DNA of 64,000 nt from positions 1-64,000 of the forward strand of contig CALIEI010000044.1 in NCBI GenBank assembly GCA_938022165.1, written 5' to 3'. This DNA comes from an uncultured Saprospiraceae bacterium. GTDB lineage: Bacteria; Bacteroidota; Bacteroidia; Chitinophagales; Saprospiraceae. Under the pieces are notes generated by a model. The model was given only the letters and a program-made list of their open reading frames with translations. It was not told the origin of the DNA and did not search any database. The position numbers and the translations under genes are program-made. Numbering within the stretch: the first letter of the stretch is position 1; each line of letters starts with the position of its first letter. Shown one piece after another: positions 1 through 64,000 of this stretch.

Positions 1-1728
1 ACGTTCCAAAGCGGGCATAAGTTTATTTTGAAAAAGTAAAGTAGCTGGACGCAGCAAAAAGAAATTTAGTAGGATTACCGCTAGGGCGATACCGAATAGA
101 TTTCGCCATGCGAGCGCTCCACTAAAATGAAAAGCGATAGTAAATAGCAAAACAGCGAAAGCCATCAACAATATATTCCTTATCCTTCTCCATCTAGACT
201 CTCTGTTGTCTTCCTTTTCATCCAACTTCATAAAGTAGTAGGTGAACACTGGATTGATTACCAAAGCCACAAAAAGTGAAGAGGATAATACAATGATCAA
301 TGTAATCGGCATATATTTCATAAACTCACCCATGATGCCCGGCCAGAAAGCCAAAGGTATAAAGGCAGCTAGGGTAGTAGCTGTAGAAGCGATGATTGGC
401 CAAGCCACTTCACCAGTACCATACTTAGAAGAATCATAGTCCGTAAACTTTTCTTGCCTGTATCGATAGATATTTTCAACTACTACAATCGCATTATCCA
501 CCAACATTCCTAATGCCAAGATCAAGGCAAATAGTACTACAATATTTAATGACACATCGAGTATGCCCAATATCATAATTCCCATCAACATAGATAATGG
601 TATCGCTAGTCCTACGAAAGAGGCGTTTCTTAATCCCAAGAAAAAGAGTAAAACTAAAACCACCAGAATTACCCCAGAGATTATACTGTTCTCTAAGTTA
701 TCTACCTGGTCCTTTGTGTTTAGCGAAGTATCATTAAAAATACTAATCTTAAGATCCTCCGGAAAATTACTTCTATTATCTGCGATGACTTGCTTTACAT
801 TGTCCGCGGCACTGATTAGGTTAGTACCTTTCCTTTTTATTATATCTAAAGAGATTACTGGGTTTCGACCTGACCGTGCAATGGTAGTTCTATCCTTTGG
901 TCCAAATGTTACTTTCGCTACATCTCTCAAATATATTGGTCTTTGATTTTCACTTGAGATGATCATGTCTTCTATCTCTTTCGGACTTTCAAATTCACCA
1001 ACGACACGAACTGCTCTTCTAAAATCATTTTTCACGATTTCACCACCAGACATATTCATGTTTTCTGATCGGATGGCATTCTCGATATCCGTGAAAGAGA
1101 CTTTAAGGGATTGCATTTTCAGTAAATCAACATCTACTTTTATCTCATTAGTAAGTGCCCCTTTCAAATCAATTTTATTAACTTCATTGACTTCTTCAAG
1201 TTGGTCTTCCAAAAACTCAGCATACTTTCTCAATTGAGGCATTGGAAAATTACCACTCACATTGACGGTCATGATAGGAATCTCCGAAAAGTTTACATCC
1301 ATTACAACTGGGTCTGCCGGCAGGTCATTCGGTAAGGCTCCCTTAGCAACGTCTACCGCATCCTTAACTTTTGTTTTTACTTCTTCTATATCAAATCCAG
1401 ATTCAAACTCGGCTGTGATGGATGAGAAATCTTGTAATGAATTTGACTTTACATACTTGATACCATTGATTCCCTGAAGTTCCTTTTCAATGGGTCTAGA
1501 AACTAGGTTCTCAATGTCTGCAGCCGAGTTACCAGGGTAGGGCGTATTGATAAAAATGGTTGGCAAGGATGCTTCAGGATAAAGTTCCTTCGGCAAATTA
1601 TTGTATGACGTTAGACCAAAGCCAAGTATCATAGCGGTAAGTAAAAAGATACTTGTCGCATTATCAATCGCAAAATTGGTAAGTGAAAAGGATCTCCTCT
1701 TTTTATTTTCTGATATATTGTTTTCCAT
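1..1728 (-). CDS. RND-family efflux permease (AcrB/MexB-like), C-terminus cut by window edge
   Basis: Inner-membrane proton-driven pump of a tripartite multidrug/solvent exporter. Reading the minus strand from the ATG at 1728 gives an uninterrupted frame of 576 codons that runs off the left edge, about half of the usual ~1050 residues. The N-terminus is a short charged stretch, then a first membrane helix (FAIDNATSIFLLTAMILGFG), then a periplasmic porter domain typical of RND pumps (PGNSAADIENLVSRPIEKEL), then TM2-TM4 with LGMLVDNAIVVVENIYR, the conserved acidic relay region of HAE1/HAE2 pumps. It is the last visible gene of a tetR-tolC-hlyD-rnd operon, 23 nt after the adaptor gene. Substrate cannot be told from sequence. 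Family assignment is very secure. Confidence 0.93.
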   Translation of the reverse strand, partial: MENNISENKKRRSFSLTNFAIDNATSIFLLTAMILGFGLTSYNNLPKELYPEASLPTIFINTPYPGNSAADIENLVSRPIEKELQGINGIKYVKSNSLQDFSSITAEFESGFDIEEVKTKVKDAVDVAKGALPNDLPADPVVMDVNFSEIPIMTVNVSGNFPMPQLRKYAEFLEDQLEEVNEVNKIDLKGALTNEIKVDVDLLKMQSLKVSFTDIENAIRSENMNMSGGEIVKNDFRRAVRVVGEFESPKEIEDMIISSENQRPIYLRDVAKVTFGPKDRTTIARSGRNPVISLDIIKRKGTNLISAADNVKQVIADNRSNFPEDLKISIFNDTSLNTKDQVDNLENSIISGVILVVLVLLFFLGLRNASFVGLAIPLSMLMGIMILGILDVSLNIVVLFALILALGMLVDNAIVVVENIYRYRQEKFTDYDSSKYGTGEVAWPIIASTATTLAAFIPLAFWPGIMGEFMKYMPITLIIVLSSSLFVALVINPVFTYYFMKLDEKEDNRESRWRRIRNILLMAFAVLLFTIAFHFSGALAWRNLFGIALAVILLNFFLLRPATLLFQNKLMPALER

Positions 1729-1751
1729 ATCTTTCTGCTTTGGCTGTCTAA

Positions 1752-2936
1752 TTATTTTTCACTGATTTCCATAGGCTCTATCACCAGTGGATCACCTGTT
1801 TGTACATTTCTAGCTCCAATGGCGATCACTTCATTATTTTCTTCTAAGCCACTTGTGATCAAAACTTTACCATCATAGGATTCTCCTGTTTCAACATATT
1901 TCTTAGCAGCTACTTTTTTCCCTTTCTCATCTTCAACTACCATTACATACTCTTTACCACTGATTTCTTGCTGCACCAATTCTTGCGAAACAACCAAGGC
2001 ATCCTCGGCAACAAAATCATTAACTTTCACTAAGGCTAGGAGGTTTGGTTTTAGTTTACCGTCCTTGTTACTCATGTCTATTTCTACTTTGAAAGTCCTA
2101 TTTGCCGGATCAATTTTTCTGCCCATCAGACTTACTCTTGCCGTTTTGGTGAGTTCTAAAGCAGGAAAGAAAATTTCTACCTTTTCTCCTTGCTTAATTT
2201 TGCCTAAGTAATTTTCAGGTAGGTTGGCCACTACCTTTACTTTGTAAGTATTTAGAATTTGCACTATCGGTTGGCCGGGAGCAGACATCTCTCCCTCTTT
2301 TAAGGCTACCATGTCGATCACACCTGACAAAGGGGCATAGACATTCGCTTTAGTCAATTGAAAATTTAAGGATTCTAAACTTTTCTCCATTTGATCTACA
2401 GCACCTTTCGCTTGCAAGTATTGCATTTCTGATCCAATGTTTTGCTCCCACAATCGCTTTTGTCTTTCGTATGTATCCTTAGCTAAAGCCATTCGGGTAT
2501 TGAGTTCATCTACCTGCTTGTTGATAGATTCCATATCTACTTTTGCGATTAGCTGTCCTTTTCTGACGCCTTGCCCTTCTTTAGCTTTGAGGTATGTGAT
2601 TCGACCACCGGTTTCACTACTAGCCATCACAATATCGTCGCTCATGACCGTAGCTTGGATTTCGGAAAAATGCTTAAACTCTTCCTTTACAAGTTTAGTC
2701 GTGCTGACACTCTTTTTGACTTTTACCTTTGGTGGTTCTTCCTTCTCTATGGAAGCCATCAGGGTATCAATACTATGCTGTAGTTCTTTGAGTTTCTTTT
2801 TCTGTTCGATCAATAGTGATTTCTTGCCTGCCAAATCAAGCGGCCCTTCTTGTGTTGGTTGACAAGAAAAACAGAAAAGCAGAATGCTGAAACTTAGAAT
2901 TAAATATCTCATATCTTTTATTTTCAAATTATCCAT
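1752..2936 (-). CDS. RND efflux periplasmic adaptor (HlyD/AcrA family), lipoprotein
   Basis: Membrane fusion protein linking the RND pump to the outer-membrane channel. The N-terminus has a lipoprotein signal ending LLFCFSC, so the mature protein is probably anchored by a lipidated Cys. A coiled-coil hairpin follows (about residues 40-75 and 130-190), with the split biotinyl-lipoyl motif (AKEGQGVRKGQLIAKVD and NVYAPLSGVIDMVALKEGE), then beta-barrel and membrane-proximal domains. Length 394 is usual. An internal ATG at 2912 (MRYLILSF) would give a more compact signal peptide and is an alternative start. It lies between tolC (6 nt upstream) and the permease. Confidence 0.92.
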   Translation of the reverse strand: MDNLKIKDMRYLILSFSILLFCFSCQPTQEGPLDLAGKKSLLIEQKKKLKELQHSIDTLMASIEKEEPPKVKVKKSVSTTKLVKEEFKHFSEIQATVMSDDIVMASSETGGRITYLKAKEGQGVRKGQLIAKVDMESINKQVDELNTRMALAKDTYERQKRLWEQNIGSEMQYLQAKGAVDQMEKSLESLNFQLTKANVYAPLSGVIDMVALKEGEMSAPGQPIVQILNTYKVKVVANLPENYLGKIKQGEKVEIFFPALELTKTARVSLMGRKIDPANRTFKVEIDMSNKDGKLKPNLLALVKVNDFVAEDALVVSQELVQQEISGKEYVMVVEDEKGKKVAAKKYVETGESYDGKVLITSGLEENNEVIAIGARNVQTGDPLVIEPMEISEK

Positions 2937-2942
2937 TGGTTT

Positions 2943-4283
2943 TTAATACTTCGTTTTTCCAAGCGCCTGTTCTAGGGCTACCTTTGCTTTTAATAGATCA
3001 AATTGAGCTTGAATTTTATTTTGTTGGGTTTGGTATAGCGACTGTTCAGATTGTGTCACTTCCAGACTAGAACCAACACCTTCCTTATATTTTATTTTCG
3101 TTGTGTCATATATTTTTTGTGCAAGAGCAAGATTTTTTTCTTGACTAGCTAACCTGTCTTTCGCAAGTATATAGCCTTTACGGGCATTCTCCACCTCAAG
3201 GAGGATGACACTGTTAAGCATACTCTTATTGTTTTGATTTTTTCTTAGGTCTACCATTGCTCTCTGTTTTTTCGAACGATTGCTAAAGCCATCAAAAATC
3301 GGAACATTTACTCTTGCACCTACTAAAAATGTAGGCGCCCAGAATCCATCAGAAAAATTATTTCCTTGATACTGATATTGATATGCTGCAAATGCAGCAA
3401 CGGAAGGCCAAAAACCTCTTTCGTATTGCTCTATATTCAATTCACTCAATTTTAGCCCTAATTCAGCCACCCTAAACTCTGCTCTATTTAGTGGTTCTAT
3501 TTGACCCGTGAGTTCTGGAGTTTCAGCCTCTGACAATAAGGCATCTATATCATCGACCAATACCACCTCCTTGTCAAGAGGCAAATTCATCGTAAATTTT
3601 AAAGCATCAATAGCTATCTTCTTTTGCTGCGCCAGATTGTCTTTCTCAGTTATCAAATTAGCCAGAGAAAGCTCTAGTCTATCTACATCTAATTGTTCTA
3701 CAAAACCAGCTTTGTAGATCTCCTTGGTCTCGAACAACACCTTCTCAAGGTTTTTAATATTTTTATCTAAAGTCTTTATTGATTCGGTTATCAATAAAGA
3801 AGGTAAGTAAGCATCCATAACACTGTTGCTTACTTTTTGCTCCACAGTGTTAAGTTCTAATTGTGAGTATTCTCTAAGCAAACGCGCTGCTTTAACTCCA
3901 GTGAGATAGGTGCCATCGAACAATAGTGAATTCGCTGAAATCCCAGCGGTAAAATTATTCTTTAGCAGAAATGATACTTCTTGAGTTTCTCCAGGAGGCA
4001 AACCAAAAGCCATAGCAAATGCATCCGGCAAGGCTTGCTTAGGCACTTGAGGGTAGTGAGTAAACTCCAAAGAGCCATTCACTTGAGGTAGACCTATAGA
4101 AAGCCGCTCATCTATTTGATGTTCTGCATCTTCGATGGCCAATTTTGCATTTACAACTTCTAAATTATTTGCCAGCGCATGATCTATTGCCTCTTGAAGA
4201 CTTAAGGTGGTCTGCGCTGTCAAGCTGTATTGTAAGAAAAACAAGACAATACCGATACTTATGTATTTCAAATTTGTTTTCAT
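2943..4283 (-). CDS. TolC-family outer membrane efflux protein
   Basis: Outer-membrane channel of the tripartite exporter. It has a signal peptide ending near SLTAQ, followed by LSLQEAIDHALANNLEVVNAK, the standard opening of TolC/OprM repeats, and long alpha-helical regions with a second repeat near the C-terminus (KYKEGVGSSLEVTQSEQSLY). Length 446 is typical. The start overlaps the stop of the tetR gene by 4 nt (ATGA-type coupling), so both are co-translated, implying that the repressor sits in the operon it likely controls. Confidence 0.93.
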   Translation of the reverse strand: MKTNLKYISIGIVLFFLQYSLTAQTTLSLQEAIDHALANNLEVVNAKLAIEDAEHQIDERLSIGLPQVNGSLEFTHYPQVPKQALPDAFAMAFGLPPGETQEVSFLLKNNFTAGISANSLLFDGTYLTGVKAARLLREYSQLELNTVEQKVSNSVMDAYLPSLLITESIKTLDKNIKNLEKVLFETKEIYKAGFVEQLDVDRLELSLANLITEKDNLAQQKKIAIDALKFTMNLPLDKEVVLVDDIDALLSEAETPELTGQIEPLNRAEFRVAELGLKLSELNIEQYERGFWPSVAAFAAYQYQYQGNNFSDGFWAPTFLVGARVNVPIFDGFSNRSKKQRAMVDLRKNQNNKSMLNSVILLEVENARKGYILAKDRLASQEKNLALAQKIYDTTKIKYKEGVGSSLEVTQSEQSLYQTQQNKIQAQFDLLKAKVALEQALGKTKY

Positions 4284-4903
4284 TCCGCTTTAGAATTTAA
4301 TTTTTCAAAAATTTTGACTCCTTTCAATGAAAGTATTCCATTGATATGATATTGAAAAGCTTGCCTATAAACATCAGGCATGCTAAAATTTTCCATAGAA
4401 AATACGTCATCATTAACTATGCTGAAAGCAATCTCTGCATACAAGCGTGCAATTATCGCTGCATCTATTTCGGGGCGATAAATTCCCTCTTCAATCCCTC
4501 TATTTATATTTTGTTCTATGACAGTAGATATGAACGATTTATGCAATTCCGAAATAGCTAACCATTGTTTTCTATAGTATTTTTGCAAGTCAAACATTGT
4601 CCCTGATGATACCTGCCCCAATGTCCTCAATGCCATTCTTGATATTTGCTGCATTTGATCTATTGCATTTTCAGAATTAGCAAGAATGTTCTCTACTTCG
4701 TCTTTTTCCTTCTGGACTTGACAATACACAATGGCTTCTACTAGCGCTTCTTTGTTTTCAAAGTATTGATAAATGGTCTTTTTTGACATTCCAAGGTGTC
4801 TCGCAAGATCATCCATGCTCACACTTTTGATGCCATGCTTCATAAGCAATTGGCTAGAAGCTTCTAGTATTTGCTGCTTTTGATCACCTTGCGTCTGGCT
4901 CAT
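4280..4903 (-). CDS. TetR/AcrR-family transcriptional repressor
   Basis: Probable ligand-responsive repressor of the downstream efflux genes. The N-terminal ~50 residues form the TetR HTH: ILEASSQLLMKHGIKSVSMD, then LARHLGMSKKTIYQYFENKE, the recognition helix region. The all-helical C-terminal ligand domain is diverged, as usual. Length 207 is normal. First gene of the efflux operon; the divergent region 4904-5251 must hold its operator. Ligand unknown. Confidence 0.93.
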   Translation of the reverse strand: MSQTQGDQKQQILEASSQLLMKHGIKSVSMDDLARHLGMSKKTIYQYFENKEALVEAIVYCQVQKEKDEVENILANSENAIDQMQQISRMALRTLGQVSSGTMFDLQKYYRKQWLAISELHKSFISTVIEQNINRGIEEGIYRPEIDAAIIARLYAEIAFSIVNDDVFSMENFSMPDVYRQAFQYHINGILSLKGVKIFEKLNSKAE

Positions 4904-5251
4904 AATAAATCTAAATTATTTGGGTATTTAACACAGGAAACTTTATAAGTGTTTAAAGTTTCCTAAGTTTTTCGCAAATGTAGCCTAAAAACATGCTTTT
5001 AGTCAAGTTTTGGATAAGGTTTTCTTTAGAGTGGAGTGTTAAAATTGAAAATGGAGAATATTGCCAAAAGAGTCATTTAGTAGTTCGGTGAGTTTTTGAC
5101 GTGGATTCATATATATAATTAGTGCACAACACAAACAAGGAACTCTTGTTTAAGACTTGCTACTTATCTTGTATTTATTAATAATATAGATGATTTAGTT
5201 ACCATAATTGATATGTATAGTATAATTTTACGAGAGCAATAAAATTGGTTT
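4904..5251. other. Divergent intergenic region with a dispersed-repeat fragment
   Basis: This 348-nt AT-rich stretch separates the divergent tetR and desaturase genes and must carry both promoters; I could not assign a convincing -33/-7 pair. About 5055-5110 resembles the right end of the MITE-like element at 14385-14582 (shared core GCCAAAAGAGTCATTT). No ORF looks real. Confidence 0.6.
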
Positions 5252-6397
5252 ATGTTAAAAAGTATGACTTCATCGAAGCGTGTTCGCTTCAAAAGTACAC
5301 CTACTAAAGATAACTTTATCAAGGACTTACGAAAGCGAGTAGATCACTATTTTGAGTCTAATAATATCTCAAAGCATGCCAATGCGGAGATGTATTTCAA
5401 GACTGTTTTTGCAGTGGTGATGTGGCTGTTTTTCTATGGCTTGATTATGTCTGATATGTTTAGCCACAGTTGGATACAGTTATTTGGTGTTTATCTTGGA
5501 CTAGGCTTTGTCAATATTTTCATTGCATTCAACATTATGCATGATGCCACACACGATGCATATTCAGCTAATAAGAAGGTTAATGACATTATGAGTTACT
5601 CTATGGATTTCATAGGGGGCAACCAATACCTATTTAGAAGAATGCATGGTGCACATCATGGATATGTAAACATTCATGGTATCGATGTTACATTAGAAAC
5701 ACACGGCCAATTCAGATTCTCACCGGATGAGCCTTGGTTGCCCAAGCATCGATGGCAGCATTTTTATACCTTCGGTTTATATTGCCTTGCGCATTTGCAT
5801 TGGGTAACTGTAAAGGATTTCAAATGGTTTTTTGGCGAATCAAATATTGGCAATCAAAAAAACATCAAACACCCTAGATCTGAGTATATTTCACTCTTTA
5901 TCACCAAAGGGCTTTATTATGGTTTGACTGTGATCTTACCTATGATACTTCTTTCTACGCATTGGTATATTGTATTCGCTGCATGGGTATTTATGCATCT
6001 GTTACCTGGCTTGACTTTCGCGTTGATGTTTCAAGTAACACATGTGTATGAAGGTACGACTTATCCTTTACCGGATGATGATGGCAACATCGACAATAAT
6101 TATGCGCTACACGTTTTAGAAACTACGGCTGATTTTAGCCGCACCAATAAGTTTGGTACTTGGTTGATGGGCGGGATCAACATCCATGTGATCCACCATA
6201 TCTTTCCTAAAGTTTGCCATGTTCATTACCCAGCTTTGACAGAAATACTCAGAGAGACATGCACAGATCACGGGATCGACTACCAAGAGAATAAGACCTT
6301 TGGACTTGCACTCAAGAAGCACTATCAATTATTGAAGCATTTGAGCAAACCAGATGCAGTAGTACCTAGAGTAGGTAAAAGTGCACAGTTGGTTTAG
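5252..6397 (+). CDS. Membrane fatty acid desaturase (acyl-lipid/linoleoyl-CoA type)
   Basis: Di-iron membrane desaturase that introduces a double bond in acyl chains. Three histidine clusters are visible: HDATHD, MHGAHH and, near the C-terminus, HVIHHIFP followed by HVHYP, in the spacing of front-end/DesA3-like desaturases. Hydrophobic pairs flank them (about residues 45-90 and 205-260). Length 381 with no cytochrome b5 domain, so electrons must come from a separate ferredoxin or b5. A second Met at residue 5 is an equally good start. Monocistronic; followed by a strong hairpin. Confidence 0.9.
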   Translation: MLKSMTSSKRVRFKSTPTKDNFIKDLRKRVDHYFESNNISKHANAEMYFKTVFAVVMWLFFYGLIMSDMFSHSWIQLFGVYLGLGFVNIFIAFNIMHDATHDAYSANKKVNDIMSYSMDFIGGNQYLFRRMHGAHHGYVNIHGIDVTLETHGQFRFSPDEPWLPKHRWQHFYTFGLYCLAHLHWVTVKDFKWFFGESNIGNQKNIKHPRSEYISLFITKGLYYGLTVILPMILLSTHWYIVFAAWVFMHLLPGLTFALMFQVTHVYEGTTYPLPDDDGNIDNNYALHVLETTADFSRTNKFGTWLMGGINIHVIHHIFPKVCHVHYPALTEILRETCTDHGIDYQENKTFGLALKKHYQLLKHLSKPDAVVPRVGKSAQLV

Positions 6398-6424
6398 TAT
6401 TCCAAGCATATTTTTATGGGCCAT

Positions 6425-6482
6425 CCCCAAAATGAAAAAGATCCAATCACCTGAGCGTGATTGGATCTTTTTCATTTTGGGG
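6425..6482. terminator. 26-bp perfect hairpin downstream of the desaturase
   Basis: Left arm 6425-6450 and right arm 6457-6482 are perfectly complementary over 26 bp with a 6-nt loop (CTGAGC). The arms read CCCCAAAATGAAAAAG followed by ATCCAATCAC. It lies 28 nt after the desaturase stop. There is no classic U-run immediately 3', so it may be a bidirectional terminator, a 3' stabiliser or a palindromic repeat. Confidence 0.75.
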
Positions 6483-6725
6483 TCGCTATGCTTTCGGGCT
6501 ACACATTCGTTTCGGTATCCAGACACCTATCGTTGTCTGGACACTGCCCCTTCGCAGCGCTTGTCCAAACAAAGGAAGTAAGTACAAATAACAAAGATTT
6601 AGAACTCATGTTGAATGACGAAAATATTGGCAACTTTTCATAGAGTATAAATTCATCTGGTAAGATATTTGATTTGAATATAGTATTAGGTTATATACAC
6701 CATACTATCAAGTCAAGGAAGCTGT
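6483..6725. other. Gene-poor region with small palindromes
   Basis: GC-richer block to about 6575, including CCAGACA/TGTCTGG arms around 6519-6541. Its reverse complement contains GGACAAGCG, shared with the repeat blocks near 38.8 and 44.0 kb, so it is probably a member of that dispersed family. The remainder is AT-rich leader of the next gene. Confidence 0.4.
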
Positions 6726-7157
6726 ATGTATTTGAAAATAAATAGTTCTATACTTAAGCATATCTATACAGGAATTACTACTGTATATTATGCGCACTTA
6801 GAAAATGAAAGTTTGTTTCCTGAAACAGAGGTGAGGAATATTCAAATTCTAAAGGATAATATTGCTAATTTATTAGATGTAGACAGCTTATTTTTTCAGC
6901 AGCAAGAAACCATTTTTAATAGCCCGTTTATACACAGTTATGCCAAGGAAGGCAAGGATGAATGGAGTGTAGACTTTAGTCTTCCCGGACTACTAATTAT
7001 CAAAAAATGTCTTGAAATCAGGTTAGATGTTTTGGTTGATTTTTTAGAGAATTCAGAAGGAGATCAACGTTTGTCTATCGAAATAGAGGATTCTATAAAC
7101 ATCACCGAAAATGTTCTTGACTCGCTCGAGTTGCATATGATCCCTTTATATAATTGA
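6726..7157 (+). CDS. Hypothetical protein, 143 aa
   Basis: Not recognised. The product is acidic, mostly helical by eye, with no signal peptide, membrane segment, Cys pair or nucleotide motif. It begins MYLKINSSILKHIYTG and ends DSLELHMIPLYN. No overlap with neighbours and an AT-rich leader, so it is likely a real gene, but there is no functional clue. Its stop lies at the left end of an inverted-repeat block. Confidence 0.5.
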   Translation: MYLKINSSILKHIYTGITTVYYAHLENESLFPETEVRNIQILKDNIANLLDVDSLFFQQQETIFNSPFIHSYAKEGKDEWSVDFSLPGLLIIKKCLEIRLDVLVDFLENSEGDQRLSIEIEDSINITENVLDSLELHMIPLYN

Positions 7158-7279
7158 TTCAATTAGTTTTCTTTTCTAGAAATGAATGAATCAGCACGAA
7201 TGCTCCCTCCGGTCTGCTTCTTAGCAGCTTATTCATTTCAGAAAATCAATTGAATGATAATTGATTCAATTAGTTTTCT
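7150..7279. repeat. Small inverted/direct repeat element
   Basis: A 23-bp direct repeat (ATAATTGATTCAATTAGTTT then TCT) occurs at 7150-7172 and 7257-7279. Between them lies an imperfect inverted repeat: ATTCAATTAGTTTTC near 7158 pairs with GAAAATCAATTGAAT near 7241-7255. The unit is about 100 bp with the look of a MITE or REP-like element and overlaps the stop of the upstream gene. Confidence 0.6.
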
Positions 7280-7411
7280 CACACCACCACACAAGATCGT
7301 CGAGGTTTTCATCCTCGATGGCATACACTCATCTAAGAACAAGTGTGTTTTTTACACTACTGTTTCTCCTTAATATTCGCTATTGTTTTATGCATTGTTT
7401 ATATTTGAACA

Positions 7412-7723
7412 ATGATACGTTTGATTCCAATTATATTATTAGGTGCACTTTTAGCTTTTTGTAGCTTTGATTTAGCGCAAGAGACCCATATGGGTGACGA
7501 TGGCAAAGAATTATACCTTACCTATTGTAAATCTTGCCATGGCAAGAAAGGTGGACTTGGTATTGGTGGAGCTGCTAAATTGACTAAAAGCAATATGGAG
7601 CTTGAAGAACGCATATCTGTAATCAAAGACGGTAAAGGCAAAATGGCTCCCTTCGGAGCTATTCTTTCAAAGAAAGAAATCAAATCAATTGCCAAATTTA
7701 CGATGACACTATCTAATGAATGA
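7412..7723 (+). CDS. Small secreted c-type cytochrome
   Basis: Monohaem cytochrome c acting in the periplasm or attached to the membrane. An N-terminal hydrophobic signal (LIPIILLGALLAFCSF) precedes a CxxCH haem site, CKSCHGKKGG, at about residues 39-48, and a likely distal Met in GKMAPF near residue 77. Length 103 fits a class I cytochrome. The stop overlaps the anmK start by 8 nt, so the two are co-transcribed, though no functional link is obvious. A longer in-frame start is not evident. Confidence 0.87.
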   Translation: MIRLIPIILLGALLAFCSFDLAQETHMGDDGKELYLTYCKSCHGKKGGLGIGGAAKLTKSNMELEERISVIKDGKGKMAPFGAILSKKEIKSIAKFTMTLSNE

Positions 7724-8798
7724 TTGCACATTGATTGGTTTGATGTCAGGGAGCTCGTTAGATGGGCTCGACATAGTATGTGTTAGATTTTGGTTTGAAG
7801 AAAAAAAAATAAACTGGGAAATAAAAGGGAAGCCCAAAACCATTCCTTACCCTTCCAAAATACAATCACTTCTAAAAGAGGTTCACACCTTAGATGAGTT
7901 ATCACTTACACGCTTAGACGACGAGCTCGGTTATTTTTACGGCACGGCTACTAAGCAGTATATACTAGACTATAATTTGGCTCCATCATATATCGCTTCA
8001 CATGGACATACAGTTCGACACCATCCGGAAGAAGGATACACTTTACAAATAGGAAATGGGCAAAAGATGGCAAATGCATCTGGTCTGTCATGCATTACCC
8101 AATTTAGATCTGAAGACATTGCACAAGGTGGACAAGGAGCACCACTTGCCCCAGTTGTCGAACAGTATTTATTTTCGGAGCATCAGATGTTCTTAAATAT
8201 TGGAGGCATCGCAAACATTGCAGTACATACAGAGAATAAAATTATCGCTTATGATATCTGTCCAGCTAATCAATTACTAAACTTTTTAGCAGGACTTGTT
8301 GGTAAGGCCTATGATAAGAACGGAGATATTGCGAAAATAGGCCGATCAGATGAGAGCTTAATTCAAAAACTGATGCAAGATCCTTTCTTGTCAATGGATT
8401 ATCCAAAGTCATTGGATAATAATTACATTAGAGATTTCTATTTTGGCATTTTAGAAAAGTCTAAAGCCGCTCCATCGGACCTCTTGGCTAGCTGTACTAT
8501 TTTTGTAGCGAAGACTATTGCAAAAGAAATCAAATCTTTGGCAAAACAACATCAAGTAAATGATGTTTTGATTACAGGAGGCGGCGCTTATAATGGATAT
8601 CTTATTGGAATGATAAAAGCTGAAGTAGGAGACGTTAATGTTACTTTGCCCGAAGCTAAAATTATAGAACAAAAGGAATCTATTTTGATGGCCTTGTGCG
8701 GATATTTATTTTTAGAAAATATTCCAAATTCTTTTGCTTCAGCTACTGGCGCAACAAAAGATACAGTAAACGGAATATTACATTATCCAAAATTGTAG
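7716..8798 (+). CDS. anmK: Anhydro-N-acetylmuramic acid kinase
   Basis: Phosphorylates and opens 1,6-anhydro-MurNAc to MurNAc-6-phosphate in cytoplasmic peptidoglycan recycling. The N-terminal ATP-binding signature GLMSGSSLDGLD is diagnostic, followed by ASHGHTVRHHPEEGYTLQIG, FRSEDIAQGGQGAPLAPVVE (catalytic Asp region) and the actin-fold LNIGGIANIA. C-terminal ITGGGAYNGYL is the adenosine-binding element. Length 360 is standard. Overlaps the cytochrome gene and is followed within 3 nt by the SDR gene, indicating one operon. Confidence 0.96.
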   Translation: MNDCTLIGLMSGSSLDGLDIVCVRFWFEEKKINWEIKGKPKTIPYPSKIQSLLKEVHTLDELSLTRLDDELGYFYGTATKQYILDYNLAPSYIASHGHTVRHHPEEGYTLQIGNGQKMANASGLSCITQFRSEDIAQGGQGAPLAPVVEQYLFSEHQMFLNIGGIANIAVHTENKIIAYDICPANQLLNFLAGLVGKAYDKNGDIAKIGRSDESLIQKLMQDPFLSMDYPKSLDNNYIRDFYFGILEKSKAAPSDLLASCTIFVAKTIAKEIKSLAKQHQVNDVLITGGGAYNGYLIGMIKAEVGDVNVTLPEAKIIEQKESILMALCGYLFLENIPNSFASATGATKDTVNGILHYPKL

Positions 8799-8800
8799 GC

Positions 8801-9790
8801 ATGCAAAAAAAAGTGTTTATTACTGGAGGTACTGGTTTGGTTGGTTCTCATTTACTTAGACTTTTAGTAGCTAAGGGATATGAAAATATTTTTGCACTCC
8901 ATCGTTCTTCAAGCGATATGCGGCTTGTAAAAGATTTAGAAAATAAAGTCAACTGGGTTAAAGGAGATGTTCTAGATGTAATGACATTAGAGCAGGTGAT
9001 GCAAGATGCCTCTCAGGTTTATCATTGCGCAGCTGTTGTTTCATTTGACCCTCGAGAATATGAAATGATGGATCGCATCAATATTCAAGGGACAGCCAAT
9101 ATGGTAAATATTGCCTTACACTTGGGTATAGATAAATTTCTTCATGTGAGTTCCATAGCAGCAATCGGTAGGAGAGAAGAATTGGAAAAGGCTGATGAGA
9201 ATACGGAGTGGCAAGACAGCCCATGGAATACACGTTATGCGATCAGCAAGTATCATTCTGAAATGGAAGTCTGGCGTGCAGCAAATGAAGGACTGCCAAC
9301 TGCAATCGTTAACCCAAGTGTGATTTTTGGAAATGGTTTTTGGAATAAAGGTACAGGTCGATTTTTCAAAATAGTTGATCAAGGTTTGAAATTTTATCCA
9401 ACTGGATCAACTGGTTTTGTCAACGTAAAAGATGTTGTGAAATACATGCATGCTTTGATGGAAAGCGATATTGTAAATGAACGCTTTTTACTCAATGGAG
9501 AAAATTTAAAATACAGCTATATCTTTAACTCTATTGCAGACTTCATCAATAAACCTAGACCCTCTATAAAAGTAACCCCGCTATTAAAATCACTCGCTTG
9601 GCGAGCTGAAAAAGCAAAAAGTATGTTATTCGGTTCTTCACCTAAAGTAACAAAAGAAACAGCACACAATTCGAGTACTAACATTGCCTATTCAAACCAA
9701 AAATCACTTAATACTTTTGATATCCCGTACAGCACTATTATAGAGTGCTTAGAAGAAATGGGGGAGGAGTATTTACAAAGTAAGAATTGA
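8801..9790 (+). CDS. Extended SDR, NAD-dependent epimerase/dehydratase family
   Basis: Rossmann-fold oxidoreductase. The ATG at 8801 gives KVFITGGTGLVGSHLLRLL at the very N-terminus, the GxxGxxG NAD(P) motif; the open frame extends upstream inside anmK but that part is not conserved-looking. The catalytic YxxxK is YAISKYHSE (about residue 145) with an upstream Ser in HVSSIAAIG. Length 329 is usual. Substrate unknown: related proteins act on nucleotide sugars, dihydroflavonol-like compounds or keto-sphingoid lipids. Ends close to a repeat block and a bidirectional terminator. Confidence 0.87.
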   Translation: MQKKVFITGGTGLVGSHLLRLLVAKGYENIFALHRSSSDMRLVKDLENKVNWVKGDVLDVMTLEQVMQDASQVYHCAAVVSFDPREYEMMDRINIQGTANMVNIALHLGIDKFLHVSSIAAIGRREELEKADENTEWQDSPWNTRYAISKYHSEMEVWRAANEGLPTAIVNPSVIFGNGFWNKGTGRFFKIVDQGLKFYPTGSTGFVNVKDVVKYMHALMESDIVNERFLLNGENLKYSYIFNSIADFINKPRPSIKVTPLLKSLAWRAEKAKSMLFGSSPKVTKETAHNSSTNIAYSNQKSLNTFDIPYSTIIECLEEMGEEYLQSKN

Positions 9791-9912
9791 GAGAAATTAA
9801 GTGGAGAGTTGAAAGAAATTAAGTGAAGAGTTGAAAGGAGTTAAGTGGAGAGTTGAAAATGGAGAGTTGAAGGTAGTTCTCGCTCTCAACTCTCCATTTT
9901 CAACTCTCAACT
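9790..9912. repeat. Tandem and inverted GAGAGTTGAAA repeats
   Basis: Imperfect ~22-nt direct units built on AAGTGGAGAGTTGAAA (three to four copies, 9795-9870), followed by the inverse CAACTCTCCATTTTCAACTC (9883-9905). Together these can fold into a long hairpin before the terminator. Fragments of the same words recur near 5.04 and 55.79 kb. Confidence 0.6.
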
Positions 9913-9914
9913 AA

Positions 9915-9933
9915 AAAAAGCTTTCAGCTTTTT
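9915..9933. terminator. Bidirectional terminator between convergent genes
   Basis: AAAAAGCT (9915-9922), loop TTC, AGCTTTTT (9926-9933). A-run on one side and T-run on the other serve both the SDR operon (+) and the VOC gene (-), whose stop is 2 nt away. Confidence 0.65.
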
Positions 9934-9934
9934 C

Positions 9935-11011
9935 TTATTTAACTCGATTGAATTTCAAAGTCTTCAACATCCAATTTGGCAAAGCCTTGGTTCTGTCACG
10001 CTTCTTAAGATCAAGATACCATCCGATTTTTTTTAGAATAGGAATCTTATGTGCTTCGACAAATTCAATGAGGGTGCCATCAGGATCTTCAATATAAGTG
10101 AAGTGGCCAGCAGCTTCTCCCATATCAAAACTATCCTTACTCTTTTCATCTCTACGACTATCTACTGTAAAAGGAAAACCTTTTGCATTACAAATAGCTT
10201 CTAGCGCAGGCATATCACTTATATCATAACAAAGATGGATATAGCCAAGATCTCCCCACATACGATTAGTAAATATCTTTTTGACAGGCGTATCAATCAC
10301 TTGAACCAACTCCAGTTCACTGTGCCCCAACATTTTGCTAAAGGCGCCTTTTCTGGCTTGACTATGTCTTAATAGTACACGCCTACATTTTCTTTCTGAA
10401 CCGGGGATACCTTTCCAATCCGTAAAGCTCTCCGTTTTGTCATATACTATTTGATCGTAGCCTAAAACGTCGCGATACAGTTTAAGCGATTGATCAACAT
10501 CGCTAACGCCAATTTGGCAACCAAAAATTCCTCCGGTAGAAAAATCTGTTGATGCAAACCAATCATTTGCAGGGACAATCTCAAAGATATTATCATAAGG
10601 ATCTTTGAAATAAAAGTGAGGCTTACCTTCTGGTGTTTTTGTTACTTCAGTAAGTAAGTCAACCCCTTTACTTTTTAGAAAATCATAAGTCTTAGCTACT
10701 TCTTTACTCTTGATTTTAATGATGAATATTCCATGATCACCTAATAGAGGAGCTACCTCTGGTCCCACAGGAGTTCTACTGGTGTACTGCCAAATTTCCA
10801 TGCCACCACCACTTTGCAAATTGAGTGCAAGGATGGCGTGTCTGCTTCTTGGTTCTCCACCAGTGTAGGGTAGCATAAGTGCTGCCTCCGCGGCCTCATC
10901 GAACATAGGAATATCCATTCCCAGATGTTTTCTGTACCATGCAAATGCATCGTGTACATTACTTACTCCAATTCCAATTTGTTGGATACCGCTTATGATT
11001 GGTTGTTTCAT
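9935..11011 (-). CDS. Double VOC-domain protein (glyoxalase/HPPD-like fold)
   Basis: Two vicinal-oxygen-chelate modules in tandem, about residues 8-145 (IGIGVSNVHDAFAWYRKHLG ... GNIFEIVPAND-type ending) and 160-325 (CQIGVSDVDQSLKLYRDVLG ... YIEDPDGTLIEFVEAH). Length 358 resembles 4-hydroxyphenylpyruvate dioxygenase in layout but not in the conserved HPPD C-terminal helix, so it is better called a VOC family protein; metal-dependent isomerase, dioxygenase or lyase activity is possible. Lies downstream of the CBS/AOS fusion on the same strand, but a terminator separates them. Confidence 0.8.
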   Translation of the reverse strand: MKQPIISGIQQIGIGVSNVHDAFAWYRKHLGMDIPMFDEAAEAALMLPYTGGEPRSRHAILALNLQSGGGMEIWQYTSRTPVGPEVAPLLGDHGIFIIKIKSKEVAKTYDFLKSKGVDLLTEVTKTPEGKPHFYFKDPYDNIFEIVPANDWFASTDFSTGGIFGCQIGVSDVDQSLKLYRDVLGYDQIVYDKTESFTDWKGIPGSERKCRRVLLRHSQARKGAFSKMLGHSELELVQVIDTPVKKIFTNRMWGDLGYIHLCYDISDMPALEAICNAKGFPFTVDSRRDEKSKDSFDMGEAAGHFTYIEDPDGTLIEFVEAHKIPILKKIGWYLDLKKRDRTKALPNWMLKTLKFNRVK

Positions 11012-11210
11012 GTTGTCAATTGAGCCGCTAAGATACTTAAAGCCTAATAGTTATCAATGGTTCAGTATTAAATTTTAAATCACTAATAACCAGTGCGTTA
11101 AGCCCATGATAGCTATCGTCATGAATCGCTAACAATCCTATACTTGGACTTATTTGATTTATAATTTCCAGAATTTATCGAATCATTCGTTATAGTATGA
11201 TATCATAAAA

Positions 11211-11240
11211 AAAGGCACTTGATTAAAATCAAGCGCCTTT
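11211..11240 (-). terminator. Rho-independent terminator of the CBS/AOS fusion gene
   Basis: On the minus strand AAAGGC-G-CTTGAT pairs with ATCAAG-T-GCCTTT (one mismatch), loop TTTA/AAA, followed by a run of seven T. Located 24 nt past the stop of the 785-codon gene. Confidence 0.8.
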
Positions 11241-11263
11241 CTCTAAGATATATTTTTAAATAG

Positions 11264-13621
11264 TTATTGTGCTACTTGTACGATATCGTCTACTTTGTAT
11301 GCACCAGAATCTAATTTCGTCTTGATAGCGGTGAACGCCTCAAGTGTTGCATTGATGTCTTCTTCGTTATGACTAGCCGTAGGGATTAATCTCAATAGAA
11401 TCAATCCTTTCGGTATCACAGGATAAACAACAATGGAACAGAAAATTCTGTGTATTTCTCTTAGCTCATAAACCAATTGTGTAGCTTCTGGTACTGATCC
11501 GTGCATATAAACAGGTGTTACGCAACTGTTCGTATTTCCAAGATCAAAACCTCTTGAACGCAATCCATTTTGTAGCATGTTTACATTTTCCCAAAGCTTG
11601 TCTTTAAGTTCAGGCGTAGTTCTCAGCATATCCAAACGCTTAAGTGCACCTTCAACGATTGGCATTGGTAGAGACTTTGCAAAAATCTGAGAACGCATGT
11701 TGTACTTCAGGAATCTTACAACCTCAGGAGTACCTGCTAAGAAAGCACCTACACTCGCCATTGATTTTGCAAAAGTAGAGAAATAGATGTCTATATCATC
11801 TTGTACTCCCTGCTCAACACCCGCTCCTCGACCACCTTCACCAAGTGTACCAAAACCGTGCGCATCATCAACTAATAATCTAAATTGATATTTTGATTTT
11901 AATTCAATGATCTCTTTGAGAATTCCTTGTTCACCACGCATTCCAAAAACGCCTTCTGAAATAACTAGAATTGCACCACCAGTGCTTTGAACAATCTTTT
12001 CTGCACGCTTCAAACATCTGTCTACACTTTCTATGTCATTGTGCTCAAATGCAAAACGCTTACCCATATTCATACGTACTCCATCAATGATACATGCATG
12101 ACACCCTGCATCATAAACGATAACGTCTCTTCTGTCTGTAAGGCAATCAATAGCTGACATGATCCCCTGATAACCAAAGTTAACCAATACGGCTGCTGGT
12201 TTTCTTACAAATTCTGCAAGTTCGTTTTCAAGTTGATCATGCATGGCAGAATTACCAGACATCATTCTTGATCCCATTGGGTAAGCTAAGCCCCACTTTT
12301 TAGCTGCTTCAGCATCTGTCTTTCTGACTTCTGGGTGGTTACCTAGTCCTAGGTAATTATTTACACTCCATACAATAACCTCTTGGCCTCTAAATTGCAT
12401 ACGACTTCCTAGATCACCTTCAAGGTTAGGAAAAATGAAATAGCCTTCAGCCTGTTCAGCATACTGTCCTAATGGTCCTGGGTTGTTTTTGATTTTTTCA
12501 AATAAATCCATTCCTGATTGATTATGATTATTTAATTCTCGTGATCGAATCACTTTAAATTTTCCGTTATGGTTAGTCTTCCAAAGACTACCCGGTTTTC
12601 TTGCTAATATATCTTCTTGTGAATTTTGAATAACTTGTTCTGGTACTTGATTGTAGCCATATTCTATCATCCAAGACTCGTTGTATATTTTATCTAGATA
12701 TCTGCTTCCGTGGTCTGGGCAAACAACTACAACTACATCATCTTCAGTTAGCTCGTCTTTTATTTGGAGTAAAGCTTGAAAAGCAGCTCCACTTGAGTAA
12801 CCAATTAGAATGGCTTCTTTTTCTGCCAAAGATCTTGCTGCTAGTGCAGAGTCCTTGTCGTTAACTTTAACAAACCTGTCGATACCATCAAAATCTACAT
12901 TCTTAGGAATAATAGTTTTGCCAAGCCCTTCTATCTTATAAGGTTTTATTTGTGAGCTATCAAATTCCCCTGTCTTATGATAGTGCATCAATACTGAACC
13001 ATCAGCATCTACACCGACAACTTGTATTTCTGGGTTCTGTTCTTTTAGATATCTCGAAGTACCTGAAATGGTTCCTCCAGTACCTGCACATACAATAAGA
13101 TGTGTAACCTTACCTTTTGTGTCATTCCAAATTTCAGGACCAGTAGTTCTATAATGAGATTCAGAATTATCTAGGTTGAAATTTTGATTTACATAGTATG
13201 AATTCGGAATTTCAGCTGCTAATCTTTTTGCTCTAGAGTAATAAGACCTAGGATCATCTGGCTTTACTTTAGCAGGGCAAATGATAACATCAGCACCCAT
13301 AGACTTAAGCAAGTCAATCTTCGCATTCGAAGACTTATCTGTTATAGTTAACATACAACGATAGCCTTTGATCCGGCATGCCATTGCCAGAGATAAACCT
13401 GTGTTACCGGACGTAGCTTCTATGATAGTTGCACCCGGTTTGATCAAGCCTTGCTCCTCAGCAGATTGCAACATGTAACGAGCCACCCTGTCTTTTGCAG
13501 ATTGACCAGGATTGAAACATTCTAGCTTGCAATAAACAGTAGCCTTGCAATCACCTATGGCTTTGTTTATCCTCACCAATGGTGTATTACCAATAGTTTC
13601 AAGTATGTTGTTATATATCAT
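11264..13621 (-). CDS. Fused PLP enzyme: CBS/cysteine-synthase-like domain + alpha-oxoamine synthase
   Basis: Two complete PLP-dependent enzymes in one 785-residue chain. Residues 1-323 are fold-type II, cysteine synthase/cystathionine beta-synthase-like: PLP Lys43 in NPGQSAKDR, TSGNTG at 70-75, GTGGT phosphate loop at 180-184, YSSGAA near 275. Residues ~370-770 are a fold-type I alpha-oxoamine synthase (KBL/SPT/KAPA group): H508 in CHACI, D585 and H588 in DDAHGFG, Schiff-base Lys619 in STFAKSMASVG. The second class condenses an amino acid with an acyl thioester, losing CO2. The natural reading is that the first half makes the amino acid (e.g. cysteate by sulfite beta-replacement) and the second acylates it, as in sulfonolipid (capnine) synthesis; that substrate assignment is inference. 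Alternatives: serine palmitoyltransferase or glycine C-acetyltransferase. Confidence 0.9.
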   Translation of the reverse strand: MIYNNILETIGNTPLVRINKAIGDCKATVYCKLECFNPGQSAKDRVARYMLQSAEEQGLIKPGATIIEATSGNTGLSLAMACRIKGYRCMLTITDKSSNAKIDLLKSMGADVIICPAKVKPDDPRSYYSRAKRLAAEIPNSYYVNQNFNLDNSESHYRTTGPEIWNDTKGKVTHLIVCAGTGGTISGTSRYLKEQNPEIQVVGVDADGSVLMHYHKTGEFDSSQIKPYKIEGLGKTIIPKNVDFDGIDRFVKVNDKDSALAARSLAEKEAILIGYSSGAAFQALLQIKDELTEDDVVVVVCPDHGSRYLDKIYNESWMIEYGYNQVPEQVIQNSQEDILARKPGSLWKTNHNGKFKVIRSRELNNHNQSGMDLFEKIKNNPGPLGQYAEQAEGYFIFPNLEGDLGSRMQFRGQEVIVWSVNNYLGLGNHPEVRKTDAEAAKKWGLAYPMGSRMMSGNSAMHDQLENELAEFVRKPAAVLVNFGYQGIMSAIDCLTDRRDVIVYDAGCHACIIDGVRMNMGKRFAFEHNDIESVDRCLKRAEKIVQSTGGAILVISEGVFGMRGEQGILKEIIELKSKYQFRLLVDDAHGFGTLGEGGRGAGVEQGVQDDIDIYFSTFAKSMASVGAFLAGTPEVVRFLKYNMRSQIFAKSLPMPIVEGALKRLDMLRTTPELKDKLWENVNMLQNGLRSRGFDLGNTNSCVTPVYMHGSVPEATQLVYELREIHRIFCSIVVYPVIPKGLILLRLIPTASHNEEDINATLEAFTAIKTKLDSGAYKVDDIVQVAQ

Positions 13622-13958
13622 TGTAATGTTTAACAGTGCTTAAACGCACATTAAGACTATATCTTCTCAGTAATTAGTCTAAAAAGGTACTATTTAATAC
13701 CCCAACAGCAAAATTAACTTAAGTTTTTTGATTAAGGGCTATGATTTTAGTCGAATTTAAATTGAATTACACTCATATTACATTAAAAATCTTAACGTAT
13801 TCGCTTAAAATTCAATGATATAGCTACTTAGCTCGTTTTTGTGCTGACATTTTGCATAGAAAAGCCAACCTGGGATGCTAAAATTAGTTTCTGGGAAGGC
13901 ATCCAAGTTTTATAATTTTCGTTAATATTATCGATTATAAAATACGTTTAAATAGCAA
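13622..13958. other. Divergent promoter region, no gene seen
   Basis: AT-rich 337-nt region between the minus-strand fusion gene and the plus-strand Nudix gene; it must hold both promoters. A loose inverted pair GGATGC/GCATCC occurs around 13873-13905. Nothing else recognisable. Confidence 0.5.
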
Positions 13959-14381
13959 ATGACTCAAAAAGTACTTCTTAAAGTTAGATTAATATTAGAG
14001 TATAATGGAATGGTTTTGTTGATGAAACAAACTACCGACAATGGTGGAAAATATACTTTGGTAGGCGGTACCGTGGAGGATGACGAGTATGCTAAAACTT
14101 CACTGATTAGAGAAAGCAAAGAGGAGGCCGATATTGTTTTGGAACCTAATAAGCTTAAACTAGTTCATACCTTACACAAAAAGAAGGGAGAAAATACAAG
14201 AGTAGTTTTATACTTTAAGAGTAAAAATTGGGAAGGTGAACCCTATGCTTTAGAACGTAAAAAGTTCAAAAAAGTAGAGTGGTTTCCTCTGGATAAGCTG
14301 CCGGTAAATATGTCTCCAACTGTCAAGCATGTATTCAAAAAATACAAAGATGGAAAGGTATATAGCGAATACAAAAAATAA
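13959..14381 (+). CDS. Nudix hydrolase
   Basis: Small cytoplasmic hydrolase of nucleoside diphosphate-X compounds. The Nudix box is clear: G-x5-E-x7-RE-x2-EE, read as GTVEDDEYAKTSLIRESKEE, with the usual late Gly replaced by Asp. Length 140 is typical. Substrate not predictable. Its 3' end abuts the repeat element at 14385. Confidence 0.88.
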   Translation: MTQKVLLKVRLILEYNGMVLLMKQTTDNGGKYTLVGGTVEDDEYAKTSLIRESKEEADIVLEPNKLKLVHTLHKKKGENTRVVLYFKSKNWEGEPYALERKKFKKVEWFPLDKLPVNMSPTVKHVFKKYKDGKVYSEYKK

Positions 14382-14384
14382 TTC

Positions 14385-14582
14385 TTGAGTCCACTCCGGA
14401 AAGTAGCGGAATGCAAAAAATAGGCTATTTTGGATGTGACTAAATGATGCGGAGCAATTTTGATCTAGTAGATCAAAATAATGAAGGAACCAATGCAAAC
14501 TTGCATTGGCTAGAACCATTTCAAAAAAAATATCGCCAAAAGAGTCATTTTGTGCTTTCGTGACTTTTCGGAGTGGACTCAA
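14385..14582. repeat. MITE-like element with 19-bp terminal inverted repeats
   Basis: Left end TTGAGTCCACTCCGGAAAG (14385-14403) and right end CTTTTCGGAGTGGACTCAA (14564-14582) are inverted repeats matching at 18 of 19 positions, enclosing 160 bp. Inside are a perfect palindrome at 14457-14479 and a shorter AATGCAA/TTGCATT hairpin near 14495. No transposase. Relatives of the right end occur near 5055-5110 (+) and 43815-43868 (-). I could not identify a target-site duplication. Confidence 0.7.
14457..14479. repeat. Perfect 23-nt palindrome (copy 1)
   Basis: ATTTTGATCTA-G-TAGATCAAAAT. The flanks GATGC..AGCA and ATA.TGA.G are shared with a second copy at 17650-17672, where T-A pairs are replaced by C-G pairs so that complementarity is kept. 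Confidence 0.7.
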
Positions 14583-14640
14583 CTTTTATAGATAACAATA
14601 TCCTAAACTAATAACAACCTACAGCAAAGGAAAAACCGAG

Positions 14641-14712
14641 GGACCGAAGCGAAGGCGTAGTCATGCATAGCGCGGTCAGCCGAAGCTTTTCGCGGAGGAT
14701 GATGGCCCCAAA
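14641..14712. repeat. Inverted repeat IR-L next to the secreted dikinase-like gene
   Basis: Positions 14674-14712 match the reverse complement of 17360-17398 at 38 of 39 bases (ends GGATGATGGCCCCAAA); similarity continues outward with a gap to about 14641. The two arms bracket the 14742-17255 gene. Confidence 0.75.
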
Positions 14713-14741
14713 AACAAAACCAGTTTATAAAAGGAAAAATC

Positions 14742-17255
14742 TTAAAACTTAACCAGCTTCTCGGTATGGAAAGTATCGCTGTCTGCCACTCGGCCGCGAA
14801 GGATGTACATGCCCGCAGGTAGAAAATCAACTGGCATCGAAATCGTAGGTCCAAGTACATCCCCAACAATATTGACCTCCAGTACTCTGCCTTGCATATC
14901 GATGAGTTGCAGCTCTGACAAAACGCAATCCGCACAACGGATCTCTACGATGTCGGAAGTAGGATTGGGAAAGAGACTCATAGGGCTATCAGAATCCGGA
15001 TCAGGTATGATCGGATCGTCGGCACTCGGCATAAAGGACAGCCATGGTCGCGCCTGCTTGATGATCAACTGATCTTCTGCCGTAATCTTATATTCGATAT
15101 CCATAGCGAAGTTGTCGCCTTCTTTAGCATTGTATAGTATTTCGAATTCGTCGTGAATCACCGTCAGAAAATCTCGCATCTGCTCACGATATATTTCAGA
15201 CATCATAATAGAGTCGGCAGGCAAAAAGTTTGACCCTTGAATAATGATGTGGTCAATCTCGTTTCCATCTTCTCGGTCCAGCAAAACTTCTTCTGGTATA
15301 GAATTGCCATTGGGGTTAGTGATCAACTCCTCCCCGACCTGAGTATTTAGATAAAAAGTATTTTCTGTATTGTACAATGGATCGACACTAACGCCTACAC
15401 CGTTGGCTCTTTCGTCTTCATAGTTTGGGTGGCAAAGCACACCCATAGAAGCGACAAAGTGATCGACTCGATAAAATTCTCGCTCATCAAAGGCGCGTAG
15501 ATTCCAAAGACTAGCGTACACCTGTTTGATAGATTTTTGGATGTGTCCCTCGTGCGGATGTTGCGTCTTGGAGTCATACAGTCCAGCTCCATTGAAGCCG
15601 GGCAGGTCTTCATTATTGGTGCTCGATCGACAACGGATAGAAGTACCCGCTGGAAAAGAATTTTGCATCTCACCCAATGCTTCAAACATCCATGTCGGCA
15701 ATTCCGCATCTTTGATATCATCTCTAAAATCATCCAATATTTCGTTTCGCACATTGCGATCAGCTAAGAAGTCTGGCTGCGCGATCATATCGCGAGCCCG
15801 CTCAAAAAAGCCATTGTGCTTCATAAATTCTTGGTAGTAATAAAAAGGCACGCCATAGCCATTCGGGATAGTATTATCCGGAAAACCAAAATCTAACATG
15901 GTAGCAATATTGGCACACTTCGCACCGAAGCTATCAAACATCCCAAACTCGATATCATCCAGTGGCATGATCTCCGTTCGCGTCAAATCCAGAGGTGGCG
16001 TTTGCGACTCTTGTGGTCGTATATTTTCAAACCAGGCATTGACTTCGTCTTGAGTGGCTTCTCTTATTTCAAAATTATCTTGCTCTACTTTATAGTACAC
16101 ATACTTTCCAAGCAAGCTGGCTATCTGTTCATTGTCGAGTGGATCTCTGATAAATGCATTCGGTATCTCTTGTTGTATAGCGCGCAGGTTGACATGAGAC
16201 AGCGGCGTCTGCAACGCTGAGGTCATGATCCCGCTCACCCTCGGCAAAGAATTGGGTAGCGTCTCATACAGCACGATGTCCCTAGCATCAGGGATCTCCT
16301 CTAAACCCACAACACGAAAAAAACCAAAACCCTCCGCCGGATTCAATCCCCAATAATCTATCTCTCCAAAAATATCTTCTTCGATCAAGACCGGTACGCG
16401 CGAATTTTCAAACAGGGCAAAGTCTCGCTCATACTCATCTTCATTCAACTCTGTGATAAAGTGCGAAAGATTATTTTCCAGATACGGCATACTTGCCGCT
16501 AGCAGTTCGTGGGTACGCTCTACTACTGTAAAATCTTGCCCATGCCCATTGCTATAATTAAATGCATAAGCACCCAGTGTACCATTATTGCTGATCACCG
16601 TCGGGTGATATATGATCTGTCCTTTTTTTACATTATCGCCAAGGCTACCGATCCCCACAGCCGCCGCAAAGTCCGCATGCAGATCGTGCAAATTACTATT
16701 GACAAAATAAGTCTTGGGATGATCCGTGTTGAAGTCTACAATCATGAATTTGACAAACACCTTTTCATTTAAGAATTCCGACCACTGCACTATTTCATGA
16801 CGGATCGATAGCGACTTGAAGGTGTTGAAATTATCGCAGGCTACCAGGCCATCCTCAGGATTCACAGGTGGTGCTGCATTTAGTGGTGCGTCAAAAGGGA
16901 TATTATGATACTCCACCATATCATCGACCCCATCGCCATCTATATCTCCCGGACTAGATTGTGGATAGCCCAGCACACGATATTGATCTGGATCAAGCGC
17001 TTCGTTCGGCTCGGTCAGCACCATTGCGCCATCACTCCCCAAGGTCATAGAAGTCGGCAGCTCAAATTCTCCCGTTTGTTGATTTCTGATTTGCACGATA
17101 TAGTACTGATCGGCGCTAGCGTTGATCTCCAATTCTATCTGCCCATTAGCATTGATGCTACTACTAGTGATCGGCACCACTTGCCCGATCGCCCTCGTCC
17201 CCGAAGCCACCAGTAGGCATATGATAGATAGTTTATATGCGATAGATCTAAGCAT
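14742..17255 (-). CDS. Secreted dikinase-like protein (phosphohistidine + PEP-synthase-type ATP-grasp) with T9SS sorting domain
   Basis: Starts with a signal peptide (SIICLLVASGTRAIGQ) and ends with a T9SS type A domain (SLFPNPTSDIVEI near 761, final LPAGMYILRG). In between: a Ca-binding type GDIDGDGVDD at 104-113, a swivelling phosphohistidine domain with SGIMTSALQTPLSHVNLRA around His355, and an ATP-grasp domain ~437-740 with CRSSTNNEDLPGFNGAGLYD (543-562) and the Mg/phosphoryl motif MDIEYKI...IIKQARPW. The order, His domain before nucleotide domain, and the words LSHV.LRA and GAGLYDS resemble alpha-glucan water dikinase rather than PpsA/PPDK. An exported ATP-dependent dikinase is unexpected. 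GTG at 17258 is an alternative start. The gene looks GC-richer than its neighbours and is flanked by inverted repeats. Confidence 0.82.
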   Translation of the reverse strand: MLRSIAYKLSIICLLVASGTRAIGQVVPITSSSINANGQIELEINASADQYYIVQIRNQQTGEFELPTSMTLGSDGAMVLTEPNEALDPDQYRVLGYPQSSPGDIDGDGVDDMVEYHNIPFDAPLNAAPPVNPEDGLVACDNFNTFKSLSIRHEIVQWSEFLNEKVFVKFMIVDFNTDHPKTYFVNSNLHDLHADFAAAVGIGSLGDNVKKGQIIYHPTVISNNGTLGAYAFNYSNGHGQDFTVVERTHELLAASMPYLENNLSHFITELNEDEYERDFALFENSRVPVLIEEDIFGEIDYWGLNPAEGFGFFRVVGLEEIPDARDIVLYETLPNSLPRVSGIMTSALQTPLSHVNLRAIQQEIPNAFIRDPLDNEQIASLLGKYVYYKVEQDNFEIREATQDEVNAWFENIRPQESQTPPLDLTRTEIMPLDDIEFGMFDSFGAKCANIATMLDFGFPDNTIPNGYGVPFYYYQEFMKHNGFFERARDMIAQPDFLADRNVRNEILDDFRDDIKDAELPTWMFEALGEMQNSFPAGTSIRCRSSTNNEDLPGFNGAGLYDSKTQHPHEGHIQKSIKQVYASLWNLRAFDEREFYRVDHFVASMGVLCHPNYEDERANGVGVSVDPLYNTENTFYLNTQVGEELITNPNGNSIPEEVLLDREDGNEIDHIIIQGSNFLPADSIMMSEIYREQMRDFLTVIHDEFEILYNAKEGDNFAMDIEYKITAEDQLIIKQARPWLSFMPSADDPIIPDPDSDSPMSLFPNPTSDIVEIRCADCVLSELQLIDMQGRVLEVNIVGDVLGPTISMPVDFLPAGMYILRGRVADSDTFHTEKLVKF

Positions 17256-17359
17256 CACTGTAATATACCAACTATCTGATCAGAAGTTCTGGCAAAGGCT
17301 GCTTTTCCTCCATATTTAACACGAATTTGATGGTAATTTGACGATATATTTTGTTTTTA

Positions 17360-17430
17360 TTTGGGGCCATCATCCTCCGCGAAAAGCTACGGCTGACCGG
17401 GTCATGCATGACTCCGCTGCGCTACGGTCT
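17360..17430. repeat. Inverted repeat IR-R next to the secreted dikinase-like gene
   Basis: Reverse-complement partner of 14641-14712, located 105 nt upstream of the gene's start. Begins TTTGGGGCCATCATCC and continues through GTCATGCATGACTCC. Confidence 0.75.
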
Positions 17431-17649
17431 AAAAAGACTGCCGCAAAAAGGCGGCATCATTACTACCCCTTGTCCGAGGATCTTACTGAATAAGAAAGTT
17501 TTATTCTCCGCATCCTCAGCTGATTCGGAAAAACACCTAAGATACCTAAGCCATTCTATAGCGTACAAGTCACCTAAGAAAAAACTAAGGTATCTTGAAC
17601 AAGTAAGCGGTGCACTTAGGTACCTTAGGTGACCGAACGATGCAAAGCA

Positions 17650-17672
17650 ATTTTGATCCAGTGGATCAAAAT
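17650..17672. repeat. Perfect 23-nt palindrome (copy 2)
   Basis: ATTTTGATCCA-G-TGGATCAAAAT, differing from the copy at 14457-14479 by a compensatory T-A to C-G change in the stem. Confidence 0.7.
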
Positions 17673-17742
17673 AGTGAGGCCTGCCTGGCTGACGCCTTTA
17701 GTCAGACAGGGAACCGAGGCCCCCGCCGAGGCATGCAGAGTT

Positions 17743-17777
17743 TTGCTTGTTGCTTGTTGCTTGTTGCTTGTTGCTTG
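17743..17777. repeat. Heptamer tandem repeat (TTGCTTG)x5
   Basis: Five exact consecutive copies of TTGCTTG. Likely slippage-prone and variable between strains. Confidence 0.85.
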
Positions 17778-17904
17778 ATCCTTAAAAAATAACAAATAAA
17801 ACTATATGACAAAGTGAACAAAATCACCTTAAATCCCAGGTCAATCTACTATATATTCAAAGTCCTTTTAGCTATATTGCAAGGGAAGAAAAACTTGATA
17901 GGAA

Positions 17905-18996
17905 TTGCTCGAAATACGTAAAATAATATCTGAATACGATAAGCTAGATCATAGCAAAGAAAAAGTTGCACTAGCCTCTGTCGTAAGTGTGGAAGCTTCG
18001 GCGTATAGAAGGATTGGCGCTCGAATGCTGGTTAGAAGTAATGGCCTCTGGACAGGTGGGATCAGTGGTGGTTGCCTCGAAGGAGATGCACTGAAGCAAT
18101 CCATGAATGCGATCTATAAAAACAAATCTTCGATCGTAGTGTATGACACGATGGATGATGACAAAAATCAAATCGGAGTAGGACTAGGATGCAATGGCAG
18201 AATAGAAGTACTACTCACACCCATAGACCCCAATGATCCAAACAATGAAATAGAACTACTGCGATCCATCTTGAACGCGCAAGAGCCCTCGATCATTGCA
18301 AAAGTAATTTCTGATGATGATGAGCGATTGGCTACTAGTAAGTTAATAAATCATCATGATACTGAATTGTCATTTTTGGACATAGACTCGGATGCACTAC
18401 AAGATGCGATACAAACGGTCTTGGCTAAAAAGTCTCCACGGATTTTTGACTTGCCGGCTGGAGAAAAAGAGATCAAGGTCTTACTCGAATTTGTGCGACC
18501 CGAAACCAGATTGGTGATCGTAGGAGACAACTACGATGTCAATGCCATGGCAAATATAGCGAGCACGCTAGGTTGGGAAATTTGGGTAGTAGGTAGATTG
18601 AAAAAACTAACCAAAGAACTTGTCGGAAAAGTGAAGCGCGTGATCCCCTTTGAGGAACATACCAAAGTAAAACCGCACGACTACACTGCTGTTATATTGA
18701 TGTCCCATGATTACAAATGGGATCTAGAAATCTTGCAACATTTCCTAGAGTACAAGCCTGCCTACATGGGCATGCTAGGACCAAAAAAACGTACCTTAAA
18801 AATGGATGCGGAATTAGAAGGTGTGAATTTAGAATCTATTGATTTTTTACACAGCCCCACAGGACTAGAAGTAGGCGCAGAATCTCCTGAAGAAATATCG
18901 CTGTCAATCGCCTCTGAAATACTGGCGGTCTTTAGACAAAAGGGCGGACAGCCATTGAGAAAAAAAGTAGGCCCAATACACGAAAGAGAAGTATGA
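17905..18996 (+). CDS. xdhC: XdhC/CoxI-family molybdoenzyme maturation protein
   Basis: XdhC-type proteins bind molybdenum cofactor and help sulfurate and insert it into xanthine dehydrogenase-family enzymes. The N-terminal XdhC/CoxI domain shows GGISGGCLEGDALKQS (about residues 51-66) and GVGLGCNGRIEVL; the C-terminal Rossmann domain ends with YMGMLGPKKRT and PTGLEVGAESPEEISLSIAS. Length 363 is normal. The start is a TTG at 17905; no in-frame ATG precedes the conserved region. The stop overlaps moaA by 4 nt. A second, YHS-fused paralogue is at 24050-25024. Confidence 0.9.
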   Translation: MLEIRKIISEYDKLDHSKEKVALASVVSVEASAYRRIGARMLVRSNGLWTGGISGGCLEGDALKQSMNAIYKNKSSIVVYDTMDDDKNQIGVGLGCNGRIEVLLTPIDPNDPNNEIELLRSILNAQEPSIIAKVISDDDERLATSKLINHHDTELSFLDIDSDALQDAIQTVLAKKSPRIFDLPAGEKEIKVLLEFVRPETRLVIVGDNYDVNAMANIASTLGWEIWVVGRLKKLTKELVGKVKRVIPFEEHTKVKPHDYTAVILMSHDYKWDLEILQHFLEYKPAYMGMLGPKKRTLKMDAELEGVNLESIDFLHSPTGLEVGAESPEEISLSIASEILAVFRQKGGQPLRKKVGPIHEREV

Positions 18997-19988
18997 ACAA
19001 ATTGATAGACAAACATAATCGGGTCGTAGACTATATCCGCATTGCCGTCACGGACAAATGCAACCTTAGGTGCTTTTACTGCATGCCTAATGAGGGCATT
19101 GACTTTGTAAAGCAAAAGCAATTGATGTCATACGAAGAGCTATTGCGTGTCGCAAATGTACTTAGCAAGCAAGGGGTATCAAAAGTGCGCATCACGGGTG
19201 GCGAACCTTTTCTACGCAAAGACATCATGTACTTTATCAAAAGCCTCAGTGAGATAAAAGGGATCAACAAGATCGCTATCACCACCAATGGTACACACAC
19301 GCTAAAGTATCTAGATGAACTCATGCAATACGGGGTACGCAATTTCAACCTCAGCATTGACTCTATCGACAAGGCGCGTTTTTTTGACATCACCCGTAGA
19401 GATATGTTTGATACCGTATGGGATTGTTTTGAAGAAATGTCCAAGCGGGATTTAGATTTAAAACTAAATGCGGTAGTTATTAAAGATCGCAATATCCCTG
19501 ACCTCATTCCTATGGTGGCCTTGACCAAAGACAGAAATGTATCGGTTCGCTTTATCGAGGAGATGCCTTTCAATGGTAAAGGGGCCAACTACCAAAACCT
19601 AGAATGGAATTATAAAAAAATCCTTCAACACATAGAAGGTCATTTTGGAACAGCGACCAAATTACAAGACGAGAAAAACTCTACTTCGCTAAACTATAAA
19701 ATACCAGGCCACCAAGGAAGCTTCGGCATCATACCTGCCTACTCGCGTACTTTTTGTGGCACTTGCAATCGGATTCGCCTCACGCCTATGGGCATCATTA
19801 AAACCTGCCTCTACGATGAAGGTATTTTTAATGTGCGAGATTTGCTGCGTGCGGGCGCTACGGATGAGCAGTTGTTGGAGGCCATACAATCCGCTATTGG
19901 CCAAAAACACAAAAATGGTTTTGAGGCAGAAGCTCAGAGAAAAAAGAACCCCAACATTATTGAATCCATGACTACAATCGGAGGTTAA
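18993..19988 (+). CDS. moaA: GTP 3',8-cyclase MoaA
   Basis: Radical SAM enzyme for the first step of molybdopterin synthesis. The SAM cluster motif is CNLRCFYC (Cys23, 27, 30), followed by the glycine-rich RITGGEPFLR. The second, substrate-binding cluster is FCGTCNRIRLTPMG...KTC near residues 255-273. Length 331 is standard and the protein ends in GG, as required for activity in characterised MoaA. Translationally coupled to xdhC (ATGA). Confidence 0.97.
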   Translation: MNKLIDKHNRVVDYIRIAVTDKCNLRCFYCMPNEGIDFVKQKQLMSYEELLRVANVLSKQGVSKVRITGGEPFLRKDIMYFIKSLSEIKGINKIAITTNGTHTLKYLDELMQYGVRNFNLSIDSIDKARFFDITRRDMFDTVWDCFEEMSKRDLDLKLNAVVIKDRNIPDLIPMVALTKDRNVSVRFIEEMPFNGKGANYQNLEWNYKKILQHIEGHFGTATKLQDEKNSTSLNYKIPGHQGSFGIIPAYSRTFCGTCNRIRLTPMGIIKTCLYDEGIFNVRDLLRAGATDEQLLEAIQSAIGQKHKNGFEAEAQRKKNPNIIESMTTIGG

Positions 19989-20563
19989 CAAATCAAGCTC
20001 AGCCAGTAAAGTTTTATACAATGAAATTAATTTTAAGTAATTAAAAATAGATATTAATGATTTATATAGAAGCTAATAAAATATGCTTATTATAATATTA
20101 GCATAATTTTCCAGCATACTAAATTCTAAATACAATAAGTGGAATTATATAAATGTGAATGAGGACTATAACCTAGAATAAATTTCGACCTTTAAACCTG
20201 CCCGGCTGCGGCCATTCAGACGGGGATTTAGTGTCGTAAGCGTTAAGAAAAGTCGTCAGAAGGCTTAACTGTTTGAGTCAAACGTACAGCCAAGGAAGGG
20301 CACAAATAATCCACTAATATTTACAGCTAAGTGTGAAAAAGCATGTAGAACGAGTTTTAAGCCTTTAGACTTTTTAGCTTGCGTAAGCGTTAAGAATCCC
20401 TGCCTGCGAGACGCAGTCAGGCAGGTTTACAGTCGAGAGGTTTTTGGTTCTTTTTTACGGGAAAAAAGAACATGCAAGAACAGCAATCTAGCTTTGACTA
20501 TTAAAAGAAAAACTTGTTAGGATTTACAATCTTGCTAAAATAAAAACACCTCAACTTAAGTTA
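19989..20563. other. Intergenic region with palindromes and a degraded repeat
   Basis: AT-rich to ~20185, then a repeat-like block. CGTAAGCGTTAAGAA occurs twice (20235-20249, 20382-20396). CCTGCCTG/CAGGCAGG arms lie around 20399-20425, and a 10-bp perfect hairpin GTTCTTTTTT/AAAAAAGAAC at 20447-20471. Read on the minus strand, 20471 to 20265 gives two frames in series (NQKPLDCKPA, then LTLTQAKKSKGLKLVLHAFS) broken by a stop/frameshift; it looks like a remnant of a repeated Bacteroidota element. Confidence 0.45.
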
Positions 20564-21757
20564 ATGATCGACGTAAAAGACGCTTTACATATTATCAAAT
20601 CCCACCTTGGAGATTTTGGTACCGAATCTATTCCCCTATCTGAATCTATAGGCCGCATCCTCAAAGAAGAGTGGCATACTGATCGGGCGCTACCGCCCTA
20701 TGATCGAGTCACCATGGATGGCATTGCTATTGCATATGCAGATTTTAAGAAAGGACAAAGACAATTTGAAATTGAAGGGGTAGCTGCTGCTGGCGATCCA
20801 CAAAAAGAAAAACTCAAATCCGAAACCTGCCTAGAAGTAATGACGGGTGCTATTATGCCCAAGGCTTGCGACACCGTCATTAGATATGAAGACCTTGAAG
20901 TGAATGAAAATCAGGTCACCATTCAGATTGACAATATCACGGAGAAACAAAATGTTCACTTTCATGGATCGGATAGAAGTAAAGGTGAATTGGTAGCGAA
21001 ACAAAACACGCTGATTTCTTCGGCTGAAATTGGATTGGGAGCAAGTATTGGTAAGAGCATGGTGACAGTGGCTAGACTACCGAAAGCGATAGTCATCTCT
21101 ACGGGCAATGAACTGGTTCCTATAGATCAAAAGCCTTTAGCTCATCAGATACGCAAATCAAATATTTATAGAATCAGTACTGTCCTGAATGCACTAGGTG
21201 TCCAGTGCGATGCGGCTCATCTAGATGATGACAAGGCTGAGATCAAGGCCAAGATGCAAGATTATCTAGATCAGTATGACATCGTTTTGTTGAGCGGTGG
21301 CGTGTCAAAAGGCAAGTTTGATTTCTTACCGGAGGTGCTTGATGAGCTAGGTGCTGAAAAACTTTTTCACAAAATCGCTCAGCGTCCCGGCAAACCGTTT
21401 TGGTTTGGTCGGCGTGATCAGTGTACTATTTTTGCTTTCCCTGGAAATCCAGTTTCTTCTTTTGTTTGCATGCATAGATATTTTGTAGAGTGGCTCGGTG
21501 ATTCACTGGGTGTTTCTCTGCGAAAAAACTTGTACGCCAAGTTGACGGATGATGTACATTTCAAACCTGACTTGACTTACTTTTTGGAAGTGAAGATTTC
21601 ATCTGACACTAACGGTGTTCTCTTGGCATCTCCACAAAAAGGAAATGGCTCTGGTGATCTCGCCAATCTGGTCGAAGCGGATGCGATCATTCAATTACCT
21701 AGAGGTCACGATGTGTATAGAAAGGGGGAGGTGCATCCGATTTATTTTTATCGGTAA
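20564..21757 (+). CDS. moeA: Molybdopterin molybdenumtransferase MoeA
   Basis: Inserts molybdate into (adenylated) molybdopterin. Visible family motifs: the N-terminal RALPPYDRVTMDGIAI (about 43-58), the EVMTGAIMPKACDTVIRYED loop (90-109), the MPT-binding ISTGNELVP, SGGVSKGKFDFLPEVL (about 246-261) and the FAFPGNPVSSFVC region near 290-302. Length 397 is standard. Downstream is the 112-bp tandem repeat array, then the convergent mob gene. MoeA normally works with MogA, which is not found in this window. Confidence 0.96.
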   Translation: MIDVKDALHIIKSHLGDFGTESIPLSESIGRILKEEWHTDRALPPYDRVTMDGIAIAYADFKKGQRQFEIEGVAAAGDPQKEKLKSETCLEVMTGAIMPKACDTVIRYEDLEVNENQVTIQIDNITEKQNVHFHGSDRSKGELVAKQNTLISSAEIGLGASIGKSMVTVARLPKAIVISTGNELVPIDQKPLAHQIRKSNIYRISTVLNALGVQCDAAHLDDDKAEIKAKMQDYLDQYDIVLLSGGVSKGKFDFLPEVLDELGAEKLFHKIAQRPGKPFWFGRRDQCTIFAFPGNPVSSFVCMHRYFVEWLGDSLGVSLRKNLYAKLTDDVHFKPDLTYFLEVKISSDTNGVLLASPQKGNGSGDLANLVEADAIIQLPRGHDVYRKGEVHPIYFYR

Positions 21758-21764
21758 TACTCTG

Positions 21765-22380
21765 TGCTCTTTCGGTGAAACACAAAGAGCACAAAGCTAA
21801 CAAAGCGCACATAAGAGGACTATTCTAACTTTGTGATCTTTGATTTTTACTTTGATTCTTTGTGGTGAAAAAAATCTGCGCTCTTTCGGTAAAACACAAA
21901 GGCACAAAGAATGCAAAGACACATAAGAGGCTGTCTTTAGCTTTGTGATCTTTGCTCTTTACTTTGTGTCTTTGTGGTGAAAAAAATCTGCGCTCTTTCG
22001 GTAAAACACAAAGGGCACAAAGAATGCAAAGACACATAAGAGGCTGTCTTTAGCTTCGTGATCTTTGCTCTTTACTTTGATACTTTGTGGTGAAAAAAAT
22101 CTGCGCTCATTCGGTAAAACACAAAGGCACAAAGAATGCAAAGACACGTAAGAGGCTGTCTTTAGCTTTGTGATCTTTACTCTTTACTTTGTGTCTTTGT
22201 GGTGAAAAAAATCTGCGCTCTTTCGGTAAAACACAAAGGGCACAAAGAATGCAAAGGAGCATAAGAGACCATTCTAACTTTGTGATCTTTGATCCTCACT
22301 TTGTGTCTTTGTGGTGAAAAAAATCTGCGCTCACTCGGTAAAACACAAAGGACACAAAGAATGCAAAGACACAAAGTTGC
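21765..22380. repeat. 112-bp tandem repeats, five full units plus one partial
   Basis: Units begin at about 21765, 21879, 21991, 22104, 22216 and 22328 (spacing 112-114 bp). Each carries CTCTTTCGGTAAAACACAAA, CACAAAGAATGCAAAG, a CTTTGTGATCTTTG block and GTGGTGAAAAAAATCTG. CACAAAG/CTTTGTG words are inverted inside each unit, so every unit can form a hairpin. Open frames through them are by-products of the 112-113-bp periodicity. Sits between convergent moeA and mob genes. Confidence 0.9.
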
Positions 22381-22402
22381 TTTTCTAAACTTGTAGAAGA
22401 AA

Positions 22403-23536
22403 TTAGCTCTTACTTATTTTTTGTTTAGCCATTTCGTAAGCCTCCGGATCATTCACATTTTGCATGAAGTCAACCTGATCCACTTTGATCTCTTCAATAT
22501 CTGTGTTGATCAACACCTTTCTAGGGCAAGAATATCCTTGGCTCAAAAATTCCAATAAGACTGGGTAGGCGCGTGGTTCCCAGATGGTGATTAAAGGCTC
22601 CGGAAACTTAGTATCTGGATTATGAAAGCAAGTGGCTAGTTTCGAAGGATTTCGAGCACTTACCAATCGCTTGATAGATTCTTCATTTAGCAAAGGGAGA
22701 TCGCAAGCCACCGTCATCCAAGCTTGATTGGGAAATTCTCGAAAAGCTGAAAGTATCGCCCCATAAGGACCTAGTCCCGTAAATGTATCTTTGATTAGTT
22801 TATAGTCGGATTGTATTTCTTCTTTTTGATTTTCACTGATCGAGATGTAAACTTCTTCACAAAAAGGGGCGATCAAATCTGCTTCGAAATCACGTTGGGC
22901 TTTGCCGTGATAATTTATCGCACCCTTATCATAACCCATTCTTTGACTCTTGCCTCCTGCCAAAACCAAGCCCTTGAGCTTCGCTTGTTGTTTAGCATTA
23001 TCTTCCATGATAATGTCTGCCACTCTACCCACATCACAAAGATTAAACACCTCTGTATTCATGGTAATATGTGGCTTGATAAAATCATATATTTCTTGCC
23101 CGTCACTCTCAACTATCAAAATTCTTAGATCACTGATCCGATCAAGCTTTCTTTCCAGCGATTCCTTCTTTTTCTCATTGATGAAAACGATTTGTTTATC
23201 GCCAACAAAGTGATTTCCGTTGATCAACAATACATCTAGAGGAGAGAATTGCTTTTTATTTTGTTTTTGCGCAAAGGCTGTTTTCGTCTCTAGGTGGGCA
23301 TACTTTATTTTATCCTGATAATAAATGTGGTAAGGATGCTCCAAAGTAACTTCGGCGTGACTAGCGTCTATATAACCAACCTTTAGCCGACTATTGAGCG
23401 CTTTAGCCAAGTCTTTCGAAAATTGATTGATTATGCCACAAGGTGCTCCGAGTAAAGCCCACTCATTATGATGGTACTCCCCTCCTACTGGCTTGATCAA
23501 AGCAGTATGCTTCGTATGTTTTTTAGTCTCTTTCAA
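22403..23536 (-). CDS. mobA: MobB-like/MobA fusion, molybdenum cofactor nucleotidyltransferase
   Basis: Residues ~187-377 are a MobA/MocA-type NTP transferase: GLVLAGGKSQRMGYDKGAI at its start, then TVACDLPLL with the metal-binding Asp. This domain would attach GMP or CMP to the cofactor; CO dehydrogenases use the cytosine dinucleotide form, so a MocA-like CTP preference is expected (inference). Residues 1-185 look like MobB but the P-loop is degenerate (LLGAPCGIINQF, no GKT/S). The start overlaps moaC by 14 nt. Last gene of the cox/Moco operon. Confidence 0.85.
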   Translation of the reverse strand: MKETKKHTKHTALIKPVGGEYHHNEWALLGAPCGIINQFSKDLAKALNSRLKVGYIDASHAEVTLEHPYHIYYQDKIKYAHLETKTAFAQKQNKKQFSPLDVLLINGNHFVGDKQIVFINEKKKESLERKLDRISDLRILIVESDGQEIYDFIKPHITMNTEVFNLCDVGRVADIIMEDNAKQQAKLKGLVLAGGKSQRMGYDKGAINYHGKAQRDFEADLIAPFCEEVYISISENQKEEIQSDYKLIKDTFTGLGPYGAILSAFREFPNQAWMTVACDLPLLNEESIKRLVSARNPSKLATCFHNPDTKFPEPLITIWEPRAYPVLLEFLSQGYSCPRKVLINTDIEEIKVDQVDFMQNVNDPEAYEMAKQKISKS

Positions 23537-23999
23537 AATTACTTTTTCCTCCTGTTTTCTTCATTAATTTTACTTCCTCTATGATGATGTTGTGCGAAAA
23601 CCCTTTGCACATATCATAGATGGTCAAAGCAGCTACGGTAGCACCAGTGAGTGCTTCCATTTCTACTCCCGTCTTACCAGTTACTTTGACTAGGCAATCA
23701 ATTACAATCTTACCATTGTCGTCAACAACTATATCTACATTCGCTTTTGATATCATCAAGGGATGACATAGCGGAATCAAGTCACTGGTTTTCTTCGTCG
23801 CCATGATACCTGCCAAGATAGCCGTTTGAAAAATAGGCCCTTTTTTGGTTTGAATTTCATTGTTTTCCAATAAATCCAAAATCTCTTTCTCCACAGCAAC
23901 AATGGCCCTAGCCACGGCTACTCTTTCTGTTTCAGATTTCCCTGCCACGTCCACCATGGTAGGATTTCCCTCCTTATCTAAATGTGTAAACTTCTTCAT
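23523..23999 (-). CDS. moaC: Cyclic pyranopterin monophosphate synthase MoaC
   Basis: Second enzyme of molybdopterin synthesis, acting on the MoaA product. Conserved words: LIPLCHPLMISKANVDI (about 76-92) and KTGVEMEALTGATVAALTIYDMCK (about 108-131), containing the catalytic His/Lys/Glu region. Length 158 is standard. Overlaps the downstream mob gene by 14 nt and follows the xdhC-YHS gene by 50 nt. Confidence 0.97.
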   Translation of the reverse strand: MKKFTHLDKEGNPTMVDVAGKSETERVAVARAIVAVEKEILDLLENNEIQTKKGPIFQTAILAGIMATKKTSDLIPLCHPLMISKANVDIVVDDNGKIVIDCLVKVTGKTGVEMEALTGATVAALTIYDMCKGFSHNIIIEEVKLMKKTGGKSNFERD

Positions 24000-24049
24000 A
24001 CTATATAAAGATAAATCCTTTTAGCGAATGAAATGTGCTAATTGTGATT

Positions 24050-25024
24050 TTATGCCGGAATATACTTGGCTGGATCTTTTTCAAAACTCACTTTACAGCC
24101 ATCGCAGCAAAAGTAAACTTTCTCTCCTGCATGCTCAAGTACATGTTTTGCCGTACTTTTTTGAATTGGAATATTACAAACAGGATTCATATAATAATCA
24201 CCAGCTGGCATGGTAAGCTTCTCCGCTTGCGGCTTAGCTGTCTGTTCATTGTCTACTCTAAATTTTTTGATAATTTCTGCCAATATACTTATAGCTACTT
24301 CTTCTGGAAGTTCTGCGCCCAAGTTAAGCCCTGCCGGGCTTTTTATCTTTTTCAACTGATCAAAGGTGATCCCCATTCCACGCAAGTCAGTATAAATGGC
24401 TTGTGCCTTTATGGGGCTAGATACAAAAGCGAGGTATTGACTTTCCATACTGATCGCCTTATGCAAAGCCTCTAGATCTCCCTCTCCTTGCGTACATACT
24501 ATGGTATAGCAATTCCGATGATTTTCATTTATCTCGAAATCTTTTATGCCGTGTAATTTATCCGCAGTAGGGTATACATTTTTATCCACCACATTTTGCA
24601 CAACATCAACGCTGTAATCCATCGCCTTTGCTATTTTCGCTAAAGCCATTCCGATGTGCGAATTTCCAAAAATAACGAGTTGAGGTGTTGGCATAACTGG
24701 TTCAATATAGACTTCAACTTCTCCACCACTCTGGCAGGTCATGCTGTAAATCTTAGTGTTAGATAAATTATTTTTTTTCTGATCTTTTGTGATTAGCACT
24801 AATCTTGGCTTTCGATCCTTCATAGAAAGTAAGGCTTCTTTCAGCACAATACCTCTGGTACATCCTCCGCCAATCCATCCATGAATTTTTCCATCTGATG
24901 TAATAACTGCTTTATCTCCAGGCTTACCAGAAGATGGCGTTTTTCTACGCACAATCATGGCAGTAGCATAGGCCTCCGTGCTATTCCTTAAAGCCATTAT
25001 TTTATCTACAAATTCATTACGCAT
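24050..25024 (-). CDS. XdhC/CoxI-family protein with C-terminal YHS domain
   Basis: Maturation factor for the CO dehydrogenase, with an added metal-type domain. Residues 1-~90 are the XdhC/CoxI domain (GWIGGGCTRGIVLKEA at 49-64; SMTCQSGGEVEVYIEP), ~113-260 the Rossmann domain (QLVIFGNSHIGMALA; SPAGLNLGAELPEEVAISI). The last ~45 residues are a YHS domain: YMNPVCNIPI followed by KVYFCCDGCKVSFEKDPAKY. YHS domains occur in copper/silver ATPases and other metal proteins. Since form I CO dehydrogenase has a Mo-S-Cu site, a copper-handling role is attractive but is inference. Start overlaps the coxE stop by 8 nt. Confidence 0.87.
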   Translation of the reverse strand: MRNEFVDKIMALRNSTEAYATAMIVRRKTPSSGKPGDKAVITSDGKIHGWIGGGCTRGIVLKEALLSMKDRKPRLVLITKDQKKNNLSNTKIYSMTCQSGGEVEVYIEPVMPTPQLVIFGNSHIGMALAKIAKAMDYSVDVVQNVVDKNVYPTADKLHGIKDFEINENHRNCYTIVCTQGEGDLEALHKAISMESQYLAFVSSPIKAQAIYTDLRGMGITFDQLKKIKSPAGLNLGAELPEEVAISILAEIIKKFRVDNEQTAKPQAEKLTMPAGDYYMNPVCNIPIQKSTAKHVLEHAGEKVYFCCDGCKVSFEKDPAKYIPA

Positions 25025-26159
25025 CTAATAATATATTTTCAAGCTCAAGCAAGCTACTAAAATTGTGTGCTGATCCAAAATGATTTAATGAAGGTAATGC
25101 AGCTTGCATCCCAACCTGTATCGGCTCATAGCCTTGCATACCTTTCAATGGGTTGAGCCAAATTAATTTTTTGCTTCGCATCTTGATATGTTTCATAGCG
25201 GCATCCAATATTTCAGGCTTCCCTGTATCTAATCCATCACTCAAGACAATCGTTATGGTCTTTCCATTCAAGTATCTTTTGGAATAATTGTCATTAAAAT
25301 CAGTCAAACACTTTCCGATTTTTGTACCGCTTGACCAATGTTTAGCATGTCGAGAAACCATAGCCAAAGCACCCGCCATATTCTTATCTGATATATAGTC
25401 TGTAATTCTCAACAAACTGGTGCTAAATGTAAACACCTCTACTTCTTTAAAGTTGGATCTTAATGACCAAAGAAACTTCAGCAAATAAAAAGAATACTTA
25501 TCCATGGATCCACTCACATCTAATATCACCATTAAGCGATATTTATCCTTCTTTTTATTCTTTCGTGATAGTTTAATAATATTTCCTCCATTTTGGATAT
25601 TCAAGCGAATAGAGTTGGCAATGTCGATTTGTCCTTTGTTTGCCTTCTTTCTTCTTCTTTTGAGACGCTGACTCATTTCCTTGACTAACTTTTCAGACAG
25701 CTCATCTAAGGCATCAGATTGATTCTTTGTCAAATAAGCAAAATCAGTGCGCTTTAAAGTTTCTTTTGTATTAGCGCCTGTGGTGGTTTTTGCCTCTTCT
25801 CCTTCTTCTTCATTGGCATCTGAGTTACCCTTCCCCAACATGACAGCCGTACTCACTTTGTTGGTCTTTACAGAGGTTTGGTTCTTATTCGTTCTTTTGT
25901 CTTGAATGACTGTACCTTTTTGCTTCCAAAATTGATTATACATTTTTTTGAAAGCTACACGCTCTTCTGCTTCATGACAAAACAAACTCGTAAGTGCATA
26001 TTCAAAGAGTGCTTTATCTGGCCATAGGCCAAATAAAGCACTTTCGAATGTATCTTTAGTACATTGAATTCCTGAATGAAAACCATTTAATCTAGCTTTT
26101 TGAGCAAAGCCTATAAAGGCTTCTGAAAAACTAGAAAATTGAGTGTAATGTTGACTCAT
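25017..26159 (-). CDS. coxE: CoxE-like von Willebrand factor A domain protein
   Basis: Partner of the CoxD ATPase in maturing the bimetallic CO dehydrogenase site. The C-terminal half (about 205-380) is a VWA domain with MIDAS DVSGSMDKYS, a conserved Thr in SSGTKIGKCL and LSDGLDTGKPE. The N-terminal half is helical and charged, including a KRRRKKANKG segment. Length 380 agrees with the CoxE family. In line between orf60 and the xdhC-YHS gene. Confidence 0.9.
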   Translation of the reverse strand: MSQHYTQFSSFSEAFIGFAQKARLNGFHSGIQCTKDTFESALFGLWPDKALFEYALTSLFCHEAEERVAFKKMYNQFWKQKGTVIQDKRTNKNQTSVKTNKVSTAVMLGKGNSDANEEEGEEAKTTTGANTKETLKRTDFAYLTKNQSDALDELSEKLVKEMSQRLKRRRKKANKGQIDIANSIRLNIQNGGNIIKLSRKNKKKDKYRLMVILDVSGSMDKYSFYLLKFLWSLRSNFKEVEVFTFSTSLLRITDYISDKNMAGALAMVSRHAKHWSSGTKIGKCLTDFNDNYSKRYLNGKTITIVLSDGLDTGKPEILDAAMKHIKMRSKKLIWLNPLKGMQGYEPIQVGMQAALPSLNHFGSAHNFSSLLELENILLDA

Positions 26160-26186
26160 CTAAATTTAGCCAATGCCAAATGTTAT

Positions 26187-26369
26187 TTATTCGTGATTTG
26201 GCTTTTTCTTTTCTTCTGCCATTTTAGCGATACGCTTTCTAGCTTCAGAGATATCATTACCGGTTTTTTTTCTATCTCCTGGAAGGTTTAGCGACTTATA
26301 ATGTGCTCTACTCTTTTCCCCTTCCGCTAGTCTAATCTTATCTAATTCTTCATATTCTTTTAAAGACAT
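26187..26369 (-). CDS. Small charged protein inside the cox operon (60 aa)
   Basis: Not recognised. Lys/Glu-rich, predicted helical, no Cys or membrane segment; begins MSLKEYEELDKIRLAEGEKS and ends EEKKKPNHE. It sits with 27-nt gaps on both sides between coxD and coxE in the operon direction, with no competing frame, which supports a real gene. It might be an adaptor for the CoxD/CoxE pair, but that is a guess. Confidence 0.6.
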   Translation of the reverse strand: MSLKEYEELDKIRLAEGEKSRAHYKSLNLPGDRKKTGNDISEARKRIAKMAEEKKKPNHE

Positions 26370-26396
26370 ACTATAAATATTTAGTAATTAAAAAAT

Positions 26397-27248
26397 TTAA
26401 TCACTGGTGAAAAATTCATTTTTTACAGCCTGGATATCATGGTTTGATTTCAACAAACAAGACAAACTATTATACATCGCGGCGTCATCATTGTCTAGCG
26501 CTGCGATACCTTTTGCCCAATCTATTGTCTCTGCTATTCCAGGCGTTTTATCTAATTTTAAAGTTCGCACTTTTTCCACAAAGTCTGCAATTTTATTTGC
26601 CAATTGCGACTCAATATTGGGAATATGCTTCTTTATAATCTTTAGTTCTTTTTCTGCAGATGGATAATCAACCCAATGATACAAACATCTCCGCTTCAAA
26701 GCATCACTCAACTCTCTTGTTCTATTGGATGTCAATACCACTATAGGTTTTTGCTTTGCCGATATAGTACCCAATTCTGGAACGCTAATTTGAAAATCAG
26801 AAAGCAACTCCAACAAAAAAGCTTCAAACTCTTCATCTGCCCTGTCGATTTCATCGATAAGCAAAATCATTCGTTTATTATTAGTAATGGCTCTTAGCAA
26901 AGGTCTTTTCAAAAGGTACTCTTCCCCAAAAATCATTTCTTCCTTTTCTCTATCCGACTTGTTGCTACTTTCAGAAATCTTTATCGCCAACAATTGTTTT
27001 TGATAATTCCACTCGTAAATGGCGTTATTTACATCAAGCCCTTCATAGCATTGCAACCTAATCAACTCATAGCCCAGGTACTCAGATAAAATATGTGCAA
27101 TCTTTGTTTTACCTACCCCAGGGTTACCTTCTAATAACAAAGGCTTTTCGAGCTTCATCATCAGATATAAAACTGTTGCCAACTCCTCTTCAACTACATA
27201 CCCTAAATTATCAATAATAGGGATAAGCTCCCTAGGGTTATCTACCAT
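26397..27248 (-). CDS. coxD: CoxD-like MoxR-family AAA+ ATPase
   Basis: ATP-driven chaperone needed for assembly of the [CuSMoO2] centre in studied CO dehydrogenases. Walker A LLEGNPGVGKTKIA (about 34-47), Walker B MILLIDEIDRADEEFEAFLL (about 122-141), sensor 1 in VVLTSNRTRELSDALKRRCL with the Arg finger region. Length 283 is standard for CoxD/MoxR. Starts 4 nt after coxG. Confidence 0.93.
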   Translation of the reverse strand: MVDNPRELIPIIDNLGYVVEEELATVLYLMMKLEKPLLLEGNPGVGKTKIAHILSEYLGYELIRLQCYEGLDVNNAIYEWNYQKQLLAIKISESSNKSDREKEEMIFGEEYLLKRPLLRAITNNKRMILLIDEIDRADEEFEAFLLELLSDFQISVPELGTISAKQKPIVVLTSNRTRELSDALKRRCLYHWVDYPSAEKELKIIKKHIPNIESQLANKIADFVEKVRTLKLDKTPGIAETIDWAKGIAALDNDDAAMYNSLSCLLKSNHDIQAVKNEFFTSD

Positions 27249-27252
27249 CTAT

Positions 27253-27780
27253 CTATTTCTTACGTCCGAAAATACTTTTAGCAACAGTACCCAACATTGA
27301 ACCAGCATTCATTGTATTATCTACTGATCCACCTGCGAGTTTTGCTCTGAAATTTTCTACGAACTGATCTAAGAGCTGATCTGAAACATCATTAATCAAC
27401 CTAGAACCAAATTGTGCAAGCATTCCAATAATGGTAATATCCATAGAGAATTTTACTTTGGTTTTGCCATCTTCTTCAGTCAAGGTACCATTCATAATCA
27501 TATCAGCTGATCCCTTACCTTTGCTATCTAAGCCACGGCCCTTTAAAACCATTTTTCGATTTTCTTCGTCCAATTCAACGATCTCAATATCACCTGCATA
27601 AGCAGCCTTGATTGGGCCAAACTTGGTGACTACTTCTCCTTTATAGTTTTTATCGTCTATTTTCTCGGTGATTGAAGCACCAGGTACACAAACAACAATC
27701 TCAGCAGGGTCAGCTAAGTTTTTCCACACTTCGGCTATTGGTTGCTCAATTTCAAACTCCTTAACTATTTGAGTATTCAT
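27253..27780 (-). CDS. coxG: CoxG-like protein (SRPBCC fold, CO dehydrogenase subunit G family)
   Basis: CoxG family proteins recruit CO dehydrogenase to the cytoplasmic membrane and may carry quinone. SRPBCC fold visible: IEQPIAEVWKNLADPAEIVV at the N-terminus, CVPGASITEKIDDKNYKGEV, and the long C-terminal helix (SDQLLDQFVENFRAKLAGG). ATG at 27780 (MNTQIVKEFEIEQP) is preferred over an upstream in-frame start at 27807, which would add a hydrophobic tail overlapping a hairpin. No C-terminal membrane helix is seen. Directly precedes coxD. Confidence 0.92.
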   Translation of the reverse strand: MNTQIVKEFEIEQPIAEVWKNLADPAEIVVCVPGASITEKIDDKNYKGEVVTKFGPIKAAYAGDIEIVELDEENRKMVLKGRGLDSKGKGSADMIMNGTLTEEDGKTKVKFSMDITIIGMLAQFGSRLINDVSDQLLDQFVENFRAKLAGGSVDNTMNAGSMLGTVAKSIFGRKK

Positions 27781-27798
27781 AAATTCTAATATTAAAGT

Positions 27799-27825
27799 AA
27801 GCACCACAAGTAATTTGTGGTGCTT
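27799..27825. terminator. Strong hairpin between coxL and coxG
   Basis: AAGCACCACAA (27799-27809), loop of 5, TTGTGGTGCTT (27815-27825): 11 perfect base pairs. It lies after the coxL stop (27860) and just before the coxG start (27780). The following ACTTTAATAT on the minus strand is only weakly U-rich, so it is more likely an attenuating or RNA-processing/stabilising stem than a full terminator. Confidence 0.7.
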
Positions 27826-27859
27826 TTATGATTATTAATAATTCTCTAACCCGCAGAGG

Positions 27860-30241
27860 CTAGGCATTGTTGTCAAAATACCCCACCTTCTGTAGCTCTT
27901 TAAACAACTTAAATGGTGTAACAGGTATTTCCAAATGCTTTATTCCTAAGTGAGAAACAGCATCAACGATTGCATTTACGATTGCTGGTGGCGCCCCTAC
28001 TGTTGGTGATTCACCTACTCCTTTCGCTCCTATCGGATGATGAGGTGCAGGGGTTATAGTATGACCCGTTTCCCAACTTGGAGACTCTACTGCAGTAGGC
28101 ACTAGATAGTCCATAAACGTACCGTTAAGAATATTACCAGATTCATCATAAATTAGTTCCTCATACATCGCAGGTGCAATACCTTGCGTCAAGCCACCAT
28201 GTACTTGTCCTTGTACGATCATAGGATTTATGATATTACCACAATCATCAATGGCAACAAATCTTCTAACCTTGATATCACACGTTTCAGCATCTACTTC
28301 CGCTACACAGATATAAGCACCTGAAGGGAAAGTTAAGTTTGGAGGATCGTAGTAATGCGTTGCTTCAAATCCACCCTCCATTCCTTCTGGGTGGTTGGTA
28401 TAAGCAGCAAAAACAATTTCTTGAATCGTCTTTGACTTCTCAGGCGCTCCCTTTACAAAGAACTTGCCTGGCTCCCATTCTAGATCTTGCTCAGAAACTT
28501 CCATCAAATGCGCTGCAATTTTCTTGGCTTTATCTCTCAACTTACGAGCAGCCATAGCCGCAGCTGCACCAGCTGTAGGTGTACTTCTACTCGCATAAGT
28601 TCCTAATCCATAAGGTGCAGTATCCGTATCTCCTTCTTCTATCTGGATATTCTCCATGGGTATACCCAACTCTTCAGCAATGATTTGAGCATAAGTCGTT
28701 TCGTGACCTTGCCCTTGAGACTTAGTACCGAATCTTGCGATTGCCTTTCCAGTTGGATGCACTCTGATTTCAGCACTATCAAACATTTTTATTCCTAGTA
28801 TATCAAAATCCTTTGACGGACCTGCTCCTACTACTTCAGTAAAAGTTGAGATACCAATTCCTAAAAACTTTTTACCCTCTTTTCTCATTTCGATTTGTTC
28901 TTTTCTCAAATCGTCATAACCGATCGCATCCATCGCTTTTTGCAAACCAGCATGATAATCACCACTATCATATGACCAGCCCGTAGGTGACGCCCAAGGG
29001 AAATCTTCCTTCTTAATGAAATTCTCCATTCTTAGTTGCGCTGGATCTTTACCTACTTTCTTAGCAAACATATCCGTTACACGCTCTATAGCATGCACTG
29101 CTTCTGTTACTCTAAAAGAGCAACGATACGCTACCCCACCTGGAGGCTTATTGGTATATACTGCATCAGCTTCCATGTAAGAAGCTCCATAATCATAAGA
29201 TCCTGTCCCTATCGAAAATAATCCTGTAGGGAACTTAGAAGGATTTGCAGAAGCATCTGTATATCCATGATCAGCTAATACTTTAAAACGAGTAGCCTGT
29301 ATTTTTCCATCTTTGGTTCCAGCCATTTCAGCTGTGATGTGATAGTCACGAGCAAATGAATCTGCTTGCAAGTTTTCACTTCGATCTTCGATCCACTTAA
29401 TAGGTGCTCCAGTCAAAAAGGAGACCGCTATGGCTATAACATATCCTGGATATACTGGTACTTTACCACCAAATCCTCCTCCAATATCTGGAGAAATAAC
29501 CCTAATCTTTTCTTCTGTCAATCCTACGTGACCAGCTACTAAGGCGATGACCGTTCTGATGGCGTGTGGTGCCTGAGTAGTCATATACATCGTAAGATGA
29601 TTTTCTACTTTGTTGTATGAAGCAACACAACCACATGTCTCTATAGAAGCAACGTGTATTCGAGGTATATGCATCTGCTGCTTGACCACAACATCGGCAT
29701 TATCGAATACAGAATCCGTCTTTTCCTTATCCCCTACTTCCCAGTGCCAAATATGATTATCCGTCTTTCCTTCTTGGTCTACTCTTAACACAGGTGCTTC
29801 TTCATCTAGTGCTTTGAACGGATCCATAAGGGGCTTCATTGGCTCATATTCTACCCTAACGGCTTCCTTACCATCTCTAGCAATATATCTACTAGTAGCT
29901 ATTACAGCAGCTACTTCTTGTGCTTGATACATTACCGTATCTGTAGGCAATACCATCTGCGTATCGGACATCAAAGTTGGCATCCAGTGTAGGCCATACT
30001 TCTCCAAATCTTTTCCCGTGACTACAGCTACTACACCTTCTATCTCTAATGCTTTGCTAGCATCAATATTTTTAATTTTTGCATAGGCATATGGAGATCT
30101 TACGATATCCATATATAGCATACCTGGCAATTTTACATCATCTACATAATTTCCTTTTCCTTGGATAAATCGAGCATCTTCCTTTCTTTTTTTGGAGTGC
30201 CCCATCCCTCCTATTTCTTTGGATGTTTTACATTTTATCAT
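27860..30241 (-). CDS. coxL: Aerobic CO dehydrogenase large subunit, form I
   Basis: Catalytic Mo-Cu subunit oxidising CO to CO2. The active-site loop is AYRCSFR at 371-377; the AYxCSFR pattern with Cys374 (the copper ligand) defines form I enzymes, in contrast to AYRGAGR of form II. Other cofactor motifs are intact: GGGFGGK 254-260, GQGHETTYAQI 510-520, and the base Glu744 in KGVGESPTVGAPP. Length 793 is typical (~800). Lies in the canonical order coxM-coxS-coxL with coxG, coxD, coxE following. The active-site signature makes genuine CO oxidation the best prediction. Confidence 0.97.
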   Translation of the reverse strand: MIKCKTSKEIGGMGHSKKRKEDARFIQGKGNYVDDVKLPGMLYMDIVRSPYAYAKIKNIDASKALEIEGVVAVVTGKDLEKYGLHWMPTLMSDTQMVLPTDTVMYQAQEVAAVIATSRYIARDGKEAVRVEYEPMKPLMDPFKALDEEAPVLRVDQEGKTDNHIWHWEVGDKEKTDSVFDNADVVVKQQMHIPRIHVASIETCGCVASYNKVENHLTMYMTTQAPHAIRTVIALVAGHVGLTEEKIRVISPDIGGGFGGKVPVYPGYVIAIAVSFLTGAPIKWIEDRSENLQADSFARDYHITAEMAGTKDGKIQATRFKVLADHGYTDASANPSKFPTGLFSIGTGSYDYGASYMEADAVYTNKPPGGVAYRCSFRVTEAVHAIERVTDMFAKKVGKDPAQLRMENFIKKEDFPWASPTGWSYDSGDYHAGLQKAMDAIGYDDLRKEQIEMRKEGKKFLGIGISTFTEVVGAGPSKDFDILGIKMFDSAEIRVHPTGKAIARFGTKSQGQGHETTYAQIIAEELGIPMENIQIEEGDTDTAPYGLGTYASRSTPTAGAAAAMAARKLRDKAKKIAAHLMEVSEQDLEWEPGKFFVKGAPEKSKTIQEIVFAAYTNHPEGMEGGFEATHYYDPPNLTFPSGAYICVAEVDAETCDIKVRRFVAIDDCGNIINPMIVQGQVHGGLTQGIAPAMYEELIYDESGNILNGTFMDYLVPTAVESPSWETGHTITPAPHHPIGAKGVGESPTVGAPPAIVNAIVDAVSHLGIKHLEIPVTPFKLFKELQKVGYFDNNA

Positions 30242-30270
30242 GATAACATTAATTTTCTTTTGTTAATTAA

Positions 30271-30774
30271 TTAGACAAACTTCGGCTCAGTGGAAGGAAG
30301 TTCTTTGCCCTGCATCTTTGCAGAAGTCCATTGAATAGCGGAAACAATATTGTTGTAACCTGTACAGCGACATAAGTTGCCCGCAATCCCCCATCTAATT
30401 TCATCTTCAGTTGGGTTCGGATTTTTTTCTAATAATTCTATTGCTCTCATCATCATTCCTGGTGTACAGAATCCGCAATGTAATGCATGATTTAAGTGAA
30501 AGCCTTCTTGTATTGGATGTAAGCCCTCAGCAGTAGCCAATCCTTCTACAGTTGCTATTTCTTTACCATCAGCCTGCACTGCCAACACAGTACATGATTT
30601 TGCTGACTTGCCATCTATTAATATTGTGCATGCTCCACATGAAGAAGTATCGCATCCAATATGCGTACCCGTTAGAGATGCATTTTCTCTTATTGCATGA
30701 ACCAATAACATACGAGGCTCTACTTCCATCGTATGCTCGGCACCATTTATTTTTAAAGTTATTTTCTTTGTCAT
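30271..30774 (-). CDS. coxS: CO dehydrogenase small subunit, two [2Fe-2S] clusters
   Basis: Carries electrons from the Mo-Cu site to FAD. N-terminal plant-type ferredoxin cluster: [16 protein letters not shown] then SC (about residues 40-62); C-terminal helical cluster: [11 protein letters not shown] and [13 protein letters not shown] (about 98-141). All eight Cys are present. Length 167 is standard. 7 nt downstream of coxM and 29 nt upstream of coxL. Confidence 0.97.
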
Positions 30775-30781
30775 GATAATA

Positions 30782-31648
30782 TTATTTTGCTCTTGAAATC
30801 GCCTTATTCAGCATACGTTTTGTAATTATTTTCACTAAGTGTCTTTTATATTCTACATTTCCTCTTAGATCTTCTGATGGATTACAGTCCTCTGAAGCAA
30901 ACAATGCAGCTTGATTGATCACAGATTCTGAAAGATCACTACCTATCAGTACTTCTTCCGAACGAGCTGCGCGCATCGGGATACTATTCACATTGGTCAA
31001 TCCGATACCTGCTCTGGTGCACTTACCATCTTCGTCGATCTGAACCATTGCAGCAACACCAGCTGTAGCATAGTCTCCTACCTTTCGCTCTGCCTTATGA
31101 TAAGCCGATCCAAATCTTCCGCTAGCAGCAGGAATTTGAATTTCAGTCAACACTTCTCCATGCTGTACAGAAGTTGTATAAAACCCATGAAAGAAATCAT
31201 CTATAGGAACGGTACGCTTGCCATCCTTGCCTGTGATTTCTACAGACGCCCCTAAAGCAAACATTACCGCTGGATGATCATTAGCCGCATCACCATGCGC
31301 TAGATTGCCTCCTAGTGTACCAAAGTTTCTCACTTGCGGATCCGCTATAAGCTTTGTAGCATCTGTGAATAAATGATACTTACTTTTTATAATTTCAGAA
31401 TCCTCCACTTCCACTTCTTTTGTCATTGCCCCAATTTTGAGCATACCTCCCTCTTCCTTTACATAGGAAAGACCTGGAATATTATTGATGTCGATTAAAT
31501 GCGTTGGTGCAGCAAAACGCAATTTCATCATTGGAATAAGACTATGCCCTCCGGCAAGAATTTTTGCCTCATCACCATACTCATGCAATAAAGAAATCGC
31601 TTCCTCTAATGTAGATGGGGCCTCGTAATTAAAATTTTCTGCAATCAT
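30782..31648 (-). CDS. coxM: CO dehydrogenase medium subunit, FAD-binding
   Basis: Flavoprotein passing electrons from CoxS to the quinone pool. FAD motifs: [14 protein letters not shown] (about 32-45) and the [19 protein letters not shown] stretch (about 111-129). C-terminal CoxM-like alpha/beta domain. Length 288 is typical. First structural gene of the enzyme; preceded by a small membrane-protein gene ending 5 nt upstream. Confidence 0.96.
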
Positions 31649-31653
31649 ATTAT

Positions 31654-32151
31654 TTAGTTAAATTTTGAATGAATTGGACTATATCTGTGTTTAAAGAATT
31701 TATTATAAAAGTATCCGAAACTACCATTGAACCATATACCAAAAAACAAGGTTACACTCGCCAGATAATACAAGGATTCTGAAAGGTAGATGAATTGACT
31801 TATCGTTAGTAATAATATACCCACGGAAGAAATCGAGGCAGCAATCCATGTTCTCAGTCCCTTTCCGTTTAGAAAAATACCTAGCAATACCATTAATGAC
31901 AGCAATACTATGATGTACCCTGAATAAGCATCTGCATTTGGAAAGTATTTACTGCCAGTGCACATAGAAACGGCACCAGAATAAGCCATAACACAAAAAG
32001 GGCATTTAGGAAGCAGAGCAATGAGGATGGCAGGCATCCAAGAAAAATTATATTTCTTTGATTTTTTACACTTTTTACAAGGTAATGAATATTCTGCCTG
32101 GGTTGGGTTTTTCAATGTTTGCTTTTGGTATTTTACAATGGTATCCAACAA
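31654..32151 (-). CDS. Cys-motif multi-pass membrane protein heading the cox operon
   Basis: Not recognised with certainty. Four hydrophobic segments (about 40-65, 75-95, 100-120, 125-145). Cys pairs: CKKC at 25-28 in the soluble N-terminus and LLPKCPFC before/within the first helix, suggesting metal or thiol chemistry in the manner of MerC-like membrane proteins. The longest reading starts at a TTG (32151); an ATG at 32037 would remove the first Cys pair. Only 5 nt separate it from coxM, so it is probably co-transcribed. A link to copper supply for the Mo-Cu site is speculation. Confidence 0.65.
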   Translation of the reverse strand: MLDTIVKYQKQTLKNPTQAEYSLPCKKCKKSKKYNFSWMPAILIALLPKCPFCVMAYSGAVSMCTGSKYFPNADAYSGYIIVLLSLMVLLGIFLNGKGLRTWIAASISSVGILLLTISQFIYLSESLYYLASVTLFFGIWFNGSFGYFYNKFFKHRYSPIHSKFN

Positions 32152-32396
32152 ACATCTTCGAATTTTGTTTTCACAACTTAGGTAATATTCGTCAGAGAGA
32201 TCAAACTACTAAATTATATTGTAATATTTATGATAAACTAGAACAAAATACTTCTAACATCATTTTTACAACAGTTTTATTCTTAATTGACTTAACCAAA
32301 CATTCTTTTGTGCCCGAGGGAGATAAAATGACGATAGTAAAACTCTGATCGCTGTATCACAATCAAAATAGTAAGGCCATCCTTTTTTTATCGGAG

Positions 32397-33500
32397 TTAA
32401 GCAACAAGATCTGACACATCGACATTTTCCTCTATCAATTGAATCGCACGCGCTACCTTCCAGGGAGTTTTCGTATTGATTTTAACCTCGATTCTACTTA
32501 TGGTAACAACAGTATCATAGGTTTCTAAAGCCGTTGCCAATAAAGGTATTTCATGCTCTATGAGATATGGTAGCGAAGACTCTATATCATTATCTTCACT
32601 TACCTTTCTTCCATCTCCAGTCAATATCACACCGCTTATCGGGGACTCTTTTAGACCTCTTTTCTCCGCGTGATATTTTATTTTATCAATAGCTTTTTTG
32701 AAATTGTTTTGATTGACTATCAATAACATATTACGGAAATAGGTAAACTCATTTATCTCAAAAAATGATCCCGCTAAAATCTCTTCAACCTGATTATACA
32801 ACTTATGACTATTTAGAATCACCAATCCCTTGATGCTCTTTTTCACTGTACCCATCAATGGGAAGGAAAGCTTTCTATCAAAAGGAAGGATACCTAACAA
32901 AGGAATACCTTTTTCTCTCAAAATCTTTTCCATGTGGTATTTGACATGATCCAACTTATCCACATGAACTTTGTTGAGAATCACCCCTTTTACACGTACT
33001 CCTTGCTCTCTAAAAAGAGAAAGATTTAGATTTAGTCTATCATAAGCGCGGCCTATGCCTCCGCCAATAATGAGGATCACCTCTGCATCTAACAATTTGG
33101 CAACCTGAGCATTAGAAAGATCTATAACGCTGCCCACACCTGCATGCCCTGTGCCCTCATAGATAATAAGCTCGTGTTCTTTTTCAAGGGATTCTGCAGC
33201 CAATTTAATTTTAGATTCAAAATCAAAATTAGAAGTGTCTTCAATATACTCTGCTGTCAGACCTGATGCAACGACTACTGGGCTATGTATTTCAGGCTGA
33301 ACTTCAAAACCCAATACCCCCTCAAAAAGAACTGCATCTTTATCTGTCATGACACCACGTACCATCAAGTGTGTTTGCCCTACTGGTTTGCAGTATCCCA
33401 CGTTTACCCCTCTCTTTTTAATGGCTGCTGCCAAGCCCAATGTACAGGTAGTCTTACCTTTATGCTGTCCCGTTGCCGCGATGTAGAGTTTCTTTGCCAT
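32397..33500 (-). CDS. P-loop NTPase (BioD/CobQ-like) with DRTGG domain
   Basis: N-terminal ~220 residues resemble dethiobiotin synthetase/CobB-like P-loop proteins: KLYIAATGQHKGKTTCTLGL, with GQHKGKTT as the Walker A, and YEGTGHAGVG downstream. The C-terminal ~110 residues match the DRTGG layout found between the P-loop and catalytic parts of long phosphotransacetylases (SGVILTGDGRKV; TYDTVVTISRIEVKI). No acetyltransferase domain is present. ATG at 33500 is preferred to 33539 because the P-loop strand begins immediately. Lies between the cox and moa genes; a function in cofactor synthesis or CO metabolism is possible but unproven. Confidence 0.78.
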   Translation of the reverse strand: MAKKLYIAATGQHKGKTTCTLGLAAAIKKRGVNVGYCKPVGQTHLMVRGVMTDKDAVLFEGVLGFEVQPEIHSPVVVASGLTAEYIEDTSNFDFESKIKLAAESLEKEHELIIYEGTGHAGVGSVIDLSNAQVAKLLDAEVILIIGGGIGRAYDRLNLNLSLFREQGVRVKGVILNKVHVDKLDHVKYHMEKILREKGIPLLGILPFDRKLSFPLMGTVKKSIKGLVILNSHKLYNQVEEILAGSFFEINEFTYFRNMLLIVNQNNFKKAIDKIKYHAEKRGLKESPISGVILTGDGRKVSEDNDIESSLPYLIEHEIPLLATALETYDTVVTISRIEVKINTKTPWKVARAIQLIEENVDVSDLVA

Positions 33501-33643
33501 TGGTTTTATCTTATATATCAAATCTACTATTTTATACATGAAGCTTCATAAAATGCGATGTGATTTTAGGGTGCCATATCGCTATTAAATCAATAGAATT
33601 GACTGATAATGCTATATTGTGTGTTCTATACTAATAGTATCAC

Positions 33644-34378
33644 ATGCCAGAACTCTTTCTTTTAGCAAGTATCTTCTTCATCATCGCTACCGTGTATTCA
33701 TCGGCAGGATTTGGGGGTGGATCAAGCTATCTGGCCACCTTGAGTCTCTTTCCTATGGCTTTTCAAGATATGCGTTTAACCGCATTGATCTGCAATATAG
33801 TCGTAGTTTCCTCTTCAGTAATACTATTCAATAAGCACAAATACATCAAATGGTCAAGGATTTTACCCCTCGTCATCCTAAGCATTCCCTTAGCTTATCT
33901 CGGAGGAAAACTACTTCTAGAGGAACGTTCTTTTTTTCTACTGCTCGGAGGGAGTCTTCTACTAGCCTCCATAGCTATGATAATGGACAATAGAGAGAAA
34001 GTAATCGAGTTCCCAAAATTTAGTAACGCAGCTATTGGCGGTGGAATAGGATTTTTATCAGGCGTAGTAGGTATAGGAGGCGGAATATTTTTATCACCTT
34101 TACTACACTTGAGTAGTTGGGGCAAACCAAAAGTGATAGCTGCCACCTCAGCCATATTTATTCTGGTCAATTCAGCGGCAGGAATAATAGGACAGCTATC
34201 AACAAATGCAATCAGCCTTGATCTAAGTAGTGTCGCTGTCCTGTCGCTCGCTGTATTCGCCGGTGGACAGATTGGAGCAAGAATGACGATTTTTAAGTTT
34301 AAACCTCATATTGTGAGACGAATTACCGCATTTGTTATTTTAATTGTTTCTCTAAGATTGTTATTTAAATATCTTTGA
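33644..34378 (+). CDS. TauE/SafE-family membrane permease
   Basis: Seven to eight hydrophobic helices; N-terminal SSAGFGGGSSYLATLSLF and the internal duplicate GGIGFLSGVVGIGGGIFLSP are the two glycine-rich signatures of the TauE/SafE (sulfite/sulfonate exporter) family. Length 244 is usual. It overlaps or abuts moaD in an apparent operon with moaD-moaE, suggesting an anion (sulfite, sulfur oxyanion, perhaps molybdate) linked to cofactor synthesis. Substrate not determinable. Confidence 0.88.
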   Translation: MPELFLLASIFFIIATVYSSAGFGGGSSYLATLSLFPMAFQDMRLTALICNIVVVSSSVILFNKHKYIKWSRILPLVILSIPLAYLGGKLLLEERSFFLLLGGSLLLASIAMIMDNREKVIEFPKFSNAAIGGGIGFLSGVVGIGGGIFLSPLLHLSSWGKPKVIAATSAIFILVNSAAGIIGQLSTNAISLDLSSVAVLSLAVFAGGQIGARMTIFKFKPHIVRRITAFVILIVSLRLLFKYL

Positions 34379-34398
34379 CAAGAGCAAATAAAAATCTT

Positions 34399-34635
34399 AT
34401 GAAAGTATTATGCTTCGGGGTTGCAAAAGATATAGTTGGAGGCGCAGAATTAAACATTGAAGGCCAACACGCACAGAATGTTTCTGAGCTTAAAGAATAT
34501 CTTAATAAAACCTTCCCAAAATTTTTGGAATATAAGTCTTACATGGTAGCGGTCAATCAAGCCTATGCTAATGATGAGATTTCTATTTCTGATAGCGACG
34601 AGATCGCACTAATACCCCCTGTCAGTGGCGGATAA
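34399..34635 (+). CDS. moaD: Molybdopterin synthase small subunit MoaD
   Basis: Ubiquitin-like sulfur carrier. Begins MKVLCFGVAKDIVGGAEL, ends with IALIPPVSGG; the terminal Gly-Gly is the thiocarboxylate site. The ATG at 34399 gives a normal 78-residue MoaD; a TTG start at 34375 overlapping the permease stop is a weaker alternative. Overlaps moaE by 11 nt. Confidence 0.93.
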   Translation: MKVLCFGVAKDIVGGAELNIEGQHAQNVSELKEYLNKTFPKFLEYKSYMVAVNQAYANDEISISDSDEIALIPPVSGG

Positions 34636-35053
34636 TAAAATAGACATACAAATTTTATCGAAGCCTCTTTCTATAGACGCCTGCTACAATTTTGTGCTCA
34701 ATGAAAAATGTGGCGGCATCGACTTATTTGTTGGCACCGTGAGGCGTTGGAACAAAGGTGAAGAAGTTACACATTTACTTTTTGAGTCATATGAAGCCAT
34801 GGCTATAAAGGAGATGACAAAGATTGCCAAGACCGCTATTGAAAAATTTGGACTTGAAAGTATCAGTATGCATCATCGAGTAGGCCAGGTTGACCTTGAA
34901 GGAATTGCTGTGATCATTGCTGCTGCCTCCAAACATAGGAAGGCTGCCTTCGAAGCATGTGAATATGCAATAGATACCCTGAAAGACGATGTCCCTATCT
35001 GGAAAAAAGAATTTTTGAAAGACGGCAGCTACTGGGTCAACTCACGCCCTTGA
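34625..35053 (+). CDS. moaE: Molybdopterin synthase catalytic subunit MoaE
   Basis: Transfers sulfur from MoaD to cyclic pyranopterin. Motifs: GGIDLFVGTVRRWNKGEEV (about 30-48), HRVGQVDLEGIAVIIAAAS, and DTLKDDVPIWKKEFLKDGSY with the active-site Lys pair near residues 117-128. Length 142 is standard. The start is GTG at 34625, inside the moaD end. Its 3' end overlaps the convergent moeB-like gene by 17 nt. Confidence 0.95.
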   Translation: MADNKIDIQILSKPLSIDACYNFVLNEKCGGIDLFVGTVRRWNKGEEVTHLLFESYEAMAIKEMTKIAKTAIEKFGLESISMHHRVGQVDLEGIAVIIAAASKHRKAAFEACEYAIDTLKDDVPIWKKEFLKDGSYWVNSRP

Positions 35054-36101
35054 TGTTTAGATGTCTTTGATATGCCTTATACCCATCTTTTAGACTATAG
35101 ATCCGGAGTCCAGCATCCGCAGCCATCAATCTACTAGCTACTATTTTTGATACTCGACCACTGCGACAATAGAGCACTATCTTTTTATTTCGATCCAGAT
35201 CGCCAAGGCTTAATTCTTCACTCAACTTATGCACAGAAGCTTCATCGATAGCTTTATGCTCGCTACTGGTCATCACCGAAATTAATTGTACTTCGCTTCT
35301 GTCACGAAGCACATCTGGCAATTCTACCTCCATTACATGATCACAGGCCGGTGTCAAATAATCATTCTTCTCATAAACTTCTTCAAGATCTTCCTCCCAG
35401 TTTTTTTGTAACTTCAAGATGAGCTGTCGTGCAGACAATATCTCATAGGTCAACAATCTTCCGCACAAGGATTCCCCAATGTCTAGCACAAATTTGATCG
35501 CTTCATTGGCTTGCAAAATTCCGATCATCCCTGCTATCGTGCTCAAGACTCCTACTTCAGAACAAACTGGAATATTCAGATCAGGTACCGGAAAAATATC
35601 CCGAAGATGCAAGTCATCCTCTTTTTCATTTCTAAACAAGGTCACGTAGCCCTCATACTTATGAATCGCACCATAGACTAATGGAATCCCCTCCAATGCA
35701 CAAAAATCATTGACCAAGTATTTGCACATTTGATCGTCTGTACATTCCAGCACAAGGTCCACTCCTGTCAATAATTGATCAATATTTTCTTTGGATAATC
35801 GTGTCGCGGCGATATCTATTTTTATCTCTGGATTCAAGGCTAGCAGCCTTGCTTTCAAGTGCTCCACTTTCGCCTCTTTGTCCTCTGCGGTATAAAATAC
35901 TTGTCGATGCAAATTGCTCACATCCGGTACATCACCGTCTATCAAACTCAATCGCCCAATCCCTACACCCGCCAAATAAGCAGCTGCGATCGCCCCAAGT
36001 CCGCCACATCCAACTATGGCCAGATGGCTTGTCCCCAATTTCTTTTGCCCTGCTTCTCCAATCTCTGGCAAGATCGTTTGTCGCGAATATCTAGTGTTCA
36101 T
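35037..36101 (-). CDS. moeB: MoeB/ThiF-type sulfur-carrier adenylyltransferase with rhodanese domain
   Basis: Activates the MoaD C-terminus by adenylation and, through the fused rhodanese, may supply sulfur. GCGGLG nucleotide loop at 31-36, DGDVPDVSNLHRQ (55-67), candidate catalytic Cys180 in VCSEVGVLS, and rhodanese loop YCRSGRV with Cys312. Length 354. The zinc CxxC pairs of E. coli MoeB are not obvious. Convergent with moaE. Confidence 0.9.
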   Translation of the reverse strand: MNTRYSRQTILPEIGEAGQKKLGTSHLAIVGCGGLGAIAAAYLAGVGIGRLSLIDGDVPDVSNLHRQVFYTAEDKEAKVEHLKARLLALNPEIKIDIAATRLSKENIDQLLTGVDLVLECTDDQMCKYLVNDFCALEGIPLVYGAIHKYEGYVTLFRNEKEDDLHLRDIFPVPDLNIPVCSEVGVLSTIAGMIGILQANEAIKFVLDIGESLCGRLLTYEILSARQLILKLQKNWEEDLEEVYEKNDYLTPACDHVMEVELPDVLRDRSEVQLISVMTSSEHKAIDEASVHKLSEELSLGDLDRNKKIVLYCRSGRVSKIVASRLMAADAGLRIYSLKDGYKAYQRHLNIKGVS

Positions 36102-36139
36102 TGATAGCTTGTTTTATCTCTCCAAAGATATGGGAAAAA

Positions 36140-36180
36140 TAGGTACTAGGGGCTAGGTGCTAAGTGCTAGGCACGACTTA
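36140..36180. repeat. Short CTAGGTGCTAAG direct repeats
   Basis: Three to four imperfect copies of a 9-10-nt word (GGGGCTAGG-TGCTAAG-TGCTAGG). Upstream of the moeB-like gene start; no function visible. Confidence 0.4.
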
Positions 36181-36311
36181 AAATAAATTTTAAAAGACTT
36201 CCCATATATATAGATTATTTCTCAAGCCCAATATGTGCACAAGTCTGTTATTCCCAGTTTAATAGAATAGTTAGTATATTGATACTTTAAACACCTTATC
36301 AAATAGCTAAA

Positions 36312-37334
36312 ATGAAAAGATATAAGGCTGGTGAATTTGCACAGCGCTATCAAGCAGGTATGATGAAAAAGATATCACGCATGGCTGGTGGCAAAGACAT
36401 CTTTTTGAAATGGCTTCAAGAAAACTTAGGCCTGGGAAGAGCAAGTGCTTATCGTAGATTGAACGGAGAGACTTTATTTGATCTAGAGGAAATAGTGATG
36501 ATCATCACTGCTTTTAAAATACCTGTAACTGAGCTATTTGAATCCGATAAAAGCATTCTTTATTTTTATCAAAACGAGAGGCATCCCAATAGCTATGAAG
36601 AATGGTTTACTGGGATAGATCAAGATTTCGCTATACTTGCCAATCAATCCAATAGCAAGATGTACTATAGCTCTACCGAGAGTCCCATCTTTTACTATTT
36701 TCACTTTGACGAATTCACACATTTTAAATTATACATTTGGGCAAAAACCATATGGCAACTAGACTCTTTAAAAGATGTGCCTTTTAGCATCAAAAGCGAG
36801 CTATGGAATGACAAGGTTTTGGAGCTGAAAGAGAAATTTTTGAAGCAGTACACACAGATGCCTAGTGTTGAATTCTGGACGCCAAATTTTTTGAGTAACA
36901 ACCTCAATCAGATACAATATTTTTTAGAGGGCTATCTATTTGAAAATAGAGAAGACGCCTTACTACTGTGTCATCAGCTCCGTGAAATGATAAAACTGCT
37001 CGAACAACAAATCATCGACGGACATAAAAAACCTGTAAAAGGGGTAGCTCGACCTGGTAGTTATGAATTGTACTATAATGAGATATTACATACAAACAAT
37101 ACCATCTTATTTACATCAGATCAAAGCAAAGCACTTTACACCACATTTGGTAATCCAAATACGATAAAAACTTATCAAAAAGAGGCTTGTGATTATGCTG
37201 AAGATTGGTTCGAAAAACTAAAAAGATCTGCCAATAAAATTAATCAAGACTCTGATCGAGATCGGACTCGATTGTTCAAAAAGATGGAGGACAAAATAAA
37301 CAAGGCAGAACTCTTATTTAAAGGACTCATTTAA
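36312..37334 (+). CDS. HTH-domain protein of unknown function
   Basis: Residues ~28-76 form a convincing helix-turn-helix of the Cro/BetR sort: LGLGRASAYRRLNGETLFD then LEEIVMIITAFKIPVTELF. The remaining ~260 residues are helical and aromatic-rich with no catalytic motif recognised, perhaps a sensing or dimerisation domain. Such proteins are common orphan regulators in Bacteroidota. Adjacent to the Mo island, but nothing shows that it controls it. Confidence 0.7.
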   Translation: MKRYKAGEFAQRYQAGMMKKISRMAGGKDIFLKWLQENLGLGRASAYRRLNGETLFDLEEIVMIITAFKIPVTELFESDKSILYFYQNERHPNSYEEWFTGIDQDFAILANQSNSKMYYSSTESPIFYYFHFDEFTHFKLYIWAKTIWQLDSLKDVPFSIKSELWNDKVLELKEKFLKQYTQMPSVEFWTPNFLSNNLNQIQYFLEGYLFENREDALLLCHQLREMIKLLEQQIIDGHKKPVKGVARPGSYELYYNEILHTNNTILFTSDQSKALYTTFGNPNTIKTYQKEACDYAEDWFEKLKRSANKINQDSDRDRTRLFKKMEDKINKAELLFKGLI

Positions 37335-37356
37335 CTGCGCTTTACATTTCTACAGA

Positions 37357-37788
37357 TTATCCCTTTATTTTAGAAATTATTTTCCCATGAGAATTGCTAG
37401 GTTTATCCATATCTGATTTTGCGAAGGCAATTGACTCCAAGACTAATTTCTTCACTTTTGCATTTTTGAAATCTTTCTCAGTACTTATAGGAATATGTCT
37501 AATTAATTTACCAGTCCCTTGCAACAGTTGAGTTGGGTCTTTCAACAAAGCTCCTTTATTGAATCCAAGATTGAGATGCTTAGTATATATTGGGATCATA
37601 CAGAATGCATCTCCTAGCTTTTCACTCAGCGTATATACTGATGTCAATGCATGCGTATGATAGAGCAACTCGTTACTTTCAGGATGCAAGTCTAATAAAA
37701 ATGATCTTAGACTTTTATACAGTTCAATCAAATCTCCTTCTTTGTGATCGAGGTATTGCTGAAATTGTGCATGGATAGGTGAAAGCAT
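37357..37788 (-). CDS. DUF1801 (YdhG/YjbR-like) protein
   Basis: Small cytoplasmic protein of unknown function. Family-like features: PESNELLYHTHALTSVYT in the first half, MIPIYTKHLNLGFNKGALL in the middle and the HIPISTEKDFKNAKVKKLVL segment near the end. Length 143 fits the family. 12-34 nt from its neighbours on either side. Confidence 0.72.
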   Translation of the reverse strand: MLSPIHAQFQQYLDHKEGDLIELYKSLRSFLLDLHPESNELLYHTHALTSVYTLSEKLGDAFCMIPIYTKHLNLGFNKGALLKDPTQLLQGTGKLIRHIPISTEKDFKNAKVKKLVLESIAFAKSDMDKPSNSHGKIISKIKG

Positions 37789-37812
37789 GGATTTCTATTT
37801 TCAGATTACAAT

Positions 37813-38679
37813 CTACTTCTTTCTAAATGGAAAAAGAAATTGAGTCAGGAATCCTTTTGGGTCTTTTGTTCCTTCAACTCCAGCGATTTTTACTTCTCGT
37901 TCATTTGGCCAAAAGAAAGTACCAAAAGCAATATCCCAGATAATGAGAACTCTACCGAAATTATTATTGGATTCTTTTTCTTTTTCTGAATGATGCCAAC
38001 GATGCAATTCAGCAGAGTTGAAAATGTAATTTAGGTATCCCGCTTTGAAGTTAATATTTACATGCTCAAGAAATCCAGTGACGCCAGCAAATACTAGAAT
38101 TATCATTGCCAACTTTACCGATGTGCCTAGTACTATCAATGGTAACAAATATGCTATACTCCCCAATACAGCATCAAAGAAATGAAAGCGTCCAGAGTTG
38201 GCCCAATATACTCGTTCTGCTGCGTGATGTATCTCATGAAGCCGCCACAAACTTGGCCACTCGTGTGTTATTTTGTGTAGCCAATAAAAACAAAATTCGC
38301 AAAACAATAAGGTGAATAAAAATGACCAGTAAATATTGAAATGAGATTCGATCAATCCTCCAGGCATTTTTTGTGCAATCCATGACAGAGGAACATACAA
38401 TGCAAATGGCAATAGAAATTCGCATAACTTGTTTGCAAATGGGAGCAAGACCAATGTACGTATCAAGTCTGTTCCAAAATCATTTCTGCTTTCGTTCCAA
38501 TCTTTTCGGTAAGGAACAAATCGTTCTAATATGGCAATCATCAAGATAGCTGGAGCGAGAATAACTACAGGAACCCACAGCAGATAAACATCGGGTACTC
38601 TTGGTACAAGTGTAAACAGTATACCTAAGAGTCCAAAAATTGCAACAGGATAAAAACTATATTGGAAGACTTTGTACAT
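37813..38679 (-). CDS. Sterol desaturase/fatty acid hydroxylase superfamily protein
   Basis: Membrane di-iron oxygenase. His clusters HKITHEW, HEIHHAAERVYW and HRWHHSEKEKESNNNFG follow four hydrophobic segments, the arrangement of the superfamily. ATG at 38679 (MYKVFQYSFYPV) chosen; the longer reading begins with TTG at 38700. 288 residues, standard size. A different member of the family, with CDGSH motifs, is at 40434. Substrate unknown (lipid or carotenoid). Confidence 0.87.
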   Translation of the reverse strand: MYKVFQYSFYPVAIFGLLGILFTLVPRVPDVYLLWVPVVILAPAILMIAILERFVPYRKDWNESRNDFGTDLIRTLVLLPFANKLCEFLLPFALYVPLSWIAQKMPGGLIESHFNIYWSFLFTLLFCEFCFYWLHKITHEWPSLWRLHEIHHAAERVYWANSGRFHFFDAVLGSIAYLLPLIVLGTSVKLAMIILVFAGVTGFLEHVNINFKAGYLNYIFNSAELHRWHHSEKEKESNNNFGRVLIIWDIAFGTFFWPNEREVKIAGVEGTKDPKGFLTQFLFPFRKK

Positions 38680-38765
38680 TTTGCTTTTTATATACTTCAA
38701 AATACAAATTATCTGGATAGATCTACAATGGTTAATTATTTTTTTAGCGCATCATCATATATCCT

Positions 38766-38910
38766 ATAGGGCGAGCCGTCTAGGCGGAAGCCCTACTGGA
38801 CAAGCGGTAGAAGTGGTTCCGACTTTTTCGTCGGAAGGAACGGATGACGCGACCTAAGGTTTTTTTGCGCCGCTCGGAAGCTGAGCAAAACCGCAAGGAT
38901 GGCCCCAAAT
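38766..38910. repeat. GGCCCC-ended intergenic repeat (copy A)
   Basis: GC-rich block with GGACAAGCGGTAGAAGTGG (from ~38797), hairpin TTCCGAC-TTTTTC-GTCGGAA (~38817-38837) and the end GGATGGCCCCAAA. The same order of words, with different interior, is found at 43995-44131, and the end recurs in the inverted repeats at 14.7 and 17.4 kb. Confidence 0.6.
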
Positions 38911-38916
38911 AATTTT

Positions 38917-40032
38917 TCAAAAAACTTGCACAAAATAACCATCTCTAAACTCGAGCACTGAACCATTATCCATAGCGAACCATAATTTACCTTCATTGGT
39001 TTTATAAATTTGCCATATATGTGTAGACGGCAAACCATCTTTTATACCATAGTTTTTCATACCCTTGCCGTCATACTTCCAAGCTCCTGTATCTCGATCT
39101 CCAAACCAAATATTGCCACTCTCGTCCTCACCGATTGCAAACACGTGCTCCATCGTGCCCGAAACAGATCGATAGCTTCCACTACGCCCACTGGTAGTAC
39201 TGATCAAATTCATCTCTTCCGAAAAAAAAGAAATCTTATCACTCTCTTTAAGCAAGACTCCAATACCATTGTTCCCAATCCACAATCTACCTTTGCTATC
39301 TTCAAAGAGGCTTCTCACATGGAGGTAGCCAGAAAGATCATTTAAACCCAAACTTTTGTCGTCTATTATTGTCACCGCAGATCCGTCAAAGCAAAACACG
39401 GCACTGTAAGTGCCAAACCAATATTGATTATTGTTACCTTTCACAAATGGAGTAGATACTGAATACTGATTGGACTGATCAGGCGTAGGCTTCAATGGAA
39501 AGGCGTGATAAGTCATGTTTTTTCCATCCCAGCGATACACGCCTGGAACCGATTCAGTTTTGTTATAACCCACTCCTTCATTTCCTTTAAACCAGATATC
39601 ATTTTCGGCTGATGCCCATGGAGTATAGAAATTAAAATTCATTTGCGGGTAGGTAATAATTTTACCATCGGCATATTTACTGATGCCAAATCCACATTCA
39701 AACCAAATCGCCCCATTGGCATCTTCAAAAATAGATCGTACCTGATTATTGCTCAGGCCATCTGCATCTGTGTAGTAAACAAACTCATTGCCATCGTACT
39801 TACACACTCCTTCTTGGTGACCGCCAAACCATATATTACCTTCTGAATCCTCTAAAATGGCGCGAATTCCTTTCTTGAATTTTAATTTTTTGGTGTTGTT
39901 ATTTTTTACATGAAATAAATTTTCCGCTTCAAGTTGATTCGTTTCCTTGGGCTGACTCTGTGAGATACAAGCAGAAAGTATGACAAGTGCGATAAGAAGT
40001 AAAAACGAATAAGCTAATCTCATGAAGTACAT
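38917..40032 (-). CDS. Lipoprotein with two-component-regulator (Reg_prop) beta-propeller repeats
   Basis: Exported, lipid-anchored sensor-like propeller. Signal peptide LLLIALVILSAC with lipobox Cys. At least six repeats of the type DSEGNIWFGGHQEGVCKYDG, DANGAIWFECGFGISKYADG, DSKGRLWIGNNGIGVLL, DESGNIWFGDRDTGAWKYDG, the Reg_prop motif seen in hybrid kinases; here no kinase follows. The ATG at 40032 has a GGAAG upstream and follows the previous stop; TTG at 40047 is less likely. Might present a ligand- or carbohydrate-binding surface. Confidence 0.85.
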   Translation of the reverse strand: MYFMRLAYSFLLLIALVILSACISQSQPKETNQLEAENLFHVKNNNTKKLKFKKGIRAILEDSEGNIWFGGHQEGVCKYDGNEFVYYTDADGLSNNQVRSIFEDANGAIWFECGFGISKYADGKIITYPQMNFNFYTPWASAENDIWFKGNEGVGYNKTESVPGVYRWDGKNMTYHAFPLKPTPDQSNQYSVSTPFVKGNNNQYWFGTYSAVFCFDGSAVTIIDDKSLGLNDLSGYLHVRSLFEDSKGRLWIGNNGIGVLLKESDKISFFSEEMNLISTTSGRSGSYRSVSGTMEHVFAIGEDESGNIWFGDRDTGAWKYDGKGMKNYGIKDGLPSTHIWQIYKTNEGKLWFAMDNGSVLEFRDGYFVQVF

Positions 40033-40033
40033 T

Positions 40034-40318
40034 TTAGCTTCCGGCAAAAGGTGTCCCGAAAATCCCCACTGCCAGCTGAGCCCAAATCAAAACAAAAAGC
40101 AAAATAATAACTCCTATAATTAGCCATTTATACTTCTTATTTTTTAAGCGCTGAAATGTGAAATATATAGCCCAGCCTAAACCGCTAAGTAAAAGCCCAG
40201 CAACAATAAAATCCATAATTGACCAATTCACTTCATCTGTAAATTGCATTGCGATAAGCGGAACGAGCAAGATCAAAAACACAATAGCGAATATAATTGT
40301 CCATCCTTTACTTTTCAT
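40034..40318 (-). CDS. Small membrane protein, 94 aa
   Basis: Three hydrophobic helices: about 7-25 (IIFAIVFLILLVPLIAMQF), 34-55 and 66-88. No charged catalytic motif. Its stop is immediately before the start of the propeller lipoprotein, so they are co-transcribed. Function unknown; resembles small conserved membrane proteins common in Bacteroidota. Confidence 0.68.
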   Translation of the reverse strand: MKSKGWTIIFAIVFLILLVPLIAMQFTDEVNWSIMDFIVAGLLLSGLGWAIYFTFQRLKNKKYKWLIIGVIILLFVLIWAQLAVGIFGTPFAGS

Positions 40319-40433
40319 ACTATATTTATTACCCTACCATTAATAAAGATACTTATCTTTAGCAATGAAGCGATGTGCACAATTCCAATGCTAAACAATT
40401 TATAAAACACATTAACAAATTCAAATCATCTTT

Positions 40434-41501
40434 ATGGCTTGGTTAGAAATACCAAATATAGATATCTATTTTGTAGTAGCTGTTCTTTTCTTTTTTGGTT
40501 TTGTAGAATTTCTATTGGGTCACTACAGCCACTCCAAAAGAAGTAAGGATGACTACATCCTTGAGCTTGGCGGATTTTTTGTGGTTGGTTTAACTAAATC
40601 TATAGTAGTTTTTGTAGCACATTATATCGCTACACTTATTGCCGCTCCTTGGTTTGGCGTCTTTGCTAATTGGTCACTCTGGCTAAGTCTCCCTTTTTAT
40701 TTATTGATTGATGATTTTCTTCAATACTGGTATCATCGCAGTGCACATGAATACAAGTGGCTGTGGAAGCATCACTACAATCATCATGCAGCAGAAGATA
40801 TGGGTGTTTTTGTTTCCTATCGCAACAGTTGGGTCTACTACCTGATCATGCCTAATATCTGGTGGACGGCTATTGCAACATTTCTTGGACTGGGTGCCGC
40901 TGCTGCATTAGGGATTATGATAAAGCTAGTCATCATTTCCTCTTCTCATAGTACTTGGGTCTGGGACAAATGGTTTTACAAAACAAAAGCGCTATCTCCT
41001 CTAATGAGTGTGATCGAGCGAATTGTTATCACGCCTGCTTTTCATCATGGGCATCATGCAAAATCAAAACTAGATGGTATCGGCGATCCTAATGGCAATT
41101 TTGGAAATGCATTTTCTATTTGGGATCAGCTGTTTGGGACAGCTCATTTTAGTAGACAATTTCCTAAGGAGTATGGTCTGATGGAGACGCCGAAAGATCC
41201 GTGGTATAGTCAGCTACTTTTTCCTTTTGTGAAATCAAATAAAGTTGATAGTGAAATACATGCTAATTTTGAATTTAAAAAGTATACTCAGAATGAGCCG
41301 CTCCAGACTAAACTTGCAGCAGGAAAATATTTGTATTGCCAATGCGGGTATAGCAAGGATCAGCCTTTTTGTAATGGATCGCATCATGGAACAAAGCAAA
41401 CTCCTCTGGTATTTGAAATGAAAAAGGAAAGGACCGTTTCTCTTTGTAGATGTAAGAAAACAAAGACGCCTCCGTATTGCGACAATTCGCACTTAGCTTA
41501 A
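40434..41501 (+). CDS. Sterol desaturase-family oxygenase fused to two CDGSH iron-sulfur motifs
   Basis: Residues 1-270: membrane fatty acid hydroxylase/sterol desaturase with His clusters HRSAHE (101-106), HHYNHH (113-118) and HHGHH (204-208), all intact. Residues ~298-355: two CDGSH-type [2Fe-2S] sites, C302/C304/C313/H317 in CQCGYSKDQPFCNGSH and C338/C340/C349/H353 in CRCKKTKTPPYCDNSH. The fusion suggests that the iron-sulfur part feeds electrons to the di-iron site, replacing a separate ferredoxin; this is inference. 10 nt upstream of the next gene. Confidence 0.9.
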   Translation: MAWLEIPNIDIYFVVAVLFFFGFVEFLLGHYSHSKRSKDDYILELGGFFVVGLTKSIVVFVAHYIATLIAAPWFGVFANWSLWLSLPFYLLIDDFLQYWYHRSAHEYKWLWKHHYNHHAAEDMGVFVSYRNSWVYYLIMPNIWWTAIATFLGLGAAAALGIMIKLVIISSSHSTWVWDKWFYKTKALSPLMSVIERIVITPAFHHGHHAKSKLDGIGDPNGNFGNAFSIWDQLFGTAHFSRQFPKEYGLMETPKDPWYSQLLFPFVKSNKVDSEIHANFEFKKYTQNEPLQTKLAAGKYLYCQCGYSKDQPFCNGSHHGTKQTPLVFEMKKERTVSLCRCKKTKTPPYCDNSHLA

Positions 41502-41511
41502 ATAACTAATC

Positions 41512-41883
41512 ATGGATCAAGATAAAATAAGTATGCGACCCACATTACCCAATGTAGTCGTCGATGATTCGATGACCCTGGATGAGCAATTCCAAAATAA
41601 AACGCTTAGGCCTATTATGAAGATGCAACATGACTTGATACTTGCCATGACTGGGATGTACATCAAAAAGAAAAAAAATGTTTTTCACAATTTAACCGCT
41701 GAGAAAAAATCTGATTATATCAAAAATAATCTCCTAGCTGATAGGATGATCATTCATGAGCTTCGTGGCTTAGTTATCGGGATGTTTACTATAGAGGAAA
41801 TGGAATATTATCTCGACAACAGATCTGCCTTGAATAAAAGGATTCAGAATTTGTTTTTTGAACGGATAAAGAGTGGGGTGTGA
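41512..41883 (+). CDS. Hypothetical protein, 123 aa
   Basis: Not assigned. Mixed charged, helical, no signal peptide or metal site. Distinctive words are MRPTLPNVVVDDSMTLDEQF and LADRMIIHELRGLVIGMF. Follows the desaturase-CDGSH gene by 10 nt in the same direction, so probably one operon. Its stop is directly followed by the heptamer array. Confidence 0.62.
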   Translation: MDQDKISMRPTLPNVVVDDSMTLDEQFQNKTLRPIMKMQHDLILAMTGMYIKKKKNVFHNLTAEKKSDYIKNNLLADRMIIHELRGLVIGMFTIEEMEYYLDNRSALNKRIQNLFFERIKSGV

Positions 41884-41887
41884 GAGC

Positions 41888-41971
41888 AAGGTCTAAGGTC
41901 TAAGGTCTAAGGTCTAAGGTCTAAGGTCTAAGGTCTAAGGTCTAAGGTCTAAGGTCTAAGGTCTAAGGTCT
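41888..41971. repeat. Heptamer tandem repeat (AAGGTCT)x12
   Basis: Twelve exact consecutive copies of AAGGTCT (84 bp) start 5 nt after the upstream stop codon and end before the convergent gene at 41996. Perfect identity implies recent slippage expansion. Confidence 0.95.
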
Positions 41972-41995
41972 AAAATTTAAAAGAAATCTTAAACC

Positions 41996-42391
41996 CTACA
42001 ACTCCCACCTTTTTTTCCTCGCCTCGTTCAATATCAAAAAGAATGGCACCCACCAGATCAAATCATTGGTAAGTAAGGTATAACCAAAACTTGCAGGAAC
42101 AGCCCCTGTGATATAATTCATCACAAACCCTATCGGGCCAAATATTTTGCCTAAAAATCCAACTGCAATAATAGGCCAATGTTTTACTGGATTGTATGAT
42201 GACCACCAATACCCTAGACCGTACACGCCTATCACCATACCCATGCCCTGCCAGATCATAGGATGTATCGGCTCCTCCATTCCAGTGAGATGAAAAAAAG
42301 AGAGTGGAAATAAAACCACCCAGGCACCCCAAAGTAAATTATATACCGCGGCTACCTTCATAACTGTTTTCATCCAAGGTTTACTTTGCAT
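41996..42391 (-). CDS. Small four-helix membrane protein, 131 aa
   Basis: Unknown function. Four hydrophobic segments (about 12-30, 44-62, 72-90, 108-125) with conserved-looking WGAWVVLFPLSFFHLTGM at the N-terminus. This family is sometimes labelled alkyl hydroperoxide reductase in databases, but no redox Cys is present, so I do not use that name. The start overlaps the previous gene's stop by 11 nt. Confidence 0.68.
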   Translation of the reverse strand: MQSKPWMKTVMKVAAVYNLLWGAWVVLFPLSFFHLTGMEEPIHPMIWQGMGMVIGVYGLGYWWSSYNPVKHWPIIAVGFLGKIFGPIGFVMNYITGAVPASFGYTLLTNDLIWWVPFFLILNEARKKRWEL

Positions 42392-42794
42392 AAAATATTA
42401 GACTTATGATTAAAATAATAGACCAGAGTACAGTTCTGATCCAATTGGTTTTTGTGAGTCGCTCCCTAGAAAAAACAGTATCATGTAGCGTTTCTATGTT
42501 ACTATGCAGCGGAACAAAAATTAGAAAAGTTGTCAACCAAGAAAGAACCACTAAGCACAACGATATATAGTCTATTATATCAGACTGAGTAATCGAAGTA
42601 TAAATATAAAGGAGCAACTGGCCAAGCATCAAGGGCAATACAACTATGGTAATCCTTGAGGTATATAGCCGATGCCACTTTTTAATATTTGCTTCAGAAT
42701 AAAAACTAAAACTAGGATATATAACCAGCTGCACTATCCAGATAAGGATAAATAATCCAGTATTAAATAAAATTTTTAGGAGATCAATATCCAT
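42381..42794 (-). CDS. Small membrane protein, four predicted helices
   Basis: Unknown. ATG at 42794 (MDIDLLKILFNTGLF) is preferred over 42821 since it begins directly at the first helix. Hydrophobic segments about 6-24, 45-65, 75-92 and 118-135, with a loop FVPLHSNIETLHDTVF. Coupled by overlap to the following membrane protein, suggesting that the two work together. Confidence 0.63.
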   Translation of the reverse strand: MDIDLLKILFNTGLFILIWIVQLVIYPSFSFYSEANIKKWHRLYTSRITIVVLPLMLGQLLLYIYTSITQSDIIDYISLCLVVLSWLTTFLIFVPLHSNIETLHDTVFSRERLTKTNWIRTVLWSIILIISLIFYAK

Positions 42795-42883
42795 AGTGCA
42801 CGATTCGCACTCATAAGACAAAGAAACGTAACTTTTGTTGAGTCCATATTTAGACTATTCGTCAATAGTGATGATAAAAAAAA

Positions 42884-43084
42884 CTAATCTACTTTTTCTA
42901 AGCCCTTAGCTTCTTTCTCAACATTATACGTATATATCGAAGAAATAATCAGGGAAATCCAGGGACAAAGACTTAAGAAGACATTGTCTTTGCTTGACCA
43001 ATCGAAAATCATATAACTCAAAAGTAAAACTATAGATAGAACACTAAGTCCTTTGCTTATCTTCTTTTTAGTTTCTATATTCAT
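42884..43084 (-). CDS. Small two-helix membrane protein (66 aa)
   Basis: Starts at ATG 43084 (MNIETKKKISKGLSVLSIVL); the frame extends to 43126 but that part crosses the leader. Two hydrophobic helices separated by DWSSKDN. No function assignable. Separate from the gene upstream by a terminator. Confidence 0.5.
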   Translation of the reverse strand: MNIETKKKISKGLSVLSIVLLLSYMIFDWSSKDNVFLSLCPWISLIISSIYTYNVEKEAKGLEKVD

Positions 43085-43136
43085 ACATCCCGCATTTGAT
43101 ATACCAAGATAATGACTATGCTCCAAAAAAGAAAAA

Positions 43137-43156
43137 GGTCGTCTAAAAAGACAACC
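43137..43156 (-). terminator. Terminator of the 43189-43785 gene
   Basis: On the minus strand GGTTGTCT, loop of 4, AGACGACC (one G-U-type mismatch) followed by TTTTTCTTTTTT. Located 33 nt beyond the stop. Confidence 0.75.
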
Positions 43157-43188
43157 TCGTTCGTTAAATAAATTATGTGGAAATTAAT

Positions 43189-43785
43189 TTATTTTATTCC
43201 TAATTCTTTTTTGCGGATAGAAAGCAAGCTCGCTACATCGATAACGTCATCTTCTTGAATAGTATCATCTACTATCAATAAAACTTGCTTTTTCCCTTTT
43301 GCCTTAAAGAATATCTCTTGTCCCATCTTAAGTGTAACGCCACTATTTGACTGTGGGGATAGATTGGGATTCATGACCGTAGGTATAATAAGTGGAATAG
43401 ACTTTTGACTATTATTTCTAAGTGTGAAATTTACTGCATTTTTTGGCTTTTTGAAAACATCCATACTCACTGGAACATCTGCGACATTCACTACCACATC
43501 TTTATTACTCTTGTTTTCTAGCACTAAGTCACTGGTGCCTTCGACCATTACTTTTGCTTTGCCGAACTTATCCAAACCAAATCCTCGTAGCTGCTTTTTG
43601 GTATCTTGAGATACTACAGCTACATGGACAGATTTGAATCCTTTGTTTTTCAAGGTGGCCTCAAAAGCATCATGGTCTGAAAAACGGAGTACTACGCTTT
43701 CTCCTGCCGGAACATTTACATTAGATTGGGCAACTAAAAAGCTTGTACAAAAAAGTGAAAAAATCAGGGTTATACAGGTTTTCAT
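43189..43785 (-). CDS. Secreted protein of unknown function, 198 aa
   Basis: Signal peptide ITLIFSLFCTSFLVAQ, so exported. The mature part is predicted beta-rich with motifs VPAGESVVLRFSDHDAFEA and KNAVNFTLRNNSQKSIPLII; no enzyme signature or T9SS domain. May be an immunoglobulin-like or carbohydrate-associated surface protein. Monocistronic with its own terminator. Confidence 0.68.
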   Translation of the reverse strand: MKTCITLIFSLFCTSFLVAQSNVNVPAGESVVLRFSDHDAFEATLKNKGFKSVHVAVVSQDTKKQLRGFGLDKFGKAKVMVEGTSDLVLENKSNKDVVVNVADVPVSMDVFKKPKNAVNFTLRNNSQKSIPLIIPTVMNPNLSPQSNSGVTLKMGQEIFFKAKGKKQVLLIVDDTIQEDDVIDVASLLSIRKKELGIK

Positions 43786-44156
43786 ATTGGTTGATGATTT
43801 GAAGTTTAATATTTAAGTCCGCTCCGAAAACTCACGAAATGACAAAATGACTTTTTTTGCAATCCGCTAGTCTCCGTAAAAAACTAATATTTGTGAAATA
43901 AATGTTTTCAATAAATGTTTATTTATTTTTAAATTTTAACATAACTATTCTGCTCGCCGAAGGCGAAAGCACATAGAGCACGGAGCGCGTCAGGACAAAC
44001 GGTGGTAGCGGCATCCCTGTAGACGCAATGATATGCGGCTAGCATAACAATGCGTATACAGGGATATTAGCGGACGACGTGGTCACGAGGCCGCCCGATT
44101 TTTTATCGGGAAGGCACGTGATGGCCCCAAAAATCAAGAACTTAGAAATATAAAAA
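43786..44156. repeat. Repeat-rich intergenic region (MITE end and GGCCCC-ended copy B)
   Basis: 43815-43868, on the minus strand, resembles the right end of the 14385-14582 element (GTCATTTTGTC, TTTTCGGAGCGGACTT). 43995-44131 resembles the 38.8-kb block (GGACAAACGGTGGTAGCGG; hairpin CCCGAT-TTTTT-ATCGGG near 44092; end GTGATGGCCCCAAA). Within it ATCCCTGTAGACGCA (44013-44027) and TGCGTATACAGGGAT (44051-44065) are inverted with one mismatch. No ORF. Confidence 0.65.
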
Positions 44157-45485
44157 TCAACCTTCGCTCAAGGTCTCCGAAATTGGCGTACGAGATGCTT
44201 TGATCGCTGGAATAAGGGAAGCTATAAAACTCAATATTAAAAGAACCAATAATATCAGGTACTCTTCTTTGAGCCACAGCCATGGCGTGAATCTGTACTT
44301 GTAAGAAGCCTCCAACTCGCCACCTAGAATACCAACACCCAAGTGACCTAAGAGAATCCCTAACAAGTAACCCAATACGGCAAGGATCAAGCCTTCGATA
44401 ATAATCAATGCAAAGAGCGTCTTGCGAGACCCCCCCATGACTCTTAAGATAGCCAGCTCATATTTGCGACCACGCAGGGATGAAAACAAAGAAATAAATA
44501 GACTGATCGCACTCACAAAAATAATTGCCGCCGCGAGCAAACGTAGCATATCGGTTCCCGAGCCCATCATGTCTCTTACCCTATTGATCTGCCATGAAGG
44601 CTGCGCCGCCATGAGATCGGTCTGTTCATTTATCGCTCGCGGAAAATTGAGCGCCTGCACACCCCTGTTACGAAACTTGACCAGAATAGAAGTAATCGCC
44701 TCCTCTGGGTGATCCAGCAAATTGAATGGCTTTGCTGCTGCATCTTCTATCACTGCATCGGCGTGATCATGATCGTGATCATGGCCCGCATGGTCATGAT
44801 CGTCATGCTCTGCATCATGCCCTTCTCCATGCTCACCTTCCTCATGATCGTGCTCTTCATGATCGTGTACTGCCCAAATGGTTGGCGTATTGCATAGGAT
44901 AAGTTGATCAGTGACAGTCTGATTGGGTTCTAAAATTCCAACTACCCTAAACTTCTGACCATGATCATGAATATTGATCCCATCATCCACCAATCCATGC
45001 GAACTATAAAACTGATCTCCCAAATGTAAATGTGCACGATCGGCTACTAATGAACCAATGACCACCTCATAGTCTTGTCTCCATATTCTACCTTTAGCGA
45101 CTTTAGCATCATACAGATCAAGGAAGGTCGTATCTGTCCCTACGATCCTATACGCCTTATAGCTATCTCCCAAAGACAATGGTATAGCCTCCTTCACTAC
45201 AGGATGCTTGGGATTGAAAAACGCACGGGTATCTTTGACAGGGATATTGCCGGTAGGTGCATCTATGTGATACATATTGCACAGTATCATTTGCATCGGT
45301 GAGCCCTTTGCGCCTACTACCAAATCTATTCCCGCTAGATTTTTTTCAAAGTTTTGACTGACCTGAAAATTGATCAATAATAAAAAAACGACCAAGCCTA
45401 CCCCTAAGCCAAACAGCAACAGATTGAGCAGCATACTCAGCGGTTTGCTTCTCAAATTTTTCCATGCTAGTTTTATTAGATTCAT
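44157..45485 (-). CDS. FtsX-like ABC permease with His-rich loop
   Basis: MacB/LolC-type permease: first helix ~16-40, large extracytoplasmic domain, three C-terminal helices (about 313-335, 360-385, 415-435) ending with SLIPAIKASRTPISETLSEG. Within the extracytoplasmic domain, residues 207-241 contain 13 His among Asp/Glu (HDHEEHDHEEGEHG; DDHDHAGHDHDHDH), a likely metal-binding tail. A zinc- or copper-related function is suggested. Start overlaps the ATPase stop by 4 nt, so they form one transporter. Confidence 0.9.
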   Translation of the reverse strand: MNLIKLAWKNLRSKPLSMLLNLLLFGLGVGLVVFLLLINFQVSQNFEKNLAGIDLVVGAKGSPMQMILCNMYHIDAPTGNIPVKDTRAFFNPKHPVVKEAIPLSLGDSYKAYRIVGTDTTFLDLYDAKVAKGRIWRQDYEVVIGSLVADRAHLHLGDQFYSSHGLVDDGINIHDHGQKFRVVGILEPNQTVTDQLILCNTPTIWAVHDHEEHDHEEGEHGEGHDAEHDDHDHAGHDHDHDHADAVIEDAAAKPFNLLDHPEEAITSILVKFRNRGVQALNFPRAINEQTDLMAAQPSWQINRVRDMMGSGTDMLRLLAAAIIFVSAISLFISLFSSLRGRKYELAILRVMGGSRKTLFALIIIEGLILAVLGYLLGILLGHLGVGILGGELEASYKYRFTPWLWLKEEYLILLVLLILSFIASLIPAIKASRTPISETLSEG

Positions 45486-46117
45486 GCTTCTTCTAAAATA
45501 ATTTTTTTATCAAATTCTTCTTTCAGTCTATTATCGTGTGTCACGATGACAAGTGTTGCATTATTTTCGCTTGCGGTTTGCTTGAGCAACTTGGTTACTT
45601 CAAAACAGTTTTTATCATCTAAGGCAGAAGTCGGCTCATCAGCAAAAATGACCGCTGGCTTGTTTATGATAGCGCGAGCGATAGACACTCTTTGTTTTTC
45701 TCCTTGACTTAATTGATGTGGATAAGCATTCAGCTTTGATCCTAAATTCAGCTTTGTAAGCACCTCTTCTATTCTTTGTATATTGATGGGGTGCTTTGAT
45801 AATTTTTGAGCGATCTCCAGATTTTCCGCAACAGTTAGTGCCGAAAGAAAATGAGGCACTTGAAAAACGATGCCAATATTTTTTCCTCTAAATGCATCAA
45901 GACTCGCCTCACTCAGTTTACTTATATCTTGATCTTGGATTTCTATACTTCCTGCTTGTGGAGAAAGCATTCCACTAAGCAGATGCAGCAAGGTTGTTTT
46001 ACCTGTACCAGATGTGCCCAAGATAAGAGAATGCGCCCCTTGAGCAATCTCAATATTTGGAAAGCGCATCACTGCACCTCCTTTATATTGATATGTAAGA
46101 TTGTTAGTAGTTATCAT
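45482..46117 (-). CDS. ABC transporter ATP-binding protein (LolD/MacB type)
   Basis: Energises the adjacent permease. Walker A ILGTSGTGKTTLLHLLS (about 33-49), Q-loop in VFQVPHFLSA, signature LSQGEKQRVSIARAI and Walker B VIFADEPTSALD, H-loop VIVTHD. Length 211 is typical for LolD. Translationally coupled (ATGA) to the permease; 10 nt after the ROK kinase gene. Confidence 0.94.
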   Translation of the reverse strand: MITTNNLTYQYKGGAVMRFPNIEIAQGAHSLILGTSGTGKTTLLHLLSGMLSPQAGSIEIQDQDISKLSEASLDAFRGKNIGIVFQVPHFLSALTVAENLEIAQKLSKHPINIQRIEEVLTKLNLGSKLNAYPHQLSQGEKQRVSIARAIINKPAVIFADEPTSALDDKNCFEVTKLLKQTASENNATLVIVTHDNRLKEEFDKKIILEEA

Positions 46118-46126
46118 AAATACGCC

Positions 46127-47035
46127 TTAGAGTATTGCTGCTCCAAATACACCAGCACTATCTCCAAGCTTGGGTTTTAAAAATTTTGTTCTTAGTACTG
46201 GATTGAACAAATGCTTTTGCACTTCTACTACACCTTGTGTATATAACAAGTCTATATTACCTAGCCCTCCTCCCAATACTATAGCATCAGGATCCAAAAT
46301 GTTGATTATTGCAGCAATTCCTTTCCCGAATTGGCTCACTAGCCGTTGCATCGTTTTTACCGCTGCATCGTCTCCTTCTTTAGCTAAGGCTACTATTTTT
46401 TGCATCCGCTCTTGCTTACCTGTGAGCGACTTGTAATACCGCTGCGAGCCTGGCCCGCTGATCACTGTCTCTACACAACCCAGCCTTCCACAGTAACACT
46501 CCCCTCCTGAAGCATCTAAGAAATTGTGCCCCCACTCACCGGCGATTCCATGTCTACCATACAAGGCCTTTCCATCTACTACTACTCCGCCACCGACTCC
46601 GGTGCCCATGATCACACCAAATACGACTTTAGCATCTGGCACTTCATCTTTCACTATACCGAATCTAGTCTCTGCTACAGCAAAACAATTGGCATCATTA
46701 GCCATTCGCATTTCTAAACCTAGCATCGATTCTAAATCTTTTTTTAGATATTTTCCATTGAGCGATGTAGAATTACAATTTTTCATAGTTTGAGTCTCAG
46801 GGTCTAATACCCCTGGCGTACCCATCCCAATAAAGGCTGGCTTTAGTCCCGTTTTGCTACTCATTTGATCAATCAAAGATTTGATCTGACCAAGTACATG
46901 CTCATATCCCCTATCCCCTTCTGTAGGAACTCGCATACGCTCAATGACGTCCAAATCATTGGCACCTTCCAAGATGACACCTTCGATCTTTGTTCCTCCT
47001 AAGTCTATTCCCCATATGGGATTATTCTTTTCCAT
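46127..47035 (-). CDS. ROK-family sugar kinase (glucokinase-like)
   Basis: Phosphorylates a hexose, probably glucose or N-acetyl sugar. GIDLGGTKIEGVIL at the N-terminus is the phosphate-1 motif; GTGVGGGVVVDG the phosphate-2 region; GEWGHNFLD with the ROK His; zinc site CYCGRLGCVE; adenosine motif IVLGGGLGN. Length 302 is standard. Heads a transcript that includes the ABC genes. Confidence 0.91.
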   Translation of the reverse strand: MEKNNPIWGIDLGGTKIEGVILEGANDLDVIERMRVPTEGDRGYEHVLGQIKSLIDQMSSKTGLKPAFIGMGTPGVLDPETQTMKNCNSTSLNGKYLKKDLESMLGLEMRMANDANCFAVAETRFGIVKDEVPDAKVVFGVIMGTGVGGGVVVDGKALYGRHGIAGEWGHNFLDASGGECYCGRLGCVETVISGPGSQRYYKSLTGKQERMQKIVALAKEGDDAAVKTMQRLVSQFGKGIAAIINILDPDAIVLGGGLGNIDLLYTQGVVEVQKHLFNPVLRTKFLKPKLGDSAGVFGAAIL

Positions 47036-47122
47036 CTTTATTGTTGAGAAAATCTTTTAAATTGGTGTGCAAAATACACAAATAGCCCTATTGATTTAAA
47101 AAATAGGCTTTAAAATACAGAT

Positions 47123-48055
47123 ATGGAAAGCATTAGAGACCTGATGGATCAACAAAAGTCCAACGAATTGGCCGAAAAACGACTGGAATTCATATTGGAC
47201 GAATTGGCAAAGAAGCAAAGAGAATTGGCTATGCTAGAATCCAAGATGTATAAAGAGCATGAGGATGTAGAAGCCTTAGAAAAGATGAGCGTCAAGAGTG
47301 TGTTCCGCAAAATCTTGGGAGACAAGGAAGCCCAACTTGAAAAAGAGCGACAAGAATACCTCCATGCTTTTATGAAGTTTGAGGAATACAAAAAGACGCT
47401 CGACATCCTTGAGTATGAGAAAGGAGTACTACAAGAGAAGGTCGCAAATGCTGTTAATATAAGTGAGCAAATCAAAAAAAAATTAGCCATTAGAAAAAAA
47501 GAAGTCATGCTCAATGGCAGCGCCTTGGGTAAAAAAATAACGGCTTTAGAGTCCGAAATAAATCGATTCTATTATGTACGCAAGGAGTGTTTAGAGGCCG
47601 TTGAAGTCGGTAAGAGCGCCATAGCAATCATGAATGAAATGATTAGGTCCCTAAATAATGCTCGAGGTTGGGGGAGCTTTGGTCGGGGTAGTCGAGGTAG
47701 CATGAGTCAAATGATAAGGATGACATCAGTAGACAAAGCCAAGAAACTATCGCATCAAGCCCAGCAACTCTTACGCGTATTCAGTAAGGAGCTTGCTGAC
47801 ATCAATGGGCAGCAAAATTTCAATTTTAGATTTGACTTTGGTGGCTTCGATTCATTTCTAAACATATTTTTTGACAACTTGATTTCCGATTGGGTTATCA
47901 ATCAGAAGATCGTCACTGCGCAGAACAGCGTAGCCTCCACTCAAGCCAAGGTCAAGCGCATCGTCTCTTCACTTGAAGTGGATATAAAAAATGCGGAGGC
48001 CGAGGTCGTTCTTCGCGAGGAAAAAGTGAAGGAGCTCATCAAGGATTCTGTCTAG
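47123..48055 (+). CDS. Coiled-coil protein of unknown function, 310 aa
   Basis: No recognised domain. Residues ~5-150 and ~255-305 are strongly coiled-coil (Glu/Lys heptads), flanking a Gly/Ser-rich segment GWGSFGRGSRGSMSQMIRM (~185-203) and a Phe-rich part FNFRFDFGGFDSFLNIFFDN. No signal peptide. Could be a structural or scaffold protein. Monocistronic. Confidence 0.68.
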   Translation: MESIRDLMDQQKSNELAEKRLEFILDELAKKQRELAMLESKMYKEHEDVEALEKMSVKSVFRKILGDKEAQLEKERQEYLHAFMKFEEYKKTLDILEYEKGVLQEKVANAVNISEQIKKKLAIRKKEVMLNGSALGKKITALESEINRFYYVRKECLEAVEVGKSAIAIMNEMIRSLNNARGWGSFGRGSRGSMSQMIRMTSVDKAKKLSHQAQQLLRVFSKELADINGQQNFNFRFDFGGFDSFLNIFFDNLISDWVINQKIVTAQNSVASTQAKVKRIVSSLEVDIKNAEAEVVLREEKVKELIKDSV

Positions 48056-48432
48056 ATATTTTTTTGGGAGTGCCTCCATTTTTGCCAGCACTACCTGCTC
48101 TGCTAAAAAAATGGAGTCGTGCTATTCGTCACTTCGCATTCGCTGCGGACTCCCGGCTCTCCCACCAGGCTATAATACGGGAGTCTGCTGCACCCAAGAA
48201 AAATTGGGTTTGCATGACTACTATCACTCACTCGGCAGCGCGCCCAGCCAGTTTAAACCTAGCCTTAACAATTCGCCTCTGTTTAGAGACATACAAATAT
48301 GAAAAAATGTTATATATTTGTGAATTACAAGTTGAGTTAGCAATATTTCCCTCCTCCTACAGTTGATGAATGCAACAGGCATAGACTATAGACTGTCTTT
48401 TGCATACAATTTTTAACATAAGAAATTTAATC
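48056..48432. other. Intergenic region with repeat-like block
   Basis: 48060-48260 is GC-rich relative to flanks and contains inverted words (CTCCATTTTT/AAAAAAATGGAG at ~48073 and ~48106; CCCAAGAAAAATTGGG at ~48193). It appears to be a dispersed non-coding repeat. The last 130 nt are AT-rich leader of the thioredoxin gene. Confidence 0.45.
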
Positions 48433-48894
48433 ATGAAAATTTTCAAATTCACCATTTGGACTGTATTGGCTCTCACCTTCGTATGCTTCAGTTCTTGCAA
48501 ATCGAAGAAGGGCACTACCGTAACAGCGCAAAAATCGGGAGTACAATTCACCAAAAGTGATAGCCTCACAGATGTATTGGAGAAAGCTGCTGCTGAAGAC
48601 AAGTTAGTTTTTGTAGACTTCTACACTACTTGGTGCTTACCATGCCGCCTTATGGATGAGGATGTGTTTCCAGATCGCCGCCTTGGAGACTTCATGAATG
48701 AGAATTTTATCAACTATAAAGTAAACGCTGAAAAAGGAAACGGAGTCAATTTATCTACTCTATATAATATAAGCGCCTTCCCTACTTTATTATTTCTAGA
48801 TCAAAACGGTAAAGTCTTAGAACGAAAACTAGGTGCGACTTACCAAAGAGAAATGTTTGCACTTGGAGAAGCAGCATTGGCAGGAGTACAGTAG
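48433..48894 (+). CDS. Thioredoxin-fold lipoprotein
   Basis: Exported thiol-disulfide protein. The ATG at 48433 gives the signal peptide FTIWTVLALTFVCFSSC with lipobox Cys; a start at 48400 would place extra residues before it. Redox motif FVDFYTTWCLPCRLMDEDVF with WCxxC, cis-Pro in SAFPTLLFLD. About 153 residues, matching the thioredoxin_7/DsbD-gamma type. Probably reduces or isomerises disulfides in the periplasm. Confidence 0.9.
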   Translation: MKIFKFTIWTVLALTFVCFSSCKSKKGTTVTAQKSGVQFTKSDSLTDVLEKAAAEDKLVFVDFYTTWCLPCRLMDEDVFPDRRLGDFMNENFINYKVNAEKGNGVNLSTLYNISAFPTLLFLDQNGKVLERKLGATYQREMFALGEAALAGVQ

Positions 48895-48944
48895 AATTGC
48901 TTGTAAAAAAATCAGCTATCTGATTAATATCTAAATTCGCCATT

Positions 48945-49382
48945 TTGAACGCTTACGAAAAGCACATCGATGTACGTTGGGCCGACTGCGACGCTAATCG
49001 GCATGTGCGCCATTCAGCATATTACGACTATGGAGCACATAGTAGAATTAGGTTTTTCTCCGATCTAGGTTTTGATTCTAATGCCTTGTCAGTATTAAAT
49101 CTGGGCCCAATACTTTTTAAAGAAGAGTGTTCCTTTATCAAAGAGCTTCGAGCAGAAGACAGCATCACAATTAACTTACTTAAAGGGGAGATCAACAATG
49201 ACGCTTCTAGATGGGTCCTCCACCATGAGATATACAATCAAGACAATTTAAAATGTGCACATATCAGTATCAAAGGCGCATGGATAGACACCAGCAAAAG
49301 ACGATTGGCTATACCACCTAGCGAACTGGCATTAGCATTGCATGATTTACCTAAAGGGAATTATTTTGTGTATGGGGAGTGA
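48945..49382 (+). CDS. Hotdog-fold acyl-CoA thioesterase (4HBT family)
   Basis: WADCDANRHVRHSAYYDYG is the N-terminal 4HBT active-site motif (catalytic Asp in the DxxxHV context). Length 145 is standard. The start is TTG at 48945; no ATG fits without losing the first beta strand. Acts on an acyl-CoA or acyl-ACP of unknown chain. Stands alone between the thioredoxin and helicase genes. Confidence 0.86.
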   Translation: MNAYEKHIDVRWADCDANRHVRHSAYYDYGAHSRIRFFSDLGFDSNALSVLNLGPILFKEECSFIKELRAEDSITINLLKGEINNDASRWVLHHEIYNQDNLKCAHISIKGAWIDTSKRRLAIPPSELALALHDLPKGNYFVYGE

Positions 49383-49469
49383 ATCTAACATTTAACTCTG
49401 TATAGGATTTAATTTATTTATCTGCGCAAAAACAGTCAAGCATTTCGTTGATTTGAACTACCTTGCATT

Positions 49470-52199
49470 ATGCAGGAATTAGCAAACCTTATTGGATACT
49501 ATCGTGATTGCTATGCTAGTGATCTTAAGTCTGTCAACCTCATAAATTTCTTTAACAAAGACGTTAATCATCAATTCACTTTCGATTCTTTTGATCACTT
49601 AACTGGCAGTATAATTAATCACCCAATTAACTCTGAATGGGGTAAAACCGTAGATGAGGAACTCGCTATACACTCTAAAGAAAAAGAACTATTTACAGGT
49701 TCATTTTTCATTAAGGGGAAATTAAAACAGATTGGAAAAACGATTACTGCTTTTGCTCCATTATATTTACATGAAACGATTTTAATTTTTGAAAATGGAG
49801 TCTACTATGTTTCTATTGATAAAGAAAGTCCAATTTTCAACCCTGCATTCATTGAACTTATAAAAACAGAGATTGAATTAGATTCTGAAACTGAAAAAAA
49901 ACTGATCGATGCTCTCCCCATCGGAAAATTTGATTTTGAAGCCTTAATTAAAATAAAAGAATCCCTAAACACATTTATTCCTTCACTTGACACTTCTTCA
50001 ATTGATGCATTAATTAGTAATGAGCATGTAGAGAAAAATTTACAAAAATTAGCTGGAAGTAGATCAAGTGAACATCATTTTAAATTAATTACCGGATCTG
50101 CTATAGGGTTAACTAAAAAGTCCAAAGGTGCAAGAGGAATTATTCAAGAACTAGATATTATACATCAGGACCGCAAATTTCCAAAACTACTCAGACACGT
50201 ATTTGGAACTGAGTCTAGTAGACAAGTAGATATAAAAGCAAATGAAATATACACTCCTACTTCCTTGAGTCAAAATCAAACAGCTGCGATACACTCTCTG
50301 CAATCAAACGATACAACGCTAATAGTAGGACCTCCAGGCACAGGAAAAACGTTCACAATTTCAAATATAGCCGCACACTTAATAGGAGAAGGAAAATCGG
50401 CACTAATTGCTTGTAAAACTGCACAGGCATCTAGGGTTATTATCAATAAAATACAACAAGATTTAGGCATCAAAGGAAAGGCAATTAATGCTACCTCATT
50501 ACGATACAAACGCAGTTTAATCAGCAAACTGGATAATGCAATTTACGGACTAAACATTGACGGCAAATTAGCATATAAGAAATCTGTTGCCAGAAAAGAG
50601 CTTAATTCAATTAAAAACAAGATCGATAAGCTAGTGAGTCAAATGATGGATTCAGAAAAAGATGAAATCAAATGGGGTGAGCTTTATTTTTCAGATAAAA
50701 ATAAATTCATCAAACTCTTTCAAAGTAAATGGATTGAATTTAAAAAAGGAAATAAACTAAATCTTAATAGCCTTGCAAAAGAAATACACAGACTAGAAAG
50801 GCTAAAAAGAAAGAAGTCAAAACAATTCATTCTAAACTCTTCAGACAGTTCTTTAAGCAACTCTCTCCTAAAGAGTAGAAAAGATTTTATAACGCTCATA
50901 GAGGCATTGAATGAAAAAATTGGAAATATAATTCATTACAAATTTGAAACAATCAACTTTCAACTTATTCTCGAAGCGCTACCCATATGGATTTGCACTA
51001 CAGAAAACTTGCATAACATTTTACCCCTCAAAGCGGAACTCTTTGATGTCGCAATAATTGATGAAGCAACTCAGTGCGATATAGCCAGTGCCATACCACT
51101 ACTATACAGAGCGAAAAAAACAATTGTCGTTGGAGACCCCAAACAACTTAGACACGTCTCTTTTTTGTCTAAGGCACAAGAATCTACACTCCAAAAAAAG
51201 AATAACTTAATTCAAAATCCACCACTATACAGAACCAATAGTATACTTGATGTAGTAAACCAAAATATAGCAAGTCAAAATCAAGTAGTCTTTTTGAATG
51301 AACACTTTCGAAGTGCCCCTTCCATTATTGATTTTTCTAACCAATATTTTTATGCCCAGTCATTAACCATCATGACTGACCTACCCTCTAGTAATGAACC
51401 AACAAATCATATATCAATAACACAAACAGAAGGTGAGAGAAACTCGAAGGGGATAAATGAAAAAGAAGCAGAATTCTTGTTCACATATATTTCTAAAATC
51501 ATTACGTCCGAAAATAAATTAAATAAAAATTTCAAAAGTAGTTTCGGTATTCTTTCCCCTTTTAGAGCTCAAGTAGATCATATTAAAAAAACTATCCGCA
51601 ATCAATTTAGCTCAGCACAAATAAAAGATCATCGAATTCTTATTGGCACACCATTTCATTTCCAAGGAGAAGAAAGAGACATTATGTGCATTTCATTTGC
51701 ATTGGATGACAAAGCTCACCATTCTAGTTTCCAATACCTAAACAAGGAAGATGTATTTAATGTAAGTATTACAAGAGCAAGAAAATCTCAAGTGGTTTTC
51801 ACTTCTTTAAACTTTGAACAACTCGATCAAAAGTATTTGATCAGTAAGTATTTAAATAGCATTTCGAATCAATTACAAATAAATAAACCAGAATTCACTC
51901 AGGATGACAACTTTATAAAAGAAGTGTCATTTTGGGTAAATGAAATATATCCTGAGGCAAAAGCAATGTCAAACTTCATGTTGGGTGGAATCGAAATAGA
52001 TCTTGTAATCAGTATAGAAAGTAAAACATATTGCATCGATCTTATTGGCTACCCAGGCGATTTTGCGCCTATGTTTTCTCCTGAAAAAATAAAAATGCTA
52101 CGCAGAATGAACTTAGACATTTTCTTTATCGCCTATAGCGATTGGAATTTAGATAAGAGTAAATGCGTTAGCGAACTGCGAAAATTTCTAGAACAATAA
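49470..52199 (+). CDS. SF1 (UPF1/DNA2-like) helicase with C-terminal nuclease-like domain
   Basis: Residues ~262-790: helicase motor with Walker A GPPGTGKTFT (287-296), motif II DEATQ (531-535), motif III GDPKQLRHVS (555-564), motif IV region FRSAP, motif V FQGEERD (731-737) and VI NVSITRARKS. Residues 1-260 are an unassigned N-terminal domain; 360-520 is a long charged insertion. The last ~100 residues (GGIEIDLVIS, YCIDLIGYPGD, MLRRMNLDIFFIAYSDW) have the layout of Vsr/MTES_1575 restriction-endonuclease-like domains common in anti-phage helicases, though the second acidic motif is altered. The gene is AT-rich and isolated, consistent with a horizontally acquired defence gene; alternatively a DNA/RNA repair helicase. 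Confidence 0.85.
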   Translation: MQELANLIGYYRDCYASDLKSVNLINFFNKDVNHQFTFDSFDHLTGSIINHPINSEWGKTVDEELAIHSKEKELFTGSFFIKGKLKQIGKTITAFAPLYLHETILIFENGVYYVSIDKESPIFNPAFIELIKTEIELDSETEKKLIDALPIGKFDFEALIKIKESLNTFIPSLDTSSIDALISNEHVEKNLQKLAGSRSSEHHFKLITGSAIGLTKKSKGARGIIQELDIIHQDRKFPKLLRHVFGTESSRQVDIKANEIYTPTSLSQNQTAAIHSLQSNDTTLIVGPPGTGKTFTISNIAAHLIGEGKSALIACKTAQASRVIINKIQQDLGIKGKAINATSLRYKRSLISKLDNAIYGLNIDGKLAYKKSVARKELNSIKNKIDKLVSQMMDSEKDEIKWGELYFSDKNKFIKLFQSKWIEFKKGNKLNLNSLAKEIHRLERLKRKKSKQFILNSSDSSLSNSLLKSRKDFITLIEALNEKIGNIIHYKFETINFQLILEALPIWICTTENLHNILPLKAELFDVAIIDEATQCDIASAIPLLYRAKKTIVVGDPKQLRHVSFLSKAQESTLQKKNNLIQNPPLYRTNSILDVVNQNIASQNQVVFLNEHFRSAPSIIDFSNQYFYAQSLTIMTDLPSSNEPTNHISITQTEGERNSKGINEKEAEFLFTYISKIITSENKLNKNFKSSFGILSPFRAQVDHIKKTIRNQFSSAQIKDHRILIGTPFHFQGEERDIMCISFALDDKAHHSSFQYLNKEDVFNVSITRARKSQVVFTSLNFEQLDQKYLISKYLNSISNQLQINKPEFTQDDNFIKEVSFWVNEIYPEAKAMSNFMLGGIEIDLVISIESKTYCIDLIGYPGDFAPMFSPEKIKMLRRMNLDIFFIAYSDWNLDKSKCVSELRKFLEQ

Positions 52200-52224
52200 C
52201 TCCATTTTAAGTGCTTACAAACAT

Positions 52225-53106
52225 TTACTTCCACCAGTCATAAAACTCAACAAAAGATTTGCGCCAAGTCAAATGCCAATGGCCTTCACCTTTAATCATA
52301 GTATAATCTAGATGTCGAGCATCTAGACCGAGTGCCTTGAATTTGTCATATATATTCTGAGCATGTTCAATCATAAAGTCTGTTTCTTTTTCTCCAACAG
52401 AAACAAAAATTCGTTTATTGTTGAGTTGGGCTTCATTTAGCTCCATAGCCATTAATCGATCATAGTCGACCCACATAGCGGGAGACTGAATACAGGCTAC
52501 GCCAAAAATATCAGGGTAGGCCATCATCATATAATAAGCCATCATACCAGATCGGGAAATACCTCCAATAGTCGTCGCAGCAGCAGATGGGTCAGTCCGA
52601 TAGTTTGCATCTATCCATGGTTTGAGTTCTGTTGCTACCCAAGTGGTGTATTTGTCACCATGTGCATCAGGATTATCTTCATTTATCCATGGTGTATATT
52701 CAGCATCACGATTATCTGACTGCACAATTCCAACGACTATTGCTGAAGGGCCTCCATCTTTTGCTGCTTGATTAAACACTTCATCGATCTCCCACTCTGG
52801 TCCCATGTTCTCAAGATCATTAAAGGACGATTCTCCATCCATCATATAGATGACAGGATAACGAGTCAAAGTATCTTGATCATAGCCCGGAGGTACATAA
52901 ATATGAATGTCTCTTTTTTCTTCTTGGTACGTGATCAATATGGAATCTCGAAGAGAGGTAACCGTTGGTGATGAAGTGTCTTTGAGATTTTGATAGTATG
53001 CGTCTCGGCGTTTTTGTTCTTTCTTAAAATTATAGTACCGGATTCCCCAATAGATGCCTACGCAACTAGAGATAATCCAGATGGCAAGAAGAATTTTCTT
53101 TAACAT
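52225..53106 (-). CDS. Membrane-anchored alpha/beta-hydrolase (esterase D-like)
   Basis: N-terminal helix ILLAIWIISSCVGIYWGIRY then an extracytoplasmic esterase: YPVIYMMDGESSFND, oxyanion region, nucleophile elbow GISRSGMMAYYM (Ser near 197) and C-terminal GEGHWHLTWR with the catalytic His. Putative-esterase (PF00756-type) fold, as in carbohydrate acetyl/feruloyl or siderophore esterases. ATG at 53106 is preferred to TTG at 53127. Confidence 0.86.
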   Translation of the reverse strand: MLKKILLAIWIISSCVGIYWGIRYYNFKKEQKRRDAYYQNLKDTSSPTVTSLRDSILITYQEEKRDIHIYVPPGYDQDTLTRYPVIYMMDGESSFNDLENMGPEWEIDEVFNQAAKDGGPSAIVVGIVQSDNRDAEYTPWINEDNPDAHGDKYTTWVATELKPWIDANYRTDPSAAATTIGGISRSGMMAYYMMMAYPDIFGVACIQSPAMWVDYDRLMAMELNEAQLNNKRIFVSVGEKETDFMIEHAQNIYDKFKALGLDARHLDYTMIKGEGHWHLTWRKSFVEFYDWWK

Positions 53107-53260
53107 AGCTTTGGTTTTTAGCGGCAAAAATGAAACTCATGTAAAATAGAAAATAAATTCCTCTTTTAAGTTAAAAAAAGAACATAGAAACTATAGCTTA
53201 TCCACTTTTCTTCAAAGTGAATTTTGCTTTTAAATTCTGATCTCCTTATATTTATTTATC

Positions 53261-54022
53261 ATGAAAGACCACAAAGACCTACACAAGCCAATCGAAAAAG
53301 TAAAACTAAAAGATCTGTCTCTAGATGACTCTAAGGCATATCATAAAGTTATTTGCCCTTCTTGCAAAGACTCAATAAACGTAGCCAATATAGAACTCAA
53401 AACAGAGATGGGAAAATGCAATTCTTGTAATGTGATTTTTTCTATCAGCGATGAGATAAAAAATGTAAAACAAGAGAAGGAAAAGCGACAAGAATTTTTG
53501 CGGCCTGACGGTATAGATTTATTCTTTTTTAAAGACGAGATGGACATCACCATTAGAGATCATATGGGCGGAGAAGAATGGGGTATTCATCTTTTAGTAC
53601 ATGCTATCACAGGAGGATTGGCGCTTAATTATTTTGCAGCTGACAATCCACTATCTCCATACTTTGTCATTATTGCTGCTTTACTCAGCATTTATTTTAT
53701 GTACAAAGCCGCTGTTTTCACCAAGAATAACAAAACCTTTATTGACATAAACAGCGAAACCTTAAATATAAAATCTAGACCTAAAAGAATCTTACGTCAG
53801 GACAAAACTTACTCTTCTAGTGATATTGATCAAGTGTACCTAAAGCATGACCCAAATGGAGGAGCTCATATACAAGTGGTGCTCATCGTCAATCATATAG
53901 ATGGTATAAAACATGAAAACTTATGTATAGTCAGCAATCTTGCGAAGGCAAAGTATCTAGAACAAGAAATTGAAAACTATCTAAAAATTAAAGATCGCAA
54001 AGTTCCTGAAGCTACTCGATGA
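53261..54022 (+). CDS. Zinc-ribbon membrane protein of unknown function
   Basis: A CPSC...CNSC zinc ribbon lies at about residues 32-56 (CPSCKDSINV and GKCNSCNVIF), followed by a linker, two helices at ~117-155 and a C-terminal PH-like beta region (INSETLNIKSRPKRILRQDK). Length 253. The layout resembles sensor or stress membrane proteins, but no family is recognised. Confidence 0.65.
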   Translation: MKDHKDLHKPIEKVKLKDLSLDDSKAYHKVICPSCKDSINVANIELKTEMGKCNSCNVIFSISDEIKNVKQEKEKRQEFLRPDGIDLFFFKDEMDITIRDHMGGEEWGIHLLVHAITGGLALNYFAADNPLSPYFVIIAALLSIYFMYKAAVFTKNNKTFIDINSETLNIKSRPKRILRQDKTYSSSDIDQVYLKHDPNGGAHIQVVLIVNHIDGIKHENLCIVSNLAKAKYLEQEIENYLKIKDRKVPEATR

Positions 54023-54063
54023 TTGAATGCTGCTTGCGAAAAAGATAAGCAGAAGTAAAAAAC

Positions 54064-54303
54064 TCACTCTACCAAATGCTCGATCATCTCATCTGGATCT
54101 GTATCCAGCATGAGTTGTCTACACTTTGCACAATAGCTGATATGTCTGGTGATTTGCCTACGGTCATCTTGAGAAATTTCACTGCGTTTGTATGCCTTTA
54201 TTTCACTGACAGTGATGTGCCGCAATATTGAAGAGGCATTCTTTATTTTTAGATAAACAACAACTGCAGTAGAAATAGTTAATAAAGCAAAAACGGTTAG
54301 CAT
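54064..54303 (-). CDS. Small membrane protein with HxxxCxxC (anti-sigma-like) motif
   Basis: N-terminal hydrophobic helix (~3-20), then a soluble part with H54-x3-C58-x2-C61 in RHISYCAKCRQLM, the ZAS zinc-finger pattern of anti-sigma factors. Only 79 residues and in reversed topology relative to classic anti-sigma factors (membrane segment first). Separated by 3 nt from the upstream secreted-protein gene, so co-expressed. Function unproven; no sigma factor is adjacent. Confidence 0.6.
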   Translation of the reverse strand: MLTVFALLTISTAVVVYLKIKNASSILRHITVSEIKAYKRSEISQDDRRQITRHISYCAKCRQLMLDTDPDEMIEHLVE

Positions 54304-54306
54304 AGG

Positions 54307-55404
54307 TTAAAGCTTTACAAATTTCTGATGCATCAGTTTATCCTTCTGATGCGCTACAACATAATACATTCCAGCTACTAAATTACTTATATCAATATCC
54401 TTGAATGAACCAAGAATCGATTTTACAAGAAGTCCATTTTGATTGAAGACTTCTATTTTTTGAATGCTTTTAGAATCTCCTGAACTAATATTTACTATAT
54501 CATTTGCTGGATTTGGGTAGACCAATAATTTATTTAATGTGGCGGCTTCATTTGTAGAAACACTTTGGCAAAAATTCATTTCCCAATCTACATCTTTCCA
54601 TCTATCCCAAATCTGCTGAGACACACCGCCACCTGGTACTCTCCAAAGTGAAGCTTCTCTTCCAGACAATTCAAAGAAGTGCGATATTTCTTCTGCATTT
54701 AATATTTGCTGTGCCGTGCTCAAGATATTGTGCAAAGGTTTTGTTGCACCGAGACTTTCATATTCAAGCCTGCTCTCTTTGATACAGTTTTCTATCAATG
54801 TCAGATGATCTCCTGCCCATTCTTCGATATAGGTCTGCGGCATATAGCCATCTACATAAGGATCTATGATATCAATACGATAGTTATGCAACATTGGATT
54901 GCCCCAAGTAGTGACATACAGTTTAAAATCACTGTCTGCGAATCCATCTGCGATAGCTCTTTGTTTTTCTGCCCAAAAGGCCTTCATTAAATCGTCTAGA
55001 GTATTACTTGCGCCATTAAATTCTATTTCTATATCTACTACAAAACCTTTATATCCGGACTTAGCTGCTATGTACAGTGCTTCCGCTTGATCTACCACAT
55101 TGCCTGGATAATTGTATGACCAAGCCCAAGGCGAGACCCCCTCTGCAATATAATCTTGAACAAGTTCTTCATCAACTAAAGTGGGCCAGCTTTCTGGATT
55201 GTATCCTCCATCTGCCACTTTGATATAGATACGCTTACCCCCTATCGAAGCAATAGTCCTTGCCAAATTCGTATGAGAAGGTTGTCCCGTATTTTCAAAT
55301 CGCCACAACCATACGCCTAGTGCGCTGCAACTATCGTCATCCTGAGCGATACTATGCAATACAAAGCATGATAATAATAAGCAGATTAGAAAGTGCCTTT
55401 TCAT
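54307..55404 (-). CDS. Secreted TIM-barrel-like protein with T9SS sorting domain
   Basis: Signal peptide LICLLLSCFVLHSIAQ. Residues ~28-270 look like a glycoside-hydrolase-type barrel: RIYIKVADGGY, SPWAWSYNYPGN, GFVVDIEIEFNG with paired acids and LYVTTWGNP/DGYMPQTYIEEW. C-terminal ~80 residues are a T9SS type A domain (LVYPNPANDIVNIS ... ISNLVAGMYYVV). Probably a cell-surface or released carbohydrate-acting enzyme; catalytic family not recognised. Confidence 0.8.
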   Translation of the reverse strand: MKRHFLICLLLSCFVLHSIAQDDDSCSALGVWLWRFENTGQPSHTNLARTIASIGGKRIYIKVADGGYNPESWPTLVDEELVQDYIAEGVSPWAWSYNYPGNVVDQAEALYIAAKSGYKGFVVDIEIEFNGASNTLDDLMKAFWAEKQRAIADGFADSDFKLYVTTWGNPMLHNYRIDIIDPYVDGYMPQTYIEEWAGDHLTLIENCIKESRLEYESLGATKPLHNILSTAQQILNAEEISHFFELSGREASLWRVPGGGVSQQIWDRWKDVDWEMNFCQSVSTNEAATLNKLLVYPNPANDIVNISSGDSKSIQKIEVFNQNGLLVKSILGSFKDIDISNLVAGMYYVVAHQKDKLMHQKFVKL

Positions 55405-55500
55405 ATTTTTTGAATCGTAGTTGGTGATTTTTTGACAAGATTGAAATCAACCAATTACAAGATACTAAAATACATGTGAAATGTAAATGGCTTTGCTTAT

Positions 55501-55782
55501 GTGTTCTTTAACCATATAAGGCTTTACTAATGATAAATGGTAAATTATAAACGCTTTGCTTAAGTGTTCTTTAACCACATAAGACACAATAAGGAACTTA
55601 AGGAACATAAGGCTAAGCTCACGTGTTCTTTTACCATATAAGATATATAAGACTTTTCTTTCGTGTTCATTAATCATATAAGAGCATATAAGGCTAATCT
55701 CACGTGTTCTTTTAATAATTATAAATGGTAAATTATAAATTATAAACGCTTTGTTAACGCGTTCTTTTGCCACCTCAGAAAA
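55501..55782. repeat. Degenerate GTGTTCTTTTACCATATAAG repeats
   Basis: Six imperfect copies of a ~20-nt word start near 55501, 55564, 55623, 55663, 55704 and 55759 (spacing 40-63 nt). ATAAATGGTAAATTATAAA occurs twice (about 55530 and 55723). The minus-strand frame across it is repetitive and not protein-like. Fills the 427-nt gap between the secreted protein and the MerR gene. Confidence 0.65.
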
Positions 55783-55831
55783 AAGTTGAAAATTGAAAGT
55801 GTAAAGTACTATAACCTAGACACCTAGACAC

Positions 55832-56716
55832 CTAAACTAATTGATCAATATGCGCCATGGTTTCATCCAAAGAACGAAGCACCGTAATGCTTTCTGTATT
55901 CAATACATTTTGCGCTACTACTTGATATCCGGAAAGAAGTAAATGCACCTCTGGGAAAAGTTTTCGCATTTGTAGTACATAGCTATTCACAGAATCGCCA
56001 ACGTAGGTCTCCGTGATCATTGTGAATATATAATCAGGATGAAGAATACTTACCGCATCGCTAATATCTGCAAGCGTAGCATCACCACCCAAGTAGATCA
56101 CTTTAAAATTTCTCTTCTTAAGTAAATAGTGCAAAAGCTGTAGACTCAATTCTTGTCTTTCACCTTCCGGCAAATACAATATGATCTTTTTTGCATCCTT
56201 ACTATTAGCTACTTTCACCTTATCTGTCGCCGAAATCAATTTTTGGCGAATAAGATTACTGATAAAACTCTCTTGGACGTGGGCAACTGAACCAGTCAAC
56301 CAAAGCATGGAAAGTTTTTCCAAAAATGGATATATGACACCAAGCATCGTTTTTTCAAAGCCTACTTGTTTGATATTGGCATCAAGGATACTGTTGAATT
56401 TGTATTCATCCATTTCCATCATGGAAAGCGTCAAAGCATCCAATTGAATATTTTGCGAAATATTTTGACTTGGAATCTGAGCTAAAGCTTGGGCGAAATC
56501 CTCATCGCTCATTTTTGCGATTTTGGAAATTTTGTAGCCGTTTTTACGGAGGAAAGCGATATTCAATAGAATCTTTAAATCATTATCCTCATAGTAGCGA
56601 ATATTGGTGGGAGTACGCTTTGGTTTCAATATCTCATAGCGCTGCTCCCAAATACGAATCGTATGAGCTTTGATGCCTGAGAGTTTTTCTAAATCGCTAA
56701 TTGAATAAAGTGTCAC
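55832..56716 (-). CDS. MerR-family regulator with cobalamin-binding-like domain lacking ligand residues
   Basis: Residues 1-70: MerR HTH (SISDLEKLSGIKAHTIRIWE then QRYEILKPKRT). ~90-165: helical B12-cap domain; ~175-294: Rossmann B12-binding fold. In light-sensing CarH/LitR the cap has W-x9-E-H and the Rossmann domain has E/D-x-H; here W139 and E149 are kept but the following residue is Ser150, and the ligand position reads GERQELS with Gln188. AdoCbl binding is therefore doubtful. Starts at GTG 56716. Target genes unknown. Confidence 0.88.
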   Translation of the reverse strand: MTLYSISDLEKLSGIKAHTIRIWEQRYEILKPKRTPTNIRYYEDNDLKILLNIAFLRKNGYKISKIAKMSDEDFAQALAQIPSQNISQNIQLDALTLSMMEMDEYKFNSILDANIKQVGFEKTMLGVIYPFLEKLSMLWLTGSVAHVQESFISNLIRQKLISATDKVKVANSKDAKKIILYLPEGERQELSLQLLHYLLKKRNFKVIYLGGDATLADISDAVSILHPDYIFTMITETYVGDSVNSYVLQMRKLFPEVHLLLSGYQVVAQNVLNTESITVLRSLDETMAHIDQLV

Positions 56717-56943
56717 CTTTTTGAATTGTACCCCTTTAACATGACCGTTCCGTAAATGTTCAAATTATGAAGAAAGTGGCTTGAATTGAAGGGTTTTTGT
56801 TGAAAAACTGCGAAAAACAGGCCAAAAAGTCGCGAAAAACAGATAATATATAATTTCTTGACAAACTCATGTTTAACTAATACACGCTAATTAATTTGGT
56901 ATATTTAGGCTATTTTTGGAAGTAAAAAATATTATACCAGTCT

Positions 56944-58926
56944 ATGTACCGATCTCTATCTATTTTATTCAGCTTTTTATTATTTGCAATAAGTGTCAAT
57001 GCCCAAAATACTTGTGAATATCAATTGATTTTAAATGATTCTGGTGGAGATGGATGGCAAGGATCTGGAGTGAATTTTTTCATAGAAACTATGTCAACAT
57101 CTGCAACTATCAATGGTGCAACAGATACTATTAATATTTCAGTTACAGATGGGGATAGCATCAGCATAGAATATATTTCAGCCGGAGTAGATGATGGTCA
57201 AAATAATGTACAGCTTCTTGACTCTGATGGGCAAGTTTTGCTGGATAACTCAAACTTGAGTTCCGGAGTAATATTTGAAGGATTTGTTATTTGTCCTAGT
57301 TGCCCCGCAATAGTTCTGAACTCCGTAGTAAATGTAGACTCTTTTGACAATCGAATATTGATTGATTGGGAGCCATCAGATTCTCTAGGAATATACCAAA
57401 TAGAATATGCGCGATGTGGATTTTTGAATAACCCGGATTCAGTTGGTGTAGTAATGTCTTCCATTTCTGAAGCAACCATTCCTGATTTAATGGAAAACAC
57501 TTGTTATGAATATCAGATATCGCTGGTATGCTTAAGTGGTTCTCAAAGTATTGCATCTGGACCTCATAGAGGGAATACAATTTTTTCAGTCGACGTAGGG
57601 ATATCTGGCGCTTTCGCTCCCCAATTTGGAGACAAATGTACTTTTAGTTCTGAGGACACTCTTTTTGTCTTTTTGAAAAATTTTGGAGCAGTGCCACAAA
57701 CTTTCGTGCCCTTTGACTTTACGATATCCAGTTCCTTAACTAACAGTGGCGGAATGGTATCCATGCCTGAAGATGGCCTCTTTACGGGTATATTAGTAAA
57801 AGATTCGTGCGTAGCTTTCCCATTTGAAGAAACTATCGATATATCGGAACCTGGAGAATATACCATCACAGCCTTTACTTCATTAGAAGGAGATGGTGAT
57901 ATTTCTAACGATACATTTACTTACGTTTTTTCTCATTCGAGATTGCTTCCATTTTTTGAGCGATTCGATGACAATCAGCTACCAGATCGTTGGAATTCAG
58001 ATGAAGATATACCTGTTATAGCTGGTACTATAACTAGTGAATTAGACCCTCTAAATAGTAGATTCACTTTGACCACTGATAACTATGGTCGCATCAGCGC
58101 AACAGATTCTTTAGAATTTGATTACAGCTTCACTGACCTTATGGACTCTTCTATGCCTGCAAGCCTTACTCTTGGAGATCAGTTGATCGTAGAAGCTACC
58201 CGAGATTGTGGTGAAAACTACGAAACGCTTACAGTCATTGACATGAATAATTTTGATGCAAGTTTCCCCAGCTTAAGACAGGTCAACTTGTCTCTTGAGG
58301 CATATGTAGACGAGATCATTAGCTTTAGATTTACGGCGCTTAGAGGCGGAAGTAGCTTTAGGACTTTACTCGATGACATCAACGTTTATGAGTGCAACAA
58401 TACTACAAATCCAATTATTATTGACAGCTTGGTCATCAATACATCGGAAGAATCTGAGGAAAATGGATCTATCACCGTTAGCCCCAATGGAGGTGTTGGT
58501 CCTTATACTTTCGACTGGTCCACTGGCTTTACGGAGATCGGCGACGTCAGTACTTTGGAAAATATTGGCCGAGGCATGTTTAGCGTGACGATCACTGACA
58601 ATATAGATGCTTCTTGTTTCATATCTGAAACATTCAATATTGGTGTAGTTAGCACCAACTATCTTGCAGATATCGCTGATCTAAAGGTGTATCCAAATCC
58701 AGTAAGTGAAACCTTAAATGTGGATATCAGCCTTGAAGAGTCACAAGCTCTTGATATCAAGATTTTTAATGTAATGGGACAGCAAATGTGGTCAAATTCA
58801 CTAGATGCTAGTCAGGAACACTTTATTCCGATTTCCGTAAACAACTTTAATCAAGGAATCTACTTTATACAGTTGTCATCAGAACTGGGGCAGATCACTG
58901 AAAAGTTTGTAGTAGAGCAGTATTGA
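56944..58926 (+). CDS. Large secreted adhesin-like protein with T9SS sorting domain
   Basis: Signal peptide SILFSFLLFAISVNAQ. A CUB-like opening (CEYQLILNDSGGDGWQGSGV), a fibronectin type III-like segment (~120-205), a CARDB-like segment (VDVGISGAFAPQFG), a jelly-roll part, a SprB-type repeat (GSITVSPNGGVGPYTFDWST) at ~515-560 and a T9SS type A tail (LKVYPNPVSETLNVDIS). 660 residues. Surface adhesion or structural role is likely; no catalytic site seen. Monocistronic. Confidence 0.82.
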   Translation: MYRSLSILFSFLLFAISVNAQNTCEYQLILNDSGGDGWQGSGVNFFIETMSTSATINGATDTINISVTDGDSISIEYISAGVDDGQNNVQLLDSDGQVLLDNSNLSSGVIFEGFVICPSCPAIVLNSVVNVDSFDNRILIDWEPSDSLGIYQIEYARCGFLNNPDSVGVVMSSISEATIPDLMENTCYEYQISLVCLSGSQSIASGPHRGNTIFSVDVGISGAFAPQFGDKCTFSSEDTLFVFLKNFGAVPQTFVPFDFTISSSLTNSGGMVSMPEDGLFTGILVKDSCVAFPFEETIDISEPGEYTITAFTSLEGDGDISNDTFTYVFSHSRLLPFFERFDDNQLPDRWNSDEDIPVIAGTITSELDPLNSRFTLTTDNYGRISATDSLEFDYSFTDLMDSSMPASLTLGDQLIVEATRDCGENYETLTVIDMNNFDASFPSLRQVNLSLEAYVDEIISFRFTALRGGSSFRTLLDDINVYECNNTTNPIIIDSLVINTSEESEENGSITVSPNGGVGPYTFDWSTGFTEIGDVSTLENIGRGMFSVTITDNIDASCFISETFNIGVVSTNYLADIADLKVYPNPVSETLNVDISLEESQALDIKIFNVMGQQMWSNSLDASQEHFIPISVNNFNQGIYFIQLSSELGQITEKFVVEQY

Positions 58927-58987
58927 AAAAATTAAAGAAATCTTAAACCTTGCCTAGCAGCAGGTGTTTTAGCGAAAATAAGAGGTA

Positions 58988-60121
58988 ATGAATATAGGTA
59001 TTGTGTGCTATCCGACATACGGAGGTAGCGGAGTTGTAGCAACTGAACTTGGAAAAGGGCTGGCCAGTCGAGGTCACAAAATTCACTTTATTACCTATCG
59101 TCAACCTACTAGGCTTAATAGTTTTCAGCAAAATGTATTCTATCATGAAGTAGGTGTCAAGGACTATCCTTTATTTGAATTTACCCCTTACGATACCGCT
59201 CTCGCAAGTAAACTTGTAGATGTAGTTAAGCACGAGAAGCTTGACCTTCTACATGTACACTATGCCATTCCTCATGCGGCAGTAGCTTTCATGGCAAAGC
59301 AAATTTTAAATTCGCAGGGAATAAATATACCTGTAGTAACTACGCTGCACGGTACAGACATTACATTAGTTGGAAGCCATCCTGCTTTTGCTCCCGTGGT
59401 TGAATTTTCCATCAACAATTCGGACGGAGTAACAGCCGTGTCAGATTCACTAAAAAAAGATACGCTTGAGTTTTTTAATATTGAAAATGAGATCCAAGTA
59501 ATTCATAATTTTATAGACTTATCTAGATTCAAAAAAACGGATAAGGATCACTTCAAAAAAGCAATTGCTCCAAATGGAGAAAAGATTTTGTCGCACGTTT
59601 CCAATTTCAGAAAAGTAAAACGGGTACAAGATGTACTCCAAATTTTCAACAAAGTGCAAAAGCAGATTCCTGCAAAGTTATTGATGATAGGCGATGGTCC
59701 GGAGCGTCAAGGTTTGGAGCAGTTATGCCGAGAACTTAACGTCTGCTCTGATGTCCGATTCTTAGGTAAACAAGATGCCATAGAGGAACTTTTAGCTATA
59801 TCTGATTTGTTCATTATGCCATCTGAAAGTGAAAGCTTTGGTCTGGCGGCTCTAGAAGCTATGGCTTGCGAAGTGCCTGTTGTATCCTCCAATGCTGGCG
59901 GCATACCAGAGCTTAACTTACATAATGAAACGGGATTTCTTGCTGATGTTGGAGATGTAAACACTATGGCAAAGCATGCTCTCGAACTTTTGAAAAATGA
60001 GGACATGCATCAACGATTCAGAAAGCAAGCCTTTGCTCAAGCTGAAAAATTTGACATCCAAAACATTCTACCTAAGTACGAAGCGTACTATCAGTCCATA
60101 TTGAAAACGATGTTGGTTTGA
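58988..60121 (+). CDS. bshA: N-acetyl-alpha-D-glucosaminyl L-malate synthase BshA
   Basis: First enzyme of bacillithiol synthesis: joins GlcNAc from UDP-GlcNAc to L-malate. GT4 glycosyltransferase; the N-terminus GIVCYPTYGGSGVVATELGK is diagnostic for BshA, with LHVHYAIPHAAVA, TTLHGTDITLVG, and C-terminal PSESESFGLAALEAMACEVP (E-x7-E). Length 377 is standard. Implies a bacillithiol thiol pool, usual in Bacteroidota. BshB/BshC are not in the window. Confidence 0.95.
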   Translation: MNIGIVCYPTYGGSGVVATELGKGLASRGHKIHFITYRQPTRLNSFQQNVFYHEVGVKDYPLFEFTPYDTALASKLVDVVKHEKLDLLHVHYAIPHAAVAFMAKQILNSQGINIPVVTTLHGTDITLVGSHPAFAPVVEFSINNSDGVTAVSDSLKKDTLEFFNIENEIQVIHNFIDLSRFKKTDKDHFKKAIAPNGEKILSHVSNFRKVKRVQDVLQIFNKVQKQIPAKLLMIGDGPERQGLEQLCRELNVCSDVRFLGKQDAIEELLAISDLFIMPSESESFGLAALEAMACEVPVVSSNAGGIPELNLHNETGFLADVGDVNTMAKHALELLKNEDMHQRFRKQAFAQAEKFDIQNILPKYEAYYQSILKTMLV

Positions 60122-60160
60122 CCACCTTAAACTGAAACATTAATCTACTAAGCAGACTTT

Positions 60161-63100
60161 TCATTCTCTCTTGTATTTGCTAGGAACAATACCAAATCTC
60201 TTTTTGAAGTGTATTGCGAAAGTCGACCGCTGATGAAATCCTACTTGATGGGCCACATCACTAATCAAAATATTCTGATCTTCTTCTAAAATCTTTCTAG
60301 CCTTTTGTAATTGGACTTCTTTTATCAGCCTGTTAGGAGTCAAACCCGTCATTGTTTTTAATTTTCTATGCAATGTTCGCTTACTAACAAAAAATGCTCT
60401 AGCTAAAGAATCTACACTTAAATCTTCTTTTATTAAATTCGCTTCTATATAATCTGTAATCTGTAGAACAAATTGTTCATCATAAGGAATTGCATCATTA
60501 ATATCAGTCTCGCCTTCCTGTAACTCAACATCAATATTTTTTCTTAATTTTTCATTTTCATCTAACCATGACTCTTTACGCAATGCATAATTTACTAGCA
60601 AGTTATTTACTCTTGCTAACAATTCAGGAACCGAGAATGGCTTAGTTAGATAATCATCTACTCCAACTAAAAGTGATGCTAATTTATCCCTTTCACTGGC
60701 TAGAGCGGTTAACATAATAAATGGAATCGTTGAGCTAACTTTAGCACTCCTCACATGTTTAAATAATTCCAAGCCATTAACTTTTGGCATCATAACATCT
60801 GTAATTACCAAATCAATTTTAAATTCATTTTCTTTCAATATTTTAAGAGCCTCTTCTCCATTTGTAGCTATAAATATATTCTCATAAAGATTAGACAACA
60901 ACTCTTTTATGAAAGCTCTCATGTCTTCATTATCTTCTACTATCAAAATGGCAAAGCTAGTTACATCTACATCTTCATTTTTTTCATCAATATACTCCAA
61001 TACTGGCGGTAAAAGTACCGGTTTTAAAGTAGGCACTGCTACAATCGGAAATGAAAACGAAAATGTACTCCCAATCCCAATTTCACTTTTAACTTCTACT
61101 TTTCCATTCATCAACTCCGCTAATTCCTTCACTAATGCCAAGCCTATTCCAGTCCCTCCAAGCAATTTATGTTCGCCAAATTTAGTTTGGAAAAATCTGT
61201 CAAAAACATATGGCAAATCTTTTTCATGAATCCCTTCTCCATTATCTTTAACGGAGATTTCTAGAAGATCAGCAACAGTTTTTATTTCAATTTTTATTAG
61301 CCCATCATTTTGAGTATACTTGATGGCATTGCTTATATAATTGTTAAATATTTTCTCGACTTTACTCCGATCCATCAATACATTCATCGATGTTTCAACT
61401 TGATTGTACAATTCGCATCGAATACCCAAACTATTCATTTGTGGTTCAAAAGTAGAGATCACGTAAGTAATAAACTCATTGAGGTTGGTGGCAACTTCCT
61501 CCACTTGCATTTTATTGGCTTCCAATTTGGATAAGTCTAAAATCTCTTGAACTAATCTCTCTAGATTTTTAGCATTCCGTTCAAGGATATGTAATTGATT
61601 TTTAACCTCAGCCTCATTGAGTTTATTAGAACTATCCAATATGTAGGATAAAGGACCCAATATTAAAGTAATGGGCGTTTTAAGTTCATGGGATATATTT
61701 GTGAAAAAATTGGTTTTTATCTTATCTAAAGATTTCAATTCTTCTGCCTGTAATTTTAGTCCTTCTGCCTGAAATCTAATCTCGGCAGTGCGTTCGGCAA
61801 CAATTTGCTCTAGAGCTGCCTGTTTCTTCCTAAGTTGTTTAGTGTAGAGTTTAAACGAAATATAAATCAAGCCGAATACCAACAAGGACACCAAGGCAAT
61901 AAACCACCATCGCTTATGTATAGGGGAGTGTACTTTTACACGAATAGGTCGATCATACTCTATCCAATTTTTTGAGGTGAATGATTTTGCTCTTAACATT
62001 AGATCGTAATTGCCATAATCCAAGTCTGAAAGATGGATATTTCCATCCTTGTTAAACACCCAATCTCTTCCTTCTCCCGCAAGCTTGTAGCTATACAATA
62101 TTCCTTTATCCCTTTCAAAATTAGGCATAGAAATTTCTAAATCAACCACTAAATTATCTGTGAAAATATCTATGACATTTTCATCATTCAGTTTTTTAAG
62201 GATATTATTTTTTTCTCCAGTTTTCCTATCTCTTGAGATCGCTGATTGAACAATGAGGTTTCCATCGTCACTTTTTTTAGATTCAAAATCACCTGGATCA
62301 AATCTAATTAGACCACTGATACTGCCAAAATATAATAGTCCGGCAGAGTCTTTAAAATGAGAAATTGTATTGAATTCGTTATTTGGCAAACCTTGCTCTT
62401 CGGTAAATATAGAAACCGCTTCACTTTTTTTATTAAACCGCATTAATCCTTCGTAACTGGGCATCCATAAATTACCAAAATCATCAGGGTATACGGCATA
62501 GACTATATCACTTGAAAATCCAATATTCTCTATAGTATAGGACTTGTATTCTTTGGCATTGCGATTCCATTTGACTACTCCTTGCCCTTTTGTTGCTATC
62601 CAAATTATCCCGTCTTTATCTTTGTGCATGTGAAGGCAATGCTCAACAGGAATATAAAAGTCACCTTCTTTTTGTGCACCATAATGCGCAATTATCTTTT
62701 GTTCTTGAAGGTTCACAAGATACAATCCATCTGAGGCACATAACCAAGTACCCTCCTCTGAATCTTCAAAGTGATAAAAAACAATATCCTTCAATTGTCC
62801 AAAATCTCCTTCTTTGGCCAAGATCAACTCCGCCCTTTCTTGATCTACCTTAAACAAACCCTCTGACCCAACCCAGATTTGACCAGAATCATCAACATAG
62901 GACTGCCATACGAATCTATATGTACTATCAGCAAAATCAAACACTTTAGGTTCACCACTCCCGAATGAGTACACTCCTAATCCATGCCTCTCGGTAGAAG
63001 CATATAGTTTATCATCCGCTACCATTAAGCCCGTAAAACGAACATCCGCAACAAACAGAGAATCAAATAATTTATTAGCATATTCAATACGCTCCTCTTT

Positions 63101-64000
63101 ATACTTTTTCAACTTAGCATTCTCTACAAAATAAATTTCTCCCCCCCTATGTGTGAGCCCTCTATTTTCCCTATCGTATTCATTTTCATCAATGTCAAAA
63201 ATTTTCACAAATTGGCTTTCGCCAATACTTAGCCTTAAAATAGAGTTTTGATCTTGAGTCCATAAACCATAATTGCCGTCTAAAAACCATTTTTGAGATT
63301 GAAGATTTTCTCGATAAAGATTCTTTACGGTCTTGATATATTTAAAATTATAAGCATCATAATATTGAAAATTTTTGTCAGTATTGAAAAAAACCAAATG
63401 TTCATCTATAACCCCTATTGCTTCCCCTTCGATATCTGGACTCGACAACAGGTTTGACATGTTTTTTGCAAAGGTCTCTACATCCTTGTTGCTTTGAATA
63501 AATTTCAAATAATCTATCTTGCTAAAGTATTTTTTTTGAAAAAAAGGAAATGAGGAGTCGATTTCATACTCTCCTAAAAGCCGTCCTTTGCGATCAAAAT
63601 TGAGGATATAGCTTTTCTTATTAATCGCGTCGGTCGGAAAAATCGGACTAACAAGTATTGCATAACTGTTGTCGCTATGTTTCCAATAACCAAAGGGTCT
63701 ATGTGTAGGCCTTACATTCATATTGAACTTGAACAGGCTTGACATCTTCTTATCTCTCAATTCCAAAACATGGTATTCTAAAACATGACGATTGAAATAA
63801 GAACTAGAATTGATAAAAACATTCGTGCCATTGAACAACGCGCCCACCCCTAAAGATTTGGTTGAAAACTCACTTGACTCAAGTAGATACTCTTCTAGTG
63901 GTATAAATTCGCCTATTTGTTTAACAAAAATAGAGACTGGCTTATCTAGTGTAGAATCATATTCTCCATTTAACACCCATATATTTCCTAAATCGTCTTC
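60161..64000 (-). CDS. Hybrid two-component system protein (sensor kinase-REC-AraC), N-terminus beyond window
   Basis: One-protein signalling system. At least 1279 residues are visible; the frame continues through the right edge with propeller-type sequence (EDDLGNIWV just upstream of the GTG at 63976), so the start lies outside. Order: Reg_prop propeller blades to ~600, Y_Y_Y domain (YKLAGEGRDWVFNKDG; YGNYDLMLRAKS), one TM helix (WWFIALVSLLVFGLIYISF), HisKA with NFFTNISHELKTPITLI, HATPase (NNYISNAIKYTQ; GGTGIGLALV), receiver (ILIVEDNEDMRAF; DLVITDVMMPKVNG; K in YLTKPF) and a C-terminal AraC HTH (VAHQVGFHQRSTFAIHFKKR). Typically senses an extracellular carbohydrate. Confidence 0.94.
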   Translation of the reverse strand, partial: EDDLGNIWVLNGEYDSTLDKPVSIFVKQIGEFIPLEEYLLESSEFSTKSLGVGALFNGTNVFINSSSYFNRHVLEYHVLELRDKKMSSLFKFNMNVRPTHRPFGYWKHSDNSYAILVSPIFPTDAINKKSYILNFDRKGRLLGEYEIDSSFPFFQKKYFSKIDYLKFIQSNKDVETFAKNMSNLLSSPDIEGEAIGVIDEHLVFFNTDKNFQYYDAYNFKYIKTVKNLYRENLQSQKWFLDGNYGLWTQDQNSILRLSIGESQFVKIFDIDENEYDRENRGLTHRGGEIYFVENAKLKKYKEERIEYANKLFDSLFVADVRFTGLMVADDKLYASTERHGLGVYSFGSGEPKVFDFADSTYRFVWQSYVDDSGQIWVGSEGLFKVDQERAELILAKEGDFGQLKDIVFYHFEDSEEGTWLCASDGLYLVNLQEQKIIAHYGAQKEGDFYIPVEHCLHMHKDKDGIIWIATKGQGVVKWNRNAKEYKSYTIENIGFSSDIVYAVYPDDFGNLWMPSYEGLMRFNKKSEAVSIFTEEQGLPNNEFNTISHFKDSAGLLYFGSISGLIRFDPGDFESKKSDDGNLIVQSAISRDRKTGEKNNILKKLNDENVIDIFTDNLVVDLEISMPNFERDKGILYSYKLAGEGRDWVFNKDGNIHLSDLDYGNYDLMLRAKSFTSKNWIEYDRPIRVKVHSPIHKRWWFIALVSLLVFGLIYISFKLYTKQLRKKQAALEQIVAERTAEIRFQAEGLKLQAEELKSLDKIKTNFFTNISHELKTPITLILGPLSYILDSSNKLNEAEVKNQLHILERNAKNLERLVQEILDLSKLEANKMQVEEVATNLNEFITYVISTFEPQMNSLGIRCELYNQVETSMNVLMDRSKVEKIFNNYISNAIKYTQNDGLIKIEIKTVADLLEISVKDNGEGIHEKDLPYVFDRFFQTKFGEHKLLGGTGIGLALVKELAELMNGKVEVKSEIGIGSTFSFSFPIVAVPTLKPVLLPPVLEYIDEKNEDVDVTSFAILIVEDNEDMRAFIKELLSNLYENIFIATNGEEALKILKENEFKIDLVITDVMMPKVNGLELFKHVRSAKVSSTIPFIMLTALASERDKLASLLVGVDDYLTKPFSVPELLARVNNLLVNYALRKESWLDENEKLRKNIDVELQEGETDINDAIPYDEQFVLQITDYIEANLIKEDLSVDSLARAFFVSKRTLHRKLKTMTGLTPNRLIKEVQLQKARKILEEDQNILISDVAHQVGFHQRSTFAIHFKKRFGIVPSKYKRE

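Follow-up and report, generated by a model that had tools for sequence, protein, structure and literature searches.

The window analysed here, a stretch of 64,000 nucleotides from an uncultured Saprospiraceae bacterium (contig CALIEI010000044.1, positions 1 to 64,000), carries a form I cox operon on its minus strand. The genes are arranged in the order coxM-S-L-G-D-E-F, followed by moaC and a mobA-like gene, all on that strand. The last cox gene encodes an XdhC-type maturation protein with a YHS domain fused to its C-terminus. The features are as follows.

17905 to 18996, plus strand: second XdhC gene (CoxI-like) without YHS, used as comparison copy (Pfam)
24050 to 25024, minus strand: coxF with fused YHS, 324 aa (open reading frame, Pfam, orthologues)
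24272 to 25024, minus strand: XdhC/CoxI and XdhC Rossmann core of CoxF, residues 1-251 (Pfam)
24197 to 24253, minus strand: flexible linker of CoxF, residues 258-276 (pLDDT below 50 at 258-269)
24056 to 24196, minus strand: YHS domain of CoxF, residues 277-323 (Pfam, predicted fold, alignment)
25017 to 26159, minus strand: coxE, VWA_CoxE (open reading frame, Pfam)
26397 to 27248, minus strand: coxD, MoxR-type AAA ATPase (open reading frame, Pfam, TIGR profiles)
27253 to 27807, minus strand: coxG (Pfam)
27860 to 30241, minus strand: coxL, form I, large subunit of Mo-Cu CO dehydrogenase (TIGR02416, motif)
30271 to 30774, minus strand: coxS, 2Fe-2S subunit (open reading frame, profile)
30782 to 31648, minus strand: coxM, FAD subunit (open reading frame, profile)
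31654 to 32151, minus strand: 165-aa Cys-containing membrane protein, candidate metal importer (function inferred)

The CoxL of the window scores 1209 bits against TIGR02416, the equivalog profile of aerobic CO dehydrogenase, and reads AYRCSFR, the active-site motif of form I (Mo-Cu) enzymes. The coxF gene starts with ATG, comprises 324 codons and overlaps the 3' end of coxE by 8 nt. Its product carries XdhC_CoxI (PF02625) at residues 13-76 (4.7e-14) and the XdhC Rossmann domain (PF13478) at residues 116-251 (3.6e-25), and it ends in a YHS domain (PF04945, residues 280-323) recognized at 2.7e-10 with 40.5 bits, above the gathering cut-off of 30.3. The open reading frame and Pfam thus bear out the initial annotation, which had described an XdhC-type protein downstream of coxE ending in YHS, and both tail motifs it had quoted, PVCNIPI (here as NPVCNIPI) and YFCCDGCK, are found in the sequence. 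That annotation had left the gene unnamed; we add the name coxF, since the position in a form I cox operon and the homology to CoxF identify it as the coxF orthologue. Against TIGR02964, the profile for XdhC of xanthine dehydrogenase, the protein reaches 43.4 bits, under the equivalog cut-off of 161.6. Five Saprospiraceae orthologues (55-62% identity) have the full architecture with invariant YHS cysteines, and hence the XdhC-YHS fusion is not a chance product. A genome search recovers a single YHS domain in the assembly, that of coxF, and two XdhC proteins are encoded in the genome. The separate XdhC gene starting at 17905 lacks YHS according to Pfam, as had been stated. Beside moaC and coxF, the MobA-like reading frame (22403-23536, minus strand) has an N-terminal part that resembles a MobB-type fusion. 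The same contig encodes a second CoxL, of form II type, outside the window (94735-95598, about 66 kb away) in a cluster ordered coxG-S-L-M-D-E, and no XdhC was seen with this cluster up to the contig end.

AlphaFold predicts a confident core for the window CoxF, a disordered linker (residues 258-269, pLDDT below 50) and a YHS fold with a pLDDT of about 83-88 within the full protein and 94 when modelled alone. With the whole protein as query Foldseek returned solved XdhC structures, and with the tail the best matches were the YHS domains of phenol hydroxylase and toluene monooxygenase, followed more weakly by L24e TRASH, all with weak E-values (0.03 upward). A PDB sequence search with the YHS tail was set aside, as this short Cys-rich query mainly hit zinc fingers. 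The predicted metal ligands of the YHS domain are N280, C283, C306 and C310, together with the conserved C307; the first ligand position is thus occupied by asparagine instead of aspartate or cysteine, while C283, C306 and C310 are present. Of 24 YHS-CoxF proteins, 23 have all four cysteines (C283, C306, C307 and C310). The exception is a Deinococcus protein (locus 9001-10059) in which C283 is replaced by D and C306 by T (PVD, FTC); its metal site may have changed or be decaying. The core contains C97-x-S99-x-G101, which aligns with M107CPSHGTM of Oligotropha carboxidovorans CoxF. This C-x-S-x-G motif occurs in 39 of 40 CoxF proteins and in none of 82 other XdhC proteins (0/82), and judged by this distribution it is a real CoxF signature.

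How CoxF tails are distributed was surveyed with a CoxF-YHS profile in 396 Bacteroidota genomes and with a core-only CoxF profile in 245 genomes of one class and 299 genomes of the window's order; a genome-wide scan started from the single window protein reached Saprospiraceae only. CoxF proved to be a discrete family, with all core-only matches below 1e-90 and none between 1e-90 and 1e-45. All Bacteroidota CoxF recovered carry a C-terminal metal domain (28/28, a count to which five Saprospiraceae loci from another collection were added, with possible species overlap with the sampled genomes), either YHS (19 proteins) or HMA (9 proteins). The HMA domain, of copper-chaperone type (MSCxHC), replaces YHS at the same position in nine CoxF of one class, probably Rhodothermia, and in the three such proteins scanned PF00403 was recognized at 3e-10 to 1e-9. 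Form I CoxL is encoded in the same operon for 27 of the 28 CoxF; the contig of the 28th is too short to reach CoxL.

Neither domain was found as a tail on any of the 82 non-CoxF XdhC proteins from the same Bacteroidota genomes. The sole long tail among them is a C-terminal MobA/MocA-like nucleotidyltransferase fusion in one genome (locus 901-2604, minus strand). When the same 396 genomes were searched for YHS, chiefly small proteins and proteins of about 900 aa were returned, and among the matches listed the only XdhC fusions were the three CoxF. Form II clusters of Halococcus, Azospirillum and Halobaculum encode an XdhC beside coxD and coxE, and it likewise ends without YHS or HMA (3/3). YHS-XdhC fusions equally common beside non-copper enzymes would have counted against a copper role, and this is not what the survey gave, with YHS or HMA on 28/28 CoxF and 0/82 other XdhC. 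Since related sequences are not independent, the two kinds of domain and their occurrence in several phyla count for more than the bare numbers, and a Fisher value calculated with 27 CoxF is left out of the argument for the same reason. Together with the tail-less form II proteins, the genomic pattern argues that the fusion tracks the copper enzyme. Our literature search found no paper linking XdhC with YHS, YHS with CO dehydrogenase, or HMA with CODH or coxF, though domain databases may list the architecture.

Beyond Bacteroidota, sampling consisted of plasmid records. In these, YHS-CoxF is encoded next to a form I CoxL in Deinococcus, Thermomicrobium roseum, Paraburkholderia, Caballeronia (AYRCSFM) and the archaeon Natronorubrum, and so in Deinococcota, Thermomicrobiota, Burkholderiales and Halobacteria. 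The CoxF proteins of nine alphaproteobacteria, O. carboxidovorans included, and of the actinobacterium Nonomuraea have neither YHS nor HMA; their CoxL is of form I, and the roseobacter CoxL motif reads SYRCSFR. YHS on CoxF is therefore common yet dispensable. In T. roseum coxF-YHS follows directly after coxL, with no coxD or coxE within the 19-kb stretch, and copper loading may proceed there without adjacent coxD/E. Mapped on a tree built from 40 CoxF cores, the tail states YHS, HMA and none require three changes. The shortest reading would be one ancestral YHS, losses in the alphaproteobacteria and Nonomuraea, and one swap for HMA; several independent gains of YHS may also have occurred, the tree having moderate support, some long branches and thin sampling outside Bacteroidota.

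Functional data come from O. carboxidovorans, where the published evidence tying CoxF to copper consists of insertion mutants made by one group. CO dehydrogenase from coxE and coxF mutants contained 0.00 and 0.043 mol Cu per mol, respectively, compared to 1.47 in the wild type; the enzyme was folded, its Mo and FAD contents were normal and its sulfane sulfur was close to normal (PMC4240915). CoxE and CoxF are mutually dependent, with CoxE also lost in the coxF mutant (PMC4240915), so that the mutants do not separate the roles of the two. A short stretch of the core, M107CPSHGTM, was taken as a putative Cu site, and CoxF was proposed on this ground to donate the copper (PMC4240915). The initial annotation had suggested that the fused protein loads copper or sulfur. 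Its copper half is supported by the mutants, which lose Cu and not Mo, by the genomic contrast between CoxF and other XdhC, and independently by the unrelated HMA domain at the same spot in nine orthologues; CoxF is likely the copper donor of Mo-Cu CO dehydrogenase. The sulfur half finds no support, since the enzyme of the coxF mutant keeps its cyanolysable sulfur (1.40 versus 1.53 in the wild type; PMC4240915) and a domain-free XdhC is encoded nearby in many clusters. A specialization for the Mo-S-Cu site, also suggested at that time, is a property of the CoxF family as a whole; YHS is an accessory missing in the model organism. Because O. carboxidovorans CoxF works without YHS or HMA and the domain is absent elsewhere too, YHS is not required for the copper chemistry.

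We infer that YHS-CoxF binds and transfers copper, and consider it probable, from its sequence context, that the tethered YHS of this coxF orthologue takes up Cu(I) and passes it on to the Mo-S site. The XdhC core and CoxE would dock on the folded, sulfurated apo-CO dehydrogenase, as genetics has shown in O. carboxidovorans and by extension here. Tethered flexibly by 15-20 residues, the C-terminal YHS domain would hold one Cu ion, probably Cu(I), with C283, C306, C310 and perhaps N280 or C307 as predicted ligands. The ion might then reach the equatorial Mo-SH, possibly via the CoxF-specific C97 motif, and complete the [CuSMoO2] site. In the Rhodothermia-type relatives the HMA domain would do the equivalent job, and where a lineage has neither, loading would have to be direct or depend on a separate copper carrier. 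MHYT genes were considered as copper donor in YHS-less clusters and dropped; apart from weak matches they occur in alphaproteobacterial loci only, and CoxC (MHYT) is a CO-responsive, copper-dependent transcription regulator (PMC11347149).

The tail could instead be a copper sensor that switches CoxF between sulfur-protecting and copper-loading states, with the copper coming from another chaperone or from the core. The one fused YHS studied biochemically among those found is indeed a Cu-dependent switch on an enzyme (PMC4626032), and the CoxF of the model organism functions without the domain. A search of the assembly at E 0.001 found no HMA domain of CopZ or CopA type, which is unusual, although the assembly is 88% complete; with no other YHS found in it either, a separate carrier of one of these types is not in evidence there. 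HMA domains are mainly Cu(I) carriers, which also counts against a sensor, and we regard this reading as rather unlikely. A YHS domain that binds zinc or no metal and merely docks CoxE or CoxL would fit the toluene-4-monooxygenase YHS, which is metal-free in the crystal (PMC4626032), as well as the Deinococcus YHS without two canonical ligands. Against it stand the four cysteines kept in nearly all YHS-CoxF and the exchange for HMA, an unrelated fold with a copper-type thiolate site, which points to metal as the shared property; such a docking role seems improbable. A chance event in a single lineage, with no functional link to copper, is the account of the fusion that we disfavour as very improbable. 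One YHS and one HMA event on the tree could explain the Bacteroidota cases, but five genera outside Bacteroidota also have YHS-CoxF, each time next to form I CoxL, and the same site has acquired a second type of domain.

Copper delivery by the YHS domain may be connected to the small membrane protein at the head of the operon, whose gene lies 5 nt upstream of coxM. Its family has invariant C25, PKCPFC (48-53) and C64, and 16 of 19 YHS-type Bacteroidota cox loci have such a gene in front of coxM; none was found in the HMA-type or other-phylum cox loci examined. Strong matches (E below 1e-26) came from 11 genomes of the 299-genome order sample, all of them with CoxF, and the family is almost restricted to CoxF-encoding genomes. 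Similarity to MerC is sub-threshold in 6 of 12 members (best 0.004, Pfam), and the protein belongs to no named family. That it imports copper is a guess. On this basis we tentatively envisage, as a possible but doubtful extension, a private copper route in Bacteroidota form I cox operons, in which the MerC-like protein would import Cu and the YHS of CoxF would deliver it to Mo-S, with YHS/HMA being ancestral and lost in the model organism.

Mo-Cu CO dehydrogenase helps to clear CO from air. The existing model of its copper loading is built on mutants and weak motifs in a CoxF without a recognized copper domain. That one site of CoxF holds either of two unrelated metal-binding domains, which in this survey accompany the copper enzyme only, speaks for CoxF as the donor. 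YHS is a small, soluble and mutable domain and makes the copper-donor question directly testable, and YHS or HMA on an XdhC may serve as sequence marker for clusters likely making the Mo-Cu enzyme.

Compared with the known systems, the window CoxF shares with CoxF of O. carboxidovorans OM5 (Oligotropha/Afipia) the XdhC_CoxI and XdhC Rossmann core (36% identity), the position directly after coxE in a form I operon and the C-x-S-x-G motif. In contrast, the O. carboxidovorans protein, with 280 aa, has no YHS or HMA domain and no cysteines in its tail, and its proposed Cu site (M107CPSHGTM) and a phytase motif lie in core and tail. The XdhC of xanthine dehydrogenase has the same two-domain core (solved relatives 2we7/2we8 and 3on5), whereas the 82 non-CoxF XdhC compared lack C-x-S-x-G as well as YHS and HMA. 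In the adenylyl cyclase of M. phlei, YHS gives Cu-specific activation with D178, C181, C204 and C208 as likely ligands (PMC4626032), and the window YHS has the same fold and the same D/N-x-x-C ... C-x3-C ligand pattern. It differs in its host, a molybdoenzyme maturation factor, in the extra C307 after C306, and in the first ligand, which is N in CoxF of Bacteroidota and Burkholderiales. The metal-free YHS of toluene-4-monooxygenase is a reminder that the fold alone is no proof of copper binding. HMA copper chaperones (Atx1/CopZ type, PF00403) correspond to the domain at the C-terminal place of the nine CoxF and probably do an equal job there, although the HMA fold is unrelated to YHS and the window CoxF has no HMA. 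In P1B copper ATPases the N-terminal metal-binding region contains HMA or TRASH/YHS (PMC5552934), and this alternative use is the closest parallel for the exchange of HMA and YHS on CoxF.
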